Under the pieces are notes generated by a model. It did not search any database, was not told the origin of the DNA, and was given only the letters and a program-made list of their open reading frames with translations. From assembly GCA_902635515.1 (NCBI GenBank), contig CACPOD010000001.1, forward strand, positions 1 to 64,000: 64,000 bases of DNA, read 5' to 3'. The position numbers and the translations under genes are program-made. How positions within the stretch are numbered: the first letter of the stretch is position 1; every line of letters begins with the position of its first letter. This DNA comes from an uncultured Pelagibacteraceae bacterium. GTDB lineage: Bacteria; Pseudomonadota; Alphaproteobacteria; Pelagibacterales; Pelagibacteraceae. Positions 1-64,000 of the stretch are shown here, piece by piece.

Positions 1-29
1 GAAATAAATAAAAATATTAAATAATAATC

Positions 30-477
30 ATGATTAAACTATCAAAAAAAGACATAATAAACCTATTACCCCATAGAGAACCGATGTTATTGATAGACGA
101 ATTATATGATATAAAAAAAATTACATTCAGCTACAGCATTGGTAAATGTTAAAAAAAACAGTTTTTTTGTCCAAGGTCATTTTCCAGACCAGCCAGTAAT
201 GCCTGGTGTATTAATTGTTGAGTCATTTGGACAAGCTGCTGCTGCACTTACAGCTCATGGCTTGGATAAATCAACATATGAAGATAAATTAGTTTTTTTA
301 ATGGGTGTTGAAAAAGCAAGATTTAGAAATCCTGTTATACCTAATTGTAAACTTGAACTTAAAATTGAAGCTATCAGATCTCATGGTAGAGTTTGGAAAT
401 ATAAAGGTGAAGCTTTTGTTGAAGGAAAAAAGATGGCAGATGCTGTATGGTCAGCAACTATTGTAGATAAGAAATAA
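30..477 (+). CDS. fabZ: FabZ, 3-hydroxyacyl-ACP dehydratase, split by a +1 frameshift
   Basis: FabZ dehydrates 3-hydroxyacyl-ACP in type II fatty acid synthesis in the cytosol. An ATG at 30 opens a frame whose protein contains the family N-terminal motif LLPHREPMLLIDEL, but this frame stops at 150-152. The rest of the protein lies in another frame and carries GHFPDQPVMPG. Removing one A from the A8 run at 113-120 joins the two into an uninterrupted protein of about 148 residues, the normal family length, with catalytic His about 50 and Glu about 64. The downstream half alone could only start at a TTG at 139 and would lack the N-terminal strand and helix. The gene sits directly before lpxD. 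FabZ is normally essential, so a homopolymer sequencing error or polymerase slippage on A8 is more likely than true loss. Confidence 0.9.
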
Positions 478-528
478 ATAGCAATAAATCTTGATAACTT
501 ATTTTTAAATGCTTTGTTAAAAGTATTT

Positions 529-1509
529 ATGTTTAATCCATTCTTTAAAAATTATGGTCCAATATCTATTTTAGAAATTATAAAAATTTTAAATATAAAA
601 GTTGATAAACTAAACTCAAATCAAGAAATTACAGATATAAAAGATTTATATACTGCAAATACTTCAGATATTACTTTTTTTCATTCTAAAAAATATAAAG
701 AAATTGCTAAAGATACCAAAGCATCTTTCTGTATAACTACCGAAACTTTGAAAGATGATCTGCCTAAAAATTGTAAGCCATTAATTGTAGAAAATGTTTT
801 AGTTTCAGTATCTAATTTAACTTCCAAGTTTTATCCTGAATCTATAAATGATGATTTTGATGAAACTGTAATTTCTATTTCAGAAACTGAATTTAAAGAT
901 AAAGTTAAATTTGGTAAAAATGTTTTAATTGGGGATAATGTATCTTTAGGATCGAATTGCTATATAGGTCACAACTCCATAATTGAAAAAAATGTAAATA
1001 TTGGAAATAATTGCTCTATTGGATCAAACACAATTATTAGAAATACAATAATTAAAAAAAATGTAAGAATTTTAGACGGATGTGTTATTGGAAAACATGG
1101 ATTTGGATTTTTCCCTGTGAAAAATAAAAATTTAAGATATCCACATATAGGTATTGTTATAATTGAAGATAATTGTGAGATAGGGTGTGGAGCTACAATT
1201 GATAGAGGCTCTATGTCAAATACAATAATTGGAAAAAATACTTATTTAGATAATCAGATTCATATAGCTCACAATGTTAAAATTGGTGAAAATTCAATCA
1301 TAGCTGGACAAGTTGGTATAGCGGGTAGCTCTGTAATTGGAAACAATGTTAAAATTGGTGGACAAGCTGGAATTTCAGGACATCTTAAAATTGGAAACAA
1401 TGTTGAAATAGGAGGTGGTTCTGGTGTTATCAAAAGTATTCCTGACAATACAAAAGTAATGGGTTACCCAGCAAAAAATATTAAAGAATTTTTAAGAGAA
1501 AACAAATGA
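529..1509 (+). CDS. lpxD: LpxD, UDP-3-O-acylglucosamine N-acyltransferase
   Basis: LpxD adds the second hydroxyacyl chain, as an amide, to UDP-3-O-acyl-glucosamine in lipid A synthesis. The protein has an N-terminal uridine-binding domain (about residues 1-100) and then a run of hexapeptide repeats such as IGDNVS and IGHNSI that form a left-handed beta helix. His about 248 in QIHIAHNV is the expected catalytic base. I chose the ATG at 529 over an upstream in-frame TTG at 514; this gives 326 residues, slightly short for the family. It overlaps lpxA by 4 bp. In many relatives lpxD precedes fabZ, but here the order is reversed. Confidence 0.95.
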   Translation: MFNPFFKNYGPISILEIIKILNIKVDKLNSNQEITDIKDLYTANTSDITFFHSKKYKEIAKDTKASFCITTETLKDDLPKNCKPLIVENVLVSVSNLTSKFYPESINDDFDETVISISETEFKDKVKFGKNVLIGDNVSLGSNCYIGHNSIIEKNVNIGNNCSIGSNTIIRNTIIKKNVRILDGCVIGKHGFGFFPVKNKNLRYPHIGIVIIEDNCEIGCGATIDRGSMSNTIIGKNTYLDNQIHIAHNVKIGENSIIAGQVGIAGSSVIGNNVKIGGQAGISGHLKIGNNVEIGGGSGVIKSIPDNTKVMGYPAKNIKEFLRENK

Positions 1510-2288
1510 TTCATAAAACAGCAATTATAGACTCGAAAGCTAAAATTTCAGAAAATGTTAAAATTGGTCCTTATTCGGTCATAGGCCCAGATGTTGAAAT
1601 AGGTGAAGGTACAATTGTTCAGTCACACGTTAATATTACAGGACATACAATAATTGGAAAAAACAATATTATTTATCCATTCGCTTCAATTGGAAATGAT
1701 CCTCAGGATTTAAAATTTCAGGGCGAAAAAACAAGATTAGAGATTGGAGATAATAATAAAATTAGAGAGTATGTAACGATTAATCCAGGAACTAAAGGAG
1801 GTGGTGGATTAACAAAAGTTAAAAGTAATTGTTTATTTATGGTTTCTGCACACATTGCACATGATTGTTTTGTTGGTGATAATGTTATTTTAGCAAACAA
1901 TGTACCTTTAGGAGGTCATGCACATATAGGCGATAATGCAATTATTGGGGGTAATTCAGCTGTACAACAATTTACAAGAGTAGGTAAATCGGCAATGATT
2001 GGTGGTATGTGTGGTGTAGTTAGAGATATAATTCCTTATGGTATTGCACATGGAAACAGAAGTATTTTACAAGGATTGAATTTAATAGGTTTAAGAAGAA
2101 AAAATATTCCAAATAAAGAAATAATGACTCTAAGTGATGCTTATAAAGAAATTTTTAAGAACGAAAATTTAACAGAAAATTTAAGTAATTTATCAAATAA
2201 ATTTAAGAATAATGAATTAGTTGCAGAAGTTATTGAATTTATAGAAATGGATAAGAAAAGACCAATTTGTACTCCATTTTCAAAGTAA
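1506..2288 (+). CDS. lpxA: LpxA, UDP-N-acetylglucosamine O-acyltransferase
   Basis: LpxA catalyses the first committed step of lipid A synthesis, moving a 3-hydroxyacyl chain from ACP to the 3-OH of UDP-GlcNAc. The 260-residue protein is almost entirely hexapeptide repeats (IGPYSVIGPDVEIG and similar) followed by a C-terminal helical part, as in the family. The motif AHIAHDC holds the catalytic histidine (H119, equivalent to H125 of the E. coli enzyme). The motif GGHAHIGDNAIIGG is also typical. The ATG overlaps the lpxD stop (ATGA) and the stop is followed one base later by lpxI, so these genes are probably co-translated in one operon. Confidence 0.96.
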   Translation: MIHKTAIIDSKAKISENVKIGPYSVIGPDVEIGEGTIVQSHVNITGHTIIGKNNIIYPFASIGNDPQDLKFQGEKTRLEIGDNNKIREYVTINPGTKGGGGLTKVKSNCLFMVSAHIAHDCFVGDNVILANNVPLGGHAHIGDNAIIGGNSAVQQFTRVGKSAMIGGMCGVVRDIIPYGIAHGNRSILQGLNLIGLRRKNIPNKEIMTLSDAYKEIFKNENLTENLSNLSNKFKNNELVAEVIEFIEMDKKRPICTPFSK

Positions 2289-2289
2289 A

Positions 2290-3075
2290 ATGATAGGTTT
2301 ATTTTTAGGTGATACTGATTTTTCAGAAATAGTTCTTAGCAAAATAAAAAAAATAAATAAAAAATATTTTATAATTGATTTTTCAAAAAAAAATAAATTT
2401 CAAAAAGATAAAAACTCTTTTAGAATTAGTATTGGGAAATTTGGCTCAATTATTAATTTAATTAAACAAAAAAAATGTAAAAAAGTTTTATTTGCAGGTA
2501 AAATATCAAAACCAAATTTTTCTTCTTTAAGGTTAGATTTAAAAGGAATTTATTATATGCCAAGTGTAATAAGAGCAGCTAAAATAGGTGATGCTGCTAT
2601 AATTAAATCAATTATAAAAATTTTAAACAATGAAGGCATTAAAGTTATAAGCTCAATATTTTTTAATCCAGAATTATCTTTAAAGAAAGGAAATTACAGT
2701 AAATTTAAACCAAATAAGCTGGATATAATTTCAATAAAAAAAGGTCAAGCTTATTTTAACAAAACTAAAAGTTTAGACCACGTTCAAGCTTTAGTTGTTA
2801 AAGAAGGTAAAATTTTAGCCAAAGAGGGAAGACAAGGGACAAAAAAAATGTTGTCTAAATTAAAAAAAAAATCAGATGGAATTTTAATGAAACTCCCAAA
2901 AAAGAAACAAGATTTAAGAATGGACTTACCAACAATTGGTTTACAAACTTTTAAAGATATTAAAAAATATGGATTACGAGGTGTCGTTTTACAATCTAAA
3001 AAGAATATTTTTCTAGATAAAGCTGAATGCATTAAATTTGCTAATAAAAACAAGATATTTATTAATATTATATGA
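2290..3075 (+). CDS. lpxI: LpxI, UDP-2,3-diacylglucosamine pyrophosphatase
   Basis: LpxI (DUF1009 family) hydrolyses UDP-2,3-diacylglucosamine to lipid X and replaces LpxH in alphaproteobacteria. The 261-residue protein has the family start IGLFLGDTDF, the middle segment IGDAAIIKSI, and the C-terminal region with KEGKILAKEGRQGT and DLPTIGLQT, typical of the catalytic domain. Its position between lpxA and lpxB is the standard alphaproteobacterial arrangement and supports the call. It overlaps lpxB by 4 bp. The protein is very lysine-rich, which follows from the AT-rich base composition. Confidence 0.92.
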   Translation: MIGLFLGDTDFSEIVLSKIKKINKKYFIIDFSKKNKFQKDKNSFRISIGKFGSIINLIKQKKCKKVLFAGKISKPNFSSLRLDLKGIYYMPSVIRAAKIGDAAIIKSIIKILNNEGIKVISSIFFNPELSLKKGNYSKFKPNKLDIISIKKGQAYFNKTKSLDHVQALVVKEGKILAKEGRQGTKKMLSKLKKKSDGILMKLPKKKQDLRMDLPTIGLQTFKDIKKYGLRGVVLQSKKNIFLDKAECIKFANKNKIFINII

Positions 3076-4205
3076 AAAAAATATTCATACTAACAGGTGA
3101 ACCTTCTGGAGATAAATTAGCTTCAGCAGTTATTTCTAAGTTAATATCTCAAAATTCTGATATTGAATATTTATCTGTTGGTGGAAATCATTTAAAAAAA
3201 TTAGGAATAAATTCTATTTTTAATTTAAATGAAATAACCTATCTAGGTTTTACGAGTATTTTGTTTAACATATTTAAAATTAGAAATAAAATTAACCATA
3301 CTGTTAATGAAATAATAAAATTTAACCCTGATATATTGTTTTCTGTTGATAGCCCTGATTTTACTATGAGAGTTGCTGAGAGAGTTAAAAAAATTAATAG
3401 TAATATCAAAACAATTCACTATGTGGCTCCTCAAGTCTGGATATGGAGAAAAAATAGAGTAAAAAAAATTAAAAAATTTATTGATCATATTCTTTTATTA
3501 TTTAATTTTGAAAAAAAATACTTCGATGAAGAAAATATTAAAAATACTTTCGTAGGACATCCATTAATTGAGAATAACGATGTTAATAAAAAAATTATTG
3601 AAAATATAATTCCTAAAGATAAAAAAATTATATCAATTTTTCCTGGAAGTAGAAAATCCGAAACAGATGCATTATTAAATATTTTAATTGATTTTATAAA
3701 GCTTATGAACAAAAGACATAATGATTTTTACTTTTACTTTCATGTGACTGATGAAAATAAAAATTTAATCCTGTCAGAAATTAAAAAATTTAATATCGAA
3801 AATGTAGATGTTGTTTCGGATGAAAGTATTAAATCTAAAATTTTATCTAATTCTGTTTTTGCTGTATCTAAATCAGGTACAGTTTCATTACAAATATCTA
3901 GCTCAAATATACCGTCTATAATTATTTATAAACTCAGTTTTATAAATTTTATGATTTTTAAAATGTTAGTTAATGTTAAATTTGCAAACATAATTAATAT
4001 AATCAATAATAGAGAAGTTATTCCAGAATTGTTACAAAATGAATGCAATGCAGATGAAATCTATAAATCTGTAATTTATCTTTTAAAAAACCCTGACCTT
4101 ATAAAAAAACAATTACTTGATTGTTCAAAAACATTAGATGGAATTAGATCTAAAACTTCTTCTTCTGAAGAGGCTTGTTTAGTTTTAAGAAATTATCTTA
4201 GTTAG
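3072..4205 (+). CDS. lpxB: LpxB, lipid A disaccharide synthase
   Basis: LpxB joins UDP-2,3-diacylglucosamine and lipid X to make the tetra-acyl disaccharide 1-phosphate; it is a membrane-associated GT19 glycosyltransferase. The 377-residue protein begins with FILTGEPSGDKLA and continues with the family motifs SVDSPDF, HYVAPQVWIWR, FVGHPL and FPGSRKSE. The C-terminal half contains KSGTVSLQ, the donor-binding segment. It is the last gene of the lpx run. Its final 21 bases overlap the 3' end of the convergent gltX, so no intergenic terminator separates them. Confidence 0.95.
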   Translation: MKKIFILTGEPSGDKLASAVISKLISQNSDIEYLSVGGNHLKKLGINSIFNLNEITYLGFTSILFNIFKIRNKINHTVNEIIKFNPDILFSVDSPDFTMRVAERVKKINSNIKTIHYVAPQVWIWRKNRVKKIKKFIDHILLLFNFEKKYFDEENIKNTFVGHPLIENNDVNKKIIENIIPKDKKIISIFPGSRKSETDALLNILIDFIKLMNKRHNDFYFYFHVTDENKNLILSEIKKFNIENVDVVSDESIKSKILSNSVFAVSKSGTVSLQISSSNIPSIIIYKLSFINFMIFKMLVNVKFANIINIINNREVIPELLQNECNADEIYKSVIYLLKNPDLIKKQLLDCSKTLDGIRSKTSSSEEACLVLRNYLS

Positions 4206-5582
4206 TCTTTTTAAAACTTCTTCTTTTCCAAGAGCCATAATTATATCATATAAACCTGGACCAAATTTTGATCCTGTTAAAGCAATCCGTACAGGCTGAC
4301 CAACTCCTTTAAAATTTGTATCATTTGTCTTAATCAAATTGTTTACTACAGGCTCTAAACTCTCTTTATTTATATTAGATATAGTCGATAATTCTTTGAT
4401 TAATTCTGAAATAATTTTTTTAGCTTTATCATCTATTAATTTAATATCATCTTCATTAAAGTTAACTTGATCATTGATGATAAATTTTGCATTATTATAA
4501 ATGTCTTCTAAAGTTTTAGCCTTATTTTTTAAAAATGATAATGAGGATTTAACTTTTGATTCTTTATTATCTTGAATCTCTTTTTTATAAATTTTACAAT
4601 ATTCAACTAAACATTCATAAAGATCTTTCTCATTTATTGTTTTTATATAATGCTCATTCATTGAAAATATTCTGCTCATATCTAGTTTTGACGGAGATTT
4701 TCCAATACCTTCTAAATTAAAATGTTCAATACTCTCTTCTAGAGTAAATATTTCTTTATCTTTATATGACCATCCTAGTCTAAGCAAATAATTTCTTAAT
4801 GCATCAGGCATTATACCTATTTTTGAGTAATCATCCAAAGTTGAGGCATTATCTCTTTTTGAAAGCTTTTTACCTTCAATAGTATGAATTAATGGAATAT
4901 GTGCAAATTCAGGAACATCCCAACCCATTGCTTGGTATATTTGTATTTGTTTAAAAGTATTTATCTTATGATCATCTCCTCTAATTATATGAGTCATTCC
5001 CATTTGATGATCATCAACAGTCGCAGACAAGTTATAAGTTGGTGTTCCATCATTTCTTAAAATTATAAAATCTTCTATTGTATTATTTTCAATTTCAACA
5101 TCTCCTTGAACTAAATCTTTAAGTTTAGAATTTCCTTCTATTTTACTTTTAAATCTAATTACAGGTTTAATACCTTTAGGAGCATCTTTTTCACCTGCAT
5201 CTCTCCATTTTCTATTATAAATATATGGCATCTTTTTTTGCCTAGCTCTTTTTTTTTGTTCCTCTATCTCTTCAGCAGAGCAGTAGCATTTATATGCATT
5301 ACCTTTTTTTAATAATTCATTAGCAATTTTAATATGATCATCTATTTTTTGTGATTGTATATACTCATCACCATCATGTTTAATCCCTATCCACTCTAAT
5401 GATTTAATAATTTGTATTTTGTGTTCTTCTTTTGATCTTTCTTTATCAGTATCTTCAATTCTTAAATGAAAAGTTCCTTTTTGATTTTTAGAGAACAACC
5501 AATTAAATAAGGCTGTTCTTACCCCTCCAATATGAAGTGCTCCAGTAGGGGATGGAGCAAAACGTGTTGCTACTTTTGACAT
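4185..5582 (-). CDS. gltX: GltX, glutamyl-tRNA synthetase
   Basis: This class I synthetase charges tRNA-Glu and, in organisms lacking GlnRS, also tRNA-Gln for later amidation. The N-terminus has RFAPSPTGALHIGG (HIGH motif) and the KMSKS-type loop reads KLSKRDNAST. A CYCS motif near residue 107 and the anticodon-binding helical C-terminus follow. The ATG at 5582 is preferred to an immediately upstream TTG at 5585; the protein is 465 residues, the usual length. It lies 22 bp downstream of lexA on the same strand and so may share its transcript, placing a tRNA synthetase downstream of SOS-regulated promoters. Confidence 0.96.
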   Translation of the reverse strand: MSKVATRFAPSPTGALHIGGVRTALFNWLFSKNQKGTFHLRIEDTDKERSKEEHKIQIIKSLEWIGIKHDGDEYIQSQKIDDHIKIANELLKKGNAYKCYCSAEEIEEQKKRARQKKMPYIYNRKWRDAGEKDAPKGIKPVIRFKSKIEGNSKLKDLVQGDVEIENNTIEDFIILRNDGTPTYNLSATVDDHQMGMTHIIRGDDHKINTFKQIQIYQAMGWDVPEFAHIPLIHTIEGKKLSKRDNASTLDDYSKIGIMPDALRNYLLRLGWSYKDKEIFTLEESIEHFNLEGIGKSPSKLDMSRIFSMNEHYIKTINEKDLYECLVEYCKIYKKEIQDNKESKVKSSLSFLKNKAKTLEDIYNNAKFIINDQVNFNEDDIKLIDDKAKKIISELIKELSTISNINKESLEPVVNNLIKTNDTNFKGVGQPVRIALTGSKFGPGLYDIIMALGKEEVLKRLTKIIS

Positions 5583-5604
5583 CAATGTTGTTTAGACTAT
5601 TTTT

Positions 5605-6282
5605 TTAGAAGTTTCTATATAAAGATACCAAAACACCTTGAACTTTTACTCTATCTGGTCCAAAAATCTTAGTTTCGTAGTTTCTATTAGCGCTTTCAAG
5701 TGCTACAACTTTACCTTTTTTTCGAATTCTTTTTAGCATTGCTTCATGCTCATCAATTAAAGCTACAACAATTTTGCCATTATCGGCAGTGTCGGTTCTT
5801 TTTATAATAACTGTATCACCTTCATGAATACCCGCATCTATCATTGAGTCTCCTTGAACTTTTAATCCGAAGTAATCTCCATTTTTTTCTAAATTATTAG
5901 GCAGTGGAATTCTAGAAACTTCATTTTGTATAGCCTCGACAGGTGTTCCTGCAGCAATTTTTCCAAGAACAGGAACTTCAATTTCATCAGAACTAGTTTG
6001 CTCTTCATCTAACCCACCTTTAATTACACTTGGTGAAAAGCTATTATAAATATCATTTGCAGAAGCTGTTTCTGGTAATTTAATTACCTCTAAAGCTCTT
6101 GCTTTGTGAGCTAATCTTTTTATAAAACCTCTTTCTTCTAAAGCACTAATTAATCTGTGAATTCCTGATTTAGATTTTAAATTAAGAGATTGTTTCATCT
6201 CCTCATAAGAAGGAGATACGCCTGAACTTCTCAACTTCTTGTTGATAAATAAAAGCAGGTTTTTTTGTTTTTTTGTTAGCAT
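5605..6282 (-). CDS. lexA: LexA, SOS response repressor
   Basis: LexA represses DNA damage genes and cleaves itself when RecA filaments form. Residues 1-70 form the winged helix DNA-binding domain (SYEEMKQSLNLKSKSGIHRLI). The self-cleavage bond is A111-G112 in KIAAGTP, and the catalytic pair is S146 (QGDSMIDAG) and K184 (AMLKRI). The length of 225 residues is normal for alphaproteobacteria. It follows trpC after an 89-bp gap holding two GTTC-type SOS boxes, so it probably has its own autoregulated promoter in addition to readthrough from the trp genes. gltX follows. Confidence 0.97.
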   Translation of the reverse strand: MLTKKQKNLLLFINKKLRSSGVSPSYEEMKQSLNLKSKSGIHRLISALEERGFIKRLAHKARALEVIKLPETASANDIYNSFSPSVIKGGLDEEQTSSDEIEVPVLGKIAAGTPVEAIQNEVSRIPLPNNLEKNGDYFGLKVQGDSMIDAGIHEGDTVIIKRTDTADNGKIVVALIDEHEAMLKRIRKKGKVVALESANRNYETKIFGPDRVKVQGVLVSLYRNF

Positions 6283-6284
6283 AA

Positions 6285-6321
6285 GAACAAATATCGTACA
6301 AATAATGTTCTATAAAAGTTC
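6285..6321 (-). promoter_or_regulatory. Two alphaproteobacterial SOS (LexA) boxes before lexA
   Basis: The alphaproteobacterial LexA operator is GTTC-N7-GTTC. An exact match lies at 6307-6321 on the plus strand (GTTC, TATAAAA, GTTC). A second near match, GTAC-N7-GTTC read on the minus strand, lies at 6285-6299, only a few bases from the lexA ATG. Together they support autoregulation of lexA. The two sites are in opposite orientations and separated by 7 bp. The first match is visible directly; the function is inferred from the family. Confidence 0.8.
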
Positions 6322-6371
6322 TTTTAAATTAACAATACTAAAAAAAACTAGCAAAATAGGGCTTTATTTGA

Positions 6372-7163
6372 CTATAAAACTGAAAATATAGAATTTTTAT
6401 CTAAGTTTTTCAAAAGTGATTCACCAATTAAAAAAGTGTTAATTGATGTTTTGTTATTAAGCTCTAATAGCTCATTTTTATTTTTAATTCCACTTTCAGA
6501 TATTAAAGGACCTTTGTGACTTTTTACAACATCATAAATATCATAAGTTGTATTTATATCAGTTTTAAGCGTTTTCAAATTTCTATTGTTTATTCCTATT
6601 AATGCATTTTTAAAATTTAAAGCTTTTTTTGCTTCTTCTACTGTATGAACTTCAACGATAACAGACATATTATATTTCATAGCTTCATCATATAATTCAG
6701 AAGCAAGATTATCAGAAACCCCAGCCAAAATAATTAAAATAGCATCTGCGCCATAACTTTTTGCTAAAGGTATTTGAAATTTATCGATAAAAAAATCTTT
6801 ACACAATATAGGTAAATTTATCTTATCTTTTATTTTGCTAATATGAATTAAATTTCCTAAAAAATAATCTTCTTCAGTTAAAACTGAAAGACAAGTAGCT
6901 TTATTATTTAAATAAATTCGAGCAATATCTACTGGATTATAATCTTCAATTATTATACCAGCTGAAGGACTTGCTTTTTTAATTTCAGCAATAATTGAAG
7001 TTTTATTATTTTTTATATTATTTTCTATTTTCTCTTTGAAATTAATATAGCTGTTGTTTTTATTAATTAATTCATCCAAAGTTTTAAGATTTAAGGATTT
7101 TTTTAATTTATCAACTTTTTCAATTTTTTTTTGAATGATATTTTGAAGTATATTTTCAGACAT
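6372..7163 (-). CDS. trpC: TrpC, indole-3-glycerol phosphate synthase
   Basis: TrpC closes the indole ring of 1-(2-carboxyphenylamino)-deoxyribulose phosphate in tryptophan synthesis. The 263-residue TIM barrel shows the family motifs IAEIKKASPSAG (catalytic Lys), LSVLTEEDYF, LCKDFFID, GADAILII, VEVH, IGINNRNL and LISESGI. It is monofunctional, with no fused TrpF. It overlaps trpD by 8 bp, so the two are translationally linked. trpF, trpA and trpB are not in the window. Confidence 0.96.
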   Translation of the reverse strand: MSENILQNIIQKKIEKVDKLKKSLNLKTLDELINKNNSYINFKEKIENNIKNNKTSIIAEIKKASPSAGIIIEDYNPVDIARIYLNNKATCLSVLTEEDYFLGNLIHISKIKDKINLPILCKDFFIDKFQIPLAKSYGADAILIILAGVSDNLASELYDEAMKYNMSVIVEVHTVEEAKKALNFKNALIGINNRNLKTLKTDINTTYDIYDVVKSHKGPLISESGIKNKNELLELNNKTSINTFLIGESLLKNLDKNSIFSVL

Positions 7164-8148
7164 TTTGAATTTTTTCTAGATGTGAAAAAGTTTTCCCAGA
7201 AAGGATAAATTCTCTTGCGTGATTATAGGCATCAGAAAAGTCAGAAAATTTTTCTCCAACAATTAAACCTGCTGCAGCATTTAAACAAACTGCTTTGGAA
7301 AAATCATTATCTTCACCTTTAAATATCTCAATCATCTTATCAGCATTAAATTTTGCATCATCACCTACTAAATTTTTAAAACTATCTGCATTAACCCCTA
7401 AAGCATTTGGGTCTATTTTAATTTCAGAAATTTGACCATCTTTTAATTGAACAACATTAGTGTTTGCATATGGAGATATTTCGTCTAATCCATCTTCACT
7501 ATTTACTATCCAGGCAAATTTTAAATTTAAGTTTTTAAGTCCTTCTGCGAAAATTTTTAATAATTTTTTATCAAAAACACCTACAACTTGTCTCTCTACA
7601 AGAGCTGGATTACTTAATGGACCAATCATATTAAAAATAGTTCTTTTTCCAATTTTTTTTCTTACAGGTCCTACAAATCTCATTGCACTATGATAATTAG
7701 GTGCAAACATAAAACCAAAATTATTGGTATTAATTTCTTTTTCAATATCCTCAGGCTCTAAATCAATTTTAATTTTAAGAGCTTCCAAAACATCACCAGA
7801 ACCACATTTTGAAGAAACAGCTTTATTGCCATGTTTAGCAACTTTTGTACCCATGCTAGCTAAAAGTAGGGCAGAAGCAGTTGAAATGTTAAGGGAATTC
7901 ATGCCATCACCGCCAGTACCACAAGTGTCAATACAATCTCTTACATTTACTCTTTTTGACTTTTCTCTAAGAACAAAAACTCCACCCGCTATTTCATCTG
8001 AAACTTCACCTTTTTCAGATAGCAAAGTTAAAAAGTTAAAAATTTCATCATCACTGGCTTTTCCAGTCATTAATATTTCAAAAGCAGTTTTACTTTCTTC
8101 AAAAGTTAAATCTTGTTTATTTTTAATCTTTTCTAAAATTTGTTTCAT
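7156..8148 (-). CDS. trpD: TrpD, anthranilate phosphoribosyltransferase
   Basis: TrpD transfers phosphoribose from PRPP to anthranilate. The 330-residue protein carries the glycine-rich PRPP and metal site DTCGTGGDG, followed by NISTASALL, the KHGNKAVSSKCGSGD segment, and FMFAPNYHSAM, all hallmarks of the family. The later motif GRRTIFN-like reads GKRTIFNMIGPLSNPA. It lies between trpG (4-bp gap) and trpC (8-bp overlap), giving the order trpE-trpG-trpD-trpC on the minus strand. Confidence 0.97.
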   Translation of the reverse strand: MKQILEKIKNKQDLTFEESKTAFEILMTGKASDDEIFNFLTLLSEKGEVSDEIAGGVFVLREKSKRVNVRDCIDTCGTGGDGMNSLNISTASALLLASMGTKVAKHGNKAVSSKCGSGDVLEALKIKIDLEPEDIEKEINTNNFGFMFAPNYHSAMRFVGPVRKKIGKRTIFNMIGPLSNPALVERQVVGVFDKKLLKIFAEGLKNLNLKFAWIVNSEDGLDEISPYANTNVVQLKDGQISEIKIDPNALGVNADSFKNLVGDDAKFNADKMIEIFKGEDNDFSKAVCLNAAAGLIVGEKFSDFSDAYNHAREFILSGKTFSHLEKIQNV

Positions 8149-8152
8149 AAAT

Positions 8153-8719
8153 TTAATTGTTAATAAAGTTTTTAAGAATTTTCATTCCAAACTTAGTTTT
8201 AATACTTTCAGGATGGAATTGTACACCATGAATATTAAATTTTTTATGTTGAACACCCATTATAATCCCATCTTCTGTCTCTGCTGTAATCTCTAGCTCT
8301 TTTGATAACGTTTTTTTATCAATTACCAAACTATGGTATCTGGTAGCTTCAAATGTATTTGGGAGGTTTTTTAAAATACCGATTTTTTTAGATTTGATTT
8401 TACTTGTTTTACCGTGCATTAACTTTCTTGCTTGAACAATTTTTGATCCAAAAACTTGTCCGATTATCTGATGACCTAAACATACTCCTAAAAAAGGTAA
8501 TTCTTTATATAATGATTCCAATATTTTAATACAATTGCCAGATTGATTTGGGTTGCCTGGTCCTGGTGAAATAACAATTTTATCATATTTCTTTTTAATG
8601 ATTTCTTTAGAATTAATTTTATCATTTCTAACTACATCAACTTTAACATTTAATGAGGAGATATAGTGATACAAATTAAAAGTAAAACTATCGTAATTAT
8701 CTATTAACAATACCTTCAT
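8153..8719 (-). CDS. trpG: TrpG, anthranilate synthase glutaminase subunit
   Basis: TrpG supplies ammonia from glutamine to TrpE. The 188-residue class I glutamine amidotransferase has the oxyanion motif SPGPGNP, the nucleophile C80 in LGVCLGHQ, and H169 and E171 in VQFHPES. The start overlaps the trpE stop by one base. Its position fixes the call as the anthranilate subunit, although in many bacteria the same protein also serves para-aminobenzoate synthesis; no pabB is visible here. Confidence 0.95.
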   Translation of the reverse strand: MKVLLIDNYDSFTFNLYHYISSLNVKVDVVRNDKINSKEIIKKKYDKIVISPGPGNPNQSGNCIKILESLYKELPFLGVCLGHQIIGQVFGSKIVQARKLMHGKTSKIKSKKIGILKNLPNTFEATRYHSLVIDKKTLSKELEITAETEDGIIMGVQHKKFNIHGVQFHPESIKTKFGMKILKNFINN

Positions 8720-10179
8720 TATCTTAAAGCATTAATTAAAGCTTTCGCTTTATTAATTGTTTCCTCATATTCATTATTAGGTTTACTATCTGCAACTATA
8801 CCTGCACCTGCTTGCACATAAAATTTTTTATTTTTAGCAACTGCGGTTCTTAAAGCTATGCATGTATCAAATTCCCCATTTGCAGAAAAATATCCAATTC
8901 CACCCGCATAAACTTTTCTTTTTGTTGTTTCTAATTCATCTATAATTTCCATAGCTCTAATTTTTGGAGCTCCAGAAACAGTACCTGCTGGAAAACCAGC
9001 TAAGAGCGATTTAAATTTTGAAAATTTTTTATTATATTCTCCAACTACATTTGAAACTATATGCATAACATGAGAATACCTTTCAATAATGAAGCTTTCT
9101 GTAACTTTTACTGAATTTATCTTTGAGACTTTACCAGCATCATTTCTACCTAAATCAAGTAACATTAAATGCTCTGAAAGTTCTTTTTTATCTTTAAGTA
9201 GGTCTCTTTCATAAAAAAGATCTTCTTTTTTAGTTTTACCCCTTGGTCTAGTGCCTGCAATTGGTCTTACAGTAATTTTATTATCCCTAAGTCTCACAAG
9301 TATTTCAGGACTTGCACCAATTATTTGAAAATCCTCAAAATTGAAGAAAAACATAAAAGGAGAAGGGTTTGTTACTCTTAGTTTTTTATAAATATCTAAT
9401 GGTTTCTTTGTTAATTTTGCCTCAAATCTTTGGCTTAAAACAACCTGAAAAATATCTCCTAATTTAATATATTTTTTTGCCTTATTAACCATTGATAAAA
9501 ATCTATTTTTTGAAGTGTTAGATTTTACTTTTATATTTTTTGATTTTTGAATTATTTTTTTATCAATATTTTTAATTGACGACTGAATCAATAATTTAAA
9601 CAAATCAGATTTAATTTCTTCATATTTATTTTTATAGTTTTTAATTTTTTCATCTTTAAAAATATTAGATATGTAAAAAATTTCTTTTTTTAAATTATCA
9701 TGAATGACTAAAGTTCTTGGACGAAGAAGCCTTACATCTGGTAAATTAAGATCGTTTTTACAATTATTTGGAATTTTTTCTATGTATCTGATTGAGTCAT
9801 AAGAAAAATACCCAGAGATTAATGAGCAAATATTAGGTAAATTTTTGGGAGTTTCAAACTTGAAATCTTCAATTATTTTTTCAATTAATTTATCTGGTTT
9901 ATTATTTAATTTTCTTTTTTTATTTCTTTGAATTAGATAAGAATTATTATTATTAAATTCCCAAATTTTATCAGGATTTTTACCAAATATTGTATATCTA
10001 CCTTTGATTTTACCTTTTTCTACAGATTCAAATATAAAACTATTTTTTTCCTCTAGAAAATTATCAATTAAATTTAGTACTTCCTCATCATTTTTTATTT
10101 TCTGTTTAGTAAAGATGATTTGATTTTTTTTGCTTCTGTGTCGAAACTTAAAATCATTGAAGCTTCGATTAATGATCAT
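8719..10179 (-). CDS. trpE: TrpE, anthranilate synthase component I
   Basis: TrpE converts chorismate to anthranilate. The 486-residue protein has the chorismate-binding domain in its C-terminal half, with the motifs QVVLSQRF, PSPFMFF, IGASPEILV, RPIAGTRPRG, LLDLGRND, FPAGTVSGAPK and GGIGYF. The N-terminal half (residues 1-200) is the less conserved, lysine-rich regulatory domain. The start overlaps the upstream chaperone gene stop by 4 bp. No tryptophan-rich leader peptide or attenuator precedes it, so attenuation control of the classical kind is unlikely. Confidence 0.96.
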   Translation of the reverse strand: MIINRSFNDFKFRHRSKKNQIIFTKQKIKNDEEVLNLIDNFLEEKNSFIFESVEKGKIKGRYTIFGKNPDKIWEFNNNNSYLIQRNKKRKLNNKPDKLIEKIIEDFKFETPKNLPNICSLISGYFSYDSIRYIEKIPNNCKNDLNLPDVRLLRPRTLVIHDNLKKEIFYISNIFKDEKIKNYKNKYEEIKSDLFKLLIQSSIKNIDKKIIQKSKNIKVKSNTSKNRFLSMVNKAKKYIKLGDIFQVVLSQRFEAKLTKKPLDIYKKLRVTNPSPFMFFFNFEDFQIIGASPEILVRLRDNKITVRPIAGTRPRGKTKKEDLFYERDLLKDKKELSEHLMLLDLGRNDAGKVSKINSVKVTESFIIERYSHVMHIVSNVVGEYNKKFSKFKSLLAGFPAGTVSGAPKIRAMEIIDELETTKRKVYAGGIGYFSANGEFDTCIALRTAVAKNKKFYVQAGAGIVADSKPNNEYEETINKAKALINALR

Positions 10180-11594
10180 TTGAAATAATTTTTAACTCTA
10201 TCAATAGTTTTTTGATTTAATTGAACTTGATATTTATCATTAAGTAATTGATCATACGATTGTAAGATACTTTTTCTATTATTTGTATTTTGGCTATTTA
10301 CAAATTTAATATATTTTTCATCAGTTTTATTAAATGAATTTTTATTTGTTCCAGTAATTTTTACTAAATAAATTTTATCTTCTTTGTTTACTAGAGCAAA
10401 AGAGTTTACAGGTAACGCATAAAGCATTTTTACTGAATTAATATCAATGAGCTTATCATCTTCTATAGAATTAATAGAAGAATATTCCTTATTTGATCCT
10501 GCCAGTTCTTCAAATTTTGAATTATCAAATTTGTTTTTTTGAATTTCTTCTATAATTTCTCTATTGTAATCAAATTTACCTTTTTGATATATTAACTCAA
10601 CTATTTCTCCTTTAATAATTTCATCATTTAAATCTGGAGCTCGATCATATTGATTATAAATACTATAAAGTAAAAAGTTATCACCGTTTTCTATCAAATC
10701 TATTTTGGATGCTTTCTTAGAATAAATTAGATCTTCATTATTAAGTTTACTTGAGCTAGGCGCAAACTCGTTTACTTCAATGATATCAACATTTATATCT
10801 TCTAGTATAGTTTCAAATGTAAGTTCTTGAGAAATTTTGTTTTCAATTGAGTCAATTTCATCAAAAAAATCTTGATTAAATTCTTCTATCCCAATTAGAT
10901 TTTTTGGATTTAAAATCACATACTTAAAATCTATATATTCTCTTTTTAATTGATCTTTGTTTTCATCAATAAATACTTCAATTTCATTTGCTGTGTAATT
11001 ATCTTTTGTTTTATATAGATTTTCCATATTAAAATACTCGATGTCTAAGGATTTATTATTTTCTTCAAACTTTTTTTCTATTAAAAAATTTGGTGTTATT
11101 GTTCCAGCACCAATAAAATCAAATAAGTGCTTCTGTAATTCTCTATTTTTTAATTGCAATTCAAACATTGTAGCTGACAAGTTGTTGGAGAGTAAAAATT
11201 TTTCATATTTAATTCTTTGAAAAGTACCATTTTCATCTTGGAAATTTTTATTTTCTTTAATGTTTTTAAGTATAGTTCTTTCGTTTATTGATAGATCAAA
11301 GTCTTTAATTTCTAAATCAATCAATGTAGTTGAAATTAATCCTGATAATAATTCTTCAATAATATTGTTGTCTAAATTATTTCGAATAGCTTCTTGTGAA
11401 ATTCCACTTTGATTCACATAGTCAATAAAATCTTGGGTTGTTACATTTGTTTTATTTATTTTTGCAATATTGTTTTGATTGTTTGTACTAAACCCACCAC
11501 CAAAACCACCAAATCCAAAAGCAATTATGATTATGACAATTAAAAACAATCCACCAAGTTGTTTCCAGCCTAAATTTTTTAATTTTTCAATCAT
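10176..11594 (-). CDS. PpiD/SurA-like periplasmic folding chaperone
   Basis: The protein starts with a cytosolic helix, then one membrane anchor (about residues 17-33, rich in I, V, F and G), then a long periplasmic domain matching the SurA N-terminal chaperone type: KINKTNVTTQDFIDYV followed by helices. This is the layout of PpiD, which assists outer membrane protein folding at the SecYEG exit. At 472 residues it is shorter than the usual 600 or so, and I could not see the conserved parvulin active-site segment, so it may be a chaperone without isomerase activity. It is the first gene of the minus-strand run leading into trpE, divergent from tpiA. The family is a good guess; the exact orthology is not certain. 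Confidence 0.75.
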   Translation of the reverse strand: MIEKLKNLGWKQLGGLFLIVIIIIAFGFGGFGGGFSTNNQNNIAKINKTNVTTQDFIDYVNQSGISQEAIRNNLDNNIIEELLSGLISTTLIDLEIKDFDLSINERTILKNIKENKNFQDENGTFQRIKYEKFLLSNNLSATMFELQLKNRELQKHLFDFIGAGTITPNFLIEKKFEENNKSLDIEYFNMENLYKTKDNYTANEIEVFIDENKDQLKREYIDFKYVILNPKNLIGIEEFNQDFFDEIDSIENKISQELTFETILEDINVDIIEVNEFAPSSSKLNNEDLIYSKKASKIDLIENGDNFLLYSIYNQYDRAPDLNDEIIKGEIVELIYQKGKFDYNREIIEEIQKNKFDNSKFEELAGSNKEYSSINSIEDDKLIDINSVKMLYALPVNSFALVNKEDKIYLVKITGTNKNSFNKTDEKYIKFVNSQNTNNRKSILQSYDQLLNDKYQVQLNQKTIDRVKNYFK

Positions 11595-11650
11595 AGCTTT
11601 ATAAATTTATTGATCTGTAAAAAACAAATCTATAGATTAAAAAGTCAATT

Positions 11651-12391
11651 ATGACAAATAAATATATGTATTTTGTAGCTAATTGGAAAATGTTTGGTGA
11701 TTTAAGAACTCTAAATTCACTTGATAAAGTAATAAAGTTTTCAAAAAATAATAAAAAAAATAAGATAAAAATAGTTTATTGCCCACCAAATACATTAATT
11801 CGTCCATTGTCGAGAAGACTTAAAAAAACAAAAATAGAGGTTGGTGCCCAAAACTGTCATCACAGCTATGACTACGGTGCGCACACTGGCCAAGTAAATT
11901 CTACCATGCTTAAAAATGTTGGAGCAAAGTTTGTTATTTTGGGACACTCAGAAAATAGGCAGTTAGGAGAAACAGACAATCTAATTAATTTAAAAATTAA
12001 AAGTGCAATTAAATCAGGCTTGAAAATTATATTTTGTATTGGCGAAACTTTGAAAGAAAGAAGACAAAAAAAAACTAATCAAATTTTAAAAAAACAAATT
12101 GAAAAAGGGTTAAAATCGATAAAGAATAAATCTAAAATTATTATAGCCTATGAGCCTGTATGGTCTATCGGAACAGGTGTAATCCCAAAAGAAGCTGATT
12201 TAAATAAAACTATTTCATTTATTAAAAGTAAATTTATAAAAAAATATCCTAAAATTCTATATGGTGGGTCTGTCAATGCTAATAACGTAAGTATATTAAA
12301 AAAAATTCCCAACATTGACGGTTTTTTGATTGGAGGCTCATCGCAAAATCCAAAAAAATTTATTGATATAATTAAAAAAACCATTAATTAG
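11651..12391 (+). CDS. tpiA: TpiA, triosephosphate isomerase
   Basis: TpiA interconverts dihydroxyacetone phosphate and glyceraldehyde 3-phosphate. The 246-residue TIM barrel has K13 in ANWKM, H99 in ILGHSENR, the catalytic E168 with flexible loop AYEPVWSIGTG, and the phosphate-binding YGGSV and GGSS motifs. It is divergent from the PpiD-like gene with a 56-bp gap that must contain both promoters. secG follows after 6 bp, as in many proteobacteria. Confidence 0.97.
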   Translation: MTNKYMYFVANWKMFGDLRTLNSLDKVIKFSKNNKKNKIKIVYCPPNTLIRPLSRRLKKTKIEVGAQNCHHSYDYGAHTGQVNSTMLKNVGAKFVILGHSENRQLGETDNLINLKIKSAIKSGLKIIFCIGETLKERRQKKTNQILKKQIEKGLKSIKNKSKIIIAYEPVWSIGTGVIPKEADLNKTISFIKSKFIKKYPKILYGGSVNANNVSILKKIPNIDGFLIGGSSQNPKKFIDIIKKTIN

Positions 12392-12397
12392 ACCCAC

Positions 12398-12697
12398 ATG
12401 GAAACTTTATTATTAGTAATCAACATCATACTTGCAGTTATTTTAGTTCTTTTGGTTTTATTGCAAAAATCAGAAGGAGGCGCTCTTGGTATTGGAGTTT
12501 CCCAAGAAAATTTTATGCTCTCTAGATCAGCAGGCAGCTTCATGACAAAAGCCACTGCAATCGTAGCAACACTTTTTATTATTTGCAGTCTAGCTCTAAC
12601 AATAATTTCTAGAGCAGAACTTACTCCTACGGGGTCGGTATTGGACACAGTTGAGGAAAAAACTGAAGACACCCCAACAATTCCAGAAAATAATTAA
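12398..12697 (+). CDS. secG: SecG, preprotein translocase subunit
   Basis: SecG is the small accessory subunit of the SecYEG channel in the inner membrane. The 99-residue protein has two membrane helices (about 3-21 and 50-70) linked by the typical segment LLQKSEGGALGIG. The C-terminal tail is acidic (EEKTEDTPTIPE). It follows tpiA by 6 bp and precedes pyrG, the conserved tpiA-secG-pyrG order. Confidence 0.95.
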   Translation: METLLLVINIILAVILVLLVLLQKSEGGALGIGVSQENFMLSRSAGSFMTKATAIVATLFIICSLALTIISRAELTPTGSVLDTVEEKTEDTPTIPENN

Positions 12698-12741
12698 TTA
12701 ATCCTTTTCAATTCATTTTTTATTCGCTATAAGATACTTCC

Positions 12742-14358
12742 ATGGCGCGATATATATTTGTCACTGGCGGCGTGGTTTCTTCCCTTGGTAAAGGTCTTTC
12801 TTCCGCATCCCTTGCTTACTTATTACAATCAAGAGGTTATAAAGTAAGATTAAGAAAATTAGATCCTTATCTTAATGTTGATCCAGGAACAATGAGTCCG
12901 TTTCAACATGGAGAAGTTTTTGTAACCGATGATGGTGCTGAAACAGATTTAGATTTAGGTCACTATGAGAGATTTTCAGGTGTAACTGCAAAGAAAACTG
13001 ATAACATTACAACTGGAAAAATTTATAGCGATGTTCTTAGAAAAGAAAGAAAAGGTCAGTATTTAGGTAAAACAGTTCAAGTTATTCCACATATTACAGA
13101 TAGAATTAAAGAATTTATAAAACACGATACATCCAAAGAAGACTTTGTCATTTGTGAAATAGGAGGAATAGTAGGTGATATAGAAAGCCTTCCTTTCGTA
13201 GAGGCGATAAGGCAATTTTCAAATGATATTGGTAAAAAAAATGCATTATTTATTCATCTCACTTTAGTTCCTTATTTAAAAGCATCTGATGAAATAAAAA
13301 CTAAACCAACACAACATTCAGTTAAAGAATTAAGAAGTATAGGTATTCAACCTGATATTATAATTTGTAGATCAGAAAGGCCTATTCCTTTAGACCATAG
13401 AAAAAAAATATCTTTGTTTTGCAATGTTGATATTAAAAATGTAATTGAAACTGTTGATGTTAAAACCATTTATGAGGCACCGATTAGTTTTGCAAAAGAA
13501 AAATTAGATGTTCAAGTTTTAAATTATTTCAAAATAAAATCTAAAAAATCTAATAATCTAACACCTTGGAAAAAAATAACTAAAATTACTTTAAAAACTA
13601 AAAGACATGTTAATATTGCAATTATTGGAAAATACGTTGAATTAAAGGATGCTTATAAATCCTTAGATGAAGCACTTACTCATGGAGGAATATCCAACAA
13701 TCTTAAGGTTAATTTGGTTAGAATAGATTCTGAAAAATTAAAAGTTTCAGAAATAAAAAATAAACTTAAAAATGTTTCAGGAATTTTAATTCCAGGTGGG
13801 TTTGGTAAAAGAGGAACCGAAGGTAAAATTGAAGCGATAAGGTATGCAAGAATAAACAAAATTCCATTCCTTGGAATTTGTTATGGAATGCAAATGGCAA
13901 TAATTGAATTTGCTAGAAATCAATTAAAGATTAAAAAAGCAACTTCTTCTGAGTTTGATAAAGGTGGTGTTCATATTATTGGCTTGATGCATGAATGGGA
14001 AAAAAGTGGAAGAAAAGTTAAAGGAACAGATAAAGACTTAGGAGGCACCATGAGACTTGGTTCTTATGATGCAATTTTAAAAGATAAATCTAAAATTAGA
14101 GATATTTATAAATCTAGATTAATTAAAGAGAGACATAGACATAGATATGAGGTGGATATTTCATATAAAGAAAAATTTGAGAAGAAAGGATTAATATTTT
14201 CAGGTTTATCTCCAGATCATAAGCTTCCAGAGATAATTGAACTTAAAAATCATCCTTGGTTTATAGGAGTTCAGTTCCATCCTGAATTTAAATCTAGACC
14301 TTTGAACCCACATCCTTTATTCTCTTCTTTTATCAAAGCAGCAAAAAATCATAGATGA
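12742..14358 (+). CDS. pyrG: PyrG, CTP synthase
   Basis: PyrG aminates UTP to CTP with glutamine and ATP. The 538-residue protein has the amidoligase domain first ([11 protein letters not shown]-loop, [44 protein letters not shown]) and the class I glutamine amidotransferase domain from about residue 290 (PGGFGKRG, nucleophile Cys in [16 protein letters not shown]). The motif CYG in place of the commoner CLG is a known variant. It overlaps kdsA by 4 bp. Confidence 0.97.
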
Positions 14359-15179
14359 GTGCAATTAAAGTAAATTGTGAAAATATAGAAATTTCAAACA
14401 ATAATAAGATTTGTATTATTGCAGGTCCATGCCAACTTGAGACTGAGCAACATGCACTCGATATGGCTGGAAAAATTAAGGAAATTACTTCGAAATTTGG
14501 CCTTGGATTTATTTACAAAACTTCATTTGATAAAGCGAACAGAACTAGTTTAAAAGGCAAAAGGGGAGCAGGGTTAGATGCATCACTTCCTGTATTTGAT
14601 AAAATTAAAAAGGAGTTGAATGTTCCTATTTTAACAGACATACACAATGCTGAACAATGTGAAATTGTTTCAAATCATGTTGATGTTTTACAAATCCCAG
14701 CTTTTTTATGTCGACAAACAGACTTGTTAATTGCTGCAGCTAAAACAAATAAAATTATTAACGTTAAAAAAGGTCAGTTTTTAGCACCTTGGGATATGGT
14801 TAATGTAACTAAAAAAATTTCAGACTCAGGAAATAAGAATATCCTAGTCACAGAAAGAGGAGCAAGCTTTGGTTACAACACTTTAGTCTCTGACATGAGA
14901 TCATTACCTATTATGGCAAAGAATGGTTATCCAGTAATTTTTGATGCTACTCACTCTGTTCAACAACCAGGTGGCCAAGGAGAATCCTCTGGTGGTCAAA
15001 GAGAGTTTGTCGAATATTTAGCAAGAGCAGCAGTTGCAGTTGGAGTTGCTGGTGTATTTATTGAAACACATCAAGATCCAGACAACGCACCTTCCGATGG
15101 ACCAAACATGGTACCATTGAATAAATTAGAGAATCTATTAAAACAATTAAACGATATAGATAATCTAATTAAAAAATAG
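14355..15179 (+). CDS. kdsA: KdsA, KDO 8-phosphate synthase
   Basis: KdsA condenses phosphoenolpyruvate with arabinose 5-phosphate to make KDO 8-phosphate for the lipopolysaccharide inner core. The 274-residue barrel shows [68 protein letters not shown] and [16 protein letters not shown]. Its presence, with the lpx genes earlier in the window, means the cell makes a KDO-containing lipopolysaccharide. Its stop overlaps the GTG start of eno by one base. Confidence 0.97.
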
Positions 15180-16435
15180 TGAGCAAAATTTTAAAAGTAA
15201 AAGCACGTCAAGTTTTTGATAGTAGAGGAAATCCAACAGTAGAGGCAGAGGTTTATATAAAAAATAATAGCGCATCTGCTATTTGTCCTTCTGGTGCTTC
15301 TACAGGAACTTTTGAGGCTTTTGAAAAAAGAGATAAAAATAATAAACGATATTTAGGAAAAAGTGTTTTAAGTGCAGTTAATTTAGTCAACACTAAGATT
15401 TCAAAAAAAATAAAAGGGCAAAGTATTCACAACCAAGAAAGAATTGATGCTTTGTTAATTAACCTGGATGGGACAAGACAAAAAACTAACTTAGGAGCCA
15501 ATGCGATGTTAGCTGTTTCTATGGCTGTTAAAAAACTATCTGCAAAAGCAAAAAAATTACCTTTGTATAAAACTTTTTCTCAAAAAAATAACTTTCAATT
15601 ACCTTATCCATTAATGAACATCATTAATGGTGGAGCGCATGCGAATAATGGTCTTAGAATTCAAGAGTTTATGATCAGACCTGATAGAGCAAAAAGTTTT
15701 TCAGAGGCGATGCGGATTTGTTACGTTGTTATTAAAAACTTAAGTAAATTAATTAAGGCTAAAGGTTTATCAACTTCAGTAGGTGATGAAGGTGGGTTTG
15801 CACCCATGATCAGTAGCAATAATCAAGCTTTAGACTTAATTGTGAATGCAATAAAAAAATCAGGATTTATTAATGGTAAAGACGTTTCTATTTGTTTAGA
15901 TGTGGCTGCTAATGAATTATGTAAAAAGAACAAATACTCTATTCATTCAAAAAGTTATATTTCAGTAGATAAATCCATCAAAGAATATAAAAAAATTATT
16001 AAAAAGTATAAAATCAAGTCTATTGAGGATCCATTTGCTGAAAATGATTGGTTGGCATGGAATAAATTAATGAAATCAATAAAAAAAGTTCAGATTGTAG
16101 GAGATGATTTGTATGTAACAAATCTTGAAAGATTAAAGAAAGGTTTCTTAAATGTTTCTTCAAATTCTATCTTAATAAAGCTAAATCAAATTGGAACTGT
16201 TTCAGAAACTCTTGATGTAATTAAATTTGCACAAACCATTGGATATAAAACAATTATATCTCACCGATCAGGTGACAGTGAGGATACGTTTATTGCTGAT
16301 TTAGCAGTGGGTACTAATTCAAATCAAATTAAAACAGGATCTTTAGCTAGATCTGAAAGGGTAGCAAAATATAATCAATTAATCCGTATCGAAGAAGAAC
16401 TTGGAAAAAAAGCGAGGATGAATAAGATCAATTAA
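15179..16435 (+). CDS. eno: Eno, enolase
   Basis: Enolase interconverts 2-phosphoglycerate and phosphoenolpyruvate. The 418-residue protein has the N-terminal VFDSRGNPTVE and SGASTG, then MNIINGGAHANN, SVGDEGGFAP, the metal and catalytic site residues in SIEDPF, the catalytic Lys in ILIKLNQIGT, and SHRSGDSEDTFIADLAV. It starts at a GTG (15179) that overlaps the kdsA stop; no other start fits the family N-terminus. It is a few residues shorter than usual. Confidence 0.97.
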   Translation: MSKILKVKARQVFDSRGNPTVEAEVYIKNNSASAICPSGASTGTFEAFEKRDKNNKRYLGKSVLSAVNLVNTKISKKIKGQSIHNQERIDALLINLDGTRQKTNLGANAMLAVSMAVKKLSAKAKKLPLYKTFSQKNNFQLPYPLMNIINGGAHANNGLRIQEFMIRPDRAKSFSEAMRICYVVIKNLSKLIKAKGLSTSVGDEGGFAPMISSNNQALDLIVNAIKKSGFINGKDVSICLDVAANELCKKNKYSIHSKSYISVDKSIKEYKKIIKKYKIKSIEDPFAENDWLAWNKLMKSIKKVQIVGDDLYVTNLERLKKGFLNVSSNSILIKLNQIGTVSETLDVIKFAQTIGYKTIISHRSGDSEDTFIADLAVGTNSNQIKTGSLARSERVAKYNQLIRIEEELGKKARMNKIN

Positions 16436-16737
16436 TGCTTCGATTAATAAAAAGAAATTATTTTTTATTAATATCAGTATTTCTTATTTTATATTTTGGT
16501 TTTAACTTAGTATCAGGAGAAAGAGGTCTTTTTTCGTATATAGAAAAAAAGGAACTTTTGTCTAACTTGAAAAAAAAAGAATTAACCCTAACTAGTAAAA
16601 TAGAAGATATGGATCATAAAAATTCACTTCTAAGCACTAATTTAGATCTTGATTATATTGAGACTTTAATTAGAGAAAGATTTTTGTTTGGTAAAAAAAA
16701 TGAGACTATTTATATAATTAAAAATGATGAAAAGTAG
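16435..16737 (+). CDS. ftsB: FtsB/DivIC-type septum formation protein
   Basis: The 100-residue protein has a short cytosolic tail, one membrane helix (about 10-27), a coiled-coil region (about 35-65, [19 protein letters not shown]), and the family segment [25 protein letters not shown], the FtsB/DivIC C-terminal signature. FtsB links FtsQ and FtsL in the division complex. Its place after eno is the usual one. It overlaps lipA by 14 bp. In many alphaproteobacteria the pyruvate dehydrogenase genes lie between this gene and lipA; they are missing here. Confidence 0.88.
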
Positions 16738-17647
16738 ACATCCAGAAAAAGAAAACAAACCAATTAATCCAATTAAAAAAAAACCTGAATGGATTAGATC
16801 TAAACTTACAAATAGTAAGGAATTCTTCTTAACCAAAACATTAGTAAATAATAATAATCTTGTAACTGTTTGTCAGGAAGCAAACTGCCCTAATATAACT
16901 GAATGTTGGAGTAAGCGACATGCAACTTTTATGATTATGGGCGATACTTGTACAAGAGCATGTGCTTTTTGTGATGTTAAGACTGGTGTACCAGGAAAAT
17001 TAGATCAACTTGAACCTGTTAAGATTGCAGAAGCGGTAAAAAAATTAAATTTAAAACATGTTGTAATTACTTCAGTGGATAGAGATGATTTAGATGACGG
17101 TGGATCAGAACATTTTTTTGAAGTGATTAATCAAACTAGAAAAACGAACCCAAATACAACTATTGAGGTTTTAACACCTGATTTTTTAAGAAAAGGAGAT
17201 GCTTATAAAAAAGTTTTAGATGCTAAACCAGATGTTTTTAATCATAATATTGAAACTGTCCCTAGTCTTTATTTAAAAGTTAGACCTGGATCGAGATACT
17301 TTGCATCTTTAGAACTTTTGAAAAATGCAAAAAAAGTTAACAAAAATATTTTTACTAAATCAGGAATAATGGTTGGTTTGGGGGAGACAAGAGACGAAAT
17401 TTTACAAGTCATGGATGATTTAAGAGCTGCGGATGTTGATTTCATAACGATTGGCCAATATTTACAACCTTCAACTAAACATTATCCATTAGATCGTTAT
17501 TACACGCCAAAAGAATTTGAAGATTTAGGAACAATTGCAAAAGCTAAAGGATTTTTGTTAGTGTCTTCATCACCTTTAACTAGATCTTCATATCATGCAG
17601 ATGAAGATTTTTCGAAACTTCAACAAAATAGATTAAAAAATAATTAA
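16724..17647 (+). CDS. lipA: LipA, lipoyl synthase
   Basis: LipA is a radical SAM enzyme that inserts two sulfurs into protein-bound octanoyl chains to make lipoyl groups. The 307-residue protein has the auxiliary cluster cysteines ([12 protein letters not shown]), the radical SAM triad CTRACAFC, then [36 protein letters not shown] and the C-terminal [11 protein letters not shown] with the conserved Ser. The start may be the ATG at 16724 or the next one at 16727. It overlaps ftsB by 14 bp and ratA by one base. Confidence 0.96.
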
Positions 17648-18102
17648 TGCCAAAAGCATCAGTTAAGCGATTAATTGATAACAGAAAAGATAAGCTCATT
17701 GAGTTTGTTTTAGATATTGAAAAATACCCAGAATTTATTCCTTTCTGTGATAATTCAAAAGTTTATGAGAGAAGTGATAACGGAGATACAATAAATATAA
17801 TTGCTGATCTTACAATAGGTAAAGGGCCGTTTAAGGATACGTTTAAAAGTGACGTTAAATTAAATAAAAAAAATGATCATATTCATGTTGTTAATTTAGG
17901 TGGACCATTAAATCATTTGGAAAATAATTGGAAATTTATTGAAGTAGGAAATGATGCTGATGGTTACAAAACAGAAGTTTTATTTGATATTGATTTTGAA
18001 ATTGAAAATAAGTTTTTAAATATTTTAATGACTAAATCTTTTCAATTTGGTTTAGAAAAAATAGCAGATGCATTTCAAAAAAGAGCTGAAAGTATTAAAT
18101 AA
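17647..18102 (+). CDS. ratA: RatA/Coq10-like START domain protein
   Basis: The 151-residue protein matches the polyketide cyclase/START family that includes eukaryotic Coq10 and the bacterial protein named RatA. Visible features are the N-terminal segment with LIEFVLDIEKYPEFIPFC, the GKGPFKDTF strand and the long C-terminal helix FQFGLEKIADAFQKRA. In alphaproteobacteria it follows lipA and is thought to bind ubiquinone, like Coq10. The toxin role suggested by the name is not supported by anything here (no antitoxin gene). Its end overlaps the convergent cinA 3' end by 8 bp. Confidence 0.85.
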   Translation: MPKASVKRLIDNRKDKLIEFVLDIEKYPEFIPFCDNSKVYERSDNGDTINIIADLTIGKGPFKDTFKSDVKLNKKNDHIHVVNLGGPLNHLENNWKFIEVGNDADGYKTEVLFDIDFEIENKFLNILMTKSFQFGLEKIADAFQKRAESIK

Positions 18103-18559
18103 TTTTACTGATTATCTTAATTACAGTACGAACTGTTGATTTTTGAATTGAATTACGATTTTTTGATTTAAATTTATTTTCTTTAATAAGCAAAGCTTTA
18201 CCTTTTTTGACCCCAATATAAACAAGGCCAACAGGCTTTTCTTTTGATCCCCCTCCTGGTCCAGCAATTCCTGTTATGGAGATGTTGATTTTACTCTTTG
18301 AAATTTTAGATAAATTTTGAACCATTGCCTTACAACACTCATGGCTTACCGCACCATATTTTCTAATAATATTTTTATTAATCTTTAATATCTTTATTTT
18401 AGCTTGATTAGAGTAAGTGGTCAGACCCATTTGAAAGTATTTTGATGAATTAGATAATTTAGTTAAATTATGAGCTAATAATCCACCCGTACAAGACTCA
18501 GCTACGGATATAGTTAATTTTTTTTTAATTAATTTTTTATGAAGTAATTGAATACTCAT
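18095..18559 (-). CDS. cinA: CinA C-terminal domain amidohydrolase (PncC type)
   Basis: The 154-residue protein is a stand-alone CinA C-terminal domain, the form called PncC, which deamidates nicotinamide mononucleotide in NAD recycling. Visible motifs are VAESCTGG (catalytic Ser), YSNQAK, YGAVS and SITGIAGPGGGS followed by KPVGLVYIGV. The N-terminal molybdopterin-binding domain of full CinA is absent. It follows pgpA with a one-base overlap and is convergent with ratA, which is a common neighbour in alphaproteobacteria. Confidence 0.93.
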   Translation of the reverse strand: MSIQLLHKKLIKKKLTISVAESCTGGLLAHNLTKLSNSSKYFQMGLTTYSNQAKIKILKINKNIIRKYGAVSHECCKAMVQNLSKISKSKINISITGIAGPGGGSKEKPVGLVYIGVKKGKALLIKENKFKSKNRNSIQKSTVRTVIKIISKII

Positions 18560-19050
18560 TAGAATTTTAAACTTATTAAATATATCAATATCATTGAATA
18601 TATCCCTGCCATTATATCATCCATAATTATTCCAAAATAGTTCTTATGGTTTTTATCAAAATAACTTACTGGAAAAGGTTTTAGAATGTCAAAAAATCTA
18701 AAAAAAACAAAAGATAAAATATAATAAATTTCAATGGAAATACTTATTTGATTAGTTTGATTTAAATAGAGTAACAAAATTAAAGGCATGGATTGCCCCA
18801 AAACTTCATCGATTACTATTTGTCTCGGATCTTTATTTTTAAATTCAGATTCAGCATCTTTTACTGCATAAAATGAATAAAAGAATAGAATTATAAAAAA
18901 AATGATTGAAAACTTAAGATCTGTGTAACCTAAAATTTCGTAAGCAATATAAATAAAAACAGCTGTAACAGCAGAAGTTACAGTTCCAGGAATTTTGGTT
19001 AAATATCCATAACCAAAGAAAGTAGATAACAAAACATTTATTTTTTTCAT
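18559..19050 (-). CDS. pgpA: PgpA, phosphatidylglycerophosphatase A
   Basis: PgpA removes the phosphate from phosphatidylglycerol phosphate in the inner membrane. The protein shows FGYGYLTKIPGTVTSAV at its N-terminus, the acidic motif QIVIDEVLGQ, and FFRFFDILKPFPV followed by GIIMDDIMAGIYS, all diagnostic. It has three to four membrane helices. The ATG at 19050 overlaps the ispDF stop as ATGA and is preferred to an upstream TTG at 19065. The gene lies between ispDF and cinA. Confidence 0.94.
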   Translation of the reverse strand: MKKINVLLSTFFGYGYLTKIPGTVTSAVTAVFIYIAYEILGYTDLKFSIIFFIILFFYSFYAVKDAESEFKNKDPRQIVIDEVLGQSMPLILLLYLNQTNQISISIEIYYILSFVFFRFFDILKPFPVSYFDKNHKNYFGIIMDDIMAGIYSMILIYLISLKF

Positions 19051-20147
19051 TGTGTTATTGAGCAAATAACTTCACAAGCTATTGCTTTTTCCTTTCCAAT
19101 CAATCCAAGTTTTTCTACTGTTTTGCCTTTTAGGTTAATCAATTCTTTATCAATATTTAATAAATTAGATACAGATTTGATTATTTTATTACGATATTTT
19201 GAAACTTTTGGTTGTTCGCATATTAAATTTATATCTAAATTATTAATATAAAAGTTATTATTATTTAATATTTCAACAATAGGTTTAAGCATTTTAGGAG
19301 ATCTAATATTTTTATATTTTTTTTGATTATCTGGAAAAAAACTACCAATATCTTTTTTTCTCATTGCTCCAAGAAGAGAGTCTATTATTGAGTGAATAAT
19401 CACATCACCATCAGAATGACCTTTAAGTCCTGAGTGAAAAGGAATTTTTACACCACCTAAAAAAAGTTTTTTTCCTTTTATTAATCTATGAATATCAAAA
19501 CCAATACCAAAATAAGTTTTATTAGTTTTGATATCTTCTTTATATGTAATTTTATTGTTTAAGTTCTCACCTTTAATAAATTTTACTTTTAAATTTTTTT
19601 CAATAAATAATGTTGCTTCATCAGTAATTTTATTTTTTTGTTTATCTGAAAGACTATATAAATCTTTAAATTTAAATGCTTGAGGGGTTTGAGTTAAAAT
19701 TGAATTATCTCGACTTAAATTAAAAAGTTGGTTTTTTACTTTGTATTTAATGGAGTCTTTTGAATGTATGAAGGGTATTACTGCTTTATTGTTTTTAAGT
19801 GATTTAATTAGATTTTTTAGAAGCTTGATAGTGAAATTTGGTCTAGCAGCATCATGAATTAGAACATTATTAGGTTTAAATTTTTTTATATATTTTAAAG
19901 CTATTAAAGAAGAATCGGATCTTTCTTTACCACCTTTTATAATTGATACATTTTTAGGAAATTTTTCTTTAATACTTTTTTTATTATTTACGACCAATAT
20001 AATTTTTTTAAACAGCTTTGATTTCATTGCTTTTTCTAAAGAATGTTTAAAAAGAGCCTTGTTTTTATAAACATTGAATTGCTTTGGTTTTTTTGAATTA
20101 AATCTTTTGCTTTGTCCCGATGCTAGTATTATAAAATAATTATTCAT
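19047..20147 (-). CDS. ispDF: IspDF, bifunctional MEP cytidylyltransferase / MECDP synthase
   Basis: This fusion carries two non-consecutive steps of the MEP isoprenoid pathway. Residues 1 to about 205 are IspD: ILASGQSKRFN nucleotide motif, LIHDAARPN, and TQTPQAF. Residues from about 213 are IspF: GIGFDIHRL metal site (Asp and His), GLKGHSDGDVIIHSIIDSLLGA, and DIGSFFPD. The fusion is typical of alphaproteobacteria. It is divergent from ntrY across only 24 bp. In related genomes dusB-ntrB-ntrC lie next to ispDF; they are absent here. Confidence 0.95.
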   Translation of the reverse strand: MNNYFIILASGQSKRFNSKKPKQFNVYKNKALFKHSLEKAMKSKLFKKIILVVNNKKSIKEKFPKNVSIIKGGKERSDSSLIALKYIKKFKPNNVLIHDAARPNFTIKLLKNLIKSLKNNKAVIPFIHSKDSIKYKVKNQLFNLSRDNSILTQTPQAFKFKDLYSLSDKQKNKITDEATLFIEKNLKVKFIKGENLNNKITYKEDIKTNKTYFGIGFDIHRLIKGKKLFLGGVKIPFHSGLKGHSDGDVIIHSIIDSLLGAMRKKDIGSFFPDNQKKYKNIRSPKMLKPIVEILNNNNFYINNLDINLICEQPKVSKYRNKIIKSVSNLLNIDKELINLKGKTVEKLGLIGKEKAIACEVICSITQ

Positions 20148-20171
20148 TTATATGGTAGTTTTTATATTCAA

Positions 20172-21953
20172 ATGTACGAATTTATTAAAAAAAATATATA
20201 TTTAATAATATTATTTATTATCACATTATCGATAGGTTTTTTAACCTTTTTAACTTTTATAGATAAAGGATTTATTGAATTAACGGATCAAAATTTACAA
20301 ATTTTATTAGTTCTAAATATTGTTCTTTTAGTAGCACTTTTTGTTTTTATTTTTATTGAGATTAAGAGCGCAATTAAAAATGATATCGATAAGGATGGAT
20401 TAAAATCAAATAAAAAATATATTACATACTTTGGTTTATTTACTTTAATTCCATCAGTTTTAATTTCAATATTTTCTCTCTTTTTATTTTCTTTTGCTTT
20501 AGAGAAGTATTTTGACAAAAAAGTTACCACAGTTGTTAACAACTCTTATGAGTTAGCTAGAAATTATGTTGAGGAAATTAGAAATAAAATTCAATCTGAT
20601 ATTGTTTTAATAGCTTTTGATACTGATAAAAGTAAAAGATTTTTAAATGATAATCAAAATGAATATAAAAGATTTTTAGAGACACAAAAATTAATTAGAA
20701 ATGTTGATGAAGTACACATCATAGATATTAATAAAAAACTTTTATTTTCAACTTTGAATGATGATCAGCCATATATCCCTCCAGTTGATGAAGCTCTTAA
20801 TTTAGTTTTAGATGATGATAGACCGCTTAAAATTATAAATGCACCAGAAAATATCTCTGCAGCTATTATGAGGTTGCAAAATTTTGAAGATAGATTTTTA
20901 TATGTTGTAAAATATTTAGATAAAGATATTTCAAAGTATTTAACTGAGTCTGAAGAGGCAATTAATTTTTATTATACAGTAGAAGAAAAAAGCACAGGTA
21001 TTAAAATCTCATTTGCTATTATTTATATTATAGTTGTTAGTGTTCTATTATTTGTATCTATATCTATAGCCATAAGGTTTTCATCTAGATTTTTTAGGTC
21101 AATAAATAATTTAATTCTTGCTTCATCATCCATTGGAGAAGGCAATTTTAATGCAAAAGTCCCCGAAGTCAAAACTGATAAAGATTTAGAAACCTTAAAT
21201 AAAAATTTCAATTTGATGATAGATAGGCTCAAAAGCCAGCAAGAAAAGTTAATAATCAATGAAAGACATGAAGCTTGGGGAAGTTTAGCAAGAAAACTTG
21301 CTCACGAGATTAAAAATCCACTAACACCAATTCAATTGACTATAGATAGATTAAAAAATAAATATTCAAAACAATTAAATGAAAATGAAACCGGAAAATT
21401 TAAAGATAATTTAAAAATTATAAATAATCAAATAAAACAAATCGAAAAATTAGTTAATGAATTTTCTGACTTTGCAAGAATGCCTAAACCAATATTTAGA
21501 GAAAACAACTTAGTAGATATTGTTCAGGAAAATATAAATTTGCTCAAAGAATTAGACAAATCTATTGATATTAATTTTAAAAACGATTTTAATAAAATTA
21601 CGTTAAAGAGCGATAAAGAACAAATAAGTAGAGTATTTTTAAATTTGATTAAAAATTCTATAGAAAGTATCAATCAAAAAGCTCAAAACAACAATAATTT
21701 CAGCAAAAAAATTGCTATTGAACTTACAGAAGATGATAGCCACATAAAAGTAACTATAGAAGACAATGGTGTTGGTTTTAGTGAATTAAAAAATAATATT
21801 AAAGATATACTTAATCCGTATTTCACGACTAAGAAAAATGGAACGGGTTTAGGATTATCAATAGTTAATAAAATAATTAATGATCACAACGGAAAAATAG
21901 ACTTTATACCAATTCAAAATGGTGCAAAAATTAATATTATATTTTTAAAATAA
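20172..21953 (+). CDS. ntrY: NtrY-type sensor histidine kinase without PAS domain
   Basis: The 593-residue protein has about four membrane helices (residues 10-30, 43-63, 88-112 and 280-302), an extracytoplasmic sensor region (about 113-278), a HAMP linker (about 303-355), a dimerisation and phosphotransfer domain with H378 in LAHEIKNPLTP, and an ATPase domain (N box NLIKNSIES, G boxes EDNGVGF and GTGLGLSIV). This is NtrY architecture, but the PAS domain usually found between HAMP and the histidine is missing, explaining the short length against the usual 700 or more. It is 2 bp before ntrX and divergent from ispDF. NtrY in relatives responds to nitrogen or redox state; the signal here is unknown. 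Confidence 0.9.
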   Translation: MYEFIKKNIYLIILFIITLSIGFLTFLTFIDKGFIELTDQNLQILLVLNIVLLVALFVFIFIEIKSAIKNDIDKDGLKSNKKYITYFGLFTLIPSVLISIFSLFLFSFALEKYFDKKVTTVVNNSYELARNYVEEIRNKIQSDIVLIAFDTDKSKRFLNDNQNEYKRFLETQKLIRNVDEVHIIDINKKLLFSTLNDDQPYIPPVDEALNLVLDDDRPLKIINAPENISAAIMRLQNFEDRFLYVVKYLDKDISKYLTESEEAINFYYTVEEKSTGIKISFAIIYIIVVSVLLFVSISIAIRFSSRFFRSINNLILASSSIGEGNFNAKVPEVKTDKDLETLNKNFNLMIDRLKSQQEKLIINERHEAWGSLARKLAHEIKNPLTPIQLTIDRLKNKYSKQLNENETGKFKDNLKIINNQIKQIEKLVNEFSDFARMPKPIFRENNLVDIVQENINLLKELDKSIDINFKNDFNKITLKSDKEQISRVFLNLIKNSIESINQKAQNNNNFSKKIAIELTEDDSHIKVTIEDNGVGFSELKNNIKDILNPYFTTKKNGTGLGLSIVNKIINDHNGKIDFIPIQNGAKINIIFLK

Positions 21954-21955
21954 TA

Positions 21956-23311
21956 ATGAGTGAAGAAATTTTAATTGTAGACGATAACGTTGATATCAGA
22001 AATATAATTAATGAATTAATAATAGATGCTGGCTATAAAACTAGATTGGCTGCAAATTATAACCAAGCACTTGCAGAAATAGATAAAAAATTACCCGATG
22101 TTGCAATTCTTGATGTTAAATTAGATAAGGGAGATAACGATGGTATTGAGCTTCTTTCACATATTAAATCTAAAAATAAAGATACTCCTGTTATAATTAT
22201 TTCTGGTCATGCAAACATTGAAATGGCTGTCAAATCTTTGCAGCATGGAGCATTTGAATTTATAGAAAAACCTTTTGATCAGGAAAGATTGCTCAATTTT
22301 GTTAAAAGAGCAGTTGAAAACTTTAATTTAAAAAAACAAAATAGAGAATACGAAAGCAAATTATTTTCATCTTATGAATTAATTGGAAACAGTAAAAATA
22401 TAGTAAATATAATTGATCAAATTAAAAAAATTTCAATTACTGAAAGTAGAGTTTTTATAAGTGGTCCTTCAGGTTCAGGTAAAGAATTAATTGCTAGAAA
22501 AATCCACAAAGCATCTGCTAGAAGCAAAAATCCATTTATTGTCTTAAATGGTGCTTTACTAGATTTCAAAAAGTATGAATTAGAATTATTTGGGGAAGAA
22601 AAAGAAAATGGCTCTATCTCATACGGCGCGCTTGAAAAAGCTAATAAAGGAACACTTTTAATCGATCAAGTTTCAGAAATACCATTAGACATACAGTCTA
22701 AAATACTAAGAGTTTTGACTGATCAAAAATTTAAAAGAGTTAATGGAATTAATGATGTTAGTGTGGATGTAAGATTAATTTGTTCATCAAGTAAAGATTT
22801 AAAAAAAGAAATAGAAATTGGAAATTTTAGAGAAGATTTATTTCATAGAATAAATGTTTTTGAGATAAATATTGAACCTTTAAATCAAAGAATTTCGGAT
22901 ATTCCTTTATTAATCAAATATTTTTCCAAAAAAATATCTGAAAATTACAAAATTAGAGAATTAGACATAGATGTAAATAATAGTTACATTCTTAATCATA
23001 ATTGGCATGGTAACGTAAGAGAGTTAAGAAATTTAATAGAGAGAATTGCAATATTACAACCAGATTCAAAAGATAAAATTTCAAATATTATTAAGGAATC
23101 TCTAAAAAATACAAATTTTGATGATCAATTGGCTGAAAATAGCCTTTCTGTACCATTAAAAGAAGCTAGAGAAAAATTTGAAAAGGAGTATTTAACTATT
23201 CAACTAAAAAAATTTAATGGAAATATTTCTAAGACAGCTAATTTTGTTGGAATGGAAAGAAGTGCATTACATAGAAAATTAAAAGGTTTGGGCATCAAAG
23301 AATTTAATTAG
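21956..23311 (+). CDS. ntrX: NtrX-type response regulator with altered AAA+ domain
   Basis: The 451-residue protein has a receiver domain with D53 (ILDVKL), an AAA+ domain with Walker A (GPSGSGKE, residues 170-177), and a C-terminal Fis-type helix-turn-helix (SKTANFVGMERSALHRKL). Two family features are altered. The GAFTGA loop that touches sigma-54 is replaced around residues 212-226 (GEEKENGSISYGALE), and the Walker B Glu is Gln (Q238, LLIDQVSE; codon CAA at 22667). The protein is therefore probably a DNA-binding regulator that does not activate sigma-54 by ATP hydrolysis. It pairs with ntrY upstream and is followed immediately by trkA. Confidence 0.92.
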   Translation: MSEEILIVDDNVDIRNIINELIIDAGYKTRLAANYNQALAEIDKKLPDVAILDVKLDKGDNDGIELLSHIKSKNKDTPVIIISGHANIEMAVKSLQHGAFEFIEKPFDQERLLNFVKRAVENFNLKKQNREYESKLFSSYELIGNSKNIVNIIDQIKKISITESRVFISGPSGSGKELIARKIHKASARSKNPFIVLNGALLDFKKYELELFGEEKENGSISYGALEKANKGTLLIDQVSEIPLDIQSKILRVLTDQKFKRVNGINDVSVDVRLICSSSKDLKKEIEIGNFREDLFHRINVFEINIEPLNQRISDIPLLIKYFSKKISENYKIRELDIDVNNSYILNHNWHGNVRELRNLIERIAILQPDSKDKISNIIKESLKNTNFDDQLAENSLSVPLKEAREKFEKEYLTIQLKKFNGNISKTANFVGMERSALHRKLKGLGIKEFN

Positions 23312-24703
23312 ATGAATATAATCATTTGTGGAGCTGGAAGAGTAGGGTTTACTATAGCTAAACAGCTAAGTGAGCAAGGTCATTCTATAACTGTTATTGA
23401 CCCTTCTAGTGAAGATATTCAAAAAATTGATGATGCTTTGGACGTTAAAGCTATAGTAGGAAAGGGTACCTATCCTTCAATACTAGAAAAAGCCAACGCA
23501 GCAGAGACTGACATGATTATAGCAGTCACTAGAAACGATGAAATTAATATGCTTATTTGCCAAATAGCTTTTTCAATTTTTAAAATTCCAAAAAAAATAG
23601 CTAGAATAAGATCTCAAGATTATCTAAATCCAAAATTTACCAGAGTTTATAACAAAGAAAATTTACCAATAGATGTAATTATTTCACCAGAAATTGAAAT
23701 TGCTAAATCAATTCAAAGAAAACTCGAAGCACCTGGAGCACTAGACAGCGTTCCATTTGCTGATAATAAAATTAGATTATTAGAGATTTTAATTAATGAA
23801 AATTGTAAATTAATTAATATCAAACTTAACGATTTAACTAAAAAACACCCTAATTTAGATGCAAACATTATTGGAATAATACGAGACGAAAAATTTTTAA
23901 TTCCAAAGAAAAATGATGAAGTAAAAAAAAATGATAAAATTTATGTGATAATAAACTCATCACAAATGTCAGACACTTTAGAAGCTTTTGGACATGAGGA
24001 AAAAGTATCTAAAAATATTTTAATTGTAGGTGGTGGTAACATAGGTTTTAACTTGGCTAAAAACGTTGAAGAAACTTTGGATGCTGCAAGAGTTAAAATT
24101 ATTGAAAAAAATAAAGAAAGAGCTGAATTTCTTGCTAGTGAATTAAATAATACGATTGTCATTAATGGTGATGCTTTAGATGAGGAAGTTCTTGTGGAGG
24201 CTAATTTACAAGAAGCCGAAACAGTTCTTGCTTTAACAAATGATGATGAGGATAATTTGATGGTTAGTGTTCTTGTTGAAAAATTTGCAAAAGATGAAAA
24301 AGATATCGATGATAAAAGAACAATGGCTTTAATTAATAAGCCAAATTATTCTTTATTGCAGAACTCTTTAAAAATTGATGATCTTATAGATCCTCGAATG
24401 AATACTGTATCAAGTATCTTAAAACATATTCATAAAGGTACTATAGAAACAGCTTACACTATTATGAATGGTGAATATGAGGTAATTGAAGCTGAAATAA
24501 TAGAAACATCAGAACTTATTAATAAAGAATTAAAAAATTCAAATTTGCCAGATGAGATAAGAATTGGCGCCATCCTAAGAGAAAATAAAGTTATAATACC
24601 TAGATCAAATTTTGTATTTCAAAAAGAGGATAAAGTTGTTTTTTTAGCAAAGAAAGATTCTATTTCAGTAGTAGAGAATATATTTAGAATAAGTTCTATT
24701 TAA
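23312..24703 (+). CDS. trkA: TrkA, potassium uptake regulatory subunit
   Basis: TrkA is the cytosolic NAD-binding regulator of the Trk potassium channel. The 463-residue protein is a tandem of two RCK halves. Each begins with a Rossmann motif, ICGAGRVGFTIA near residue 4 and IVGGGNIGFNLA near residue 234, each followed by a TrkA-C lobe. It starts directly after the ntrX stop (0-bp gap) and is followed by trkH, so kinase, regulator and both transporter parts look like one operon. Confidence 0.95.
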   Translation: MNIIICGAGRVGFTIAKQLSEQGHSITVIDPSSEDIQKIDDALDVKAIVGKGTYPSILEKANAAETDMIIAVTRNDEINMLICQIAFSIFKIPKKIARIRSQDYLNPKFTRVYNKENLPIDVIISPEIEIAKSIQRKLEAPGALDSVPFADNKIRLLEILINENCKLINIKLNDLTKKHPNLDANIIGIIRDEKFLIPKKNDEVKKNDKIYVIINSSQMSDTLEAFGHEEKVSKNILIVGGGNIGFNLAKNVEETLDAARVKIIEKNKERAEFLASELNNTIVINGDALDEEVLVEANLQEAETVLALTNDDEDNLMVSVLVEKFAKDEKDIDDKRTMALINKPNYSLLQNSLKIDDLIDPRMNTVSSILKHIHKGTIETAYTIMNGEYEVIEAEIIETSELINKELKNSNLPDEIRIGAILRENKVIIPRSNFVFQKEDKVVFLAKKDSISVVENIFRISSI

Positions 24704-24707
24704 TTTG

Positions 24708-26114
24708 ATGTCATTTTTTAGAGTAAAGTACTTAAGTTTTTTTTTTGGATTAATATCTATTTTTTCTTTTTTAAATATTATTTATTCATATTATTTTAAT
24801 TTATATCTAAATCTAAACACATATTATTTTAGCTTAATTATTTCTGCAGTTATTGGAATAATTTTTTATAAAATTAAAACTAATCAAAAAAAACCTACAA
24901 TATTTGAAAAAATATTAACTGTTTTGTTAGGATATTTTTTAATGCCATTGATTTTATCAATACCTTTTTATTTAAGTATTTATAATTTATCTTTTTTAAA
25001 TTCTTTATTCGAAGCTGTTTCAGGATTTACTTCGACAGGTTTCACCGTTTTTGAGAATATTAAACATATTGACCAAGGCTTAATTTTATGGAGATCATCA
25101 ATACAATGGATTGGAGGATTGTATTTTTTATATTCTATAATTTTCTTAATTGATATCTATGATGAAAGTTTAAAAAAATCTTTAACTAATTTTTTATCTT
25201 TTAATTCTGCTGAAATTTTAAAACAATCAATTAAAATTCTTTTATTATATTCAGGATTAACTTTATCAATTTTTATTATTCTAAACATTCTTGGAATTAG
25301 ATCATTTAATTCATTGAATTTAGCAATGACATTAATTTCATCAGGTGGATTTCTACCCACAAATGATCTTTCGTCAATTTTAGTTAATGATTTTCAAGTA
25401 ATTATATTTTCTCTTTTAATGCTGATTTCCTTTTTTAGTATTTTTTTTACATATAATTTAATTTTTCTAAGAAATAAAAACTTAAATTTTTTTTATGAGG
25501 ATATACATTTATTTTTATATTTTATTTTAGTTGTAAGTATCTTTTTTGTTTTTTTTAGTTATGACACTAATTTCACGTTCAGTTTTTTATCTTTAGTAAG
25601 TAGCATTTCTAATATTGGTATTTCTCTTGAAGTTGATCAAGCTAACTTACATTTTATATATATCTTGCTTGTAATTATTGGTGGATCTTTTTTTTCTACG
25701 AGCTCAGGTTTAAGGTTTTTAAAAATATATTCTTTGACTAAATATTCTATTAATCAAATTCTTTCTTTTAGCAGGCCAAAAAATGTATTTATGAACAAAC
25801 TTGTTTTTTCTAAAATTAATTTTGACACAAAAGATATTAATAAATATTTTTTAACAATAGTAATTTTTGTTATTTCTCTTTTTTCCTTAACTGTATTATT
25901 GTCATTATCTAACATAGAATTTGAATATTCATTTAAATTAGCTGTATTGACCTTAATGAATACAGTTAATTCTTCCTCTTATGGTGTCTCAGACTTTGAT
26001 TTTCAAAATTTACACTTTTTAACTAAATATTTTCTTATATTTTTTATGATAATCGGAAGAGTTGAACTTTTATCTTTATTATTAATGGCTAAAAAATTTC
26101 TTTTTAAAAATTAA
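24708..26114 (+). CDS. trkH: TrkH-type potassium transporter
   Basis: The protein (about 468 residues) is highly hydrophobic, with about ten membrane helices and re-entrant pore loops. The first pore loop is visible as SGFTSTGFTVFENI, near IQWIGGLYFLYSI; the later segments SSGGFLP, SNIGISLE, GGSFFSTSSGLRFLK and NTVNSSSYGVSDF correspond to the other three filter repeats, and IIGRVELLSLL is the family C-terminal motif. The ATG at 24708 is preferred to TTG 24705. It follows trkA by 4 bp. In many alphaproteobacteria hfq follows trkA; here trkH takes that place. Confidence 0.93.
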   Translation: MSFFRVKYLSFFFGLISIFSFLNIIYSYYFNLYLNLNTYYFSLIISAVIGIIFYKIKTNQKKPTIFEKILTVLLGYFLMPLILSIPFYLSIYNLSFLNSLFEAVSGFTSTGFTVFENIKHIDQGLILWRSSIQWIGGLYFLYSIIFLIDIYDESLKKSLTNFLSFNSAEILKQSIKILLLYSGLTLSIFIILNILGIRSFNSLNLAMTLISSGGFLPTNDLSSILVNDFQVIIFSLLMLISFFSIFFTYNLIFLRNKNLNFFYEDIHLFLYFILVVSIFFVFFSYDTNFTFSFLSLVSSISNIGISLEVDQANLHFIYILLVIIGGSFFSTSSGLRFLKIYSLTKYSINQILSFSRPKNVFMNKLVFSKINFDTKDINKYFLTIVIFVISLFSLTVLLSLSNIEFEYSFKLAVLTLMNTVNSSSYGVSDFDFQNLHFLTKYFLIFFMIIGRVELLSLLLMAKKFLFKN

Positions 26115-26142
26115 TTTAGTATTATATATATCATTAAATTTT

Positions 26143-26219
26143 GCGCCCTTAGCTCAGCTGGATAGAGCATCGGTTTTCTAAACCGAGGGTCGGAGGTTCG
26201 AATCCTCCAGGGCGCGCCA
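26143..26219 (+). tRNA. tRNA-Arg (anticodon TCT)
   Basis: The cloverleaf is complete: acceptor GCGCCCT pairs with AGGGCGC, D arm GCTC/GAGC, anticodon stem TCGGT/ACCGA with a seven-base loop TTTCTAA whose anticodon is TCT, and T arm GGAGG/CCTCC with TTCGAAT. The discriminator is G at 26216 and CCA is encoded at 26217-26219. It lies 28 bp after trkH on the same strand. Confidence 0.97.
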
Positions 26220-26338
26220 TTTCGTCATTTTTTATTGATATTATTAAAATATTTGTACTTGACTAGAATTCATCTAAAAAAGGTTTTACTAATTATTTTT
26301 TCTTGAAGAGTATTTTCTTACATGCTTAAATTAAGGAT

Positions 26339-26375
26339 ATTCAAAAGTAATTTTGAATTATTTGTTAACAAATAA
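26339..26375 (+). promoter_or_regulatory. Paired inverted repeats upstream of aapJ, including an 18-bp perfect palindrome
   Basis: An 18-bp perfect palindrome, TTATTTGTTAACAAATAA, lies at 26358-26375, ending 21 bp before the aapJ ATG. Directly before it, at 26339-26358, is a second inverted repeat with 8-bp arms ATTCAAAA and TTTTGAAT around GTAA. The palindrome looks like the operator of a dimeric repressor. As RNA, both could form short hairpins before the ribosome site AAAGGAAG (26386-26393). The regulator is unknown; the position suggests control of amino acid uptake. Confidence 0.6.
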
Positions 26376-26396
26376 AAATAACTAAAAGGAAGAATA

Positions 26397-27437
26397 ATGT
26401 TTAAATACTTAAAACAATTAACTTCTTTAGTTGCTATGGTTGCAGTGTTGTTTACTTTTACAACAGAAACTATGGCTGCTAAAAAATCTAAAACACTTAA
26501 AAACACTCAAAAGAAGGGTTTTGTAAGATGTGGAGTATCTCAAGGTCTTCCAGGATTTTCTAATGCTGATGCTGCAGGAAATTGGACTGGTGTTGACGTT
26601 GATGTATGTAGAGCGGTAGCTGCTGCAGTATTAGGTGATGCAAACAAAGTTAAGTTTACACCACTAAGTGCTAAAGAAAGATTTACAGCTTTAACTTCTA
26701 ATGAGATAGATATCTTATCAAGAAACACAACTTGGACTCTTTCTAGGGATGCTGATATCGGACTTACTTTCGTAGGTGTAAACTTCTACGATGGTCAAGG
26801 TTTTATGGTTAGAAAAAATTCTGGAATATCTTCTGTGAATGATTTCAAAGCAGGTGTTTCAGCTTGTACAAACCTAGGAACAACTACTGAGCTTAACATG
26901 AGAGATTTCTTTAATTCAAAAGGAATTCAATATGAGCCAGTGACTTTTGAAAAAGCGGACGAAGTCGTAGCTGCGTATGATGCTGGTAGATGTGATACAT
27001 ATACAACTGATAAATCTGGTTTAGCTGCTCAAAGAATTAAATTGAGTAACCCTGATGATCATATGGTTTTACCAGAAACTATATCTAAAGAGCCTTTAGG
27101 CCCTGTCGTTAGACAAGGTGACTCTGTTTGGGAAGATATCGTTAGATGGTCACTAAACACTATGATTGAGGCGGAAGAGTACGGTGTTACTTCTGCGAAT
27201 GCAGATTCTATGAAAACTTCTGACAACCCAGCTGTTAAAAGATTAGTTGGTGCTGAAGGTGAATTAGGTGCTGCTTTAGGTTTAGATAACGAGTGGAGTT
27301 TAAGAATTATCAAGCAAGTTGGTAACTATGGTGAAAGTTATAAGAGAAATATAGCTGACACTGGAATTTTACCTGATAGAGGTCCAAATGAATTATGGAC
27401 TAAAGGTGGAATTCTTTATGTACCACCAGCAAGATAA
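26397..27437 (+). CDS. aapJ: AapJ-type periplasmic amino acid-binding protein
   Basis: This is the solute-binding protein of the general L-amino acid ABC transporter. The 346-residue protein has a signal peptide (about residues 1-27, ending TMAA) and a type 3 solute-binding fold: VRCGVSQGLPGFS, WTGVDVDVCRAVAAAV, the ligand-site segment LTSNEIDILSRNTTWTLSRD, FYDGQGFMV, TTTELNMRDFF, and RCDTYTTDKSGLAAQR. A strong ribosome site (AAGGAAG) precedes the ATG. It is followed by a terminator hairpin before aapQ, which would keep this binding protein more abundant than the permeases. Its codons look better optimised than those of its neighbours, consistent with high expression. Confidence 0.94.
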   Translation: MFKYLKQLTSLVAMVAVLFTFTTETMAAKKSKTLKNTQKKGFVRCGVSQGLPGFSNADAAGNWTGVDVDVCRAVAAAVLGDANKVKFTPLSAKERFTALTSNEIDILSRNTTWTLSRDADIGLTFVGVNFYDGQGFMVRKNSGISSVNDFKAGVSACTNLGTTTELNMRDFFNSKGIQYEPVTFEKADEVVAAYDAGRCDTYTTDKSGLAAQRIKLSNPDDHMVLPETISKEPLGPVVRQGDSVWEDIVRWSLNTMIEAEEYGVTSANADSMKTSDNPAVKRLVGAEGELGAALGLDNEWSLRIIKQVGNYGESYKRNIADTGILPDRGPNELWTKGGILYVPPAR

Positions 27438-27456
27438 TTTATCTAATTAAATATCT

Positions 27457-27490
27457 AAAAAGGGCTAGATTTTTCTAGCCCTTTTTTTTA
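27457..27490 (+). terminator. Rho-independent terminator or attenuator between aapJ and aapQ
   Basis: A 13-bp perfect stem (27457-27469 with 27474-27486) around a TTTT loop has the GC core GGGCTAG/CTAGCCC and ends in a run of T. It lies 20 bp after the aapJ stop and 17 bp before the aapQ GTG. Partial readthrough would give much more binding protein mRNA than permease mRNA. No separate promoter for aapQ is obvious in the short remaining gap. Confidence 0.9.
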
Positions 27491-27506
27491 TAAGTCATTT
27501 ATTATC

Positions 27507-28652
27507 GTGAATATTAAAAAAATATTACCCCAATTACTTACACTTTTAGTAGTAATTCTTGTATTTGGATTTTTTTCTTATAACGCACAAATCAATATGG
27601 AAAACAGAGGGATAACCTTTGGTTATGGATTTTTATCCCAAGAATCTTCATTTGATGTTCAATTTTCATTAATTGAGTATGATGGTTCTCACTCATATTT
27701 TAGAGCTTATTTAGTAGGATTATTAAATACTATTTTAGTTTCCGTTATTGGAATTATATTTGCAACTATTATTGGAGTTGTTGTTGGAATTGCAAGATTA
27801 TCAAACAACTATCTTATTAATAGAACTGCTGCAGTTTACGTAGAATTTTTTAGAAACATTCCTTTGTTGCTGCAAATATTTTTTTGGTATTTTGCTGCTT
27901 TAAGAGCACTACCATTGCCCCAAGATACAGAACCTATGTTTGGAGTTTTTTTTCTCACCATAAAAGGTTTTTTTGTTCCTGCTTTTGTTTGGAATAATTT
28001 AGATGTTTTTATTTATTCAATAATTGCTGCAATAATTTCAATAATTTTTATTAGAATTTACGCAAAAAAAAAACAAGAGAACGAAGGTATTCAGACACCA
28101 GTTTTGTCAATTTCAATTGGTCTATTGTTAATTTTACCAATTTTAAGTTTTTTATTCGGTGGTGTTGATGCTTCAGTTGAAATACCTGTAATCAAACAAT
28201 TGTCTCAATCTGGTTTTACTTTTGAAGGAGGAATTAAACTGCCTCCAGAGTTAATATCTTTAGCATTGGCTTTATCATTATATACAGCAACCTTTATTGC
28301 TGAATGTGTAAGAGCGGGTGTGCAAGGCGTAAGCAAAGGTCAAAAAGAAGCTGCTGCTTCTATAGGATTAACTCCTAACCAAGTATTAAAATTAGTGATA
28401 ATGCCTCAAGCATTAAGAATAATAATACCTCCAACTACCAATCAATATTTAAATTTAACAAAAAATTCATCACTTGCAGCTGCAATTGCGTATCCAGATT
28501 TAGTTCTTGTATTTGCTGGGACTGCTTTGATGCAAACAGGTAGAGCGATAGAAATTGTTTCGATAACTATGTTAACATATTTATCTTTGAGTATATCAAT
28601 TTCAATATTTATGAATTGGTATAATAAAAAAATAGCTATTAAAGAAAAATAA
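27507..28652 (+). CDS. aapQ: AapQ-type amino acid ABC transporter permease
   Basis: The 381-residue inner membrane permease has a first helix at about residues 8-25, a periplasmic stretch, and the binding-protein-dependent permease domain that begins YLVGLLNTILVS. The conserved segments VEFFRNIPLLLQIFFW, AECVRAGVQGVSKGQKEAA (EAA loop) and LTKNSSLAAAIAYPDL identify the HisMQ type. It starts at a GTG (27507) and its stop overlaps the aapM start by one base. It works with AapM as a heterodimer. Confidence 0.94.
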   Translation: MNIKKILPQLLTLLVVILVFGFFSYNAQINMENRGITFGYGFLSQESSFDVQFSLIEYDGSHSYFRAYLVGLLNTILVSVIGIIFATIIGVVVGIARLSNNYLINRTAAVYVEFFRNIPLLLQIFFWYFAALRALPLPQDTEPMFGVFFLTIKGFFVPAFVWNNLDVFIYSIIAAIISIIFIRIYAKKKQENEGIQTPVLSISIGLLLILPILSFLFGGVDASVEIPVIKQLSQSGFTFEGGIKLPPELISLALALSLYTATFIAECVRAGVQGVSKGQKEAAASIGLTPNQVLKLVIMPQALRIIIPPTTNQYLNLTKNSSLAAAIAYPDLVLVFAGTALMQTGRAIEIVSITMLTYLSLSISISIFMNWYNKKIAIKEK

Positions 28653-30094
28653 TGAATAAATTGAATTTTTTACAACCAGATAAAAACAATCTTTATACTT
28701 ATCTATATACAGGTGTAATTTTAATAGCACTAAGTATATTTATAGTTTTTTTAAATTCTTTTTTTAATAAAGATATAATTTCTTTTTTACCCGGATCAAT
28801 TAGTTTCTTTTTACCAATAATTTTAGGGTTTATTGGGCTCCATTTAATTAGAATTGATTATTCAGGCTTAAAGTTTTTAGACTCAATTAATAAAAATATT
28901 AATACTAACAATTTTAATGCTTTTTTATCATTATTAATTGTATTTGTGGTTATCAAATCACTCCCACCATTATTAAGTTGGTTTATTATAGACGCAAACA
29001 TTGCAGGAGATTCAAAAGATGTTTGTACGGGTAGTGGTGCTTGTTGGACTTATATTAAAATTTGGTTTAACAGATTTATGTATGGAATGTACCCAAATGC
29101 CGAGCAGTGGCGTATTAACTTATCCTTTATAGCTTTAGCTTTTCTTGGTTGTATTGGTTTCTTTGCTACTGAAAAATTCAAAAAATATTTGACTCTTTAT
29201 TATGTAGTTGTTTATCCTATAATAGCTTTTTTCTTTATTTTCTTTTTTATATCAGGCGGTCCAATATTTTTTGATTTCTCATATGGAATTATTGCAGCTG
29301 TAATTTCAATTATAATTGGTTTTTTTATTCCTTCAAAATTTAAAATGTACTATTTTATTATAGTTCCAATCACGCTCTATATATTGCTAAAATACGTATT
29401 TTTTTATGAAGAGCTCATTGAACTTGGTAAATTAGAAGCATTAGAGTGGGTGGAGACAGGCGCTTGGGGAGGTTTGTCTTTAACTTTTATAGTATCATTT
29501 TTTTGTTTAATTTTTTGTTTTCCTATAGGTTTGTTCTTGTCTTTGGGCAGAAGGTCTGATTTTCCAATAATTAAATATTTTTCAATAGGAATGATTGAAT
29601 TTTGGAGAGGCGTTCCATTGATTACGGTATTATTTATGTCATCAGTAATGTTTCCAATGTTTTTACCTGAAGATATGTTTATTGATAAATTAGTAAGGGT
29701 AATTATTGCAATCTCATTATTTGAAGCTGCTTATGTCGCTGAGGTTATTAGAGGTGGTTTGCAAGCATTACCAAGAGGTCAATATGATGCTGCTAAATCT
29801 TTAGGAATGGGTTATTGGAAAATGCATATTTTAGTGATTTTACCCCAGGCACTTAAACTTGTAATACCTGGCATTGCTAATACCTTTTTAGCACTTGTAA
29901 AAGATACTCCTTTAATATTTGTTGTTGGACTTTTAGAAATTGTTGGAATGCTAAATCTTGCTAAAACAAACCCAGAGTGGCTAGGATTTGCAATGGAAGG
30001 TTATGTGTTTGCATCAGTATTATTTTTTATTATTTGCTATGCAATGAGTAAATATAGTTATAATTTAGAACAAAAATATAAAACGGAAAGATAA
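28652..30094 (+). CDS. aapM: AapM-type amino acid ABC transporter permease
   Basis: The 480-residue protein is the second permease. It has extra N-terminal membrane helices (roughly six before residue 250), then the permease domain with [24 protein letters not shown] split over the first helix pair, [14 protein letters not shown], and the EAA loop [19 protein letters not shown]. The long N-terminal part is normal for AapM. Stop and start overlap on both sides (aapQ and aapP), so the three are translated from one message. Confidence 0.94.
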
Positions 30095-30828
30095 TGTCAG
30101 ATAAAATAATTCAAATTACAGAAATGAATAAGTGGTTTGGTGATTTTCAAGTATTAAAAAATATTAATTTAGAAGTTGAGAAGAATAAAAAAATAGTTGT
30201 GTGTGGACCATCTGGTTCGGGAAAATCGACATTAATAAGATGTATAAATAGACTAGAAGAGCATCAGCAGGGTTCAATTATAGTTGATGGAAACGAATTA
30301 ACAGAAGATACTAAAGATATAGAAAAAATTAGAGCAGAAGTTGGAATGGTATTTCAACAATTTAACTTATTCCCACATCTTTCTATTTTAGATAATTGTA
30401 CTTTGGCCCCAATATGGGTAAAAAAAATGCCTAAAAAAGATGCAGAAGACTTAGCTATTCAACATTTAGAAAAAGTACAAATTGCAGACCAAGCTAATAA
30501 ATATCCAGGACAACTTTCAGGTGGTCAACAACAAAGATGTGCAATAGCCAGAGCATTATGTATGGAGCCAAAAATAATGTTATTTGATGAACCAACATCA
30601 GCTCTAGACCCAGAAATGATTAAAGAAGTTTTAGATGCAATGGTTAATTTAGCAAAAGCAGGAATGACAATGATAGTTGTTACTCATGAGATGGGGTTTG
30701 CTAAAGAGGTAGCTGATGAGGTTATTTTTATGGACGAAGGAATGATTGTTGAAAGAGCTGAAACCAAAGAGTTTTTTGCTAACCCTAAGAGCGATAGAAC
30801 TAAGCTGTTTTTAAGTCAAATACTATAA
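30094..30828 (+). CDS. aapP: AapP-type amino acid ABC transporter ATPase
   Basis: The 244-residue ATPase has Walker A (GPSGSGKST), Q loop ([11 protein letters not shown]), ABC signature (LSGGQQQR), Walker B ([14 protein letters not shown]) and the H loop (VVTHEM). The set is characteristic of the polar amino acid transporter subgroup. It energises AapQM. It is the last gene of the operon, followed by an AT-only hairpin. Confidence 0.95.
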
Positions 30829-30832
30829 AAAT

Positions 30833-30860
30833 ATATAAATTTAATGCAATAAATTTATAT
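30833..30860 (+). terminator. AT-only hairpin after aapP
   Basis: An 11-bp perfect stem of only A and T (30833-30843 with 30850-30860, loop ATGCAA) begins 4 bp after the aapP stop. It has no GC core and no clear T run, so it may be a weak terminator or an mRNA 3'-end stabiliser. Confidence 0.4.
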
Positions 30861-30901
30861 TAATACAATCTAAATATGTTTATTTTGCATTGAACTAATG
30901 C

Positions 30902-30930
30902 TTGACAGTGTTTTGATTATTTCAAGTTAT
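30902..30930 (+). promoter_or_regulatory. Possible promoter for the XRE regulator gene
   Basis: A perfect -35 hexamer TTGACA at 30902-30907 is followed after 17 bases by AGTTAT (30925-30930), a poor -10 match at three of six positions. It lies about 110 bp before the XRE gene start. It is the best sigma-70 candidate in the 189-bp gap, but it is weak. Confidence 0.3.
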
Positions 30931-31001
30931 TTATGAAAAAAAATAAATTTTTCTATTGCAGTAAGTTTAATAAATAGGTTGAATGGTCTATATAAAATTT
31001 A

Positions 31002-31019
31002 ATTAAGAGGGGTCTTAAT
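31002..31019 (+). promoter_or_regulatory. Hairpin covering the ribosome site and start codon of the XRE gene
   Basis: The sequence ATTAAGA-GGGG-TCTTAAT forms a 7-bp stem with the purine-rich ribosome site in its loop and the A and U of the AUG (31018-31020) in its 3' arm. It could control translation, or the same inverted repeat could be an operator for autoregulation. The ten bases at 31010-31019 (GGGTCTTAAT) are also complementary to ATTAAGACCC at 31401-31410, just past the gene stop. Confidence 0.5.
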
Positions 31020-31389
31020 GGAAGATAATTTCAATAAACACTTAGGCAATAAGCTTAAGCTAAGAAGATTAGCTTTAGGATTAACACAGACTAAAGTAGC
31101 AAAAGCAATCAATGTAACATTTCAACAAATTCAAAAATACGAAAAAGGAACTAACGGTGTAAGTTCGATAAGATTACTTCAACTTGCAAATTATTTAAAA
31201 GTGCCGATTAATTATTTCTTTGAAGATTTTTCAGAATATTTAGTGAATTTAGAAAAATCACAAGAAGGTCACATGAATGTTAATTATAATTTTTTAGTAA
31301 AATTATATTCTGAGCTAAATGCTGATCAAAAATTAAAATTTAATAAATCTTTACAAATTTCAGGTTCAGGAATTTCAAAAGCAGTTTAA
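31018..31389 (+). CDS. XRE family (Cro/CI type) transcriptional regulator
   Basis: The 123-residue protein has a helix-turn-helix of the XRE type over about residues 10-65: LGNKLKLRRLALGLTQTKVA, then FQQIQKYEKGTNGVSS and LLQLANYLKVPINYFFE. The C-terminal half is short, without a peptidase or metal-binding domain. Such small regulators are common in alphaproteobacteria, with roles in envelope, stationary-phase or quorum control. The target is unknown. It stands alone between the aap operon and two tRNA genes on the opposite strand. The GGGG-containing ribosome site is stronger than most in the window. Confidence 0.85.
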   Translation: MEDNFNKHLGNKLKLRRLALGLTQTKVAKAINVTFQQIQKYEKGTNGVSSIRLLQLANYLKVPINYFFEDFSEYLVNLEKSQEGHMNVNYNFLVKLYSELNADQKLKFNKSLQISGSGISKAV

Positions 31390-31454
31390 TTTAATTTTTA
31401 ATTAAGACCCTAGATTTTTATTTAAGAGATATTTATTTTATAATTTAAATTTTT

Positions 31455-31530
31455 TGGCTCCTCGGGCAGGACTCGAACCTGCGACCAATTGATTAACAGT
31501 CAACTGCTCTACCAACTGAGCTACCGAGGA
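31455..31530 (-). tRNA. tRNA-Asn (anticodon GTT)
   Basis: Read on the minus strand, acceptor TCCTCGG pairs with CCGAGGA, the D arm is GCTC/GAGC, the anticodon loop CTGTTAA gives anticodon GTT, and the T arm is GCAGG/CCTGC with TTCGAAC. The discriminator is G at 31458, and CCA is encoded at 31455-31457. It lies 50 bp downstream of tRNA-Cys on the same strand and is probably co-transcribed. Confidence 0.97.
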
Positions 31531-31580
31531 ATGTAAAAAAGCCAACTTACTTTTTTTTGTAACTAAAACAAGATTTTTTT

Positions 31581-31654
31581 TGGAGGCAACGCCCGGAATC
31601 GAACCGGGATACAAGGATTTGCAATCCTCTGCGTAACCATTCCGCCACGTTGCC
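31581..31654 (-). tRNA. tRNA-Cys (anticodon GCA)
   Basis: On the minus strand, acceptor GGCAACG pairs with CGTTGCC, the anticodon stem GAGGA/TCCTT (one G-T pair) encloses loop TTGCAAA with anticodon GCA, and the T arm is CCCGG/CCGGG with TTCGATT. The discriminator is T, as expected for Cys, and CCA is encoded at 31581-31583. The 124 bp between it and valS must hold the divergent promoters; I see no clear motif there. Confidence 0.97.
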
Positions 31655-31778
31655 ATCTTATTTTTAGCTAATAGCTACAGATGCCTTTTTATATTAAATT
31701 TTTTCTATTAGTCTATTAAATAACGATCCAAATTGATTATTGTTAATTTAGATTATTAAATTATAAACTTTAACATCA

Positions 31779-34406
31779 ATGAGTAGCGATAAATATATAC
31801 ATTCTGATGTAGAAAATAGAATTTATTCCTATTGGGAAAAAAATGGTCTTTTTAAACCTAAAGAAAATTCAAAAAAATTCTCAATTGTAATTCCTCCACC
31901 AAATGTGACAGGTAGTTTGCATATGGGACATGCTCTCAACAATTCTATTCAAGATTTATTAGTCCGTTATCATAGAATGAATAATTTTGAAACTTTATGG
32001 CAACCAGGTACAGACCACGCTGGTATAGCTACTCAAGCTTTAGTAGAAAAGAAATTAACTTCTGAAAAAATTGATAAAAATGAAATTGGTAGAGAAAAAT
32101 TCATTGAAAAGGTTTGGGAATGGAAAGAGCAATATGGAGACATAATAATTAACCAATTAAAAAAACTTGGTTGCTCTTGTGATTGGTCAAGAAATGCCTT
32201 CACTATGGATGAGAATTTATCTAAATCAGTAATTAAGGTTTTTGTAGATCTTTATAATAAAGGTCTAATTTATAAAGATAAGAAATTAGTTAACTGGGAT
32301 ACAGTTTTAAAAACAGCTATTTCAGACCTAGAAGTAGACCAAAGAGAGGTAAATTCTAAAATTTATTACATCAGATATCCAATAGATGGGACTGAAGAAT
32401 TTATTACAATTGCAACAACAAGACCTGAAACTATGCTTGGTGATACAGCTATAGCTGTAAATCCAAAAGACGAGCGATTTAAATCCTTTGTTGGAAAAAC
32501 AGTTACCATTCCAATTGTTGGAAGAAAAATCAAAATCATTGAAGATGATTACGCAGATCCTGAGCAAGGCACAGGAGCATTAAAAATAACTCCTGCACAT
32601 GATTTTAATGACTATGATGTTGGTCAAAGAAATAATCTTGAAATAATAAATATTTTTACTGAAGCTGGTAAAATAAATGAAAACGCTCCAAAAAATTATG
32701 TAGGTCTTGATAGGTTTGAAGCTAGAAAAAGAATTTTAAAAGAACTTAAAGAAAAGGAATTTTTTGTAAAAGAAGAAAATATTAAAAACAAAGTTCCTTA
32801 TGGAGATAGATCTAATTCAATAATTGAACCTTTTTTAACAGAGCAATGGTTTGCTGATGCTGGTAAATTATCAGTTAAAGCTAAAGAAGTTGTAAATTCA
32901 AAGAAGACAAATTTCTTTCCTGAAAATTGGTCAAAAACTTATTTTCAGTGGATGAACAATATAGAGCCTTGGTGTATTTCAAGACAGCTTTGGTGGGGAC
33001 ATCAAATACCTGCTTGGTATGGTCCTGATAAAAAGATTTTTGTTGCTGAAAATGAAGATGATGCAAAACAAAAAGCAAAAAAATATTATGGTAAAGATGT
33101 TGAATTAAATCGTGATCCAGATGTTTTAGATACATGGTTTTCATCTGGTTTATGGCCTTTTGCTACACTTGGTTGGCCTGATGATAAAAAATATGTAGAT
33201 AAATTTTATCCAACATCAGTATTGGTTACAGGTTTTGACATTATATTTTTTTGGGTAGCTAGAATGATAATGTTTGGTACAGAATTTTTAAACAAAGAAC
33301 CTTTTAAAGATATTTACGTTCATGCATTGGTTAGAGATGAGAAGGGACAAAAGATGTCTAAGTCTAAAGGTAATGTAATTGATCCTTTAGATTTAATTGA
33401 AAAATATAGTGCAGATGCACTTAGATTTACTTTGTTATCTATGGCCTCACCAGGTACAGACGTTAAGCTTTCTGAAGATAGAGTTAAAGGTTATAGAAAT
33501 TTTTTAAACAAATTATGGAATGCAAATAATTTTTTAATTACCAATGAGTGTGATTTTAAGGATATTGATAATGTTCCAAGTCTAAATGTAAATATTAATA
33601 AATGGATTTATTCAGAACTTGTTGAAACTAAAAATAAGATAGAAAAAAACCTTGAAGATTATAGATTTGATGAAGCAGCTAAAAATGCTTATCAATTTGC
33701 ATGGCATTCGTATTGTGATTGGTATTTAGAACTATCTAAAACAATACTATTTTCAGAAGATGAAAAAGCTAAAGCAGAGGTTAAAAAAGTATCATCTTTT
33801 GTATTCAAACAAATATTGATTTTGCTGCATCCTTTTATTCCTTTTGTTACTGAAGAAATTTGGCTTAAAAATAAATTTGATAACAACGGTAGTGATTATT
33901 TAATGCTTAAAAACTGGTTATCAGGTGAAATAAATAGAGATAGCAGTACTGAACAGGTTGAAAATATCATTAACATCATTTCAGAGATTAGATCATTTAA
34001 AAATGAGCTAAATGTAAGCCCAGGCTCATTTATTGATGTATCAATAAGTAATATTAATAAAAATCAAAAAGACTTTATTAATACAAATGAAATTATTTTA
34101 AAAAAACTAGGGAGAATAAACGACATACTTGATAAAGATTTAGATAAACCAGCTGCGACAATGGTTGTTTCTGGTGATTTGTTTAAGATATATTTCGATA
34201 AAGATGTTGATTTAAAATTAATAAAAGAAAATTTAACAAATAAACAAAGTAGATTAGAACAAGAGATGAATAAAATATCTCAAAGATTAGAGAATAAGAG
34301 TTTTGTTGACCGTGCTCCAAAAGAGATTGTTGAACAAGAAAAAAATAATTATAATAATTTAAAGAATGATATTGAGAAAATATCAGTAACAATAAAGGGT
34401 ATATAA
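31779..34406 (+). CDS. valS: ValS, valyl-tRNA synthetase
   Basis: This class I synthetase charges tRNA-Val and edits mischarged threonine. The 875-residue protein has the HIGH motif ([14 protein letters not shown]), [13 protein letters not shown], the CP1 editing domain ([18 protein letters not shown]), [26 protein letters not shown], and the KMSKS motif ([12 protein letters not shown]), then the anticodon-binding domain and a C-terminal coiled coil (about 800-870). The start ATG at 31779 fits the family. It overlaps ilvD by one base. Confidence 0.97.
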
Positions 34407-36124
34407 TGGCTAAATTTAACAAAAAGAAACTTCCAAGCAGACATACATCATTAGGTGCAGATAGAGCCCCACATAGATCGTTTTATTATGCTATGGGAGA
34501 AACTGAGAAAGATGTAGCAAAACCCTTTGTTGGCGTCGTTTCTACATGGAATGAGGCAGCTCCTTGTAACATTGCGCTAATGAGACAGGCTCAATCAGTT
34601 AAAAAAGGAGTTAGAGCTAATGGTGGAACTCCAAGAGAGTTTTGCACAATTACAGTTACTGATGGTATCGCAATGGGTCATGAAGGAATGAAATCTTCAT
34701 TGATATCTAGAGAAGTAATTGCAGATTCTGCTGAACTAACTGTTAGAGGTCATTGTTATGATGCTTTAGTAGGGATTGCAGGGTGTGATAAATCCTTACC
34801 AGGTCTAATGATGTCTATGGTTAGGTTAAATGTACCAAGTGTATTTATATATGGTGGATCAATTCTTCCAGGTAGATACAAGGGTAAAGACGTAACAGTA
34901 GTAGATGTATTTGAAGCAGTTGGAAAACATTCATCTGGTCAAATGTCAGCTGCAGAACTTAGAAAATTAGAATTAGTTGCTTGTCCTAGTGCAGGTGCTT
35001 GTGGAGGTCAATTTACTGCAAATACAATGGCATGTGTATCTGAAGCTATTGGATTAGCACTTCCTTATTCAGCAGGAACACCGGCTCCATATGAAGAAAG
35101 GGATAAATACGCAAATGCTAGTGGTAAAATGGTTATGAACCTTTTGAAAAAAGGGATTAAACCAAGAGATATTGTAACTAAAAAAGCTTTAGAAAATGCT
35201 GCAACAGTTGTTGCTGCAACTGGTGGATCTACTAATGCTGGATTACACTTACCCGCTATTGCAAATGAAGCTGGAATTAAATTTGATTTAATGGATGTTG
35301 CTAAAATTTTTAAAAGAACACCTTATCTTGCAGATTTAAAACCAGGAGGAAAATATGTTGCTAAAGATATGTGGTTAGCAGGTGGTGTTCCAATGTTATT
35401 AAAAACTTTATATGAAGGTGGATATATTCATGGTGATTGCATGACGGTTACTGGAAAAACTATGAAGGAAAATTTAAAAGGAATTAAATTTAATCCAAAA
35501 CAAAAAGTAATGAGATCTTATAAAAATCCATTATCACCAACAGGAGGAGTTGTTGGATTGAAAGGAAACTTGGCTCCAGAAGGTGCAATTGTAAAAGTTG
35601 CTGGACTTAAAAAATTACAATTCACTGGAAAAGCAAGATGCTTTGATAATGAAGAAAGTGCAATGAAAGCTGTTCAAAGCAGAAAGTATAATGATGGTGA
35701 TGTAATAATAATTCGATACGAAGGACCCGTTGGAGGTCCTGGTATGAGAGAAATGTTATCGACAACAGGCGCAATCTATGGACAAGGAAAAGGTGAGAAG
35801 GTAGCTCTTATAACTGATGGAAGGTTCTCTGGGGCTACAAGAGGCTTTTGTGTGGGTCACGTGGGCCCTGAGGCCGCTCTAGGGGGTCCTATAGGCCTTT
35901 TACGAACAGGAGATATTATTGATATCGACGCTAAAAAAGGAACTATCAACGTAAGACTTTCTAAAAAAGAAATGGCTGCAAGAAAAAGAAAATGGAAGGC
36001 TAGAAAATCAGATTTTGGATCAGGTACTTTATGGAAATATGCACAAACAGTTGGACCCGCATATTTAGGAGCGCCAACACATCCAGGCAAGAGAAAAGAA
36101 GTTAAAGATTATTCAGAGATTTAA
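34406..36124 (+). CDS. ilvD: IlvD, dihydroxy-acid dehydratase
   Basis: IlvD is the iron-sulfur dehydratase of valine, isoleucine and pantothenate synthesis. The 572-residue protein has the cluster cysteines in [12 protein letters not shown] and [16 protein letters not shown], with further motifs [39 protein letters not shown] and [11 protein letters not shown]. It shares a one-base stop/start overlap with valS and with manC. It has more GC-rich codons than its neighbours at about 35850-35900. Confidence 0.96.
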
Positions 36125-37329
36125 TGAAAATTCGTCCAGTTATTTTATGTGGAGGTGCTGGTACTCGACTTTGGCCAAATTCTAAAAATCATCAAGCAAA
36201 ACAGTTTATTGATTTTGGTAATTGGACTTTACTTGGAAAAACACTTGAGAGAACAAAAGCATCAATATTTGATGCTCCAGTTATAAGTACAAACAAAAAA
36301 TATCTTAAACAAGTAAAACAACATCTTAAAAAACTCAAAATAAGTAAATATAAAATTGTTCTAGAACCAGCAAAAAGAAATACAGCACCAGCAATTTTAA
36401 GTACTGCTTTAATTAAAGATATTCCAGACAATCAACCTCTAATGTTTTTTACAGCAGATCATTTAATTGAAAAGATGAGTATTTTTAATAAGGCGATAAA
36501 TAAAAATAAATTAAACCTTAATGAAGAAAATATATTTGTTTTTGGAATTAAACCTAAATCTCCAACTAGTGATTATGGTTATTTTTTAACAAAAAAAATC
36601 AAAGGTAATATCAATAAAGCAACAAGATTTATTGAAAAACCTAAAGAGGCTAAAGCAAAACAAATTATAAAAAATAAAGGTTATTGGAATTCTGGAATGT
36701 TTTATCTTCGAAAAGACTCCATTATTAATAACTTTAAAAAATATCAGCCTAAAACTTACAGAAATTGTTTAAATGCAGTTAATAAAGCAAAATATAAGGC
36801 TAATACATATTATCTAAACAAAGCTTCATTTATTAAAGCAACCGCCAAATCTTTTGATTATGCAATTCTTGAAAAAACCAAACAAATTAACGCTATCAAA
36901 TTAGATATTCCTTGGTCAGATCTTGGTAGTTGGAAAGAAATTCTGAAGATGTATGACAAAAATAAAAACAAATATATAAAGAAAAAAAATGTGTATTACC
37001 GTCCATGGGGTAGATATACAAATCTATTCGAGGGCAAAGAGTTTTTAATTAAAGAGTTATATGTAAAACCAAAAGGTATTTTGAGTTTACAAAAACACCA
37101 TCATCGAGCTGAACATTGGTTAGTTACACAAGGAAATGCTAAAATAACTCTTAACAAAGATATAATTGTTAAAAAACCAGGTGAACATATATTCATTCCA
37201 TTAGAGGCAATCCATAGAGTTCAAAACCCAGGAAAAAAACCTGTTAAAATTGTTGAAGCTCAAGTTGGCTCAATTTTAAAAGAAAGCGATATTGTAAGGT
37301 ATCAAGATGTCTATGGAAGAGTAAAATGA
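36124..37329 (+). CDS. manC: Mannose-1-phosphate guanylyltransferase (ManC-like, short form)
   Basis: The protein makes GDP-mannose, a precursor of surface sugars. The nucleotidyltransferase domain (about 1-275) has LCGGAGTRLWP, the Lys motif QAKQFIDF, FFTADHLI, RFIEKP and NSGMFYL. A cupin domain follows (about 290-400, PWGRYTNLFEG, HHHRAEHWLV, GNAKITL), the isomerase half of ManC/AlgA. At 401 residues it is about 70 shorter than typical bifunctional ManC, the difference lying partly between the domains, so isomerase activity is uncertain. Its neighbours ilvD and dgkA give no sugar pathway context. It overlaps dgkA by 4 bp. Confidence 0.88.
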   Translation: MKIRPVILCGGAGTRLWPNSKNHQAKQFIDFGNWTLLGKTLERTKASIFDAPVISTNKKYLKQVKQHLKKLKISKYKIVLEPAKRNTAPAILSTALIKDIPDNQPLMFFTADHLIEKMSIFNKAINKNKLNLNEENIFVFGIKPKSPTSDYGYFLTKKIKGNINKATRFIEKPKEAKAKQIIKNKGYWNSGMFYLRKDSIINNFKKYQPKTYRNCLNAVNKAKYKANTYYLNKASFIKATAKSFDYAILEKTKQINAIKLDIPWSDLGSWKEILKMYDKNKNKYIKKKNVYYRPWGRYTNLFEGKEFLIKELYVKPKGILSLQKHHHRAEHWLVTQGNAKITLNKDIIVKKPGEHIFIPLEAIHRVQNPGKKPVKIVEAQVGSILKESDIVRYQDVYGRVK

Positions 37330-37658
37330 TAACTAAACTTTATAAAAATCTCATAAACTCTTTAAATGGTTTAAAAATTGTAATTAGTGAAAAATCCTTT
37401 GTAATGGAATTGATTTTAGGTGTATTTTTAATTCCTTATATTTTTTTATCTAATATCGAATTTAATCATAAATTATTCTTGTTTGTTCTTTATTTTTTGT
37501 TACTAGCCACAGAAATAATGAATTCGGCTATTGAAAAATTATCAGATAAATTAACTAAAGACTTTGATAATGATATAAAAAATATAAAAGATTTATCAAG
37601 TGCATCAGTCTTTATAGTTTTGATCACACTAATTATAACTTTTTTTCTTACAATTTAA
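37326..37658 (+). CDS. dgkA: DgkA, diacylglycerol kinase
   Basis: This small inner membrane kinase phosphorylates diacylglycerol (or undecaprenol in some bacteria). The 110-residue protein has three membrane helices and the family motifs SEKSFVMELILG, ATEIMNSAIEKLSDKL and KDLSSASVFI. The canonical ExxNTAIE motif reads EIMNSAIE. It overlaps manC by 4 bp and precedes phoR by 37 bp. Confidence 0.92.
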   Translation: MITKLYKNLINSLNGLKIVISEKSFVMELILGVFLIPYIFLSNIEFNHKLFLFVLYFLLLATEIMNSAIEKLSDKLTKDFDNDIKNIKDLSSASVFIVLITLIITFFLTI

Positions 37659-37695
37659 TTATAATTTATTGAAATGTTTGTGGTAGAGTAAAGTA

Positions 37696-38853
37696 ATGGA
37701 GTTATTAACAATAATTTTATTAGTAATAATCGTTCTTCTTACATATTTGTTGTTAAAAAAAGAAAAAGTATTAGGTATTAAAACTGAAACCAAAGATGAT
37801 AATGATCAAATTAAAATTGTAGAAAATAAAGACTATAGAAAAAATATTTATAATTTATTAAATTATATTCCTGAGGGAATTATAATTTTAGACAAAGGTA
37901 AGAAAATTCTCTTCAGCAACAACTCTGCTAATAAATTATTTCAGATAAAAATAGATGAGAATATAAGTGGCTTTTTAAGAAACCCTGACCTTTTAAGTTC
38001 GATTGATAAATCATTTGAGGGTAACAATATTTCAGATCTTGAAATTGAAATTAGAAATCAAGCTGTTCAAAGATTAAATATAACAATTTACCTTGATCAG
38101 AATAATCTTTTTTTTGATGAAATATGTTGTGTCTTATTCATAAGGGATTTGACTGAATTCCATAAATTCCAACAATTAAAATCTGATTTTGTAGCTAATG
38201 TATCACATGAGCTAAGAACACCTCTACAATCAATTAAAATGGGACTTGAAACATTTGAAAATAATTTAGAATTAAAAAAAAGTTCTGAGGTAAATAATTT
38301 ACTTCCAGTAATGAGCTCTCAATCTGAGAGAATGGAAAATTTAATTAGAGATTTATTATCATTATCTAAAATTGAATTACAGGAACATATACGACCAACG
38401 CATGAAATAGATCTTATAGAATTGATTGATTATGTTATTAAAACTTATGAAAAAATAATTAGTAAAAATAATATTAGTATTAAATTTAACAAAATTGATA
38501 ATTTTAAAATAATTGGTGATAGAGATAAATTAATAGAAATTTTTACAAATCTTATCGATAATTCAATCAAATACAGTGATAAAAATAAAGAAATTACAAT
38601 CACTGCTAAAAAAGATGGTGAGTTTAATACTGTTTCAGTAGCCGATCAGGGAATAGGTATTCCAAAAGAGTCTATACATAGAATCACTGAGAGATTTTTT
38701 ACTGTTGATCCAAGCAAAAGCCGAAGTGTAGGTGGTACAGGTCTTGGTTTAGCTATTGTAAAACATTTAGTTTCACAACATAGAGCAGAAATGGATATTA
38801 ATAGTGTTGAAAATGAAGGAACCACAATAGATATCAAATTTAATTCTTTGTAA
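37696..38853 (+). CDS. phoR: PhoR, phosphate regulon sensor kinase
   Basis: PhoR senses phosphate limitation through the Pst-PhoU complex and phosphorylates PhoB. The 385-residue protein has one N-terminal membrane helix (about 3-20), a PAS-like region (about 50-155), H171 in FVANVSHELRTPL, and the ATPase domain (NLIDNSIKYS, DQGIGIP, GTGLGLAIVKH). The short membrane part without a periplasmic loop is normal for PhoR. It is upstream of the Pho box and pstS, the alphaproteobacterial order phoR-pstSCAB-phoU-phoB. Confidence 0.94.
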   Translation: MELLTIILLVIIVLLTYLLLKKEKVLGIKTETKDDNDQIKIVENKDYRKNIYNLLNYIPEGIIILDKGKKILFSNNSANKLFQIKIDENISGFLRNPDLLSSIDKSFEGNNISDLEIEIRNQAVQRLNITIYLDQNNLFFDEICCVLFIRDLTEFHKFQQLKSDFVANVSHELRTPLQSIKMGLETFENNLELKKSSEVNNLLPVMSSQSERMENLIRDLLSLSKIELQEHIRPTHEIDLIELIDYVIKTYEKIISKNNISIKFNKIDNFKIIGDRDKLIEIFTNLIDNSIKYSDKNKEITITAKKDGEFNTVSVADQGIGIPKESIHRITERFFTVDPSKSRSVGGTGLGLAIVKHLVSQHRAEMDINSVENEGTTIDIKFNSL

Positions 38854-38873
38854 TTCAACTAAAAAGTTAGTCA

Positions 38874-38891
38874 TTGTAACAAAAGTTTAAC
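38874..38891 (+). promoter_or_regulatory. Pho box before pstS
   Basis: Two 7-bp half sites spaced 11 bp apart, TTGTAAC-AAAA-GTTTAAC, lie at 38874-38891, about 70 bp before the pstS ATG. The geometry (two 7-mers, 4-bp spacer) is that of the PhoB site. The same TGTAAC half site with the same AAAA spacer occurs before pstC, which strengthens the call. The binding protein is inferred to be the PhoB encoded in this locus. Confidence 0.7.
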
Positions 38892-38960
38892 CTTCCTTTA
38901 ATAAAGTATTAAAGAATCAGAATTATTTAGTTTTGTATTATGAATTTAACAAGGAGAAAT

Positions 38961-39980
38961 ATGAATAAATTAACAAGTATATTTATAGGCTTTCTTTTAG
39001 TAATTGGTTTTACGACATCAAGTTACTCAAGAGATCAAATCAAAATAGTGGGGTCATCAACTGTTTACCCTTATGCAACAGTAGTTGCAGAAAAGTTTGG
39101 TAAAAGTGGAAAATTCAAAACACCAGTTATTGAAAGTACAGGAACTGGTGGTGGAATGAAATTATTCTGTGCTGGAGTTGGTGCTAATCATCCAGATATC
39201 ACTAATGCTTCAAGAGCAATTAAACCTAAGGAAAAAACTTTATGTGAAAAAAATGGAGTTTCCGAAATCATTGAAATTGTAGTAGGCAATGATGGAATTT
39301 CATTTGCACATGCTGTTAGTGCTCCAGATGCAGATTTTACAAAAGAGCAATTGTGGAGAGCTTTAGCTGCTAAAGTTGATGTTGATGGCAAACTTATTGA
39401 AAATCCATACAAAAAATGGAGTGACATAGATGCAAGTCTTCCAAATAAAAAAATTGAAATTTTAGTTGCTCCTCCAACTTCTGGTACTAGAGATGCATGG
39501 AATTCTCTTGTAATGGTTAAAGGATGTACAAAAACTGCTAAATCTTTATTTGGTGATAAAGCTAAAAAAGAATGTGCTAAAATTAGAGAAGACGGTTACG
39601 CTGTAGAAGCAGGTGAAAATGATACTTTAATTGTACAAAAACTTACATCTAACCCTGATGCTTTTGGTTTTTTTGGTTATAGTTATCTAGTTGCTAATAA
39701 AGATAAGGTTAAAGCATCCTCTGTTGAAGGAGTTCAACCATCTTTAGAAGGTATTCAAGATTACTCTTATCCGATAGCAAGACCTTTGTTTTTTTATGTT
39801 AAAAAGGCTCACATAGGTGTAATTCCTGGTATTCAGGAATTTTTAAAAGAGTTCACTTCTAAAAAAGCTATGAGTAACAGAGGTTACTTAGCGAAAATAG
39901 GATTAGTCCCTTTAGCATCTGAAGAATACCAAATAACAAGAACAGCTGCTTTAGATTTAAACACAATAAGTATCAAATAA
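38961..39980 (+). CDS. pstS: PstS, periplasmic phosphate-binding protein
   Basis: PstS binds phosphate with high affinity and delivers it to PstCA. The protein has a signal peptide (about 1-23) and phosphate-site segments VGSSTVYP, ESTGTGGGM, FCAGVG and TSGTRDAWNSL. The start chosen is the ATG at 38961, directly downstream of the strong ribosome site AAGGAG (38951-38956), not the in-frame ATG at 38940, which lies upstream of that site; the protein is then 339 residues. It is followed by a strong terminator, so it can be expressed above the permease genes. Confidence 0.96.
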   Translation: MNKLTSIFIGFLLVIGFTTSSYSRDQIKIVGSSTVYPYATVVAEKFGKSGKFKTPVIESTGTGGGMKLFCAGVGANHPDITNASRAIKPKEKTLCEKNGVSEIIEIVVGNDGISFAHAVSAPDADFTKEQLWRALAAKVDVDGKLIENPYKKWSDIDASLPNKKIEILVAPPTSGTRDAWNSLVMVKGCTKTAKSLFGDKAKKECAKIREDGYAVEAGENDTLIVQKLTSNPDAFGFFGYSYLVANKDKVKASSVEGVQPSLEGIQDYSYPIARPLFFYVKKAHIGVIPGIQEFLKEFTSKKAMSNRGYLAKIGLVPLASEEYQITRTAALDLNTISIK

Positions 39981-39999
39981 ATTTAAACTTATCCCCAAT

Positions 40000-40030
40000 A
40001 AAAGGCCAGTAAATACTGGCCTTTTATTTA
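40000..40030 (+). terminator. Rho-independent terminator after pstS
   Basis: An 11-bp perfect stem AAAAGGCCAGT/ACTGGCCTTTT (40000-40010 with 40015-40025, loop AAAT) ends in TTTTATTT. It separates pstS from pstC, which has its own Pho box downstream, so the binding protein and the permease genes are separate transcription units. Confidence 0.9.
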
Positions 40031-40050
40031 ATTTCAATTTCAGAGTTAGT

Positions 40051-40068
40051 TTGTAACAAAAATGTAAC
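40051..40068 (+). promoter_or_regulatory. Pho box before pstC
   Basis: TTGTAAC-AAAA-ATGTAAC at 40051-40068 repeats the half site TGTAAC with an 11-bp period and matches the site before pstS. A candidate -10 hexamer TATAGA lies at 40079-40084, 10 bp after the box, and the pstC ATG follows at 40093. This would leave almost no 5' leader. Confidence 0.75.
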
Positions 40069-40092
40069 ATTTAAAAGTTATAGAAACCTCGA

Positions 40093-41496
40093 ATGAACTT
40101 CGTTCTAATATTTTTAATAACAATATTTTCTCTATCATTATTTTTTTATGGAAGGTCAAAAACTAAAAGTATTGCAATCGAAAAAAATATTAAATTAAAT
40201 GCATTACCTAAATTTTATGGATATTACCTTGTTTTATGGTGTTCAATTCCTTCTCTAGTTTTTTTATTAATATGGTCATTATTTGAGCCTGTAATAATTA
40301 AATCAATAATAATTGAAACTGCAGCAAATCAAGGAGCTATTTTTAATGACAAAAATGAAGCTAATTTAATTTATGAAAAAATTAAAGCTATTCATTTGGG
40401 AACTTATTTTGGTGATATTGACAGTATTTTAAGAGAAAGCGCACTTGCTTATGCAAAATTTATTAATCTTTTTACAAATTCAAAAGTTGTACTAATTTTT
40501 GCTATAGTAATAGTATCGGTAATTTATTCCTTAAAAAAAATTAACAAAAATAATAAAGCTAGAGATGATGTAGAAATCATATTAAAAGGCTTATTGTTTG
40601 TATCATCTCTTATTGCAATTTTAACAACACTAGGAATAATTTTTTCATTATTATTTGAAAGTATTAAATTTTTTTCTGTAATTAATATTTTTGATTATTT
40701 ATTTGGAACAAATTGGAGCCCACAAAGAGCTTTCGTAAGAGATGCCTCTTCAATTACTGCAGCAGAATTTGAAGAATTAAAGGATGCTTTTGGTTTTATT
40801 CCTTTAATTGCTGGAACAACTTTTATTGCATTCATAGCAATGTTAGTTGCAGTTCCAATTGGACTTTTTTCAGGAATTTATATGGCAGAATACGCCTCAT
40901 TAAAAATTAGAAGGATTTCAAAACCAATAATCGAAATTTTAGCAGGTATACCAACTGTTGTTTATGGTTTTTTTGCAGCTTTAACAGTTGGACCTTTTTT
41001 TAGACAAATTGGAGAAAATTTTGGTTTAACAGTTTCATCAGAAAGTGCTTTGGCAGCAGGATTGATAATGGGTATAATGATCATACCGTATGTCTCATCC
41101 TTATCAGATGATGTAATTAATTCTGTCCCTCAATCACTTAGAGATGGTTCATATGCAATTGGTGCTACAAAATCTGAAACCATTAAAAAAGTAGTTATAC
41201 CTGCGGCTTTACCGGGAATAATAGGTTCTATTCTTTTAGCAGTCTCAAGGGCAATAGGTGAAACTATGATCGTTGTGATGGCTGCGGGTCTAGCTGCAAA
41301 CCTTACTATAAATCCTCTTGAATCAACCACAACAATCACAACTCAAATAGTTATGATTTTAGTTGGTGACCAAGAGTTTGATAGCCCTAAAACACAATCT
41401 GCATTTGCTCTAGGGTTAACATTATTTATTGCAACCTTAATTTTGAATTACATTGCTCAAAGAGCTGTTAAAAAATATCGAGAAAAGTATGACTAA
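40093..41496 (+). CDS. pstC: PstC, phosphate ABC transporter permease
   Basis: The 467-residue permease has two or three N-terminal membrane helices and a long hydrophilic segment before the conserved transport domain (from about residue 230: FIPLIAGTTFIAFIAMLVAV, then MAEYAS, EILAGIPTVVYGFF, VPQSLRDGSYAIGATK, ISRAIGETMIVVMAAG-like). E. coli PstC is near 320 residues; the extended N-terminus is the long form seen in alphaproteobacteria. It overlaps pstA by 8 bp. Confidence 0.94.
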   Translation: MNFVLIFLITIFSLSLFFYGRSKTKSIAIEKNIKLNALPKFYGYYLVLWCSIPSLVFLLIWSLFEPVIIKSIIIETAANQGAIFNDKNEANLIYEKIKAIHLGTYFGDIDSILRESALAYAKFINLFTNSKVVLIFAIVIVSVIYSLKKINKNNKARDDVEIILKGLLFVSSLIAILTTLGIIFSLLFESIKFFSVINIFDYLFGTNWSPQRAFVRDASSITAAEFEELKDAFGFIPLIAGTTFIAFIAMLVAVPIGLFSGIYMAEYASLKIRRISKPIIEILAGIPTVVYGFFAALTVGPFFRQIGENFGLTVSSESALAAGLIMGIMIIPYVSSLSDDVINSVPQSLRDGSYAIGATKSETIKKVVIPAALPGIIGSILLAVSRAIGETMIVVMAAGLAANLTINPLESTTTITTQIVMILVGDQEFDSPKTQSAFALGLTLFIATLILNYIAQRAVKKYREKYD

Positions 41497-42751
41497 AGAA
41501 CAAAGATTAAAGAAAAGACATAATGCAGAAAAAAGATTTAGGTTTTATGGTCTAGCATCAATTTTTTTCGCTTTGTTATTTGTTTTGATTTTAGTGCATA
41601 ACATTTTTTCTAAAGGTAGTTCTGCATTTATGAAAACTGCAATAAATGTTGAGGTTTTCTATGATAAAGATCTTCTTGAATTGGAACCTGGGGCATCCGA
41701 AGAAGAAATATTAGAGGCTGACTTTTTTGATATTACGATAGAAAGTTTGCTAAAGGTATATCCAGCAAAAAACATGGATGAAGAAGATGCGCTTATAGAA
41801 CTTTTTACAACTGATGCTGAAATTGAAATAAAAAAAGCTTTTTTAAATAATAAAAATTTAATCGGTAAAAAAATTAATTTAGAAATCACGGCCTCAGATG
41901 ACATTGATCAATTACATAAGGGGAATTATCCAAGAGATTTACCTGAAGACAGAAGAAGAATTTCCAATTTCCAGTTAGAAATTTACGATGTCTTAGTAGA
42001 AAATAAAACAATCACTAAAAATTTTAATAATTACTTTTTTAAAAATGGAGACTCAAGAGATCCAGAAATAGCTGGGATAGGTGGTGCTCTTGTAGGTTCT
42101 TTTTATAGTATTTTAATTTGTTTATTATTGGCATTTCCAGTAGCAGTATTAGCTTCGATCTACCTAGAGGAATTTGCACCTAAAAATAAAATCACTGATT
42201 TCATAGAAATAAATATTAATAACTTGGCTGCTGTACCTTCAATTGTTTATGGTTTATTGGCTCTTCAAATACTTCTAGCTACAATTCAATTACCAAGATC
42301 TACTCCTCTGGTAGCCGGTATTACTTTGGCGCTTATGACTTTACCTAGAATAATAATTCCTTGTAGGGCTTCTTTGAAGGCGGTACCGCCATCAATAAGA
42401 GAAGGTGCGTTAGCAGTAGGTGCATCAAAATTTCAATCTGTATTTCATCATGTAGTTCCTTTAGCTTTACCTGGTACTTTGTCAGGAACTATTATTGGAT
42501 TAGCACAAGCATTAGGAGAAACAGCTCCATTAATTTTGATAGGAATGGTAGCTTTTGTTGTTGATATTCCGTCAACACCAATTGATCCTTCTTCATCTTT
42601 ACCCGTACAAGTCTATTTATGGTCAGAATCTGCTGAGAGAGGGTTTGTTGAAAAAACATCAGCCACTATTATGATGTTATTAAGTTTTTTGATTGTAATG
42701 AATTTTTTAGCAGTATACTTAAGACAAAAATTTGAGAAAAGATGGAACTAA
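41489..42751 (+). CDS. pstA: PstA, phosphate ABC transporter permease
   Basis: PstA forms the membrane channel with PstC. The start is placed at the ATG at 41489, inside the pstC end, giving 420 residues; an upstream in-frame TTG at 41453 would add 12 residues deep inside pstC and is less likely. There is one helix near residues 20-40, an acidic periplasmic stretch (about 45-190), then the permease domain with [21 protein letters not shown] split over the first helix, [38 protein letters not shown] and [12 protein letters not shown]. Confidence 0.93.
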
Positions 42752-43512
42752 TGAATAATGTAAAAATAAAATCTAAAAATCTAAATGTCTATTATGGAGA
42801 AAAACAAGCTTTGTTTAATGTGAATTTAGATTTAAACGAAAAAGAAGTTACTGCTTTAATTGGACCATCTGGATGTGGAAAATCTACTTTCATCAGATGT
42901 ATTAACCGAATGAACGATGTAATTGATATCTGTAAAGTATCTGGAAACATTGAAATAGATGGTGTTGAAATCAATGATAAAAATTTAGATGTAGTATCTT
43001 TAAGAGAGAGAGTGGGGATGGTTTTTCAAAAACCAAATCCATTTCCAAAAAGTATATATGATAATATTTCTTATGGTCCAAAAATTCATGGAAAAGGTGA
43101 AACTAAAAGTGAATTAGATGAAATCGTGGAAAATAGTTTAAAGAAAGCTGCATTATGGGAAGAAGTTAAAGATAGACTTAATGAGCCAGGCACAGGCTTA
43201 TCAGGAGGTCAACAACAACGTCTTTGTATTGCAAGAGCAATTTCTGTAAATCCTGAGGTTATATTGATGGATGAACCTTGTTCAGCTTTAGATCCAATAG
43301 CAACAGCAAAAATTGAGGAATTAATAGATGAGCTTAAAAAAACCTACACTATAGTAATTGTAACTCATTCAATGGCACAAGCAGTTAGAGTTTCGCAGAA
43401 AACAGGGTTTTTTCACCTAGGTAAATTAATCGAAGTAGGCAAAACAGAGAAAATTTTTAAAAATCCTGACAATAAAATGACACAAGACTATATTACAGGT
43501 AGATTTGGATAA
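42742..43512 (+). CDS. pstB: PstB, phosphate ABC transporter ATPase
   Basis: PstB powers phosphate uptake. The 256-residue protein has Walker A (GPSGCGKST), Q loop ([17 protein letters not shown], the PstB signature), ABC signature (LSGGQQQR), Walker B ([13 protein letters not shown]) and H loop (VTHSMAQA). Two starts are possible, ATG 42742 or ATG 42751; the second makes a one-base stop/start overlap with pstA and leaves [16 protein letters not shown], so it may be the true one. phoU follows after 3 bp. Confidence 0.96.
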
Positions 43513-43515
43513 ATT

Positions 43516-44208
43516 ATGAGTAATGAACATACAGTAAAATCTTATGAAGAAGAATTGAGATACTTAATAGATTCTGTCATAAAAATGGGAAGTTTAACAG
43601 AGTCTCAATTGGTCGATTCTATGGATGCCGTTATCAAAGTAGATAAAGATTCTATAGATAAAATTATTAAAAGTGATGATGAAATTAATAAATTTAGATC
43701 TAAAATTGATACGCAAATAATGACTTTGTTGGTGAAGAGAGCACCAATGGCAATTGATTTAAGAGAAACAATTAGTTCATTAAAAATATCTCAAGATTTG
43801 GAAAGAATTGGAGATTTATCTAAAAGTAATGCAAAAAAAGTTAAGCCACTTCCATTAGATTTACCTGAGGAACTTTTAGGTAATTTAAAAAGACTAGGTG
43901 ACTTAGTTATAAAGCAGTTAAATGATGTACTCGATAGTTATGTTAATAAAAATTATGATAAAGCAAAAGAAGTATGGGAAAAAGACGAGCAAGTAGATGA
44001 CCTTACTTATATTGCTATGGAAAGTGTAATTGATTTTCTTTCTAAAGATAAAAAGAATTTAGACTTTTCAACACATTTAATTTTTGCAACAAAAAATCTT
44101 GAAAGAGCAGGTGATCATATAACAAATATTGCTGAATCAATATGTTATTTAATAAAAGGTGAATATTTAAAAGGAAGCAGACCTAAAGGAAAAGTTATTC
44201 AGCAATAA
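43516..44208 (+). CDS. phoU: PhoU, phosphate signalling regulator
   Basis: PhoU passes the state of the Pst transporter to PhoR and dampens phosphate uptake. The 230-residue protein is all helical, a tandem of two three-helix bundles. The conserved metal-site segments DLRETISSLKISQDLERIGDLSKSNA (in part, about residues 77-102) and the repeat FATKNLERAGDHITNIAE (about 191-208) are visible. It lies between pstB and phoB with gaps of 3 bp and 1 bp. Confidence 0.95.
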   Translation: MSNEHTVKSYEEELRYLIDSVIKMGSLTESQLVDSMDAVIKVDKDSIDKIIKSDDEINKFRSKIDTQIMTLLVKRAPMAIDLRETISSLKISQDLERIGDLSKSNAKKVKPLPLDLPEELLGNLKRLGDLVIKQLNDVLDSYVNKNYDKAKEVWEKDEQVDDLTYIAMESVIDFLSKDKKNLDFSTHLIFATKNLERAGDHITNIAESICYLIKGEYLKGSRPKGKVIQQ

Positions 44209-44209
44209 A

Positions 44210-44890
44210 ATGAATGGCAAAATATTTATTATTGAGGACGAACCTTCAATAATTCAATTAGTTCAACATAATCTAGAAAAAAATGGTTTCATAGTTTCAT
44301 CATCAGTAAATGGCAATGATGGCTTAAAAGAATTGAAAAAATTTCAGCCAGATTTACTTTTATTAGATTGGATGCTGCCTGATCTCTCCGGTATTGAAAT
44401 TTGTAAAAATATTAGAAAAGACAATAGTATCAAAAATTTACCTGTAATTATGTTAACCGCTAAAGGCGAAGAGGAAGATAAAATAAAAGGTTTAGATAGT
44501 GGTGTTGATGATTATTTAACTAAACCATTTAGTTTTAATGAGCTTATGGCAAGAATTAAAGCTGTTTTAAGAAGATCTAACCCTAACACTGTATCTGATA
44601 ATTTAGAGTTTGAAGATTTAGTTTTAGATAGGATTGAAAAAAGAGTTTACAGAGATAAAAAAGAAATACAACTTGGACCAACGGAATTTAGGTTACTAGA
44701 ATTTTTTTTGGTAAATCCAAAGAGAGTTTATTCTAGAGATCAGATTTTAGAAAATGTTTGGCCCAACAATATAAATGTTGAAAGCAGAACTATTGATGTT
44801 CATATCAGAAGATTAAGAAAATCAATTAATATCCAAAATAAAAAAGAACTTATAAGGACTGTAAGGTCCTCTGGTTATTCTCTAATTTAA
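44210..44890 (+). CDS. phoB: PhoB, phosphate regulon response regulator
   Basis: PhoB activates phosphate starvation genes. The 226-residue protein has a receiver domain (ED pair at residues 9-10, D53 in LLDWMLP, K in LTKPFSF) and an OmpR-type winged helix (LGPTEFRLLEFFL, VYSRDQILENVW, RTIDVHIRRLRKS, TVRSSGYSL). It is the last gene of the pst unit and convergent with a dioxygenase gene 8 bp away. The two Pho boxes in this locus are its likely targets. Confidence 0.96.
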   Translation: MNGKIFIIEDEPSIIQLVQHNLEKNGFIVSSSVNGNDGLKELKKFQPDLLLLDWMLPDLSGIEICKNIRKDNSIKNLPVIMLTAKGEEEDKIKGLDSGVDDYLTKPFSFNELMARIKAVLRRSNPNTVSDNLEFEDLVLDRIEKRVYRDKKEIQLGPTEFRLLEFFLVNPKRVYSRDQILENVWPNNINVESRTIDVHIRRLRKSINIQNKKELIRTVRSSGYSLI

Positions 44891-44898
44891 AATTTAAT

Positions 44899-45780
44899 CT
44901 AATTTTTTTGAAGTTCGTAGATAGAAACATAATGTTTCTTCTTAGGGAGTGGGATTATGGTTGGAACTTTAGTCAATCTTGGTTTTATTGATTTATTTCC
45001 TACAATAATATTTTTGTCATAATTTTCTAAATTAACTTCAGGATGAGGGTTTCCATCATTGATTAATGGCCACGCATCACAAGCTCTATAACCAAATAAA
45101 ATTAAGGGTCTTGAGTTATTCATTTGATTGTGTCCAGACCCATGAACTGATCTACAGTGAAAAAATACTACTGTTCCTGCCGTCCCAGTTATGGAAACAC
45201 TATCTTTAGTTCCTATTCTATTTTTCTTAGTATCTATTTTTCCAACAAAATAATTTTCTTTGCTGTGGTGACTGTACAATTTCTTTTTGTGTGATTTTTT
45301 TATTATTTTAAGTGGCCCATTTTTTTCATAGCAATCATCTAAATATATACCAACTGTAATCAAATCATCGTTCGTATGAGGGTAAAAAGCCCAATCTTGA
45401 TGCCATCCAATTTCACTGCCTTTTTTCTTATTTGGTAGTTTAAAATTTAATTTACCCAGATGGAATCTAACTGTTCCACCTAATAATTTTTTAGCTATGG
45501 ATATAATTCTTTTATCTCTAGATAATTCATAGAAAACTTTATGTCTGTTCTGAGGATTATTTAGTCTTAAAATTTCTTTATTTTTTGATGAGCCTGAATT
45601 ATAAACAAAATGGTAATTATCATAGGACTGAGTTCCATTTGTACCATTACCTTTTTTTCTTTTTTTTTCTTTTGAAATTACTTCATTAACAATTTTATTA
45701 ATTTTATTTATCTTTGTTTGAGAAATTAGATTTTCTTTAACAAGAAAGCCATTTTTTTTAAATAAATTTAAATCATTCAT
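44899..45780 (-). CDS. Phytanoyl-CoA dioxygenase (PhyH) family protein
   Basis: The 293-residue protein belongs to the Fe(II)/2-oxoglutarate dioxygenases. The iron-binding triad is H127 and D129 (GWHQDW) and H213 (RSVHGSGHN), and R224 (NNSRPLIL) is placed to bind 2-oxoglutarate. The metal and cosubstrate residues are all present, so it should be active. The substrate cannot be told; family members hydroxylate lipids, amino acids and small metabolites or cleave phosphonates. It lies alone between phoB (convergent) and znuA. Closeness to the phosphate genes makes a phosphonate or lipid role conceivable, but no Pho box was seen before it. Confidence 0.85.
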   Translation of the reverse strand: MNDLNLFKKNGFLVKENLISQTKINKINKIVNEVISKEKKRKKGNGTNGTQSYDNYHFVYNSGSSKNKEILRLNNPQNRHKVFYELSRDKRIISIAKKLLGGTVRFHLGKLNFKLPNKKKGSEIGWHQDWAFYPHTNDDLITVGIYLDDCYEKNGPLKIIKKSHKKKLYSHHSKENYFVGKIDTKKNRIGTKDSVSITGTAGTVVFFHCRSVHGSGHNQMNNSRPLILFGYRACDAWPLINDGNPHPEVNLENYDKNIIVGNKSIKPRLTKVPTIIPLPKKKHYVSIYELQKN

Positions 45781-45865
45781 ATAGTCAGATTATGAAATAA
45801 AATAAATCTTCTTTAAAATAAATACAATGTTTTTTGTGAGATTAAATAACAGTAATAAGTATTTG

Positions 45866-45899
45866 TTAATCCGAGAATTTAAAAAAATTCCCGGATTAA
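45866..45899 (-). terminator. Hairpin after znuA
   Basis: Arms TTAATCCGAGAATTT and AAATTCCCGGATTAA pair over 15 positions with one A-C mismatch around AAAA. It starts 13 bp past the znuA stop on the minus strand. There is no clear T run after it on the minus strand, so it may be a weak terminator or an mRNA end protector. Confidence 0.55.
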
Positions 45900-45912
45900 A
45901 CCTAATTTTTAA

Positions 45913-46995
45913 TTAACAACCTTTGAAAGATGCAGACATATTTCTAATTAAATTGAAATATAGATCTTTACCTGGGTCTAATGTTGCACCTAAAGGATCT
46001 AGAACACCAGTTTTAATCTTCATATCTTTTGCTACTGCATTAATAATATCAGGGTTGAATTGAGGTTCTGAGAATACACAAGCTACTTTATCATGTTCGA
46101 TAATTTCTCTAATTTCAGCAAGTTGTTCAGCTCCAGGCATTACATCTGTATTAACAGTAAATGCACCTAATACTTTAACGTTAAATCTTTTCTCAAAATA
46201 CTGATAAGCATCATGGAATACAATTGAAGCAACACTGCTACTTAAATCAGTCATTACATCAATTGTAAGTTTATCGATTTCTTGTAAAGCTTTAGCTAAA
46301 TTACTTTTATATTTAGCTTCATTTTTAGGATCATTTTCAATTAAATGTTCTGCCATTTCATTTAACATAGCTTTTGCATTAATTGGGTCCAACCAAATGT
46401 GTGGATCAAATTCACCATGCGCATGTCCATCATGATCGTCATGTCCGTGGTCGTCATGATCATCCTCTTTTTTACCATGATCGTCATGATCGTGGTCGTC
46501 ATGATCATCCTCTTTTTTACCATGATCGTCATGGTCATCTTTTTTTTTCTCATGATCGTCATGGTCGTGATCATCTTCCTTTTTACCGTGGTCATCATGT
46601 CCATGATCGTCATGATCATGTTCGTCAAAAATATTTCTTTCTCTAAATTTTAATACCTGTAATCCTTTAGTATCCATTAATTCAATTTTTTCTGCTTTCT
46701 TAGCAATTGAACTCAATGGTTTTTCTAAAAAACTCTCTAAATCTTCACCAACCCAGAATATTAGGTCTGCATTTTGAAGCATTTTTGCGTGCGAAGGTTT
46801 CATTGCAAATCCGTGTGGAGAAGCGTATCCATCAACTATTAAATCAGGTTTAGCAATACCATCCATTAAGTAACTAGCTAATGAATGAATTGGTTTAATA
46901 GAAGCAACTACTTTTATTTCGGCATTTGCTGGTGTAAAGAATGTTAGAATTGATAATATTGAGAATATAAGTGGTATTTTTTTAATATTTTTCAT
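45913..46995 (-). CDS. znuA: ZnuA, zinc-binding periplasmic protein with His/Asp-rich loop
   Basis: ZnuA captures zinc in the periplasm for ZnuBC. The 360-residue protein has a signal peptide (about 1-25, ending PANA), a first metal His in SPHGFAMKPSH, a His/Asp-rich low-complexity loop (residues 126-193, about 20 His), then FDPHIWLDPINA, a metal His in VFHDAYQYF, and the C-terminal FSEPQF segment and final Cys. The loop is a known feature of ZnuA and is coded by tandem repeats with a 45-bp period. It is divergent from znuC, with two Zur boxes between. Confidence 0.95.
   Translation of the reverse strand: MKNIKKIPLIFSILSILTFFTPANAEIKVVASIKPIHSLASYLMDGIAKPDLIVDGYASPHGFAMKPSHAKMLQNADLIFWVGEDLESFLEKPLSSIAKKAEKIELMDTKGLQVLKFRERNIFDEHDHDDHGHDDHGKKEDDHDHDDHEKKKDDHDDHGKKEDDHDDHDHDDHGKKEDDHDDHGHDDHDGHAHGEFDPHIWLDPINAKAMLNEMAEHLIENDPKNEAKYKSNLAKALQEIDKLTIDVMTDLSSSVASIVFHDAYQYFEKRFNVKVLGAFTVNTDVMPGAEQLAEIREIIEHDKVACVFSEPQFNPDIINAVAKDMKIKTGVLDPLGATLDPGKDLYFNLIRNMSASFKGC
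46417..46620 (-). repeat. Tandem repeats in znuA coding the His/Asp-rich loop
   Basis: This stretch of about 200 bp is built from variants of a short His-Asp codon unit. The 42-bp segment at 46447-46488 recurs at 46492-46533 with a 45-bp period, an in-frame step of 15 codons. Slippage here would change loop length without breaking the frame, so length variation between strains is likely. Confidence 0.85.
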
Positions 46996-47014
46996 AATAA
47001 GTAATTTAATTGGT

Positions 47015-47048
47015 TGTTATAATATAACGTTATGTAATAATATAACAT
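47015..47048. promoter_or_regulatory. Two Zur boxes between znuA and znuC
   Basis: The first site, TGTTATAATATAACG at 47015-47029, differs from the palindromic Zur core TGTTATAATATAACA at the last base only. The second, ATGTAATAATATAACAT at 47032-47048, is a palindrome with one mismatched pair. They lie in the 71-bp gap between the divergent znuA and znuC starts, so one regulator, probably the zur gene product encoded downstream of znuB, can control both. Confidence 0.88.
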
Positions 47049-47066
47049 TTATAAGTCAAGCAATAT

Positions 47067-47813
47067 ATGAGCTCAGAAAATAGTACATTAGTAAAATTAA
47101 ATAACGCTGGTTTTAAACAAAATGATAAATGGCTAGTGGAAGGTGTTTCATTAACTGTTGAAAAAGGAAAAATCGTTACCCTTATTGGACCTAATGGCTC
47201 TGGAAAAAGTACTACCGCAAAAATTGCACTGGGTATTTACAAAAACATAGAAGGAAGTGTTGAGAAATACACAAATAAAGTTGGATATGTTCCTCAAAAA
47301 ATATCTATTGATTGGACCTTACCTTTAAGAGTTTATGATTTTATGCTTCTAACTGAAAATATTAAAGATGAGGCAATTGATGAAGCACTTACATTAACAG
47401 GCGTTATCCATCTCAAGAATAAAAATTTAGGAAATTTATCAGGTGGTGAATTTCAAAGAGTTTTAATTGCAAGAGCTATTTCAAAAAAACCTGAATTATT
47501 AGTTCTTGATGAACCTGTTCAAGGAGTTGATTATACTGGTGAGATTGCTTTGTATGAATTAATAAAAAGAATTTCTGATACACTAAATTGTGGAATTCTA
47601 TTAATCTCTCATGATCTACATACAGTTATGACCGCAACTGATCATGTGGTGTGTTTGAATGGTCACGTATGTTGCTCTGGATCACCAATGGATGTTGCTA
47701 AAAACAATGAATATAAAACCTTATTTGGTGAACAAGCATCTCAAATTCTTTCTGTATATGAACATAAACATGATCACGTTCATTCAGACAAAGGTGAAAT
47801 AAAGAAAAATTAA
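47067..47813 (+). CDS. znuC: ZnuC, zinc ABC transporter ATPase
   Basis: The 248-residue ATPase has Walker A (GPNGSGKST), VGYVPQ, ABC signature (LSGGEFQR), Walker B (LLVLDEPVQGVD) and the H loop (LISHDLHTV). The C-terminus ends in a His-rich tail (YEHKHDHVHSDKG), a feature of ZnuC. It is 1 bp before znuB and divergent from znuA. Confidence 0.95.
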   Translation: MSSENSTLVKLNNAGFKQNDKWLVEGVSLTVEKGKIVTLIGPNGSGKSTTAKIALGIYKNIEGSVEKYTNKVGYVPQKISIDWTLPLRVYDFMLLTENIKDEAIDEALTLTGVIHLKNKNLGNLSGGEFQRVLIARAISKKPELLVLDEPVQGVDYTGEIALYELIKRISDTLNCGILLISHDLHTVMTATDHVVCLNGHVCCSGSPMDVAKNNEYKTLFGEQASQILSVYEHKHDHVHSDKGEIKKN

Positions 47814-47814
47814 T

Positions 47815-48618
47815 ATGTTTGATGATTTTTTTATAAGAGCACTAATTGCAGGCTTAGGTATAGCCCTAGTAACTGGGCCTCTTGGTTGTTTTGTTGTTTG
47901 GAGAAGATTATCTTACTTTGGTGATACATTAGCTCACTCAGCTCTACTAGGTGTTACTTTGGCTTACTCGTTTGAATTAAACATTGCTCTTTCAGTGTTT
48001 ATTATTTCATCTTTAATTGCTTTAATTTTAATTCAATTACAGAAGAAAACTAATTTACCTGGTGATGCTTTGCTTGGTCTATTAGCTCACTCTTCTTTAG
48101 CTGTCGGATTAGTAGTAATAGGTTTTTTAACCTTTATTCGTTTTGATATTATGGGACTTTTATTTGGTGATATATTAGCCGTAACAACTGATGATTTGAT
48201 AATTATTTGGACTGGAGGAGCTTTAATTTTATTAGTTCTTAAATTGATTTGGAAACCGTTGTTTGCATCTACAGTTAATTATGAATTAGCAGAAGCAGAA
48301 GGATTAAACCCTGATAGAGCAAAAGCTATTTTTACAATTCTTATGGCTGCTGTAATTGCTATATCAATTAAAATGGTAGGGTTATTACTAATTACAGGTA
48401 TGCTAATTATTCCAGCAGCTATGGCTAGAAATATCTCAGACAGTCCTCAAAAAATGGTAATATTTTCAATTATTGGTGGATTACTGTCCGTTGTATTAGG
48501 TTTATATTCTTCATTAGAATTTAATACATCTTCAGGACCATCAATAATAGCTGCCTCCTTAATATTATTCATACTGTCTTTATTTAAAATAAAACAATCG
48601 ATTAAATTGAAAAACTGA
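47815..48618 (+). CDS. znuB: ZnuB, zinc ABC transporter permease
   Basis: The 267-residue inner membrane permease has about seven to eight helices and the ABC-3 family motifs GPLGCFVVWRRLSYFGDTLAHSALLG (in part, residues 21-46) and GLLLITGMLIIPAAMARN. It forms the zinc channel with ZnuC. zur follows after 23 bp, giving znuC-znuB-zur. Confidence 0.95.
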   Translation: MFDDFFIRALIAGLGIALVTGPLGCFVVWRRLSYFGDTLAHSALLGVTLAYSFELNIALSVFIISSLIALILIQLQKKTNLPGDALLGLLAHSSLAVGLVVIGFLTFIRFDIMGLLFGDILAVTTDDLIIIWTGGALILLVLKLIWKPLFASTVNYELAEAEGLNPDRAKAIFTILMAAVIAISIKMVGLLLITGMLIIPAAMARNISDSPQKMVIFSIIGGLLSVVLGLYSSLEFNTSSGPSIIAASLILFILSLFKIKQSIKLKN

Positions 48619-48641
48619 TAACTAATTGATAAGAATTTAAA

Positions 48642-49040
48642 ATGCAAAAAGAACATAACCTTTCCAAAAATCAAAAAATTATTTTTGACCTAATTGATAA
48701 ATCTGGTGGACCAATGAAAGCTTATTCAATCCTTTTTAATGTTCAAAAAAAAGGAATTAAAGCGCCTTTACAAGTTTACAGGGCATTAGATAAATTAGTT
48801 GAAATAGGAAAAATTCATAAGATTGAAAGCAGAAATGCTTTTATAGCTTGTCAAAATTCAAGTTGTCAGGTTTCAAAAGCAACAGCTTTTTCAATTTGTG
48901 AAAGTTGCGAAAATGTATCTGAAATAAGTAATTCAAAACTTTCAAAATATTTATCTAATTTTTCAGATGACTCTGGAATGAAATATAGCAAGTATAATTT
49001 AGAATTTTTTGGTTTATGTAAAAAATGTAAATCAAAATAA
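48642..49040 (+). CDS. zur: Fur family regulator, probably Zur
   Basis: The 132-residue protein has the Fur winged helix (about 1-65, LIDKSGGPMKAYSIL, PLQVYRALDKLVEIGKIHKI). Two CxxC pairs (CESC near residue 86 and CKKC near 128) form the usual structural zinc site. The regulatory site is unusual: after FIAC the segment is CQNSSCQVSKATAFS, with extra Cys and no His where Zur proteins usually have one. Its place after znuCB and the Zur boxes makes zinc control the best call. It shares a one-base stop/start overlap with the next gene. Confidence 0.85.
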   Translation: MQKEHNLSKNQKIIFDLIDKSGGPMKAYSILFNVQKKGIKAPLQVYRALDKLVEIGKIHKIESRNAFIACQNSSCQVSKATAFSICESCENVSEISNSKLSKYLSNFSDDSGMKYSKYNLEFFGLCKKCKSK

Positions 49041-50038
49041 TGAGCACTGTATCTTTAACTTTAGACGAAATATTTGAACTAGCTAAAAAAACACTTTTGG
49101 CAAATGGTTGTGATGATGAAACAGCATCAATTTTATCTGACCTAATTAGAAATGCTGAAAGAGATGGTTCTGTATCACATGGTCTATTTAGATTACCAGC
49201 TTATGTGACTGGACTTAAAGGTGGAAAGATAAATGGTAAAGGGAAACCCGAAGTAAAAAAAATATCTCCATCAGTAATTAAAGTTGAAGGAAACAATTGT
49301 TTAGCTCCTGTTGTATTAAATAAAGGATTGCCTGAACTAGCAAAAGCTGCAAAAGAAAATGGTGTAGCTGTGTTAGCAATAAATAACTCACATCATATGG
49401 CTGCTATGTGGCCTGAAACAGAGAAATTAGCGGAAGATGGTTTGGTTGCATTTGCATGTACATCTTACAAGCCGGCAGTTGCACCTGCTGGTGCAATAAA
49501 ACCTTTATTTGGAACAAACCCAATTTCATTTGCTTGGCCACGTCCAGGTAAAACACCAGTTGTTTATGATATGGCAACAGCTTCAATGGCAATGGGAGAA
49601 GTTCAAGTTGCTAAAAGAGAAGGGCACAAAGTTCCACTTGGCACTGGTTTAACTAAAGATGGTAAAGAAACAACTGATCCAGGGGAAATTGCTGATGGTG
49701 GAGTTTTATTACCCTTTGGTGGTTACAAGGGATCTGCAATTGCAATGATGGTAGAATTAATGGCAGGCGCATTAGTTGGAGATAATTTTAGTTTTGAAAC
49801 TGCTGCCAAAGATAATAATGATGGTGGTCCTCCAAGTGGCGGTGAATTCATACTAGCCATTAACCCAGATAAAACTTCAGGTACTAATTGGCAAAAACAT
49901 GCTGAGGAATTTTTTGAAAAAATGAAATCAATGGGTGAAGTGAGATTACCTGGAGAAAGACGTCACAAGAATAGAATGGATACTGGTCCAAGAAATATTA
50001 ACGAAGAATTAGTAAATAAAATTAAATCTCTAAGCTAA
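49040..50038 (+). CDS. LDH2/MDHG family reductase, DpkA-like (delta1-pyrroline-2-carboxylate reductase)
   Basis: The 332-residue protein belongs to the malate/L-lactate dehydrogenase type 2 family, NAD(P)H-dependent reductases without a Rossmann fold. Visible motifs are SHGLFRLPAYV, INNSHHMAAMWPE, FGTNPISFAWPRPG, VYDMATASMAMGEVQ, TDPGEIADGGVLLPFGG and YKGSAIAMMVELMAG. The pattern is closest, from memory, to the DpkA subgroup that reduces cyclic imino acids to proline or pipecolate, as in hydroxyproline or D-lysine catabolism. Sulfolactate, ureidoglycolate or malate dehydrogenases are alternatives. It sits after zur and convergent with xthA (9-bp overlap), with no catabolic neighbours. Confidence 0.75.
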   Translation: MSTVSLTLDEIFELAKKTLLANGCDDETASILSDLIRNAERDGSVSHGLFRLPAYVTGLKGGKINGKGKPEVKKISPSVIKVEGNNCLAPVVLNKGLPELAKAAKENGVAVLAINNSHHMAAMWPETEKLAEDGLVAFACTSYKPAVAPAGAIKPLFGTNPISFAWPRPGKTPVVYDMATASMAMGEVQVAKREGHKVPLGTGLTKDGKETTDPGEIADGGVLLPFGGYKGSAIAMMVELMAGALVGDNFSFETAAKDNNDGGPPSGGEFILAINPDKTSGTNWQKHAEEFFEKMKSMGEVRLPGERRHKNRMDTGPRNINEELVNKIKSLS

Positions 50039-50806
50039 ATTAATCTCGATTGGTGTGTGATCAGAAGGCTTTTCTCTTCCACGTGGATCTTTATTAATAT
50101 TAATTTCTTTAATTTGATCAATTATAGAATTTGAAACTAAAAAATGATCAATCCTCATACCGTTATTTTTTTGCCATGCACCTCTCATATAATCCCAAAA
50201 TGTATATCCTTCTTTATCTTCATAAAAATGTCTATAGACATCATTAAAACCAAGATTAATCATTTCTCTAAATTTTTTTCTTATTTCAAGTCTGTATAAA
50301 GCATCGTCTTCGAAACTTTTAACATTATAAACATCTTCTGCTGAAGGGATAATATTGAAATCACCAGCTAAAATAATATTTGAATTTTTTTTTGATAAAG
50401 TTTTTAATTGCTTTATTAATTGATTAAGCCAATCTTTTTTATAATCGTATTTTTCAGTATCTACAGGATTACCATTAGGGGTGTAAATATTTATTAATTG
50501 TATATTTTTTTTCTTATGTTCAAATTCAGCTGAAATTATTCTTGATTGTTTTAACTTATCCTTAATTAAATCTGTTTTGACATTTTTTAATTTATTTTTT
50601 GAGATGATCGCTACACCATTGTAACTTTTTTGACCAAATACATGACTTTCATAGTCCATTGATGAAAAATCATCATATGGAAAATTAACATCTTCAGTTT
50701 TGATTTCCTGCATCATTAAAATATCAGGTTTATATTTTAATAAATAGCTTTTGATATTTTCAATTCTTGCTCTTACAGAGTTTACATTCCAGGATGAAAT
50801 GAGCAT
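50030..50806 (-). CDS. xthA: XthA, exodeoxyribonuclease III (AP endonuclease)
   Basis: XthA cuts DNA at abasic sites and trims 3' ends in base excision repair. The protein has the EEP nuclease motifs SSWNVNSVRARI, MMQEIKTED, NIYTPNG, LAGDFNIIP, and the C-terminal RIDHFLVS and SDHTPIEI. The ATG at 50806 is chosen because it gives the family N-terminus MLISSWNVNS and overlaps the erpA stop by one base; an upstream in-frame ATG would add ten hydrophobic residues. It is 258 residues long. Confidence 0.95.
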   Translation of the reverse strand: MLISSWNVNSVRARIENIKSYLLKYKPDILMMQEIKTEDVNFPYDDFSSMDYESHVFGQKSYNGVAIISKNKLKNVKTDLIKDKLKQSRIISAEFEHKKKNIQLINIYTPNGNPVDTEKYDYKKDWLNQLIKQLKTLSKKNSNIILAGDFNIIPSAEDVYNVKSFEDDALYRLEIRKKFREMINLGFNDVYRHFYEDKEGYTFWDYMRGAWQKNNGMRIDHFLVSNSIIDQIKEININKDPRGREKPSDHTPIEINLA

Positions 50807-51123
50807 TAAAGCGAGAAAGAAACTCCACAACCACATGAAGATTTGGTTTGTGGATTAGAAATTTTGAATTGTTCACCTATAAGCTCAGACACATAATCAA
50901 CCTCAGATCCTTTAAGCAAATCAGCTGAAGTTTTATCAATTAAAATATTTTGATAATTTAAATCATCATCTTGTTTTGATTTATCAAATGTAAATTCATA
51001 TTGAAAACCAGAACATCCTCCACCTTTGATAGCGATTCTGAAGAATGATCCTTTGTCTTTTTTTGATAACAAATTATCTATTTGTTTTAACGCTTTATCC
51101 GTAAATTTAATTTCTTTAATCAT
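50806..51123 (-). CDS. erpA: ErpA/IscA type A iron-sulfur carrier
   Basis: The 105-residue protein carries nascent iron-sulfur clusters to target enzymes. The three cluster cysteines are C37 (GGGCSGFQYEF), C97 and C99 (SSCGCGVSFSL). In alphaproteobacteria the erpA-xthA pair next to dgt and argS is common, which supports ErpA over IscA. It is divergent from dgt across 50 bp. LipA and IlvD in this window are possible clients. Confidence 0.93.
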   Translation of the reverse strand: MIKEIKFTDKALKQIDNLLSKKDKGSFFRIAIKGGGCSGFQYEFTFDKSKQDDDLNYQNILIDKTSADLLKGSEVDYVSELIGEQFKISNPQTKSSCGCGVSFSL

Positions 51124-51173
51124 GTCTGAACACTGATATTACTAATATAATACTTAATTATTTAAATTAAAGG

Positions 51174-52292
51174 ATGAAAAAAGACACTTTGTTAGGCGTA
51201 TTTAAAAGTAAAGGCAGACTTAATAAAGAAGCTAATTCAAAATATAGATCTCCTTTTCAACGTGACAGAGATCGGATAATTCACAGCGCATCATTTAGAA
51301 GATTAAAGCATAAAACCCAAGTATTTGTTAATACAGAAGGGGATCATTTTAGAACTAGGATTACTCATTCAATTGAGGTTGCTCAAATAGCAAGATCAAT
51401 TGCAAAATATCTAAAATTAAATGAAGATTTAGCAGAAACCTTAAGTCTTGCTCATGATTTAGGTCATACTCCATTTGGCCATGCAGGAGAGGATGCTTTA
51501 GATGAATGTATGCAAAATTATGGAGGTTTCGATCACAATCTTCAGACACTAAGAATAGTAATGTTTTTAGAGAATAAATATTTTAAATTTGCTGGATTAA
51601 ATTTAACTCTTGAAACTTTAGAAGGACTTTTAAAACATAACGGACCGGTAGATGATCTAAGTATGATCAATAAACTAATTGGTTTAAAAGTTTTCAAAAA
51701 TAAAATTAACTTTAATACCTATCCATCATTAGAAGCTCAAATATCAGCTATATCAGATGATATTGCCTATAATAATCATGATATTCAGGATGGAATTAAA
51801 GCAAACCTATTTAAACTCGAGGAATTAGTTGAATTAGATTTTTTCAAAAATATTTATAAAAAATATAAAAATAAAATTAATAAAAAAAATTATAAAATTG
51901 CTATTTATCAAATCATCAGAGATTCAATAGATATTATGATTAGAGATTTACTAAGTAATACTGAAAAAAATATTAAAAAATTTAAAATTAAGTCATTAAA
52001 AGATGTATCAAAATCAGATCAATTAATAGTTAATTTTTCAGATAAAATAGAAAATTCAGAACGAGAAATCCGATCATTTTTAAGACATAGAATGTATGAC
52101 AATAAATCAGTGCTTAATAAGAATCAAAGAGGTAAAATGATAATTAAGAAATTATTTAAAATAATTAAATCAAATCCTAGAAAATTTCTTACCAAAGAGC
52201 AATTGACTAAAGACAAATATAGAGCTATTTCAGATTTTATATCTGGTATGACGGATAGATACGCAATTAACCTTTATAATGATAATAAATGA
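51174..52292 (+). CDS. dgt: Dgt, dGTP triphosphohydrolase-like protein
   Basis: This HD-domain enzyme cleaves dNTPs to nucleosides and triphosphate. The metal residues are visible as H65 (THSIEVAQIAR), H94 and D95 (SLAHDLGHTPFGHAGE) and a later Asp in ISDDIAYNNHD. The N-terminal segment YRSPFQRDRDRIIHSASFRRLKHKTQVF (in part, residues 24-51) is the family signature. At 372 residues it is the short alphaproteobacterial form, whose specificity may be broad. It overlaps argS by 4 bp. Confidence 0.93.
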   Translation: MKKDTLLGVFKSKGRLNKEANSKYRSPFQRDRDRIIHSASFRRLKHKTQVFVNTEGDHFRTRITHSIEVAQIARSIAKYLKLNEDLAETLSLAHDLGHTPFGHAGEDALDECMQNYGGFDHNLQTLRIVMFLENKYFKFAGLNLTLETLEGLLKHNGPVDDLSMINKLIGLKVFKNKINFNTYPSLEAQISAISDDIAYNNHDIQDGIKANLFKLEELVELDFFKNIYKKYKNKINKKNYKIAIYQIIRDSIDIMIRDLLSNTEKNIKKFKIKSLKDVSKSDQLIVNFSDKIENSEREIRSFLRHRMYDNKSVLNKNQRGKMIIKKLFKIIKSNPRKFLTKEQLTKDKYRAISDFISGMTDRYAINLYNDNK

Positions 52293-54022
52293 ATATTTTT
52301 GAATTGTATTTAGATAAAATAAAATTAATTATTGTTGAGCTTAGTAAAAAAAATCAACTTATCATTCCAGAAAGTTTCAATGGTATTAATGCTGAAATAC
52401 CACCGCCAAAATTTGATTGTGATATTTCGACTAATGTTGCAATGGTTTTATCGAAACTAAATAAAACCTCCCCAATAGAGTTGGCAGAAAAACTTGCACC
52501 TGAAATAAAAAATAGTGATGATCAAATAGAAAATATATCTGTTGCTAAACCTGGTTTCATAAATATTAAATTTAAGCCATCTTTTTGGTCAAACTTTATT
52601 AAAGAAATAATTGATAACGCTGAAAAATTTGGAATTAATGAAAAAGAAAAAAAAAATAATTATTTAGTTGAATTTGTATCAGCTAATCCTACAGGACCCT
52701 TGCATGTTGGTCACTGTAGAGGAGCTATTCTAGGCGATGTCATATCAAATGTATTAATATTTAATAAACACAAGGTTACAAAGGAGTATTATGTAAATGA
52801 TTATGGTAACCAGATTATAAATTTTACAAAATCCGTATATTTTAGAATTAGGGAATTAAAATTTAACGAAACATTCCCTCAAGATAATCCTGATTTGTAT
52901 CCAGGAGATTACCTTGTTGATTTTGCAAAAAATATAGTTTCGGATAATTCAGATCTAAATTTTGATGATTATGAGCAAATAAGCGGTAAGTTAACAGCTT
53001 TATCTATAGAACAGGCGCTACTTTTAATTAAAAAGAACCTTAAGAGTTTAGGAATTAATCATGATAATTTTGTTAGTGAAAAAAGTATTGTTTTAAATAA
53101 CGAAGTAGAGAGTGTAATAAAATTTTTAGAAAAGAATAAATTTGTATACAAAGGAAAAATTAAAGCTCCAGTTGGAGAAGATGATAAAAACTGGGTAGAA
53201 AGAGAACAGTTACTTTTTAAATCTACTGATTTTGGCGACGATAAAGATAGAGCATTACAAAAATCAGATGGAACATGGACTTATTTTGCAAGTGATGTTG
53301 CTTATCATAAAAATAAAGTAGATCGTAAATTTGATTATTTAATAAATATTCTTGGCGCAGATCATGCTGGTTACATCAAAAGAATTTCATCTTCAGTTGA
53401 AGCTTTATCAGGAAAAAAAGATAAATTGATTTGTAAAATTAGTCAGCTTGTAAAATTAATTAAAGATAACAAACCATTTAAGATGTCTAAAAGAAAAGGT
53501 GACTACATTACGGTTGATGATTTAATTGAAGAAGTTGGAAAAGATGCAACTAGGTTTATTATGCTCAACAGAAGTAGTGATGTAGAATTAGATTTTGATT
53601 TTGACGCTGTAAAAGAAAAATCAAAAGATAATCCGTTATATTACGTTCAATATTGTTATGCCAGAATTTCATCTGTCTTTAGACATATTAATAAAGATTT
53701 AAATTCAAACATTGAATTAGATGATTTTAGTTTTGAATACTCAAATGATGAAATCAAAATTTTAAAAAAGATTTCAGAGTGGCCAAAATGTATTGATGCA
53801 GCCAGTTCAAAATTAGAACCACATAGAATACCTGTTTATTTATATGATCTTGCCTCAGAATTTCACTCGTATTGGAATCTTGGCAAACAAAACCCAGAAA
53901 AAAGATTTATTAATGATCAAAAAATAGTTTCACTAGATAAATTAATTTTTTTAAAAGCAATATCTAACGTAGTAAAATCAGGGATGGATATAGTTGGTGT
54001 AGATGCGCCAGATAAAATGTAA
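52289..54022 (+). CDS. argS: ArgS, arginyl-tRNA synthetase
   Basis: The 577-residue class I synthetase has the N-terminal additional domain, the HIGH motif (SANPTGPLHVGHCRGA), YYVNDYGNQI, the catalytic-domain segment YFASDVAYHKNK with LGADHAGYIKR, the KMSKS-equivalent KMSKRKGDYITVDDL, and the helical anticodon domain with YVQYCYARISSV. It charges tRNA-Arg such as the TCT species in this window. Stop and start overlap with the next small gene by one base. Confidence 0.96.
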   Translation: MNIFELYLDKIKLIIVELSKKNQLIIPESFNGINAEIPPPKFDCDISTNVAMVLSKLNKTSPIELAEKLAPEIKNSDDQIENISVAKPGFINIKFKPSFWSNFIKEIIDNAEKFGINEKEKKNNYLVEFVSANPTGPLHVGHCRGAILGDVISNVLIFNKHKVTKEYYVNDYGNQIINFTKSVYFRIRELKFNETFPQDNPDLYPGDYLVDFAKNIVSDNSDLNFDDYEQISGKLTALSIEQALLLIKKNLKSLGINHDNFVSEKSIVLNNEVESVIKFLEKNKFVYKGKIKAPVGEDDKNWVEREQLLFKSTDFGDDKDRALQKSDGTWTYFASDVAYHKNKVDRKFDYLINILGADHAGYIKRISSSVEALSGKKDKLICKISQLVKLIKDNKPFKMSKRKGDYITVDDLIEEVGKDATRFIMLNRSSDVELDFDFDAVKEKSKDNPLYYVQYCYARISSVFRHINKDLNSNIELDDFSFEYSNDEIKILKKISEWPKCIDAASSKLEPHRIPVYLYDLASEFHSYWNLGKQNPEKRFINDQKIVSLDKLIFLKAISNVVKSGMDIVGVDAPDKM

Positions 54023-54282
54023 TGCTAAAAGAAATTAAGTATTTAATCTTCATAGTTGTAATTGTCTTATTTATTTTTTTGACTGGTAGATATTACTTTT
54101 CAGATGAAAATAAGAAGAAATCATACAGATCTTATAAAAATAACGATGAAAAGATTAAATTATATTCAAAAAATTTACCTGTTTTGGAAAACAATACACA
54201 AAATGTAATAGAGTACGTTAAGCAAACAAATAAAAAAAAGAAAAAAAAGTTTAATTTTTGGAAACTTTTAGAGAATGATTAA
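54022..54282 (+). CDS. Small membrane-anchored protein in the SPOR-gene position
   Basis: I do not recognise a family in this 86-residue protein. It has one membrane helix (about residues 7-26, LIFIVVIVLFIFLTG), then a highly charged tail with the run KKKKKK near residues 71-77 and the end FNFWKLLEND. In many alphaproteobacteria the gene between argS and nagZ codes for a longer membrane protein with a C-terminal SPOR (septal peptidoglycan) domain. This copy seems to keep the anchor and lack SPOR. Start and stop overlap its neighbours (1 bp and 8 bp), so it is translated with them. Confidence 0.7.
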   Translation: MLKEIKYLIFIVVIVLFIFLTGRYYFSDENKKKSYRSYKNNDEKIKLYSKNLPVLENNTQNVIEYVKQTNKKKKKKFNFWKLLEND

Positions 54283-55225
54283 GAATAGAAGAGCTTTTAT
54301 TGTTGGTTTAAAATCATCAATATTATCAAAGAAAGAGATTACTTTTTTAAGGAAATATAAACCATGGGGAGTTATTTTATTTTCAAGAAACATAAATTCA
54401 ATTGAACAAACTAAAAAATTAACTGATAAAATAAAAAAGATATTTAAAGACAAAAAATACCCAATATTAATTGATCAAGAAGGTGGACGAGTAAATCGAT
54501 TAAGTAAAATTATTTCATTTGATAATTTGACTTCCGAATATTTTGGTAATTTATTCATAAAAGATAAGAAAAAATTTAATATTATTTATAAATTATTTAT
54601 CGATAAAACCTCGTATTTGCTTAAATCAATCGGTGTTAACATAAATACCGTTCCTGTTTTAGATCTTAGAATTAAAGGAGCTAGCAACATTATTGGTGAT
54701 AGATCTTTTTCAAAAAATAAAAAAAATATATCTAAAATTGGAGATATTTGTATTGATTATTTTCATGAAAATTCCATCGGAACTGTGATGAAACACATAC
54801 CAGGGCATGGATTAGCTAAGGTAGATAGTCATAAATTTACACCTGTAGTTACCAAAAAGTTAAATTATTTGAATAAAAATGATTTTTTTCCATTCAAGAA
54901 AAAACAAAGCTATTTTGCTATGACAGCGCATGTAATATATCGAAGCATTGATAGATTAAATACAGCTACACACTCTAAAAAAATTATAAATTTAATTAGA
55001 AAAAAAATTGGCTTTAAAAACATTTTAATTTCAGATGATTTATCAATGAAAAGTTTAAAAGATGATTTAAAAACTAATACTATTAAAACATTTAGTGCAG
55101 GTTGTAATCTTGCTCTTCATTGTAATGGCAAATTGTCTGAAATGAAGGTAGTTGGTGATAATTCACCAAAGGTTAGTAATTTTATAATAAAAAAAACATC
55201 GTTATTTTATAAAATTTTAAGTTAA
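54275..55225 (+). CDS. nagZ: NagZ, beta-N-acetylhexosaminidase
   Basis: NagZ removes GlcNAc from muropeptides during peptidoglycan recycling in the cytosol. The 316-residue GH3 protein has PWGVILFSRN, LIDQEGGRVNRL, INTVPVLDLR, IIGDRSFS, the catalytic-loop motif KHIPGHGLAKVDSH, MTAHVIYR and the nucleophile region ISDDLSMKSL. It follows the small membrane gene with an 8-bp overlap and precedes scpA by 9 bp, the standard order argS-(SPOR)-nagZ-scpA-scpB. Confidence 0.94.
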   Translation: MIKNRRAFIVGLKSSILSKKEITFLRKYKPWGVILFSRNINSIEQTKKLTDKIKKIFKDKKYPILIDQEGGRVNRLSKIISFDNLTSEYFGNLFIKDKKKFNIIYKLFIDKTSYLLKSIGVNINTVPVLDLRIKGASNIIGDRSFSKNKKNISKIGDICIDYFHENSIGTVMKHIPGHGLAKVDSHKFTPVVTKKLNYLNKNDFFPFKKKQSYFAMTAHVIYRSIDRLNTATHSKKIINLIRKKIGFKNILISDDLSMKSLKDDLKTNTIKTFSAGCNLALHCNGKLSEMKVVGDNSPKVSNFIIKKTSLFYKILS

Positions 55226-55234
55226 TATCTGAGC

Positions 55235-55978
55235 ATGACTATTTCTGATTCTGAATTATTTAATGTTGATATTAATAATTATAATGGCCCTCTAGATGTC
55301 CTTTTAGATTTAGCTAAAGCTCAAAAGGTAGATCTTGAAGAGATATCAATTACAAAGTTAGCAGATCAGTTTCACGATTATATTACAAAAGAAAAAGATT
55401 TAAATTTAGAAATTGCGTCAGAATATTTATTAATGGCAACTTGGTTAGCTTATTTAAAATCTAAATTATTACTTCCAGGAACACCAGAAGAAGAATTTAA
55501 AGTTCAAGAAGTTGCTGAAAAATTAAAATTACAACTTAAAAAACTAGAATTGATAAGATTGCTTTCTGAACAAATGTTAAAAAGAAAAAGATTAGGAAGA
55601 GAAATTCGATCAAGAGGAATGAAAGGAAATATAAGATCTATTTATAGCACAGAATATAATTTAAGTTTATTTGAGCTTCTCAAGTCGTATTCAACAATTA
55701 TTATGACCAAGGACTTTCAAAAAATGAATATTCCTAAATTACCTGTATTTACTACAGAAGATGGAATTAAAACAATTAGAGAATTTTTTGGTAAATTAAT
55801 TGATTGGAAGAAATTAGATGATTTAATTCCTCAAAATTTTAAAAGTAATTCAAAATATAAACTTACAGGTAAAGCAGGGATATTTGCTGGATCTTTAGAA
55901 TTAGTTAAAGAAGGAAATTTAACTATGAAACAAGATAAGTTATTTGATGATATTTATGTAAAGGAAAATAATGATTAA
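55235..55978 (+). CDS. scpA: ScpA, chromosome segregation and condensation protein
   Basis: ScpA is the kleisin of the SMC-ScpAB complex. The 247-residue protein has the family N-terminus YNGPLDVLLDLAKAQKVDL, then SEYLLMATWLAYLKSKLLLP, and a C-terminal winged helix. It overlaps scpB by 8 bp. smc itself is not in the window. Confidence 0.94.
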   Translation: MTISDSELFNVDINNYNGPLDVLLDLAKAQKVDLEEISITKLADQFHDYITKEKDLNLEIASEYLLMATWLAYLKSKLLLPGTPEEEFKVQEVAEKLKLQLKKLELIRLLSEQMLKRKRLGREIRSRGMKGNIRSIYSTEYNLSLFELLKSYSTIIMTKDFQKMNIPKLPVFTTEDGIKTIREFFGKLIDWKKLDDLIPQNFKSNSKYKLTGKAGIFAGSLELVKEGNLTMKQDKLFDDIYVKENND

Positions 55979-56672
55979 AAAAGAAAAGATTACAAAAGAT
56001 AATATTGTAAAATTTCCATCTAAGTTAACTGATTTAGAAAAAGAAATTGAAGCAGTTATTTTTGCTGCTGCAGAACCATTAGATATTGATACAATTGAAA
56101 GCAAAATTACTAAAAAGGGTAGTGTTGCGAAATCATTAGAGAAGTTACAACAAGAATACTCTCAACGTGGTATTAATTTAGTTTGTATTAAAGATAAGTG
56201 GTCGTTTAGAACTTCACCTAACTTATCTAATATTATGTCACAAGAGAAGACAGTAGAGAAAAAACTTTCTAGAGCTGCTGTGGAGACTTTAGCTATAATC
56301 GTTTACCACCAACCTGTTACTAGAGCTGAGATTGAGGAGATAAGAGGTGTTGCATTTGGAACGAATACTCTTGAAATATTGATGGAACTCAATTGGGTGA
56401 AACCAGGAGGTCGCAAAGATGTACCAGGTAGACCAATTCAGTATGTTACAACTGATGAATTTTTAAGTCATTTCAATCTTCAAAAATTATCTGATTTACC
56501 AACAATTGATGAATTAGGTGCTGCTGGTCTAATTGATAGTTCCAGTATTGATAATGCGATTTTTGGAACTGGAAAATTTTACAAAGAAAAACAAGAAGAA
56601 AAAAAAGAGGATATTTATTCTAATATAGATGAAATGTTAAACAGTACTCTTGATACAGAAGAGAAAGATTAA
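55971..56672 (+). CDS. scpB: ScpB, chromosome segregation and condensation protein
   Basis: ScpB dimers bind ScpA in the condensin complex. The 233-residue protein has two winged helices: the first with IEAVIFAAAEPLD, the second with LSRAAVETLAIIVYHQPVTRAEIEEIRGV (in part, residues 98-126) and GRKDVPGRPIQYVTT. The lysine/glutamate-rich C-terminus is variable in the family. tatA follows after 47 bp. Confidence 0.94.
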   Translation: MIKKEKITKDNIVKFPSKLTDLEKEIEAVIFAAAEPLDIDTIESKITKKGSVAKSLEKLQQEYSQRGINLVCIKDKWSFRTSPNLSNIMSQEKTVEKKLSRAAVETLAIIVYHQPVTRAEIEEIRGVAFGTNTLEILMELNWVKPGGRKDVPGRPIQYVTTDEFLSHFNLQKLSDLPTIDELGAAGLIDSSSIDNAIFGTGKFYKEKQEEKKEDIYSNIDEMLNSTLDTEEKD

Positions 56673-56719
56673 CAAAAAAGTAACTTTTAAATTAACCATA
56701 AAAAGGTTATAAGTTTTTC

Positions 56720-56920
56720 ATGAGCATAGGAATTTGGCAAATAGCAATCGTAGTTATATTAGTAGTCTTATTATTTGGACGAGGTAAAATCTCTAGTCTG
56801 ATGGGTGATGTAGCTAAAGGTATTAAAAGTTTCAAAAAAGGAATGGCGTCAGATGTTACTGACGATACAGAGCCAAAAAATATATCCGACGAAAATAAAG
56901 ACTCAGAAAATAAAGATTAA
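56720..56920 (+). CDS. tatA: TatA, twin-arginine translocase subunit
   Basis: TatA oligomers form the pore for folded proteins. The 66-residue protein has the N-terminal helix ([18 protein letters not shown]), the hinge FGRGK and an amphipathic helix ([19 protein letters not shown]), then an acidic tail. It precedes tatB by 5 bp, giving the order scpAB-tatABC-serS, which is typical of alphaproteobacteria. Confidence 0.95.
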
Positions 56921-56925
56921 ATCAC

Positions 56926-57147
56926 ATGCCTACTATTGGTTGGTTTGAGATATTAATTGTAGTTGGTATTGCAATTGTTGTTCTTGGTCCAAAAGATTTT
57001 CCAATCATGTTAAAGAAAGCAGGTTCTTGGATAGGGACTGCAAAAAGATATGTGAGCAACATTCAAAATGAGGTTTCTAATTTAGAAATTGATGAAGAAA
57101 AAATTGATAATGAAATAAAAAAAGAAACTAAAAAAGATGAGCAATGA
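56926..57147 (+). CDS. tatB: TatB, twin-arginine translocase subunit (short)
   Basis: TatB recognises substrates with TatC. The 73-residue protein has the TatB N-terminus IGWFEILIVVGIAIVVLGPKDFPIMLKKAG (residues 3-32 in part), with Glu in the helix and the GP hinge, and a single amphipathic helix. The usual long C-terminal tail of TatB is almost gone. It overlaps tatC by 11 bp. Confidence 0.93.
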   Translation: MPTIGWFEILIVVGIAIVVLGPKDFPIMLKKAGSWIGTAKRYVSNIQNEVSNLEIDEEKIDNEIKKETKKDEQ

Positions 57148-57907
57148 AGAAAATGAAGGTGGATTTGTTAGCCATCTAACAGAACTAAGAAAAAGATTAA
57201 TACATAGTTTTATATTTCTAATAATCTTTTTTGTTATTTGTTATATTTTTGCAGAACATATCTACGGTTTTTTAGTTGATCCTTTTGCTCAAGCGGTAAA
57301 AGATGATGGATCTGATAGAAGGCTTATTTTTACCGCCTTACAGGAAACTTTTTTAACGTATATCAAGGTATCTTTTTTCACAGCTTTTTTCGTGACCTGT
57401 CCATTTATTCTAATGCAAATATGGAAATTTATTGCCCCAGGTTTATATAAACATGAAAAAGTTGCTATACTTCCATACCTTATCTTAACACCAATTCTTT
57501 TCTTTTTGGGAGGTATGCTTGTTTACTATTTGATAATGCCTCTAGCTATTAAATTCTTTTTATCATTTGAAAGCACAGGGATGTCTACAAGTTTACCAAT
57601 TCAATTAGAAGCCAAAGTAAATGAATACTTGTCACTTGTTATGAAATTAATTTTCGCATTTGGAATAAGTTTCCAACTACCTATAGTCTTAAGTTTGTTA
57701 GCAAGAATAGGTGTTGTTGACAGTCAATTTCTTCAAGAAAGAAGAAAGTATGTTGTAGTAATTATATTTGCTGCTGCTGCATTGCTTACACCACCAGATC
57801 CAATTACTCAAATAGGTTTAGCTATTCCTTTATTAATTTTATATGAATTATCAATATTTTCAGTAAAATTTATAGAAAACAAAAACTTAGAAAAGACTGA
57901 TGCATAA
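57137..57907 (+). CDS. tatC: TatC, twin-arginine translocase subunit
   Basis: TatC is the membrane receptor for twin-arginine signal peptides. The 256-residue protein has six membrane helices and the motifs [39 protein letters not shown] and LTPPDPITQ. It overlaps serS by 8 bp. The presence of tatABC means folded, often cofactor-carrying proteins are exported. Confidence 0.95.
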
Positions 57908-59159
57908 TTTAAAAGAAATTAGAAAAGATTATTCAAAATTTGAAAAAGATCTTGAAAAGCGTTCAGTTAAAATTGATTTTAATAATTTAAAAAAGCTTGA
58001 TGAATTAAATAGAGATTTAATTCAAAAGAAAGAAAATTTAGAAAAAGAAAAAAAGGATATTTCAAAATCTAAAGATGAAAGTTTATTCAAAAAATCTAAA
58101 GAAATCTCTACTGAATTAGAAAAGATCGCTGAGCAACAAAAAAATACTAAAACTGAATTAGATAACATTTTATCAAGTATACCAAACATACCTCATCAAG
58201 ATGTTCCAAATGGCAAAGATGAAAATGACAATGTGGAAGTTTTAAAAGTAGGTAAAGTTCCTGAATTTGATTTTAAACCCAAATCTCACTATGAACTTGG
58301 AGAAAATTTAGGTATGCTTGATTTTGATCTTGCCACAAAAACAACCGGATCAAGATTTGTATTTGTTAAAAAAGAGTTAGCATTACTAGAAAGAGCATTA
58401 TCTAACTTTATGCTAGATACCCATGTTATTCAAAATAGCTATCAAGAGATTTCACCTCCATTGATAGCTTCTGACAATACAATGTATGGAACCGGCCAAT
58501 TACCAAAATTTGAAAATGATCAATTTGAAATAAAATTTGATGAAGGATCTGACAGAAAATTCTTAATTCCAACCGCTGAAGTAATTTTAACAAATATTGT
58601 TAAAGATAAAATTGTTGACCAAAAAGATTTACCTATGAGATTTGTTGCCTCAACACCTTGTTTTAGAAAAGAAGCTGGAAGTTATGGAAAAGACACAAAA
58701 GGGATGATTAGACAGCATCAATTTTATAAAGTTGAGATGGTTAGTATTGTTGAAAAAGAAAATTGTCTTGAAGAATTAGAGCGAATGACGAACTGTGCAA
58801 CAGATATTCTCGATAAGTTAGAGTTACCTTATAGAAAAATAATTTTATGCTCTGGGGATATGGGTTTCAGTGCAGAAAAAACTTACGATATTGAAGTGTG
58901 GTTGCCATCAGAAAACAAGTATCGTGAAATATCATCATGCTCTTCTTGTTCAACATTTCAGGCACAAAGAATGAAATCAAGATATAAAAATAAAAACAAG
59001 GAAACTGTTTTTGTTGGAACATTAAATGGAAGTGGTTTAGCTGTGGGTAGAACTTTAATTGCTGTATTAGAAAACTATCAACAAAAAGATGGTTCGATTA
59101 TTGTTCCTAAGGTACTGCGACCCTATATGAATAATTTGGAATTGATTTCAGCTAAATAA
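57900..59159 (+). CDS. serS: SerS, seryl-tRNA synthetase
   Basis: The 419-residue class II synthetase has an N-terminal antiparallel coiled coil (about 30-105) that grips tRNA-Ser, then the catalytic core with [12 protein letters not shown], the motif 2 region [21 protein letters not shown] (in part), [27 protein letters not shown] and motif 3 [17 protein letters not shown]. It follows tatC with an 8-bp overlap. Confidence 0.96.
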
Positions 59160-59214
59160 AGTTGTTTTAATTACACAGATAGTATAAGTATTCACATAAT
59201 TTATAAGGAGATTT

Positions 59215-59508
59215 ATGGAAGGTTCAGGAATAGGACAATTTATACCGTTAATTTTAATATTTGTTATTTTTTATTTTTTCTTAATCAGACCGCAGCAAAA
59301 AAAAGTTAAAGAGCATAAAGCAATGGTTGAAAGTCTTAAGAGAGGTGACAAGGTTGTTACTTCTGGTGGAATTACAGGTACAGTGGAGAGACTTATAGAT
59401 AATGACAAAGTTGAAGTAGAAATTGCTGAAAACGTAAAAGTTGAGATAGTTAAATCAACTGGTATTCAAAGTCTTGTTAATACAAATACTCAAGAAGTTA
59501 AAAAATAA
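59215..59508 (+). CDS. yajC: YajC, Sec translocon accessory protein
   Basis: The 97-residue protein has one membrane helix (about 9-24) with FLIRPQQKKVKEHKAMVESLKRGDKVVTSGGITG (residues 21-54 in part), the YajC signature. A clear ribosome site AAGGAG lies at 59205-59210. It starts the yajC-secD-secF unit after a 55-bp gap that probably holds the promoter. Confidence 0.95.
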   Translation: MEGSGIGQFIPLILIFVIFYFFLIRPQQKKVKEHKAMVESLKRGDKVVTSGGITGTVERLIDNDKVEVEIAENVKVEIVKSTGIQSLVNTNTQEVKK

Positions 59509-59522
59509 TTATTTTTAGTTAA

Positions 59523-61076
59523 GTGCTTTATTTCTCTAAGTTAAGAATTTTATTTATAACTTTTTTTTCAGTTTTATTTATTTTAATTTCTTCATCAAAC
59601 CTTTTTAAATTTGATGATAATTTTTTTGATAAAAAAATTAATCTAGGATTAGATCTTCAGGGTGGATCATATCTATTACTTGAAATTGATAATGAACCTG
59701 TAATTGAAAAAAAATTACAAAATCTAACAACAACAATAAGAAATTACTTCAAAGAAAAAAATATTAAAATCAACAATATAAAAATAGTTAATCAAAATAT
59801 TTTTTTTAATGTAACAGATAATGATAAGCAATCAGTCCTAGATGTTTTTCAAGATGAAAATAGTGATCTTAACCCTTATTATCCAAGATTTAAATCACAT
59901 CAGTTAGAAATTGAAGATACAGGGTTAAATTTAAAAGTTAATTTTTCAAAACAGGGTTTAATTAAACTTAAAACTTCTTCTCAAGATCAAGCTATAGAAA
60001 TAGTTAGAAGAAGAGTAGATGAGGTTGGTACTAATGAACCCAACATACTTAAAAGAGGAAATAACAGAATTTTAGTAGAGCTTCCTGGATTAGATGATCC
60101 AATGAGAATAAAATCTTTACTTGGTAAAACTGCAAATCTTACTTTTCGATTTGTAACAAATGACGAAAATGATCGTTTTGGAGTTGAAAAGTTAAAATTT
60201 GAAAATGGTCTAGAAGAAGCCACAGTTAGTAAAAGAATTATAATAAGTGGTGAAAATTTACTTGATGCTCAACCAAAAATGGACACACAAAATAACCAAA
60301 CAATTGTTTCATTTACTTTAGATAGAGTAGGTGCAAAAAGATTTGGTAAGGCAACTTCAACTGGTATTGGAAAGCAATTAGCAATTGTTTTGGATGGTAA
60401 AATTATTAGTGCACCTATAGTTAGAGATACAATTGCCAGCGGGTCTGGTCAGATAAGTGGTGGCTTTACTTTTCAAACAGCAACTGATCTAGCTTTATTA
60501 TTAAGATCAGGAGCATTACCAGCACCATTAGAAATTATTGAAGAAAGAACGGTTGGACCTGATCTTGGACAAGATTCAATTAATGCAGGAATGATTGCTT
60601 TGGCAATAGGTTTTATGTTGGTGATAATTTTTATGTTCGTTAAATATAAAATTTTTGGATTAATTACTAATATAACACTAATAGTTAATTTGTTTATTCT
60701 TTTGGGTATTTTAACTTTATTTGAAGCTACTTTAACACTACCTGGCATTGCAGGAATTATTTTAACCGTAGGTATGGCAGTTGATGCAAATGTTTTAATT
60801 TTTGAGAGGATTAAAGAAGAACTAAAAGTCGAGACTAATAATATTTTGGCTTTTGATGGCGGATATACTAAATCAAGAACAGCAATTTTAGATGCTAATA
60901 TTACTACATTATTAGCAGCAATTATTTTGTTTTTCATGGGTTCAGGTCCAGTGAAAGGTTTTGCTGTAACTTTGGGAGTTGGAATATTTACAACGCTATT
61001 TTCAGTCTATTTCATAGCAAGATTGTTCACTAGTATTTATGTATCAAGAAACAAAGATAAGGAAAAATTAATCTAA
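59523..61076 (+). CDS. secD: SecD, protein export membrane protein
   Basis: SecD uses the proton gradient to pull proteins out of the Sec channel. The 517-residue protein has one N-terminal helix (about 8-25), LGLDLQGGSYLLLEID, the periplasmic P1 domain (VRRRVDEVGTNEPNI, VELPGLDDP), ASGSGQISGGFTFQTATDLALLLRSGALPAPL (in part), and five C-terminal helices with GMAVDANVLIFERIKEE. It starts at a GTG (59523), 14 bp after yajC. It overlaps secF by one base. Confidence 0.95.
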   Translation: MLYFSKLRILFITFFSVLFILISSSNLFKFDDNFFDKKINLGLDLQGGSYLLLEIDNEPVIEKKLQNLTTTIRNYFKEKNIKINNIKIVNQNIFFNVTDNDKQSVLDVFQDENSDLNPYYPRFKSHQLEIEDTGLNLKVNFSKQGLIKLKTSSQDQAIEIVRRRVDEVGTNEPNILKRGNNRILVELPGLDDPMRIKSLLGKTANLTFRFVTNDENDRFGVEKLKFENGLEEATVSKRIIISGENLLDAQPKMDTQNNQTIVSFTLDRVGAKRFGKATSTGIGKQLAIVLDGKIISAPIVRDTIASGSGQISGGFTFQTATDLALLLRSGALPAPLEIIEERTVGPDLGQDSINAGMIALAIGFMLVIIFMFVKYKIFGLITNITLIVNLFILLGILTLFEATLTLPGIAGIILTVGMAVDANVLIFERIKEELKVETNNILAFDGGYTKSRTAILDANITTLLAAIILFFMGSGPVKGFAVTLGVGIFTTLFSVYFIARLFTSIYVSRNKDKEKLI

Positions 61077-61969
61077 TGATTGCTTTTAACAAATATTATA
61101 ATCACTTCAATTTACTCTCATCAATTTTAATTGTTGTTTCATTATTACTATTAATTTTTAAAGGGCTTAACTTTGGAATAGATTTTAAAGGTGGTACTTT
61201 AATTGAATTAAGAGCTTCAGATTCTAAAATAAATGTAAGTTCTTTAAGAGATAGATTTAATCAAATGGATTTAGGAGATGTCTCAGTGAAGAAATTTGGT
61301 AATGATACAGATTTTTTAGTAAAATTTGAAAACAAAGATAATAAAAAGAATATTATTGAAGAAATTAAGACTAATTTAGATAAATCTTTTGGAAATAACT
61401 ATGATTTTAGAAGGGTAGAGAATGTTGGGCCAAAGGTAAGTGCTGAATTATTAAAATCAGGAGTTATAGCAATATCTTTGTCATTAGCATTAATGTTAAT
61501 TTATATTTGGATAAGATTTGAATGGCAATTTAGTTTGGGTGCAATTTTAGCCTTATTTCACGATGTTATTGTAACTCTAGGAGTTTTTTCACTATTTAGT
61601 TTAGAAATAAACCTATCAATAATCGCGGCTGTGTTAACAATAGTTGGATATTCAATGAATGATACAGTGGTTATTTTTGACCGTGTGCGTGAAAATTTAA
61701 GAAAATATTCAGATATAAAAATTTTTGAATTAACAAACATTTCAATTAATGAAACGTTATCAAGAACTATAATAACTTCTGCAACTACTTTACTAGCTTT
61801 ATTAGCAATTTATTTTTTTGGTGGAGAAATATTAAAAGGATTTTCATTAGCAATGATACTCGGTGTTGTTTTTGGAACTTATTCTTCTATTTATATAGCT
61901 AACACTGTTCTAGTTAGACTGAGAGTTTCACAAAAAACTGTTCTTAGAGAAGAAGAGGATAAAAAGTAA
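61076..61969 (+). CDS. secF: SecF, protein export membrane protein
   Basis: SecF pairs with SecD. The 297-residue protein has an N-terminal helix, FGIDFKGGTLIELRA, a short periplasmic domain, VGPKVSAELLKSGV, and five helices containing VGYSMNDTVVIFDRVREN and SRTIITSATTLLALLAIYFFGG (in part). It is convergent with the PuuD-like gene, with one base between stops. Confidence 0.95.
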   Translation: MIAFNKYYNHFNLLSSILIVVSLLLLIFKGLNFGIDFKGGTLIELRASDSKINVSSLRDRFNQMDLGDVSVKKFGNDTDFLVKFENKDNKKNIIEEIKTNLDKSFGNNYDFRRVENVGPKVSAELLKSGVIAISLSLALMLIYIWIRFEWQFSLGAILALFHDVIVTLGVFSLFSLEINLSIIAAVLTIVGYSMNDTVVIFDRVRENLRKYSDIKIFELTNISINETLSRTIITSATTLLALLAIYFFGGEILKGFSLAMILGVVFGTYSSIYIANTVLVRLRVSQKTVLREEEDKK

Positions 61970-61970
61970 T

Positions 61971-62573
61971 TTAATATAAGTTTTGAGCTATTACCATTGT
62001 AAGTAACATTGGCAAGGATAACAAAGTATTTGTTCTTGAGAATAGCATTGCAGTTTTAGCTGATTTAGCTTTTGTTTCTGGATCACTCTCAACTATTCCT
62101 AAAGCTCTTTTTTGATTTGGCCAAATTACGAACCATACATTAAATGCCATTACAATTCCTAGCCACATTCCAATTCCAATTGCAGTATGTTTTGGTACCC
62201 CTGTACCAATGCTTAAAGTCATAGCATCATGAAGATATCCATTAAGAAGAGCAAGAATTAAACCAGAAAGAACAGTTAACGCAGCAGCCCATCTGAAGTA
62301 AAATAGTGCAGCTGGTGCTATTACTTTACCAATAGCTGGTTTTTGTTCATCTGGAATTTTTCCCATATTTGGAATTTGAACAAAATTGAAATACCACAAC
62401 AAACCAATCCACATAATTGCAACAATCACATGAATATATCTAAATAACCAGCTCCAGAATAACGTATCAAAAGCAATTCCATCATTTAAATAAAACAATC
62501 CTAAAAACAAAAGAATTGCTATTGCAAGTGATGCGTGAACTGTTTTAGATAATGATGACAATAAATTACTCAT
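61971..62573 (-). CDS. PuuD-like membrane protein (urate hydroxylase family N-domain)
   Basis: The 200-residue integral membrane protein has about five helices (near 12-30, 44-64, 90-112, 132-152 and 178-197) and the motifs WLFRYIHVIVAIMWIGLLWYFNFVQIP (in part), FYFRWAAALTVLSGL and WFVIWPNQKR. These resemble the membrane part of the PuuD urate hydroxylase group, where His residues may hold haem. The C-terminal cytochrome c domain of full PuuD is absent, and no purine genes are nearby, so urate oxidation is unproven. A role as a haem or quinone-linked membrane protein is equally open. Confidence 0.65.
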   Translation of the reverse strand: MSNLLSSLSKTVHASLAIAILLFLGLFYLNDGIAFDTLFWSWLFRYIHVIVAIMWIGLLWYFNFVQIPNMGKIPDEQKPAIGKVIAPAALFYFRWAAALTVLSGLILALLNGYLHDAMTLSIGTGVPKHTAIGIGMWLGIVMAFNVWFVIWPNQKRALGIVESDPETKAKSAKTAMLFSRTNTLLSLPMLLTMVIAQNLY

Positions 62574-62622
62574 GATTCTATATAATTATACACTAATTTT
62601 AAAAAAATTTAAGTTCTTAAAT

Positions 62623-64000
62623 CTAAGCTAAAAGAGGTTTCAAAAATTGACCAGTATAACTCTCCTTAACTTTACATACTTCTTCCGGTTTTCCTTCGGC
62701 GACAATATTACCACCTTTTACACCACCTTCAGGACCCATATCAACAATGTAGTCAGCTGTTTTAATAACATCTAGATTATGTTCAATTACAACTACTGTA
62801 TTCCCAAGTTTTACAAATGTATGAAGTATCTCTAAAAGCTTTTTAATATCATGCTGATGTAAACCTGTAGTTGGTTCATCTAAAATATACATTGTTCTTC
62901 CTGTTGATCTTTTTGAAAGTTCTTTTGCGAGCTTAATTCGTTGTGCTTCACCTCCTGATAGAGTAGTTGCTTGCTGACCAATTTTTATATAGCCTAATCC
63001 AACTTTTTTTAGAGTTAATAATTTTGTTTTTATATTAGATATATTCTCAAAATATTCACAACCTTCATCAACTGACATATCTAAAACATCGGCAATACTT
63101 TTGCCTTTAAATTTAATCTCTAAAGTTTCTCTATTGTATCTGGTGCCTTTACACTCATCACATTGTATATAAACATCAGGTAAAAAATGCATTTCATATG
63201 TAATTACACCATCACCTTCACAAGCTTCACATCTGCCTCCTTTAACATTAAAAGAAAATCTTCCTGGTTTATATCCTCTTGTTTTGGACTCTGGCAGGCT
63301 TGTAAACCAATCTCTAATAGGTCCAAAGGCCCCTGTATATGTTGCTGGATTTGATCTAGGGGTTCTGCCAATGGGAGATTGGTCAATATCAATTATTTTA
63401 TCAATTAATTCTACGCCCTTATAACCTTTAAATGATTTAGGTGCTTTTCTTGCTTTGTTATTTAAAGTTAAATTTAAGGCATGAAATAAAGTTTGCAATA
63501 TTAGAGTAGATTTACCACTACCTGAAACACCAGTAACACAAGTAAAAGTTCCACTTGGGATCTTAAGATTTACATTATTTAGATTATTTCCACTTGCACC
63601 ATTGATTTCTATAAATCTTCCATTTTTAGCTAAACGTCGTGATTTTGGAATTTCAATTGTTTTTTTATTTGCAAGATATTGACCTGTAATACTATTTTTA
63701 TCTTTTTTAATCTCATCATATGACCCTTGTGCTGTTATCTCGCCACCATTACTTCCAGCTTCAGGACCTAGATCAATAATGTGATCTGCATTTTCCATTG
63801 TCTCAGTGTCATGCTCTACAACAATAACAGTATTACCTAGATCTCGTAATCTTTTTAGTGCATTAATTAGTTTAACGTTATCTTTTTGATGTAATCCAAT
63901 TGAAGGTTCATCCAAAACATATAAAACACCAGTTAACCCAGATCCAATTTGTGAAGCCAGTCTTATTCTTTGGGCTTCACCACCTGACAAAGTTCCGGAT
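62623..64000 (-). CDS. uvrA: UvrA, excinuclease ABC subunit A (3' part, runs off the window)
   Basis: UvrA finds bulky DNA lesions in nucleotide excision repair. The last 459 or so residues are present; the N-terminal half lies beyond base 64000. Visible are the first signature ([15 protein letters not shown]) with Walker B ([13 protein letters not shown]), the second Walker A ([11 protein letters not shown]), [20 protein letters not shown], the zinc finger ([18 protein letters not shown]), the second signature ([15 protein letters not shown]) and Walker B ([14 protein letters not shown]). No SOS box can be judged because its promoter is outside. A 49-bp gap separates it from the PuuD-like gene downstream. 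Confidence 0.97.

What the first reader, a model, noticed from the sequence alone, without database searches (positions are those of the whole stretch)
30..477. fabZ split by one extra A in an A8 run
Two frames each code for half of a normal FabZ, and removing one A at 113-120 restores a 148-residue protein with the catalytic His and Glu in place. Because the enzyme is expected to be essential, this is a sequencing or assembly error, polymerase slippage correcting the frame in mRNA, or a real loss covered by another dehydratase. In AT-rich genomes with many A runs, transcriptional slippage is a serious option.
Basis: partly seen in the sequence, partly recalled or inferred. Interest (0 to 1): 0.55.

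Follow-up and report, generated by a model that had tools for sequence, protein, structure and literature searches.

The report
Split fabZ, probably an assembly error
A common fatty-acid gene looks broken by one extra A in this draft genome of an uncultured SAR11-type ocean bacterium, but the break lies at the tip of an assembled fragment and nearly all relatives examined carry the gene whole, so it is most likely a sequence error rather than biology.

Summary
In detail: an A8 run at 113-120 splits one FabZ (3-hydroxyacyl-ACP dehydratase) gene into two frames, 30-119 and 121-477. The window is the start of contig C1 of a 34-contig, 83%-complete genome, so the run lies about 115 bases from a contig end. 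At the homologous site 0 of 89 distinct relative loci has an A8; the longest runs are A7, in 27. The downstream piece is under strong constraint, much as in relatives. Among 142 genes of this contig that could be compared, fabZ is the only frame break found. Many A8-A12 runs stay in frame, one of them inside fabZ. Of 269 genus genomes with this FabZ, three are split by one extra base in an A or T run, this one included; a published error rate for a marine single-cell workflow (3 indels per 100 kb) predicts about 3.6. Best reading: homopolymer error at a contig end, about 0.88. Rivals: a fresh mutation in the sequenced cell (no MutS found in 21 of 21 genomes), slippage rescue, or loss covered by FabA. 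Reads and same-species genomes were not available.

The parts
1..29 (.). first bases of contig C1, directly upstream of fabZ (assembly end)
   Evidence: window is G000:C1:1-64000, contig length 165306
30..119 (+). N-terminal piece of fabZ (frame of ATG 30; ORF runs to a stop at 150-152)
   Evidence: FabZ profile positions 3-26; ORF list
113..120 (+). A8 run at which the frame changes; relatives have A7 or shorter
   Evidence: run table of 89 relative loci
121..477 (+). C-terminal piece of fabZ with GHFP His and downstream Glu, other frame
   Evidence: FabZ profile positions 30-138; PF07977 80.7 bits; dN/dS much as in intact relatives
151..158 (+). second A8 run in fabZ, within the open downstream frame (codes NVKKNS)
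   Evidence: run table, translation
514..1509 (+). lpxD, intact neighbour
   Evidence: TIGR01853 311.1 bits, cut-off 242.5
1506..2288 (+). lpxA, intact neighbour
   Evidence: TIGR01852 333 bits, cut-off 231.05

Best explanation
The cell's fabZ is most likely whole. The extra A is a homopolymer insertion made during DNA amplification, library PCR, sequencing or assembly and left uncorrected because the run lies about 115 bases from a contig end, where few reads overlap. Shown: A8 in the assembly, two frames of one FabZ, contig-end position, at most A7 at the site in relatives examined, no relaxation of constraint. Inferred: that this genome is a single-cell assembly, that coverage is low at this end, and which step made the error.
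For: Contig-end position: the run begins at base 113 of a 165,306-base contig; a single random break would fall within 120 bases of either end with probability 0.0015 (a post-hoc figure). 0 of 89 distinct relative loci have A8 at the site; 27 have A7 there. Constraint much as in relatives. fabZ is the only break found among 142 comparable genes, 42,646 residues, of C1. Two other fabZ copies are split by T7->T8 in one other run, so breaks in this gene scatter over runs; three in 269 fits 3 indels per 100 kb published for a marine single-cell workflow (PMC6122165, passage; expectation 3.6). Named close relatives are mostly single-cell or similar Pelagibacteraceae assemblies.
Against: No reads were available, so A8 may be real. 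C1 shows fewer indels than the published rate predicts (1 found, 3.8 expected, P of one or fewer 0.10), so this assembly is otherwise clean. 25 other contig-end pieces showed no clear break by eye, though that scan also misses the fabZ break itself. The split copies in G046 and G323 are not at contig tips. MutS was not found, so real run-length mutations should be more frequent here than usual. The genome's origin as a single cell is inferred.
Confidence: 0.88

Rival explanations
1. A real, very recent A7->A8 mutation in the sequenced cell or its close kin: replication slippage in a lineage without MutS, not yet purged by selection.
For: PF00488 (MutS) not found in 21 of 21 genomes of the order, 11 of 14 controls ring; mutS and mutL loss reported for deep-sea SAR11 single cells (PMC12374537, passages). 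No further lesion in the gene and no relaxed constraint.
Against: An expected-essential gene broken in 3 of 269 genomes would need an implausibly high mutation rate at mutation-selection balance (inference); position at a contig end.
Confidence: 0.07
2. A8 is real and the full protein is made by transcriptional slippage (loss of one A in the mRNA) or by a +1 decoding shift at the A-rich stretch.
For: AT-rich genome (28% G+C) with many A runs. Frameshifted poly(A)/poly(T) genes without accelerated evolution, some confined to one species, are proposed to be rescued in Blochmannia, and 30% full-length transcripts are quoted from earlier work (PMC3017870, passages). In Buchnera over half of single-base transcript deletions lay in runs and the rate rose with run length (PMC5574713, passages).
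Against: The repair must be a deletion; in the same survey insertions prevailed in A/T runs, 16 of 57 Buchnera deletions lay in runs against 151 of 157 insertions, and no error restored a frame. No A8 at this site in 89 relative loci. 163 in-frame A8-A12 sense runs in ORFs of C1 (106 A8 and 57 longer) with no other frame break found. The shift needed is +1 or -2, not the common -1 type (recalled).
Confidence: 0.03
3. FabZ is really lost and FabA, or the C-terminal fragment alone, does the work.
For: Intact 170-aa FabA on C2 (TIGR01749 256.8 bits, cut-off 238.15). A TTG-started ORF 139-477 of 112 aa exists.
Against: Constraint is not relaxed. The complete genome G012 keeps a whole FabZ beside a 172-aa paralogue of FabA length, not typed by family. 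Single-contig genomes G012, G082, G298 and G385 keep a whole FabZ. No third enzyme of this fold found in G000, which is 83% complete. FabZ is reported essential in Pseudomonas aeruginosa (PMC12152623, search listing with start of abstract). The fragment lacks the conserved LPHREPMLLIDEL start.
Confidence: 0.02

Closest known systems
FabZ, 3-hydroxyacyl-ACP dehydratase (TIGR01750 / NF000582 / PF07977)
   Same: both pieces match consecutive parts of the profile; catalytic motifs present; beside lpxD and lpxA
   Different: split into two frames in this assembly; each piece alone stays below the curated NCBIfam cut-offs
Single-base indel errors of single-cell genome assemblies (marine single-cell workflow, PMC6122165, passage)
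   Same: one-base insertion, at a contig end, at about the published frequency for this gene across the genus
   Different: not proven: reads not seen, and this genome's origin as a single cell is inferred
Frameshifted poly(A) genes with proposed slippage rescue in Blochmannia (PMC3017870, passages)
   Same: AT-rich genome, single indel in an A run, no sign of gene decay
   Different: no RNA evidence; a transcript deletion would be needed; run of 8 while that paper speaks of tracts of 9 or more and, for visC, 11; no relative examined shares it

Membership tests
FabZ dehydratase | match to the FabZ/FabA fold family above its cut-off | tested here: met
   PF07977 80.7 bits, cut-off 23, on the downstream frame
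FabZ dehydratase | match to the FabZ equivalog models above their curated cut-offs | tested here: inconclusive
   downstream piece 104.7 bits (cut-off 155.15) and 101.7 bits (cut-off 113); upstream piece 21.8 and 22.9 bits; neither fragment reaches the whole-protein cut-off, the unsplit protein was not scored
FabZ dehydratase | one uninterrupted reading frame | tested here: not met
   frame changes at the A8 run in this assembly
Assembly-level indel error | reads disagree with the contig, or support it thinly | not testable with these tools
   no reads available
Assembly-level indel error | relatives lack the extra base | tested here: met
   0 of 89 relative loci have A8 at the site; no same-species genome available, best DNA match to fabZ 85%
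Slippage-rescued frameshift | mixed run lengths in mRNA | not testable with these tools
   no RNA data
Slippage-rescued frameshift | out-of-frame run kept in related species (seen in some, not all, proposed cases) | tested here: not met
   PMC3017870 also proposes rescue for four genes frameshifted in one species only
Pseudogene | relaxed constraint or further lesions | tested here: not met
   median dN/dS 0.077 over 11 relatives against 0.056 over 55 pairs of relatives; frame open from 121 to 477

The most novel reading that the evidence does not exclude
SAR11 cells, in which no MutS was found and whose genes hold many A8-A12 runs, carry out-of-frame run alleles even in essential genes at about 1% per gene, and survive because slippage in transcription or decoding supplies enough in-frame product. 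The three split fabZ copies (A8 here, T8 in G046 and G323) would be real snapshots of this.
Probability: 0.03. Interest if true: 0.6.

Novelty: not a real feature. Interest (0 to 1): 0.08.

Why it matters
If it is an error, as is most likely, the lesson is practical: single-base breaks in A/T runs of AT-rich draft genomes, above all near contig ends, should not be read as gene loss; about 1% of fabZ copies in this genus's assemblies show one (3 of 269). If it were real, an essential gene surviving a frameshift in a lineage without mismatch repair would be a notable case of frame repair.

Tried and rejected
Programmed -1 frameshifting: the downstream frame is +1 (or -2) relative to the start frame, so the usual A-AAA-AAG type of site does not serve (reading; motif recalled). 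Chance resemblance: rejected, both pieces match FabZ. Old pseudogene: rejected by dN/dS on 11 of the 89 relative loci, chosen among the closest. A genome full of breaks: not seen; fabZ is the only break among 142 of 182 G385 ORFs that matched C1. In the same call five queries were covered under 85%: fabZ, and four others at 27-59% identity without a second frame. A run-focused frame scan of C1 gave 102 frame changes, 4 with a run of 7 or more, all with a start codon near the stop; but that test does not discriminate well, because the known T8 breaks also have start codons near by and it misses the fabZ break, so it is weak. The same scan gave 2 such cases in 60 kb of G046, none in 37 kb of G323, 2 in 20 kb of the single-contig genome G298 and none in 40 kb of G012, so G046 and G323 are not shown to be error-ridden. 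General decay at contig ends: no clear break in 25 end pieces, 107,306 bases, judged by eye. Same-species DNA in viral contigs: exact 30-base pattern, no match. My first filter missed fabZ itself because the two pieces overlap on the query; redone.

Rows behind the base rate. One search lists 276 of 399 genomes; seven (G160, G176, G185, G352, G354, G394, G398) had only a weak, divergent hit and were dropped, leaving 269, the number that one search also gives. Besides three split by one base (G000, G046, G323), five copies are cut by a contig edge (G070, G115, G169, G215, G235) and two are joined to sequence that is not FabZ-like away from an edge (G045 before about residue 19, G359 before residue 115). 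G233 matches residues 3-137 of an open frame of 147 and was not followed. The remaining copies were not all read: one search lists about the best 155 places, without stops, and the rest were judged by their scores alone. Since the split G000 copy itself scored 1.9e-68 there, a break near either end of the gene could have been missed, so three is a lower bound.

Literature: no paper in the held library has both 'Pelagibacter' and 'transcriptional slippage', seen as listings, gave no paper whose title or abstract start deals with homopolymer errors in SAR11 single-cell genomes.

Full report
What is there. Bases 113-120 are eight A. The frame opened at ATG 30 gives MIKLSKKDIINLLPHREPMLLIDELYDIKK and then runs out of frame to a stop at 150-152. 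The frame from 121 gives LHSATALVNVKKNSFFVQGHFPDQPVMPGVLIVESFGQ and on to the stop at 475-477. The two pieces match consecutive parts of the FabZ profile, positions 3-26 and 30-138 of 141. lpxD (514-1509) and lpxA (1506-2288) follow, both above their curated cut-offs.

Where it is. The window is contig C1, bases 1-64000, of a genome of 1,124,921 bases in 34 contigs, 83.5% complete. So fabZ starts 29 bases, and the run about 113 bases, from the end of an assembled contig. Of the 80 named loci found by protein, the closest are nearly all uncultured Pelagibacteraceae with AG- or AH- isolate codes. Contig lengths tie two genus genomes to such records: G008 to AG-404-O17 (151,417 bases) and G029 to AG-919-F03 (5,510 bases). 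That these codes mark single-cell assemblies is recalled, and that the window's own genome is of this kind is inference.

Relatives. In a first sample 44 of 61 genus genomes have the gene, the window's own included. Of the 43 others, 42 show an open frame over the matched 112 residues and one (G046) is split; one of the 42, G045, proved later to be joined to other sequence before about residue 19. Over 89 distinct relative loci the longest A run in the homologous 24 bases is 7 in 27 loci, 6 in 30, and 5 or less in 32; none has 8. In 88 of the 89 the stop-to-stop frame holding both the PHR and GHFP motifs is 144-163 residues; the exception is G323, with 95. No same-species genome was found: the best DNA match to fabZ is 85%.

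Base rate. Of 399 genus genomes searched, 269 carry this FabZ. At least three copies are split by one extra base: this one (A8), and G046 and G323, both with T8 where the relatives printed beside them have T7 or an interrupted run. A benchmark of a marine single-cell workflow gives on average 3.0 indels per 100 kb (PMC6122165, passage); over 269 genes of 447 bases that predicts 3.6. This is a rough match, since not all 269 assemblies need come from that workflow. In G046 a frame change also falls at an A8 in lpxD about 0.7 kb from its fabZ break, where the window has A7; 60 kb elsewhere in G046 gave no clear case. A related workflow trims 100 bases off each contig end (PMC5519541, passages); if it was used here, the run lies roughly 215 bases from the raw end.

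Constraint. The downstream piece has dN/dS 0.036-0.147 (median 0.077) against 11 relatives; 55 pairs among those relatives give 0.022-0.133 (median 0.056). The window's values are slightly higher, its top value just above the relatives' range, but still show strong constraint. The gene was constrained until very recently, or still is.

Is this genome prone to breaks? 142 of 182 ORFs from a syntenic stretch of the single-contig genome G385 matched C1 over 42,646 residues; fabZ was the only frame break. At the published rate 3.8 would be expected, so C1 is if anything clean (P of one or fewer 0.10). ORFs on C1 hold 106 sense A8 runs and 57 of A9-A12, and a second A8 lies in fabZ at 151-158 within the open downstream frame. 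Eight A in a row is therefore not in itself disruptive. A frame scan of 25 contig-end pieces of this genome (107,306 bases) showed no clear break by eye, but it cannot see a break as close to an end as that of fabZ.

Slippage. To repair an extra A the transcript must lose one base (or gain two). In E. coli and Buchnera insertions prevail in A/T runs, deletions are rarely tied to runs, and no error restored a frame; on the other side, over half of the single-base deletions in Buchnera lay in runs and their rate rose with run length (PMC5574713, abstract and passages). Blochmannia vafer has eight genes frameshifted in poly(A) or poly(T) for which rescue is proposed, four of them in that species only (PMC3017870, passages). 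So slippage is not excluded, but nothing here points to it.

Loss covered by another enzyme. The genome has an ordinary FabA on C2 and no third enzyme of this fold was found. FabZ is reported essential in Pseudomonas aeruginosa (PMC12152623, listing with start of abstract). The single-contig genomes G012, G082, G298 and G385 keep a whole FabZ.

A fresh mutation is the best biological rival. MutS was not found in 21 of 21 genomes of the order while 11 of 14 controls rang, and loss of mutS and mutL in deep-sea SAR11 single cells is in print (PMC12374537, passages). Without mismatch repair, run-length mutations should be frequent. But an expected-essential gene broken in 3 of 269 genomes, and here within 120 bases of a contig end, is better explained by error.

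Verdict. Observation confirmed; most likely an assembly-level homopolymer error at a contig end (0.88). Interest is low. The reads of this genome would settle it.

Noticed in passing
L065 (G323:C6, locus about 1759-1766) and L033 (G046:C5, locus about 1700-1707): Two other fabZ copies are split by one extra T in the same T run (T8; the window has T7 at 293-299), and G046 also shows a frame change at an A8 in lpxD about 0.7 kb on.
   Followed up: partly
whole genome G000 and 20 relatives: No MutS (PF00488) in 21 of 21 SAR11-order genomes, against 11 of 14 controls; loss of mutS and mutL is already reported for deep-sea SAR11 (PMC12374537, passages).
   Followed up: partly
L178/L223 (G359:C13) and L226 (G045:C30): fabZ is joined to sequence that is not FabZ-like in any frame, away from a contig edge; possibly amplification chimeras.
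   Followed up: partly
G352, G354, G398, G176, G185 and G082 (L173-L177): A divergent FabZ-like protein (about 30% to the usual one, 41-57% to that of G352) occurs in six genomes. Five of them lack the usual FabZ and a close lpxA in their assemblies; the single-contig genome G082 has both FabZ types.
   Followed up: partly
window 30-2288 and G004, G005, G013, G018, G023, G031: Gene order differs within the genus: fabZ-lpxD-lpxA here and in 20 other genomes with one continuous match, lpxD-fabZ-lpxA in six others.
   Followed up: no
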